NCBI GenBank assembly: GCA_902782985.1
Contig: CACZPC010000269.1
Location: 1 to 8,270 of the forward strand
DNA: 8,270 nucleotides
DNA from: Oscillospiraceae bacterium
GTDB taxonomy: Bacteria > Bacillota > Clostridia > Saccharofermentanales > Saccharofermentanaceae
Reading direction: 5' to 3'
Shown here: positions 1-8,270 of the stretch, piece after piece
Position numbering within the stretch: the first letter of the stretch is position 1
How the letters are laid out: each line of letters begins with the position of its first letter
Made by a program: the position numbers and the translations under genes
The notes under the pieces: model-generated
Database searches by the model: none
Seen by the model: the letters and a program-made list of their open reading frames with translations, nothing else
What the model was told of the DNA's origin: nothing

Positions 1-473
1 ACCCACTCATTCTTAAGTCCTCTGAAGGACGACAGGATAGCACCTCTGTAGACGGATTCCTCACATACTGCAGGGAGAAGAGCTACAACTATTATCGTAG
101 TTATATAGTTCATACTGCCATAGAGTATATCGCTGAGCTCTGCCGCCTCGGACAGCGAAGAGGGAACAACGATCTGCATGACGGATACCGATAATATCGA
201 GAAGAGATATATACCGATAAGAAATATTACGCATCCGAAGAAGTCCTTAAGAGTTATCTTCTTTATGGGAAAGACTTCCCTGATCCTTACTCCTCTTATA
301 AGACAGTAAAGTACTGACATAGCGAGCAAGATGAGCTCGGTAATTACAAGTCCGGGTATCGGCGATCGGTTCTGTAAAGGAATACAGATCAATATAAATA
401 CGGCCATGACGACGCAGAAGAATACTACGCCCATCCACGGTTTAAGTCTTTCCTGATTTGATAATCTTTCCAT
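1..473 (-). CDS. CPBP family intramembrane glutamic endopeptidase (Rce1/Abi-like), 3' end cut by window edge
   Basis: The first 157 codons are visible; the C-terminal part lies beyond position 1. The start ATG at 473-471 is preceded by a purine-rich GGGGGAGAGA site (486-477). The protein is a multi-pass membrane protein with hydrophobic stretches at about residues 16-32, 40-59, 78-103 and 121-137. The last one runs into EESVYRG (138-144), the EExxxR first catalytic motif of the CPBP (CAAX protease and bacteriocin-processing) family. In this family the Glu pair and two later conserved motifs (FxxxH and HxxxN/D) form the intramembrane active site; those later motifs are outside the window and cannot be checked. 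Bacterial members serve varied roles, including bacteriocin self-immunity and prenyl-protein-type processing, but nothing here fixes a substrate. It lies downstream of fabF on the same strand, separated by a terminator, so it is probably a separate transcription unit. Confidence 0.85.
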   Translation of the reverse strand, partial: MERLSNQERLKPWMGVVFFCVVMAVFILICIPLQNRSPIPGLVITELILLAMSVLYCLIRGVRIREVFPIKKITLKDFFGCVIFLIGIYLFSILSVSVMQIVVPSSLSEAAELSDILYGSMNYITTIIVVALLPAVCEESVYRGAILSSFRGLKNEW

Positions 474-540
474 TAAACTCTCTCCCCCGTTCTTCAATAG
501 CCGCCGATGATCCCCTGGCGGGCAATGGTAAAAGATGAAT

Positions 541-580
541 ACTGTGAATTATTTATAGAATAAAACGCCTGCAAATTCAA
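541..580 (-). promoter_or_regulatory. Candidate sigma-A promoter of the CPBP protease gene
   Basis: On the minus strand a TTGAAT -35 box (580-575) and a TATAAA -10 box (557-552) are separated by exactly 17 nt. Transcription would begin near 545, giving a leader of about 70 nt before the ATG at 473. The -35 box lies in the loop of the fabF terminator hairpin and the spacer covers its 3' arm and T-run. Box match and spacing are good, but the call rests on sequence alone. Confidence 0.45.
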
Positions 581-591
581 CTTGCAGGCGT
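561..591 (-). terminator. Rho-independent terminator of fabF
   Basis: A perfect 10-bp stem, ACGCCTGCAA (591-582) with TTGCAGGCGT (574-565), encloses a 7-nt loop. On the minus strand it is followed by TTTATTCTATAAAT. It starts 26 nt after the fabF stop codon. On the plus strand the T-run after the stem is short and no plus gene ends here, so the terminator serves fabF. Confidence 0.8.
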
Positions 592-617
592 CTTTGAACT
601 TAAGTATGTGAGGCTTA

Positions 618-1847
618 TCACAATCTCTTAAATATCAGTGTTGCGTTGTGACCGCCGAATCCCAGCGAGTTGCTCATGGCGACATCGATCTGTCTGTGCT
701 TTCCTTCGCCGAAAGTATAGTCGAGGTCGAGTTCTTCTTCCCCCTCTTGGGAGTTTCTGGTGACATGGACATAGTTATCAAGGATCGACTTGACGCATAC
801 GATCGCCTCGATCGCACCGGCACCGCCGAGGAGATGGCCGGTCATCGACTTGGTGGAGTTGATGGAGACATTCTTAGAAGCATCTCCGAGAGCGAATTTG
901 ATCGCTCTTGTCTCGTAAAGATCATTAAGATGAGTAGAAGTACCGTGAGCATTTATGTAATCGATATCGTCCGGTGTAAGTCCGGCGCAGTCGATAGCGA
1001 GCTTCATGGCCATTCCCGCACCGCTGCCGTCGGGAGCAGGGGAGGTGATGTGATAAGCATCATTCGTAACGCCGTATCCGACTACTTCCGCAAGGATATT
1101 GGCCCCGCGTTTTACCGCATGTTCGTATTCTTCAAGGATCACTACGCCCGCGCCTTCTCCGAGGACGAATCCGTCTCTGTCCTTATCGAAAGGCCTCGAT
1201 GCCGTCTCGGGATCCGGGTTGGAAGTAAGGGCGGTCAGTGCGGCAAATCCGAATACACCCGAGGGGGTAACGGCTGCTTCGGTGCCGCCTGCCACCATTA
1301 CGTCAGCTTCTCCCAGTCTTATCGTATTAAATGCTTCGCCTATGCAGTGCGTACCTGTGGCGCATGCAGTGGAGATATCCATATTCTTGCCCTTGAGGCC
1401 GAATCTGATGGAGATATTGGCGGATGCCATATTGGTAATGACCATGGGGATATACATGGGATCGACCTTTTTGTCCGTGTAGAACTTGGGGATCTCCTTC
1501 TCGTGCTTTTCCATGGCGCCGATACCGCAGCCGACGATAACACCGATCCTGTAAGGATCTTCATTCTCAAGATCGAGAGAGGACTGCTCCAGTGCCTCGG
1601 CAGTAGCTGCGACTGCATACTGTGAGAATACGCCCATTCTCTTGGCGGATTTAAAATCCATATAGTTTTTGGGATCGAAGTCCTTTACTTCTCCCGCGAG
1701 CTTTATCTTAAAGTTCGATACATCGACCTTCGTGATAGGTCCTATTCCGTTTCTGCCTTCCTTAAGACCGTTCCAGAATGTCTCAACATCATTTCCCAAG
1801 GGCGTTATCGCACCCATTCCCGTTATCACTACTCGTCTGGTTTCCAT
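618..1847 (-). CDS. fabF: Beta-ketoacyl-[acyl-carrier-protein] synthase II (FabF)
   Basis: FabF condenses malonyl-ACP with acyl-ACP in the elongation cycle of type II fatty acid synthesis, in the cytosol. The 409-residue product matches the family length (about 410). It opens with the typical RRVVITGMGAITPLG. The Cys-His-His triad is complete: Cys162 in STACATGTHCIG, His301 in NAHGTST and His338 in TGHLLGGAGA, with the conserved Lys333 in between. The C-terminal glycine-rich NSLGFGGHN (393-401) is also present. I chose ATG 1847-1845 because an AGAGG site sits 7 nt upstream and the protein then starts exactly at the family N-terminus. An in-frame ATG at 1916 would add 23 non-conserved residues. 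No other fatty-acid gene is adjacent, unlike common fabHDG-acpP-fabF clusters. A TetR regulator is divergent to it. FabB is less likely given length and motif context. Confidence 0.95.
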   Translation of the reverse strand: METRRVVITGMGAITPLGNDVETFWNGLKEGRNGIGPITKVDVSNFKIKLAGEVKDFDPKNYMDFKSAKRMGVFSQYAVAATAEALEQSSLDLENEDPYRIGVIVGCGIGAMEKHEKEIPKFYTDKKVDPMYIPMVITNMASANISIRFGLKGKNMDISTACATGTHCIGEAFNTIRLGEADVMVAGGTEAAVTPSGVFGFAALTALTSNPDPETASRPFDKDRDGFVLGEGAGVVILEEYEHAVKRGANILAEVVGYGVTNDAYHITSPAPDGSGAGMAMKLAIDCAGLTPDDIDYINAHGTSTHLNDLYETRAIKFALGDASKNVSINSTKSMTGHLLGGAGAIEAIVCVKSILDNYVHVTRNSQEGEEELDLDYTFGEGKHRQIDVAMSNSLGFGGHNATLIFKRL

Positions 1848-1900
1848 TTTTATACCTCTGCTGCTTATTTTCCGAGTATTAGTGTATTCGTAAGTATTCT

Positions 1901-1919
1901 CAGTTGGTACGGGCAACTG
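1901..1919. repeat. Short inverted repeat in the fabF leader region
   Basis: CAGTTG (1901-1906) and CAACTG (1914-1919) form 6-bp arms around a 7-nt centre. It lies 54 bp upstream of the fabF start in the shared fabF-TetR intergenic region. It could be a protein-binding half-site pair or a small hairpin in the fabF leader; it is short enough to have arisen by chance. Confidence 0.35.
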
Positions 1920-1926
1920 TTAATTG

Positions 1927-1955
1927 TTGTGTTAAATGGGATAGAATTTTAAAAT
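1927..1955 (+). promoter_or_regulatory. Candidate promoter of the TetR-family regulator gene
   Basis: TTGTGT (1927-1932) and TAAAAT (1950-1955) are spaced by 17 nt and read toward the regulator. Transcription would start near 1962, giving a leader of about 118 nt before the ATG at 2080. The -10 box is part of a perfect 14-bp palindrome (1944-1957), so TAAAAT also appears on the minus strand. The proposed start is directly followed by an 8-12-8 dyad, a usual location for an autoregulatory operator. I could not assign a convincing fabF promoter; none of the minus-strand box pairs is good. Confidence 0.4.
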
Positions 1956-1957
1956 TC
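1944..1957. repeat. Perfect 14-bp AT-rich palindrome in divergent promoter region
   Basis: GAATTTTAAAATTC reads the same on both strands. It lies between fabF and the divergent regulator gene and presents a TAAAAT box to each strand. It may be an operator, a shared promoter core, or both. It is AT-rich and might partly be chance. Confidence 0.5.
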
Positions 1958-1963
1958 ATCAAA

Positions 1964-1991
1964 TTAGGACACATCGGCGAAATTGTCCTAA
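1964..1991. promoter_or_regulatory. Putative operator: 8-12-8 inverted repeat between fabF and the TetR gene
   Basis: TTAGGACA (1964-1971) and its exact complement TGTCCTAA (1984-1991) flank a 12-bp centre. The dyad is just downstream of the candidate regulator start point and upstream of any likely fabF promoter, so a dimeric regulator bound here could affect both directions. TetR dimers commonly bind dyads in their own divergent promoter. The arms are too far apart to resemble a strong terminator and no T-run follows. Assigning it to this TetR protein is an inference from position. Confidence 0.5.
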
Positions 1992-2079
1992 AATCACCCG
2001 GATATCATGAGAACTTTCGAATACTACCGGCTTCGTTTATGGTAAGATATCGTAAGTGTGATGTTGGAGGAGACGGGAT

Positions 2080-2637
2080 ATGGCTTTGCTTACTAAAGGA
2101 GCGATAATGACGGCATTCGAAGAGATGCTGTCAGAGATGACTTTCGATAAGATCACCGTCTCGGCACTCGTTAAGAGGAGCGGTATCAGTTCCAATACAT
2201 TTTATTATCATTACAGAGATAAGTTCGAACTTCTGAATGAGTGGTTCGGTACCAAGCTTGATGTTATCCGCGAAGACAGGGTAGAGGATGAATACGTTAC
2301 CTGGCAGAGGGCCATCAAGGTCTTCTTTAAGATGTGCCACGATAATCCCAAGCTTATACATCATGTATTCGATTCGCTTTCAAGAGAGCAGCTCGAGTAT
2401 TATATCTTTGAGATCACGGATACCGTATTCTTAAGCTATGTTCGAAAGAAAGTGGCCGATCGCGACGTCCCCGACAAGACGATACGCGAGATCGCCAGAT
2501 TCTATACATATGCATTTATCGGATTCTTCCTGGAATATATCTGGAATGACATGGAAGAAGATATCGATGAGAAGGTAGATCACTTAAGCAGGCTCTTTGA
2601 TGATTTTATCGAGAGTGCGATCGCCAATATAAAATGA
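2080..2637 (+). CDS. TetR/AcrR family transcriptional regulator, DhaS-type
   Basis: This 185-residue DNA-binding regulator has the N-terminal TetR helix-turn-helix: TKGAIMTAFEEML (5-17) is helix 1, TFDKITVSALVKRSGIS (21-37) leads into helix 2 and the turn, and SSNTFYYHYRDKFELL (37-52) contains the recognition helix. The style, with FDKITV followed by NTFYYHYRDK, is that of the short DhaS-like regulators of Firmicutes. The C-terminal ligand-binding half is mostly helical and not diagnostic. The start at 2080 has a strong GGAGGAG site (2066-2072) with a 7-nt spacer. A second ATG at 2107 also has AAAGGAG upstream, but it would delete part of helix 1. The gene is divergent to fabF across a region with dyads, so autoregulation and control of fabF are plausible. 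No ligand can be inferred. Confidence 0.9.
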   Translation: MALLTKGAIMTAFEEMLSEMTFDKITVSALVKRSGISSNTFYYHYRDKFELLNEWFGTKLDVIREDRVEDEYVTWQRAIKVFFKMCHDNPKLIHHVFDSLSREQLEYYIFEITDTVFLSYVRKKVADRDVPDKTIREIARFYTYAFIGFFLEYIWNDMEEDIDEKVDHLSRLFDDFIESAIANIK

Positions 2638-2653
2638 TCTTCGTATAAATAGA

Positions 2654-2683
2654 TAACGCCGAAGAAATAACTCTTCGGCATTA
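2654..2683 (+). terminator. Probable terminator hairpin after the TetR gene
   Basis: GCCGAAGA (2658-2665) pairs perfectly with TCTTCGGC (2672-2679) around a 6-nt loop. Three more pairs (TAA with TTA) extend it outward across one mismatch. It begins 16 nt after the regulator stop codon. The downstream sequence CCTTCTTCCT is only moderately T-rich, so termination may be incomplete. It separates the regulator from the next plus-strand gene. Confidence 0.5.
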
Positions 2684-2899
2684 CCTTCTTCCTGATCTCA
2701 TCCATAATTTGCAAATACGGACGCAACCTTTCCGATTGCATCCTGATTATCGCATTCAAATTGTTAACATGTATTCAACAGACGGGGTAAATTGTAAATA
2801 ATTTTTGAATGGCATTTCGAAAGGATACGCATCATTTGATATCGCGGTATTTTGTATGTCAAAGCTTTCGTGATAAGATGTGCTCAGGGGGAATAGGTT

Positions 2900-3448
2900 A
2901 TGAACGATAAGCTTTCTGAGCGTAAGCGCACAGTGATCACGATATTTATGCTCGTGGTCCTCGGAGCCGTGATCGGCTGGATTTACGAAATGCTCTTCTA
3001 CAGGATCGATGCCGGACATTTCATCAGGCGCGGACAGGGAGGTCCGTGGCTTCCTATCTACGGATTCGGCGCACTGGGTCTGACACTGGTTACGTATAAG
3101 CGTAAGCTCAAGCCGCTTATCGTATTCATAGTTACATGTATAGGCTCGGGCATTATAGAATTCGGTACCGGCTGGGTGCTCTATAATTTCTTCGGCGGCA
3201 TGAGGCTCTGGGATTACAACACGGAGATCTGGAACTGGGGAAATATCGGAGGATATGTCTGCTTCAGGTCAGTCCTTATATTCGGTATATTCGGTGTTCT
3301 TTATGTTAAGTGGGCCGTCCCGGGATTCTTCAGGATGACGTCGAAGATGAGCAAAAAAGCACTGCTCGGCGTAGCAGTGCCGCTGGCTGTTATATTTTTC
3401 TCGGACATCATCTTTTCGTATATCTTAAAGCCGCTTCTGTTTAAGTGA
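2900..3448 (+). CDS. CmpB-family (PF06541/DUF1113) putative ABC transporter permease, small membrane protein
   Basis: The 182-residue product is a multi-pass membrane protein with hydrophobic segments at about 11-33, 51-66, 72-98, 116-141 and 154-177. It shows the family's conserved motifs in order: GWIYE (26-30), GPWLPIYG (48-55), an intramembrane Glu in IIEFGTGW (85-92) and LWDYN (103-107) followed by a glycine-containing helix. The family is labelled a putative ABC transporter permease, but no ATPase or binding protein is encoded nearby and the biochemical role is unproven. The start is supported by AGGGGGA (2886-2892) 7 nt upstream. The 262 bp before it contain no other gene and no promoter I would defend. 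Its TGA abuts the stop of the convergent diguanylate cyclase gene, and the minus-strand operon's terminator is embedded in codons for residues 151-161. Confidence 0.85.
   Translation: MNDKLSERKRTVITIFMLVVLGAVIGWIYEMLFYRIDAGHFIRRGQGGPWLPIYGFGALGLTLVTYKRKLKPLIVFIVTCIGSGIIEFGTGWVLYNFFGGMRLWDYNTEIWNWGNIGGYVCFRSVLIFGIFGVLYVKWAVPGFFRMTSKMSKKALLGVAVPLAVIFFSDIIFSYILKPLLFK
3353..3380 (-). terminator. Rho-independent terminator of the minus-strand signalling operon, inside the convergent CmpB-family gene
   Basis: Read on the minus strand, GCACTGCT (3380-3373) and AGCAGTGC (3366-3359) form a perfect 8-bp stem with a 6-nt loop, followed directly by six T residues (3358-3353). The stem begins 69 nt after the diguanylate cyclase stop codon at 3449. 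On the plus strand the hairpin is preceded by the A-run and not followed by T, so it should act only on the minus-strand transcript. It lies wholly inside the coding sequence of the plus-strand membrane protein. Confidence 0.75.
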
Positions 3449-4459
3449 TCAGTAGATGACTTTATTCCTTCCGCTCTCCTTGGCGGTATAAAGGTGTGAG
3501 TCGGCGATGCTTATATTTTCCTCGATCGACATCCTGTGATCGAATTCACGACATCCGAAGCTTAATGTGCATCGGATGATATTGCCGTCTGCGATTATAT
3601 CCGAATTCATCAGGGTGATACGGAGCTTTTCTGCCTTGGCGGCGGCTTCTTCGAGATTGGTATTCTGCATGACCATAATGAATTCTTCGCCTCCCCATCT
3701 GTAGGCGCAGTCATCGTCCGAGCATGCATCCGCGATAAGGCCTGCAGTATATGCCAGTACGTCATCGCCCGCGTTGTGGCCGTATGTATCGTTGACGCTC
3801 TTGAACTTATCGATATCACAGATGAACATCGACAGGGGTCTGTCACATCCGGGAGTCAAATATCTGCTGTACTTATGAGCGAAGTCATTATAAAAACCCA
3901 TCCTGTTCTTGAGCTTTGTGAGCCTGTCATGGAGAGAGTCCTCAAGGAAAGACTCCGACTCGAGTGCTATGCCGCAGATCAGGGCGGGGAGCGAGAGCTT
4001 ATGCACGTCATCCGTCTCGTTGAATCCCGTGCCGTCGAGCTTGTTTATGAGCTGGAATGCACCGATGAAATTCCCGTTGATGTCGGCTACCGGCATTACG
4101 AGTATCGACCGGGTAACATACCCCGTCTGCTTATCGACGGCGCTGTTGAAGTCCGGATCCGAATACGGGTCATTTGTCACCACGACTTTGCCAAGCCTTA
4201 AAGCCTTCCCCACAAGGCCGCTGTTATCGGGGATCACGATCTTATCGACACCTGTTGCGGATGTGGTCCATAACTGTCTTCTTCTCCTGTCCCATTTCCA
4301 GAAGCTTCCGCGGTCCGCGCCGACGATCGATTTACCGAGTTCCGTCAGATCGGAGAACAGAGAAGCATGATCGTTTTCCTTGGTCGAACACATCTCGCGG
4401 TAGAGCTTTTCGCTTGTAGCATATATGGAATCAAGTATACTGTCGGCATCTTTGTTCAT
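3449..4459 (-). CDS. GAF-GGDEF diguanylate cyclase
   Basis: This cytosolic enzyme (336 residues, no membrane segment) should make c-di-GMP from two GTP. An N-terminal GAF domain (about 33-172) is followed by HDRLTKLKNR (177-186), the usual opening of a GGDEF domain. The catalytic domain has the metal Asp215 in CDIDKFKSVND, the active GGEEF loop (256-260) and a closing AKESGRNKV. The canonical RxxD inhibitory site is absent: the position nine residues before GGEEF is Ser247, although Asp250 is present. The GAF domain resembles cyclic-nucleotide PDE/cyclase GAF domains, with FNSAVDKQTGYVTRS (104-118) and an NKFDE-like pattern (Asn139-Lys140, Phe146, Asp150-Asp151). Its ATG overlaps the stop of the upstream hydrolase gene by 4 nt (ATGA), with GGAGG (4471-4467) 7 nt upstream, so translation is probably coupled. 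It is the last gene of the operon. Confidence 0.93.
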   Translation of the reverse strand: MNKDADSILDSIYATSEKLYREMCSTKENDHASLFSDLTELGKSIVGADRGSFWKWDRRRRQLWTTSATGVDKIVIPDNSGLVGKALRLGKVVVTNDPYSDPDFNSAVDKQTGYVTRSILVMPVADINGNFIGAFQLINKLDGTGFNETDDVHKLSLPALICGIALESESFLEDSLHDRLTKLKNRMGFYNDFAHKYSRYLTPGCDRPLSMFICDIDKFKSVNDTYGHNAGDDVLAYTAGLIADACSDDDCAYRWGGEEFIMVMQNTNLEEAAAKAEKLRITLMNSDIIADGNIIRCTLSFGCREFDHRMSIEENISIADSHLYTAKESGRNKVIY

Positions 4460-5163
4460 ATGAAATCCTCCGTGTCTAAGAGCGGTGCGGGTGTGGCTCC
4501 GGTATCAGAAGCGATCTTCATGATCTCATCCTCGTTGTCCATATGCATCAGAAAGATACTGATCCCTTCTGACGTGAGTCTCTTCAAAGTGTCCCTTATA
4601 TCGCCGATATACATATGAACAGCCGATCGGTAGGCTGCAGCTTCCGTATAGAGCTGATCTCCGGGTTTCAGATAGGGGATAAACGGATCGAGCGAAACGG
4701 AATCCCCGGTATAGACCAGGTCACATCCGCTGCCCTTGAGGTAATATCCGAAGCACCTGCCTTCCAGTGAAGGCGCGTGAGTTGTCGGGATCACGGCTTT
4801 TATAATGTCGAGCCCGGAATCGGATGCGGTAACGAGCTTATACCAGTCATCCTCGCAGCCGTCCAGGCGTGACAGCGCGAAATGCATATCCTCCATCACC
4901 TCGGAGGACGGAGCTATTACCGTCACCGGTATGTGGCCGATGAAATATTCATAATCGATCAGCATCGCAATGCCGCTTATGTGGTCGCTGTGAGTGTGAG
5001 TGATAAGGATCTTTATGGCGGAGAATCGTGACAGATCGAGTTTTTTGAGCTTAACGAAAGCGGACATGGGGCAGTCTATCAGGATCAGCTCGTCTCCGCA
5101 TACCATGAGAGCACTGTTATGCTCATCGCTGAATGCCGAACCTCGTCCGAGAAACCTAAGCAT
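4456..5163 (-). CDS. Metallo-beta-lactamase-fold hydrolase, RNase Z/class II phosphodiesterase-like
   Basis: The 235-residue soluble protein begins MLRFLGRGSAFSDEHNSALM, like the first strands of RNase Z-type MBL proteins. It has the di-metal site: HTHSDH (His56, His58, Asp60, His61), His129 in TTHAPS, Asp154 in YTGDS and His207 in LMHMDNE. LYTEAAAY (171-178) resembles the HEAT-like segment of RNase Z relatives. Metals are expected to be Zn or similar. Such enzymes cleave phosphodiester bonds in tRNA precursors or cyclic nucleotides, but many relatives act on other substrates. It is shorter than typical RNase Z (about 300) and I see no clear exosite insertion, so a housekeeping tRNase role is unlikely. 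Location between an adenylate cyclase and a diguanylate cyclase suggests a nucleotide substrate. The start lies 1 nt after the cyclase stop and has a GGGGAGG site (5174-5168). Confidence 0.85.
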   Translation of the reverse strand: MLRFLGRGSAFSDEHNSALMVCGDELILIDCPMSAFVKLKKLDLSRFSAIKILITHTHSDHISGIAMLIDYEYFIGHIPVTVIAPSSEVMEDMHFALSRLDGCEDDWYKLVTASDSGLDIIKAVIPTTHAPSLEGRCFGYYLKGSGCDLVYTGDSVSLDPFIPYLKPGDQLYTEAAAYRSAVHMYIGDIRDTLKRLTSEGISIFLMHMDNEDEIMKIASDTGATPAPLLDTEDFI

Positions 5164-5164
5164 A

Positions 5165-6955
5165 TTACCTCCCCGACAGTGACTCGAGCTTCAAGACCTC
5201 AAAGCCGTCTGCCTTTCCTTTAAGTTTAATAGAATCCCCAAGCGAAGTAAATGAAGCTCTCCCTTCGAGCTTATCGGCTACGACGCGGCTGATATAGACT
5301 GTACCTCCCGGTGCATTGGCCTCGAGTCTGGCGGCGGTATTTACGGTATCTCCGATCGCGGTGTAGTCCATGTGTCTTTCGGAACCCATATTGCCGACTA
5401 CCGCAGGACCGAAATGAACGCCTACGCCTACGCGCAATTCCTCGCCGATCTCATTCTTGAGCTCTTCGGATACTCTTGCTGCTCCTTCTACTATCTCGAC
5501 AGCGGCCTTGCATGCATGGTAAACGGGATCTTCCTGTTCGAGCGGGGCTCCCCAGAAAGCCATCGTTGCATCTCCGACGAACTTATCCAGCGTACCGTTA
5601 TTATCCTCGATGACATTGCTCGTCATGGTCAGATATTTATTGAGTATGAATACTATCTTCCGGGGCTCCAGACGCTCCGACATGGTAGTAAATCCTCTTA
5701 CGTCCACGAAGAGGACCGCTATATCACAGAGCTTTCCGCCGAGTGAGAGATTATCCGTACCTTCCTTCAGGATCTCACTTACGATATTCGGCGCGACATA
5801 TCTCTCGAAAGTCCTGGTTACCTTCTGCCTTTCAAGAGCGGCTTTCACATAGTGATGGGCGATGGATACCACGAAGAGCATTATCGTTGCCAGCAGTACG
5901 GGGAAAGCGTGCAGCACCGTTCCTGCTGCGTACAAGGCGACGCAGATACCTGTATTGGCGGCTATCGAGGCGGCACAGACGACGGCAGAGACCCTGATCT
6001 TTTTTCCAATGAATATGTATGAGAGGACGAAGCTTACGGCAAATAAGAAGATCAGCTGAGGGATCTCCGGGGCTTCTTTCTTGAAGTTCTGTTCGAGCAG
6101 ACTCTGGATGATGTTGGCCTGGACTTCCACGCCGTACATCTTGGTAGCAGGATCCACTGAAGTGAAATAGTCGTCTGTAAGAGCCGACGCATAAGGTCCG
6201 ATAAGTACGATCTTACCTTCGTAATAACTCGGATCGACCTCGCCGTTGATCAGGTCGGCGATCGATATATCATCAGAATATCCTCCGGGAAGACAGGTAA
6301 AAGGTACATAGAACTGTCCCCTGGAATTGACGGGAGGCTGCCCGCACATACCGTCTCCGAGAAATAGTGATGCGGCCGTATAAGCCATCGAATAGACTCT
6401 GCTGCCATCCGGGAGATCCAGATACAGGAGTGAATGACGCATTATACCGTCAGTATCGTACATCGCATTTATATGACCTGTATCAGATACATTCTTAAGA
6501 TCTTCGAAAGGCTCGTCGTAGCTTATTATCGAATAATCATCAACGGTGACGATATCAGCTCCGAATGTCCTTGTAGTACCGAACTCCGCTGCTGAAGCGA
6601 CTACAACATTCGGAAGGCCTGATACGGCGCTTACAAGATGTGCATCAGCCTCGGGATCCGTCGTCCCGGAATAAAGAGTATCTATGGCTACTACCGCAGG
6701 CAGACGATCCGGATCAGATGCCAGAGCCTCCAGTGCCGAAGCCATGATATTTCGGTCCCAGTTATAGTATGAGCCGAATTCCGAAAGCGCCCGCTCATCT
6801 ATTCCTATGACTACAATATCTTCGGATGCCGCAGCAGGAGTCTGATACAGCTTATCCTGAAGCCATCTGTCCGGTCTTCTCAGCATGCCGCTTCCGGCAA
6901 AGAGTGTGATCGCCAGCGACAGGATGGCACAAGTTTTAAGACGACTTAGTTTCAT
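5165..6955 (-). CDS. CHASE2-domain class III adenylate cyclase, membrane-bound
   Basis: The 596-residue receptor cyclase converts ATP to cAMP. An N-terminal membrane segment (about 8-24) precedes an extracytoplasmic CHASE2 sensor (about 30-292, with DIVVIGIDERALSEFG and GKIVLIGPYA as typical blocks). Three closely spaced membrane helices follow (about 299-317, 321-344, 347-370), then a cytosolic cyclase domain (about 405-585). Catalytic residues are complete: metal Asp418 (FVDVRGFT) and Asp462 (DKFVGDA), Lys458 and Thr532 at the base-selecting positions, and Asn539 and Arg543 (VNTAARLE) for the transition state. A Lys/Thr pair at these positions is known from cyanobacterial adenylate cyclases and supports ATP over GTP. 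The domain should work as a homodimer. The ATG lies 3 nt after the fecR-like stop codon; its ribosome site is weak (GGA at 6964-6962), so it probably relies on translational coupling. The 3' end contains the next gene's ribosome site. Confidence 0.93.
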   Translation of the reverse strand: MKLSRLKTCAILSLAITLFAGSGMLRRPDRWLQDKLYQTPAAASEDIVVIGIDERALSEFGSYYNWDRNIMASALEALASDPDRLPAVVAIDTLYSGTTDPEADAHLVSAVSGLPNVVVASAAEFGTTRTFGADIVTVDDYSIISYDEPFEDLKNVSDTGHINAMYDTDGIMRHSLLYLDLPDGSRVYSMAYTAASLFLGDGMCGQPPVNSRGQFYVPFTCLPGGYSDDISIADLINGEVDPSYYEGKIVLIGPYASALTDDYFTSVDPATKMYGVEVQANIIQSLLEQNFKKEAPEIPQLIFLFAVSFVLSYIFIGKKIRVSAVVCAASIAANTGICVALYAAGTVLHAFPVLLATIMLFVVSIAHHYVKAALERQKVTRTFERYVAPNIVSEILKEGTDNLSLGGKLCDIAVLFVDVRGFTTMSERLEPRKIVFILNKYLTMTSNVIEDNNGTLDKFVGDATMAFWGAPLEQEDPVYHACKAAVEIVEGAARVSEELKNEIGEELRVGVGVHFGPAVVGNMGSERHMDYTAIGDTVNTAARLEANAPGGTVYISRVVADKLEGRASFTSLGDSIKLKGKADGFEVLKLESLSGR

Positions 6956-6958
6956 GCT

Positions 6959-8270
6959 TTATCCGATTACCTGACCGTTCGGATTATCATCGTCTCTTAT
7001 GGGATCATCATCATTCCCGGGATCATCATTTCCGGGATCACCGGTCGGATCGGTCTCCTCAGGCTCGGATGATCCCGTAGGATCGGGCTCGTTATTTGCC
7101 TCTGTAGGTGTGGGGCCGGGATCCGTTTCTTGGGTCGGAGAAGGTACGGGAGAAGGAGTGGGTGTGTTCGATGGTCTTGTTGTCGGTCTCGGCGTAGGAG
7201 TGGGTGAATTCGTTGCTCCCGAAGGCCTTGGAGTTGATGTCGGTCTTGGCGTAGGAGTATTTCCGGATGTCGGTCTCGGTGTAGGATCAGATGTTCCCGA
7301 ACCTGATCCGGAGCTGCCGCTGTTACCGTTATTATTATCATTATCGTTATTGTCCGAGGATGATCCGCCCGAGCTGCTCGTGGGCCTGGGTGTGGGACTG
7401 TAGTCATCATCGTCATCCCAATAATCGTCATCTTCATCATCTTCCGGTTCAGGCGTCGGAGTGCCCGGTGCGGGAGATGGAGTAGGAGTTGACGTAGGAG
7501 TGGGAGTAGCAAGTGTCGTCTCTTCGGTCTCTTCCGGAAGCTCATCGGGAGTTCCCTTGGCAAGTGACTTGATAAGATCCGGATCCCATCCGGTATCCGC
7601 ACAGACCTTCTCAAGAAGGACTGCATTATTGGCGATTATATTAAGTACGAATTCGGGTATATCATTTTCAGTCAGATTATCCAGAGTGAATACCACCGTA
7701 TCGGAACTGCCGTTAAGGATAAAGACACTGACTCTCTGTCCGGCATAGCAGTCGGTCTCCTTGGTCTCGCCCGTAGAGGGATTGATGCCTGTAACATGTA
7801 CGTGTCCGTCGGTAATGAATACGGTGGGATTACCGTTCCTGTCCACATATACATAACCCGATGTTCCTCTTATGCCGACTACCATGGTCGATGTCTTGAT
7901 ATCGAATGTCTCATCGGCATCGAGCGGCTTCGTGACATTAAAGAAGAGACCGCCCCTGGTAAGGTTCATTTCGATCTTCTTCCTGGTCTTGGAAAATTCG
8001 GCACGGCTGTTGGGCTGAAGCGTGATGACCTTATCATTATCAAGTCCTATGGATGCCATACCGTCTTCGCCGGTGGAAAGCGCATCACCGCTTTGAAATC
8101 TCATATTGTTCTTAAGCGGTTTATTTCCTGTAGAAGTCTCGAGCGTTACCGTTCCCTGGACTCTCAGAAGTCTCATGGTGGTGGCGGTATAATTTGACGA
8201 AATGCATATGATAACTACGGGGATAATGATCGCCAGTGCGATGATCCCCGCGATAATGGCTTTCTTCTTA
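6959..8270 (-). CDS. Membrane-anchored FecR-domain protein with Pro/Thr- and Asp-rich tail, 5' end cut by window edge
   Basis: The open frame continues to the right edge without an in-frame ATG above 8176. The 31 codons upstream of that ATG encode KKK followed by a hydrophobic helix (AIIAGIIALAIIIPVVIIC), so the real start is beyond 8270 and the protein has an N-terminal signal anchor. Numbering from the Met codon at 8176, a FecR domain spans about 3-155, with GDALSTGEDGMASIGL, LQPNSRAEF, VVGIRGTSGYVYV and ITDGHVHV blocks. A short helical linker (about 165-215) precedes a low-complexity tail of about 180 residues: TPTPRPTS-like repeats, an acidic DDEDDDYWDDDDDY, an Asn/Ser/Gly stretch and a final Asp/Pro-rich end. 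FecR domains act outside the membrane, classically with sigma/anti-sigma systems, but no sigma factor is visible here. It is the first visible gene of the operon with the CHASE2 cyclase, so it may be a co-sensor or cell-wall-spanning stalk; this is an inference. Confidence 0.88.
   Translation of the reverse strand, partial: KKKAIIAGIIALAIIIPVVIICISSNYTATTMRLLRVQGTVTLETSTGNKPLKNNMRFQSGDALSTGEDGMASIGLDNDKVITLQPNSRAEFSKTRKKIEMNLTRGGLFFNVTKPLDADETFDIKTSTMVVGIRGTSGYVYVDRNGNPTVFITDGHVHVTGINPSTGETKETDCYAGQRVSVFILNGSSDTVVFTLDNLTENDIPEFVLNIIANNAVLLEKVCADTGWDPDLIKSLAKGTPDELPEETEETTLATPTPTSTPTPSPAPGTPTPEPEDDEDDDYWDDDDDYSPTPRPTSSSGGSSSDNNDNDNNNGNSGSSGSGSGTSDPTPRPTSGNTPTPRPTSTPRPSGATNSPTPTPRPTTRPSNTPTPSPVPSPTQETDPGPTPTEANNEPDPTGSSEPEETDPTGDPGNDDPGNDDDPIRDDDNPNGQVIG
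6975..7513 (-). repeat. Low-complexity Pro/Thr/Asp/Ser coding repeat region of the FecR-like gene
   Basis: This segment encodes the disordered tail. It holds degenerate short repeats that translate to TPTPRPT units. A 19-bp unit, TGTCGGTCTYGGYGTAGGA on the plus strand, occurs at 7181-7199, 7238-7256 and 7268-7286 with one or two differences. Other parts encode runs of Asp or Asn. Such DNA is prone to slippage and length variation between strains. Its spacing is irregular and it is in frame throughout, so it is not a CRISPR. Confidence 0.8.

Follow-up and report, generated by a model that had tools for sequence, protein, structure and literature searches.

Here we describe a gene cluster, present in many clostridia of the rumen and gut, in which a source, an eraser and a reader of cAMP appear to be co-encoded with a c-di-GMP output and to be inherited together with it. 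The reading that we favour, and to which we give slightly better than an even chance, is that a FecR/CHASE2 membrane receptor would switch on cAMP synthesis, that cAMP would bind the adjacently encoded diguanylate cyclase (DGC) at its GAF domain and drive c-di-GMP synthesis, and that an MBL-fold protein of the same conserved cluster would hydrolyse cAMP and end the signal. The MBL protein, which in relatives is mostly part of the same chain as the DGC, would determine, on the input side, how long the signal lasts. The evidence in hand comprises the gene order, the intact catalytic residues, the fusion of MBL and DGC, the joint gain and loss of adenylate cyclase (AC) and MBL, and the structural families to which the GAF and MBL domains belong.

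Organization of the locus

The window (the whole stretch of DNA analysed, 8,270 nucleotides) carries four minus-strand genes in series. Based on Pfam domains together with hydropathy, invariant residues, motifs and structural matches, these encode a FecR-domain membrane protein (6959..8270), a CHASE2 class III AC of 596 amino acids (5165..6955), an MBL-fold hydrolase of 235 amino acids that is a predicted cyclic-nucleotide phosphodiesterase (4456..5163) and a GAF-GGDEF DGC of 336 amino acids (3449..4459). The preliminary description had reported these four families, with 3 nt and 1 nt separating the first three genes and a 4-nt overlap at the last junction, and both points were reproduced, the junctions by open reading frame analysis and the families by Pfam domains that all scored above their cut-offs. 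The FecR frame, which runs from 8269 to 6959, is open at its 5' end, being cut off by the edge of the contig (8270 bases). The overlap between MBL and DGC, an ATGA on the minus strand (4456..4459), is the site at which the single MBL-GAF-GGDEF protein of most relatives is split, and a GGAGG ends 7 nt upstream of the GAF-GGDEF start both here and in G058, the closest relative of the window. A candidate intrinsic terminator on the minus strand (3358..3381; nine pairs followed by a T run), the best-paired minus-strand site of a consensus scan, lies 67 nt beyond the GGDEF stop within a convergent CmpB-like gene; its support is weak because the scan gave 10 sites against 6.0 expected. The Rfam search of the window yielded no match at gathering score. 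The interpretation of the preliminary description is supported overall, and the genes may be translationally coupled and serve a single integrated pathway.

Conservation of the cluster and joint evolution of its genes

The arrangement had been called unusual in the preliminary description; instead, we found it to be common in these clostridia, and the conservation of gene order in related genomes, which had been proposed as a check, was borne out. The order FecR, AC, MBL and DGC is present in loci of the genus, for which we surveyed 85 genomes. Fifty-six of the 58 type-1 CHASE2-ACs have an MBL downstream on the same strand, the other two (in G011 and G062) sitting at contig ends, and of the 67 genomes with the MBL, 56 carry a type-1 AC upstream of it, on the same contig and in the same orientation. 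The spacing between the ends of the AC and MBL matches (AC stop counted) is 4-156 nt in 54/56 of these pairs, and the other two contain inserted genes. Beyond what the preliminary description had noted, most relatives have MBL and GAF-GGDEF joined in a single polypeptide: such a protein, of ~570 amino acids, was found in 60/67 genomes of the genus, so that the window represents a split form, and among the best 120 protein matches to the DGC 76 are at least 530 amino acids long and contain both [TS]HxHxDH and GGEEF.

Among the 49 genomes that are at least 90% complete, AC and MBL occur together in 37 and are both missing in 11, while none has the AC only and one has the MBL only; in this last genome (G083) the MBL contains an in-frame TGA and no DGC follows it. 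Speaking against the favoured reading, the MBL was present and a CHASE2-AC was not found in two less complete genomes, G021 (76%) and G071 (68%), and seven genomes carry MBL-DGC away from any AC, although all seven have a second AC type elsewhere. Because a two-by-two table of AC and MBL that ignores phylogeny (Fisher, 4e-10) overstates the association, we used a tree of an rpoB domain from 63 genomes, in which 6/7 changes of AC and 6/7 changes of MBL fall on the same branches. This tree rests on one stretch of ~1160 nt, is midpoint-rooted and has weak nodes; it leaves out 22/85 genomes, the window's genome (G000) among them (19 without a match together with G004, G070 and G013 (partial match)), and for G025 and G055, each with two copies of the domain, one copy was used.

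The linkage extends beyond the genus. In a sister genus AC-MBL-DGC was found in 12/12 loci fetched, out of 18 with an MBL match, and the linkage was also seen across Lachnospiraceae, Eubacterium and others. In a set of 80 loci taken from genome contigs with up to 8 kb on each side, some being the same contigs as those of the genus survey, the MBL adjoins the DGC in 72 and an AC lies within 8 kb or less in 62, of which 46 are at least 50% identical, 15 are 35-37% identical and one is a partial match at 45%. A second AC type (~37% identical) adjoins the same MBL and DGC in Lachnospiraceae. Five of the 80 loci have a rearranged gene order, and in the rearranged loci L158, L164 and L170 AC and DGC were present and the MBL was not found, a further point against the favoured reading.

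Could these genes be neighbours through co-expression in one lineage, with no direct biochemical connection? Two loci (L073 and L081) speak for this, as FecR and AC are gone from between similar flanking genes (the upstream permease being matched by eye) and MBL-DGC stays. Nonetheless, we consider it very improbable, since either AC type and also the rearranged loci show the linkage, fusion of MBL and DGC is frequent, AC and MBL change jointly on the tree and adjacency by chance is expected in ~1% per genome. This last figure comes from ten genomes with 17-39 GGDEF matches each (290 in total), for which a GGDEF at most 2 kb downstream of a given AC on the same strand is expected in ~0.6-1.5% of genomes; all ten have such a GGDEF, but they were picked as known carriers of the cluster, and the fair count is therefore that of the type-1 ACs with an MBL downstream. 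Purely chance neighbours are ruled out by the conserved order, the fusion and the joint change.

The FecR protein and the adenylate cyclase

The FecR protein has a single N-terminal hydrophobic segment (residues 5-23), a FecR domain (PF04773, 46.8 bits against a cut-off of 24) at residues 63-157 of the open frame and a C-terminal tail of ~220 residues rich in P, T, D and S. In the AC both the CHASE2 domain (125.9 bits, cut-off 26.3; residues 13-309) and the Guanylate_cyc domain (83.6 bits, cut-off 21.9) were recognized, with hydrophobic segments at 7-25, 298-316, 322-340 and 347-365 and the catalytic domain at 411-582. That both cyclases keep their catalytic residues had been stated from the window itself, and the alignments extend this to its relatives, with GGEEF kept in 81/81 DGC sequences and D418, K458, D462, T532, N539 and R543 invariant in 61/61 AC sequences (the window being one row in each). 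Judged by these residues, both cyclases would be active. Following the class IIIb literature, we take K458/T532 to be the purine-selecting pair, D418/D462 the metal-binding residues and N539 and R543 the transition-state residues. With the two domains and all three sets of residues in place, the AC is, as judged from its sequence, a CHASE2 class III cyclase, whose product would be cAMP on the strength of the K/T purine-pocket pair and the transition-state residues. Adjacency and membrane anatomy suggest an extracellular action of the FecR proteins on CHASE2.

The MBL-fold hydrolase

The MBL protein matches Lactamase_B_2 (PF12706) with 47.2 bits against a cut-off of 27 and carries the motif THTHSDH at residues 55-61. 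T55, H56, H58, D60, H61, H129, D154 and H207 are invariant in an alignment of 52 sequences, and the seven His and Asp residues among them are kept in 72/72 sequences, the window being one row. The available text of PMC9293780 gives PF12706 and [T/S]HxHxDH as marks of the atypical class-II phosphodiesterases; the MBL protein has both, the motif together with its distal metal ligands, and is probably a cAMP phosphodiesterase. Its best structural matches are compact proteins of the MBLBt2/Apyc1/YhfI type. In Ruminococcus, MBL relatives at 45-49% identity form fusions with a UPF0227 hydrolase, and the fold by itself therefore does not fix the substrate. The MBL might instead act on c-di-GMP/pGpG or on RNA, which would make MBL-GAF-GGDEF a bifunctional c-di-GMP enzyme like the GGDEF-EAL proteins. 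This we hold to be rather unlikely, as the MBL follows the AC in most genomes that have it and is gained and lost together with it, and as the structural matches are of the compact type while RNase Z proper was rejected by the NCBIfam equivalogs (49.5 against a cut-off of 252 and 41.4 against 293).

Apyc1 (PF23023) was likewise rejected as an identity for the MBL protein, the score being 33 bits against the curated Pfam cut-off of 50 and the position aligned with the catalytic Glu74, placed by reference to the HxHxDH motif, being A, G, P, S or T in 72/72 sequences. These values bear on a further possibility, a Pycsar-like antiphage cyclic-nucleotide system with the MBL as a self-protection nuclease. 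PycC models of PADLOC do hit the cyclase domain, with 110 bits at best, and the MBL weakly matches the Anti-Pycsar Apyc1; but the class III cyclase domain is part of the PycC models too, CHASE2 and FecR are surface-sensing parts, and the MBL falls under the Apyc1 cut-off and is without its Glu. FecR, MBL and DGC match no PADLOC model (E<=0.01) and no effector recognized in this way stands beside the cyclase within the contig, so that defence of this kind was discarded and is hardly credible.

The GAF domain and a proposed link between cAMP and c-di-GMP

In the window's DGC, Pfam recognized GAF (40.5 bits, cut-off 22.4) and GGDEF (127.3 bits, cut-off 23.8). The GAF domain (residues 33-149, with N139, K140, F146, D150 and D151) is placed N-terminal to a catalytically complete GGDEF (GGEEF at 256-260), as in the Lcd1 type. 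The RxxD I-site is absent from the window's sequence and product feedback on GGDEF is therefore not expected. The best solved relatives of the GAF are PmGH and the cAMP-bound CyaB2 and PDE10A GAF-B, PDE2A also being matched; the closest by sequence is PmGH, for which the available text of PMC4159591 names no GAF ligand. By these comparisons the GAF groups with the cyclic-nucleotide-binding type represented by PmGH, CyaB2 and PDE10A, a second point that the preliminary description had not made. N139 (81/81), K140 (80/81), F146 (79/81), D151 (81/81), T112 (80/81) and T116 (81/81) are conserved. Two features speak against cAMP as the ligand. The NKFDE motif is matched incompletely, since the position aligned with D is acidic in 50/81 sequences, the next, that of E, being D in 81/81. 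In addition, 72/81 sequences have Ser where CyaB2 GAFb has Ile308, which stacks on cAMP, in a loop whose alignment is uncertain.

An alternative is that of two parallel outputs, in which FecR/CHASE2 controls cAMP, the GAF of the DGC responds to something else, be it cGMP, GDP or a different small molecule, and the shared operon serves one physiological switch. The Ser at the Ile308 position is in line with it, as are two Oscillospiraceae genomes (G122 and G123) in which MBL-GAF-GGDEF was present and no class III cyclase or CHASE2 was found; the ligands of most GAFs are unidentified according to the accessible part of PMC4937426, and that of PMC8846402 reports that the GAF of DcpA binds GDP. 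Against this, the GAF is close to cAMP-binding GAFs and, of the cNMP motif, keeps N, K, F and an invariant Asp; moreover, the rpoB tree shows AC and MBL changing on shared branches. We regard parallel outputs as unlikely, though the most probable of the alternatives. Under the favoured reading, the ligand would be cAMP and its binding would activate rather than inhibit GGDEF, and a GAF of the cyclic-nucleotide type would supply the missing link between cAMP and c-di-GMP. The GAF as sole cAMP receptor of the genus was ruled out by cNMP_binding proteins, present in 72/85 genomes (G000, 73% complete, gave none). In ten genomes no PilZ c-di-GMP effector was found (0/10; 5/14 controls gave a signal), and the search for c-di-GMP-I riboswitches (0/10) was uninformative, its controls being all silent as well.

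A more far-reaching proposal, to which we give a little less than an even chance, is that MBL-GAF-GGDEF is a one-protein messenger converter that senses cAMP, spends cAMP and writes c-di-GMP, with its input coming from dedicated FecR/CHASE2 cyclases. In such a scenario, cAMP in clostridia of the rumen and gut would serve a c-di-GMP switch as its private input line. The favoured mechanism, if true, would define a surface-sensing route for uncultured and little-studied clostridia in which the function of FecR can be tested, would provide a compact natural device for converting one second messenger into another, and would make the cue read by FecR/CHASE2 and the role of cAMP in these organisms directly testable questions.

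Comparison with known systems

A few single proteins, namely Lcd1, Tlr0485 and Bd1971, are known to mediate cross-talk between cAMP and c-di-GMP. The individual parts of the cluster are already known and their union is apparently not described in the open full-text literature searched, a body of work outside which subscription papers mostly lie and in which no paper on the four-part cluster was found, the nearest being PMC9239204. The accessible text of that paper describes in Campylobacterota a cluster that unites FecR and TPR proteins with a CHASE2-AC and a cAMP phosphodiesterase. It resembles ours in its FecR protein, its cyclase with CHASE2 and its phosphodiesterase; it differs in that this text names no diguanylate cyclase, and the phosphodiesterases are likened by description only. 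Pfam found no TPR gene among the window proteins scanned, the contig ending inside FecR.

Lcd1 of Leptospira interrogans is a GAF-GGDEF protein activated by cAMP (da Costa Vasconcelos et al. 2017, as cited in the available text of PMC8846402 and PMC6717892), and Tlr0485 is a further precedent (PMC8846402, same part). The window-type DGC shares the GAF-GGDEF architecture of Lcd1, its GAF being positioned such that cAMP might gate c-di-GMP synthesis, but it is encoded with, and mostly fused to, a candidate MBL phosphodiesterase behind a cyclase gene. With the atypical class-II phosphodiesterases, as far as the accessible part of PMC9293780 describes them (Rv1339 and C. glutamicum CpdA, with YhfI as structural template), the MBL shares PF12706, the [T/S]HxHxDH motif, the compact MBL fold and the relation to RNase Z; it differs from them in being mostly fused to GAF-GGDEF in relatives, and its activity is a predicted one. 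From Apyc1, an anti-Pycsar cyclic NMP phosphodiesterase according to the available text of PMC9117128, it differs by its score under the Pfam cut-off and by the lack of a conserved Glu74. Finally, the mammalian GAF-phosphodiesterases (PDE2/5/10) and CyaB1/CyaB2 also join a GAF cyclic-nucleotide sensor and a cyclic-nucleotide-metabolising enzyme in one chain, to which the window-type protein adds a domain making another messenger, c-di-GMP.

Gene layout and the MBL-GAF-GGDEF fusion

The window's source genome is 1.68 Mb long, 73% complete and divided into 319 contigs, the window being the whole of contig C269 (8270 bases). ORF calling placed on its minus strand, from 8270 down to 3449 and in this order, genes for a FecR-domain protein, a CHASE2-adenylate cyclase (AC), an MBL-fold hydrolase (MBL) and a GAF-GGDEF diguanylate cyclase (DGC), and the ORF coordinates bore out the four minus-strand genes, separated by 3 nt and 1 nt and, at the last junction, overlapping by 4 nt, as proposed in the preliminary description. 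Every domain of the four proteins passed the Pfam cut-offs. The FecR frame is cut by the contig edge directly ahead of a hydrophobic segment at the N-terminus (open-frame residues 5-23), which is followed by the FecR domain and a Pro/Thr/Asp/Ser-rich tail; hydropathy analysis of the AC gave one hydrophobic segment before CHASE2 and three at or beyond its end. A gene for a CmpB-like membrane protein (2900-3448, plus strand) is convergent with the cluster, its stop touching the GGDEF stop with zero gap, and the cluster's candidate terminator falls within it.

At 60 of the 67 MBL matches in the genus the open frame is 554 aa or longer; in the annotated loci among these 60 one ORF, and hence a single protein, matched both MBL and GAF-GGDEF. 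The other seven comprise the split genes of the window's genome (G000) and of its closest relative (G058), a broken gene (G083), three genes cut by contig ends (G062, G073, G076) and a 323-aa frame (G034). Split genes also occur in two sister-genus genomes (G094, G100), and among the best 120 protein-database matches to the window DGC 76 are fusions and 44 are not. Because most relatives carry the fusion, the four genes correspond to a receptor, a cyclase and a three-domain protein that is here split in two. This split looks genuine, since GGAGG ends 7 nt before the DGC start in the window and in G058 alike. A different use of the MBL family was seen in Ruminococcus, where a UPF0227 alpha/beta hydrolase is followed in the same chain by an MBL relative (protein match P0049 and other matches of ~406 aa).

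Conservation of the cluster

Among the 85 genomes of the genus, AC matches (E<=1e-20) and MBL matches (E<=1e-15) were each found in 67, and a full CHASE2-AC of either type in 66. Most of the relatives that bear a name are MAGs from rumen and gut (Saccharofermentans, Ruminococcaceae, Clostridiales, Lachnospiraceae, Eubacterium, Oscillospiraceae). For 56 of the 67 MBL genes, the same contig carries an AC of the window's kind (type 1) upstream and in the same orientation. With the AC stop counted, the match ends are 4-156 nt apart in 54 of these, and a gene is inserted in the other two (1547 and 2015 nt). Most annotated loci have one to four FecR-domain genes upstream of the AC. At loci L047 and L069 unrelated genes, by eye a CAP-like 442-aa protein on the opposite strand and a 628-aa membrane protein, are inserted between AC and MBL-DGC, leaving the cluster order unbroken.

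In the sister genus, where 12 loci were fetched out of 18 with an MBL match, AC, MBL and DGC stand in cluster order at all 12 and FecR is present at 11. A wider survey, made with the DGC alignment, took the best 80 of 590 relatives, several being contigs of genus genomes. At these 80 loci MBL adjoins DGC in 72 and, within up to 8 kb each side, AC was seen in 62 and FecR in 53; AC and MBL are both upstream on the same strand in 57, and five loci are rearranged (L098, L148, L158, L164, L170), three of them without MBL.

Sixteen of the 62 ACs from these best 80 loci fall below 50% identity, 15 at 35-37% and a partial one at 45%. As a rule a short FecR protein and a large protein come before this second AC type, which also occurs apart from MBL-DGC in 15 genus genomes. 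MBL and DGC of one kind thus go with either AC type. At L052-L066 (e.g. L058:4862-7939), genus genomes carry a second FecR/CHASE2-AC system, in which a short FecR protein is followed by one or two large proteins and then by a CHASE2-AC of 37-39% identity. The large proteins reach 1797 aa where uncut, the one scanned giving a single weak Pfam match (Glucodextran_B, 33.6 bits), and may be a surface structure watched by the sensor.

Co-inheritance of AC and MBL

Of 49 genus genomes at least 90% complete, 37 have AC and MBL, none AC only, one MBL only and 11 neither. On a tree of the rpoB domain (63 genomes, 124 branches), with AC counted as either type, AC and MBL presence agreed at 61 of 63 tips, the discordant ones being G083 and G021; changes fell on seven branches for AC and seven for MBL, six being common to both (p = 1e-8, only indicative because parsimony used one fixed tie-breaking).

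Eleven genus genomes have an MBL without an adjoining type-1 AC on one contig. Seven carry the second AC type elsewhere, and G062 has its AC on a different contig. No AC was found in G021 (76% complete) and G071 (68%), both incomplete. In G083 (94% complete) no CHASE2-AC was found either; the MBL there carries an in-frame TGA and has no DGC after it. This lone remnant (L080:8007-8699) lies beside a gene for a DHH-family phosphatase, one that comes after the intact cluster in G080 (L082). At L073 and L081 (G020, G021) FecR and AC are missing and MBL-GAF-GGDEF is retained between otherwise similar flanks, an FtsX-like permease upstream (matched by eye) and c4, a permease, c13 and GntR downstream.

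AC was not seen within up to 8 kb each side at 18 of the 80 loci of the wider survey. Four of these come from genus genomes (L092, L094, L096, L097), as probably does L093 (G062), and another is L160; the genomes behind the other 12 were searched for class III cyclases, which nine contain. In one of the nine, G125, an AC and the beginning of an MBL stand together at a contig edge (L186), so that the cluster was probably broken in assembly. The sole cyclase of G117 and of G124 is ~945 aa long, with no CHASE2 found in either genome; that of G124 lies ~2 kb beyond its DGC (L108). In G126 a fragment of CHASE2 stands at the edge of a contig, and the genome search found neither class III cyclase nor CHASE2 in G122 and G123 (Oscillospiraceae, 3.4 and 4.2 Mb). 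MBL-GAF-GGDEF proteins keeping the GAF motif residues occur at L171:7275-9014 and L169, in Oscillospiraceae genomes without detected class III cyclase or CHASE2.

Catalytic residues

Alignment of 61 sequences spanning both AC types showed D418, D462, K458, T532, N539 and R543 to be invariant. In class IIIb adenylate cyclases, a group with several bicarbonate-responsive members, K together with T makes up the purine-pocket pair, here K458 and T532. In the DGC, GGEEF is invariant among 81 aligned sequences, of which only eight have R at position 247; the RxxD inhibition site is absent from the window DGC (S247..D250 there). GGDEF matches number 26 in the window's genome and 17-39 in nine relatives, so the cluster DGC is one among many; a PilZ search of 10 genomes found none.

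Proposed mechanism and precedents

We propose that the FecR proteins and CHASE2 would read a cue at the cell surface, and that the AC would make cAMP beside a protein whose GAF domain senses it and whose MBL domain takes it away, so that c-di-GMP would rise for as long as cAMP is present. Repeated FecR genes could bring several cues to one output. In four genus loci (L047, at 4500-5429, L069, L070 and L083) the gene immediately before FecR encodes a tandem cNMP-binding protein, which suggests a further cAMP receptor besides GAF in those genomes. Tandem cNMP_binding proteins (~300 aa) also directly precede a ~430-aa class III cyclase at L085, L086 and L089, and are likely a second cAMP receptor family.

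Each half of this arrangement has a known counterpart. The Campylobacterota FecR/CHASE2-AC/PDE cluster is a precedent for one half (PMC9239204) and Lcd1, the cAMP-gated DGC of Leptospira interrogans, for the other (PMC8846402). We found no report in the open-access literature combining the two, or of the MBL-GAF-GGDEF fusion or the joint inheritance.
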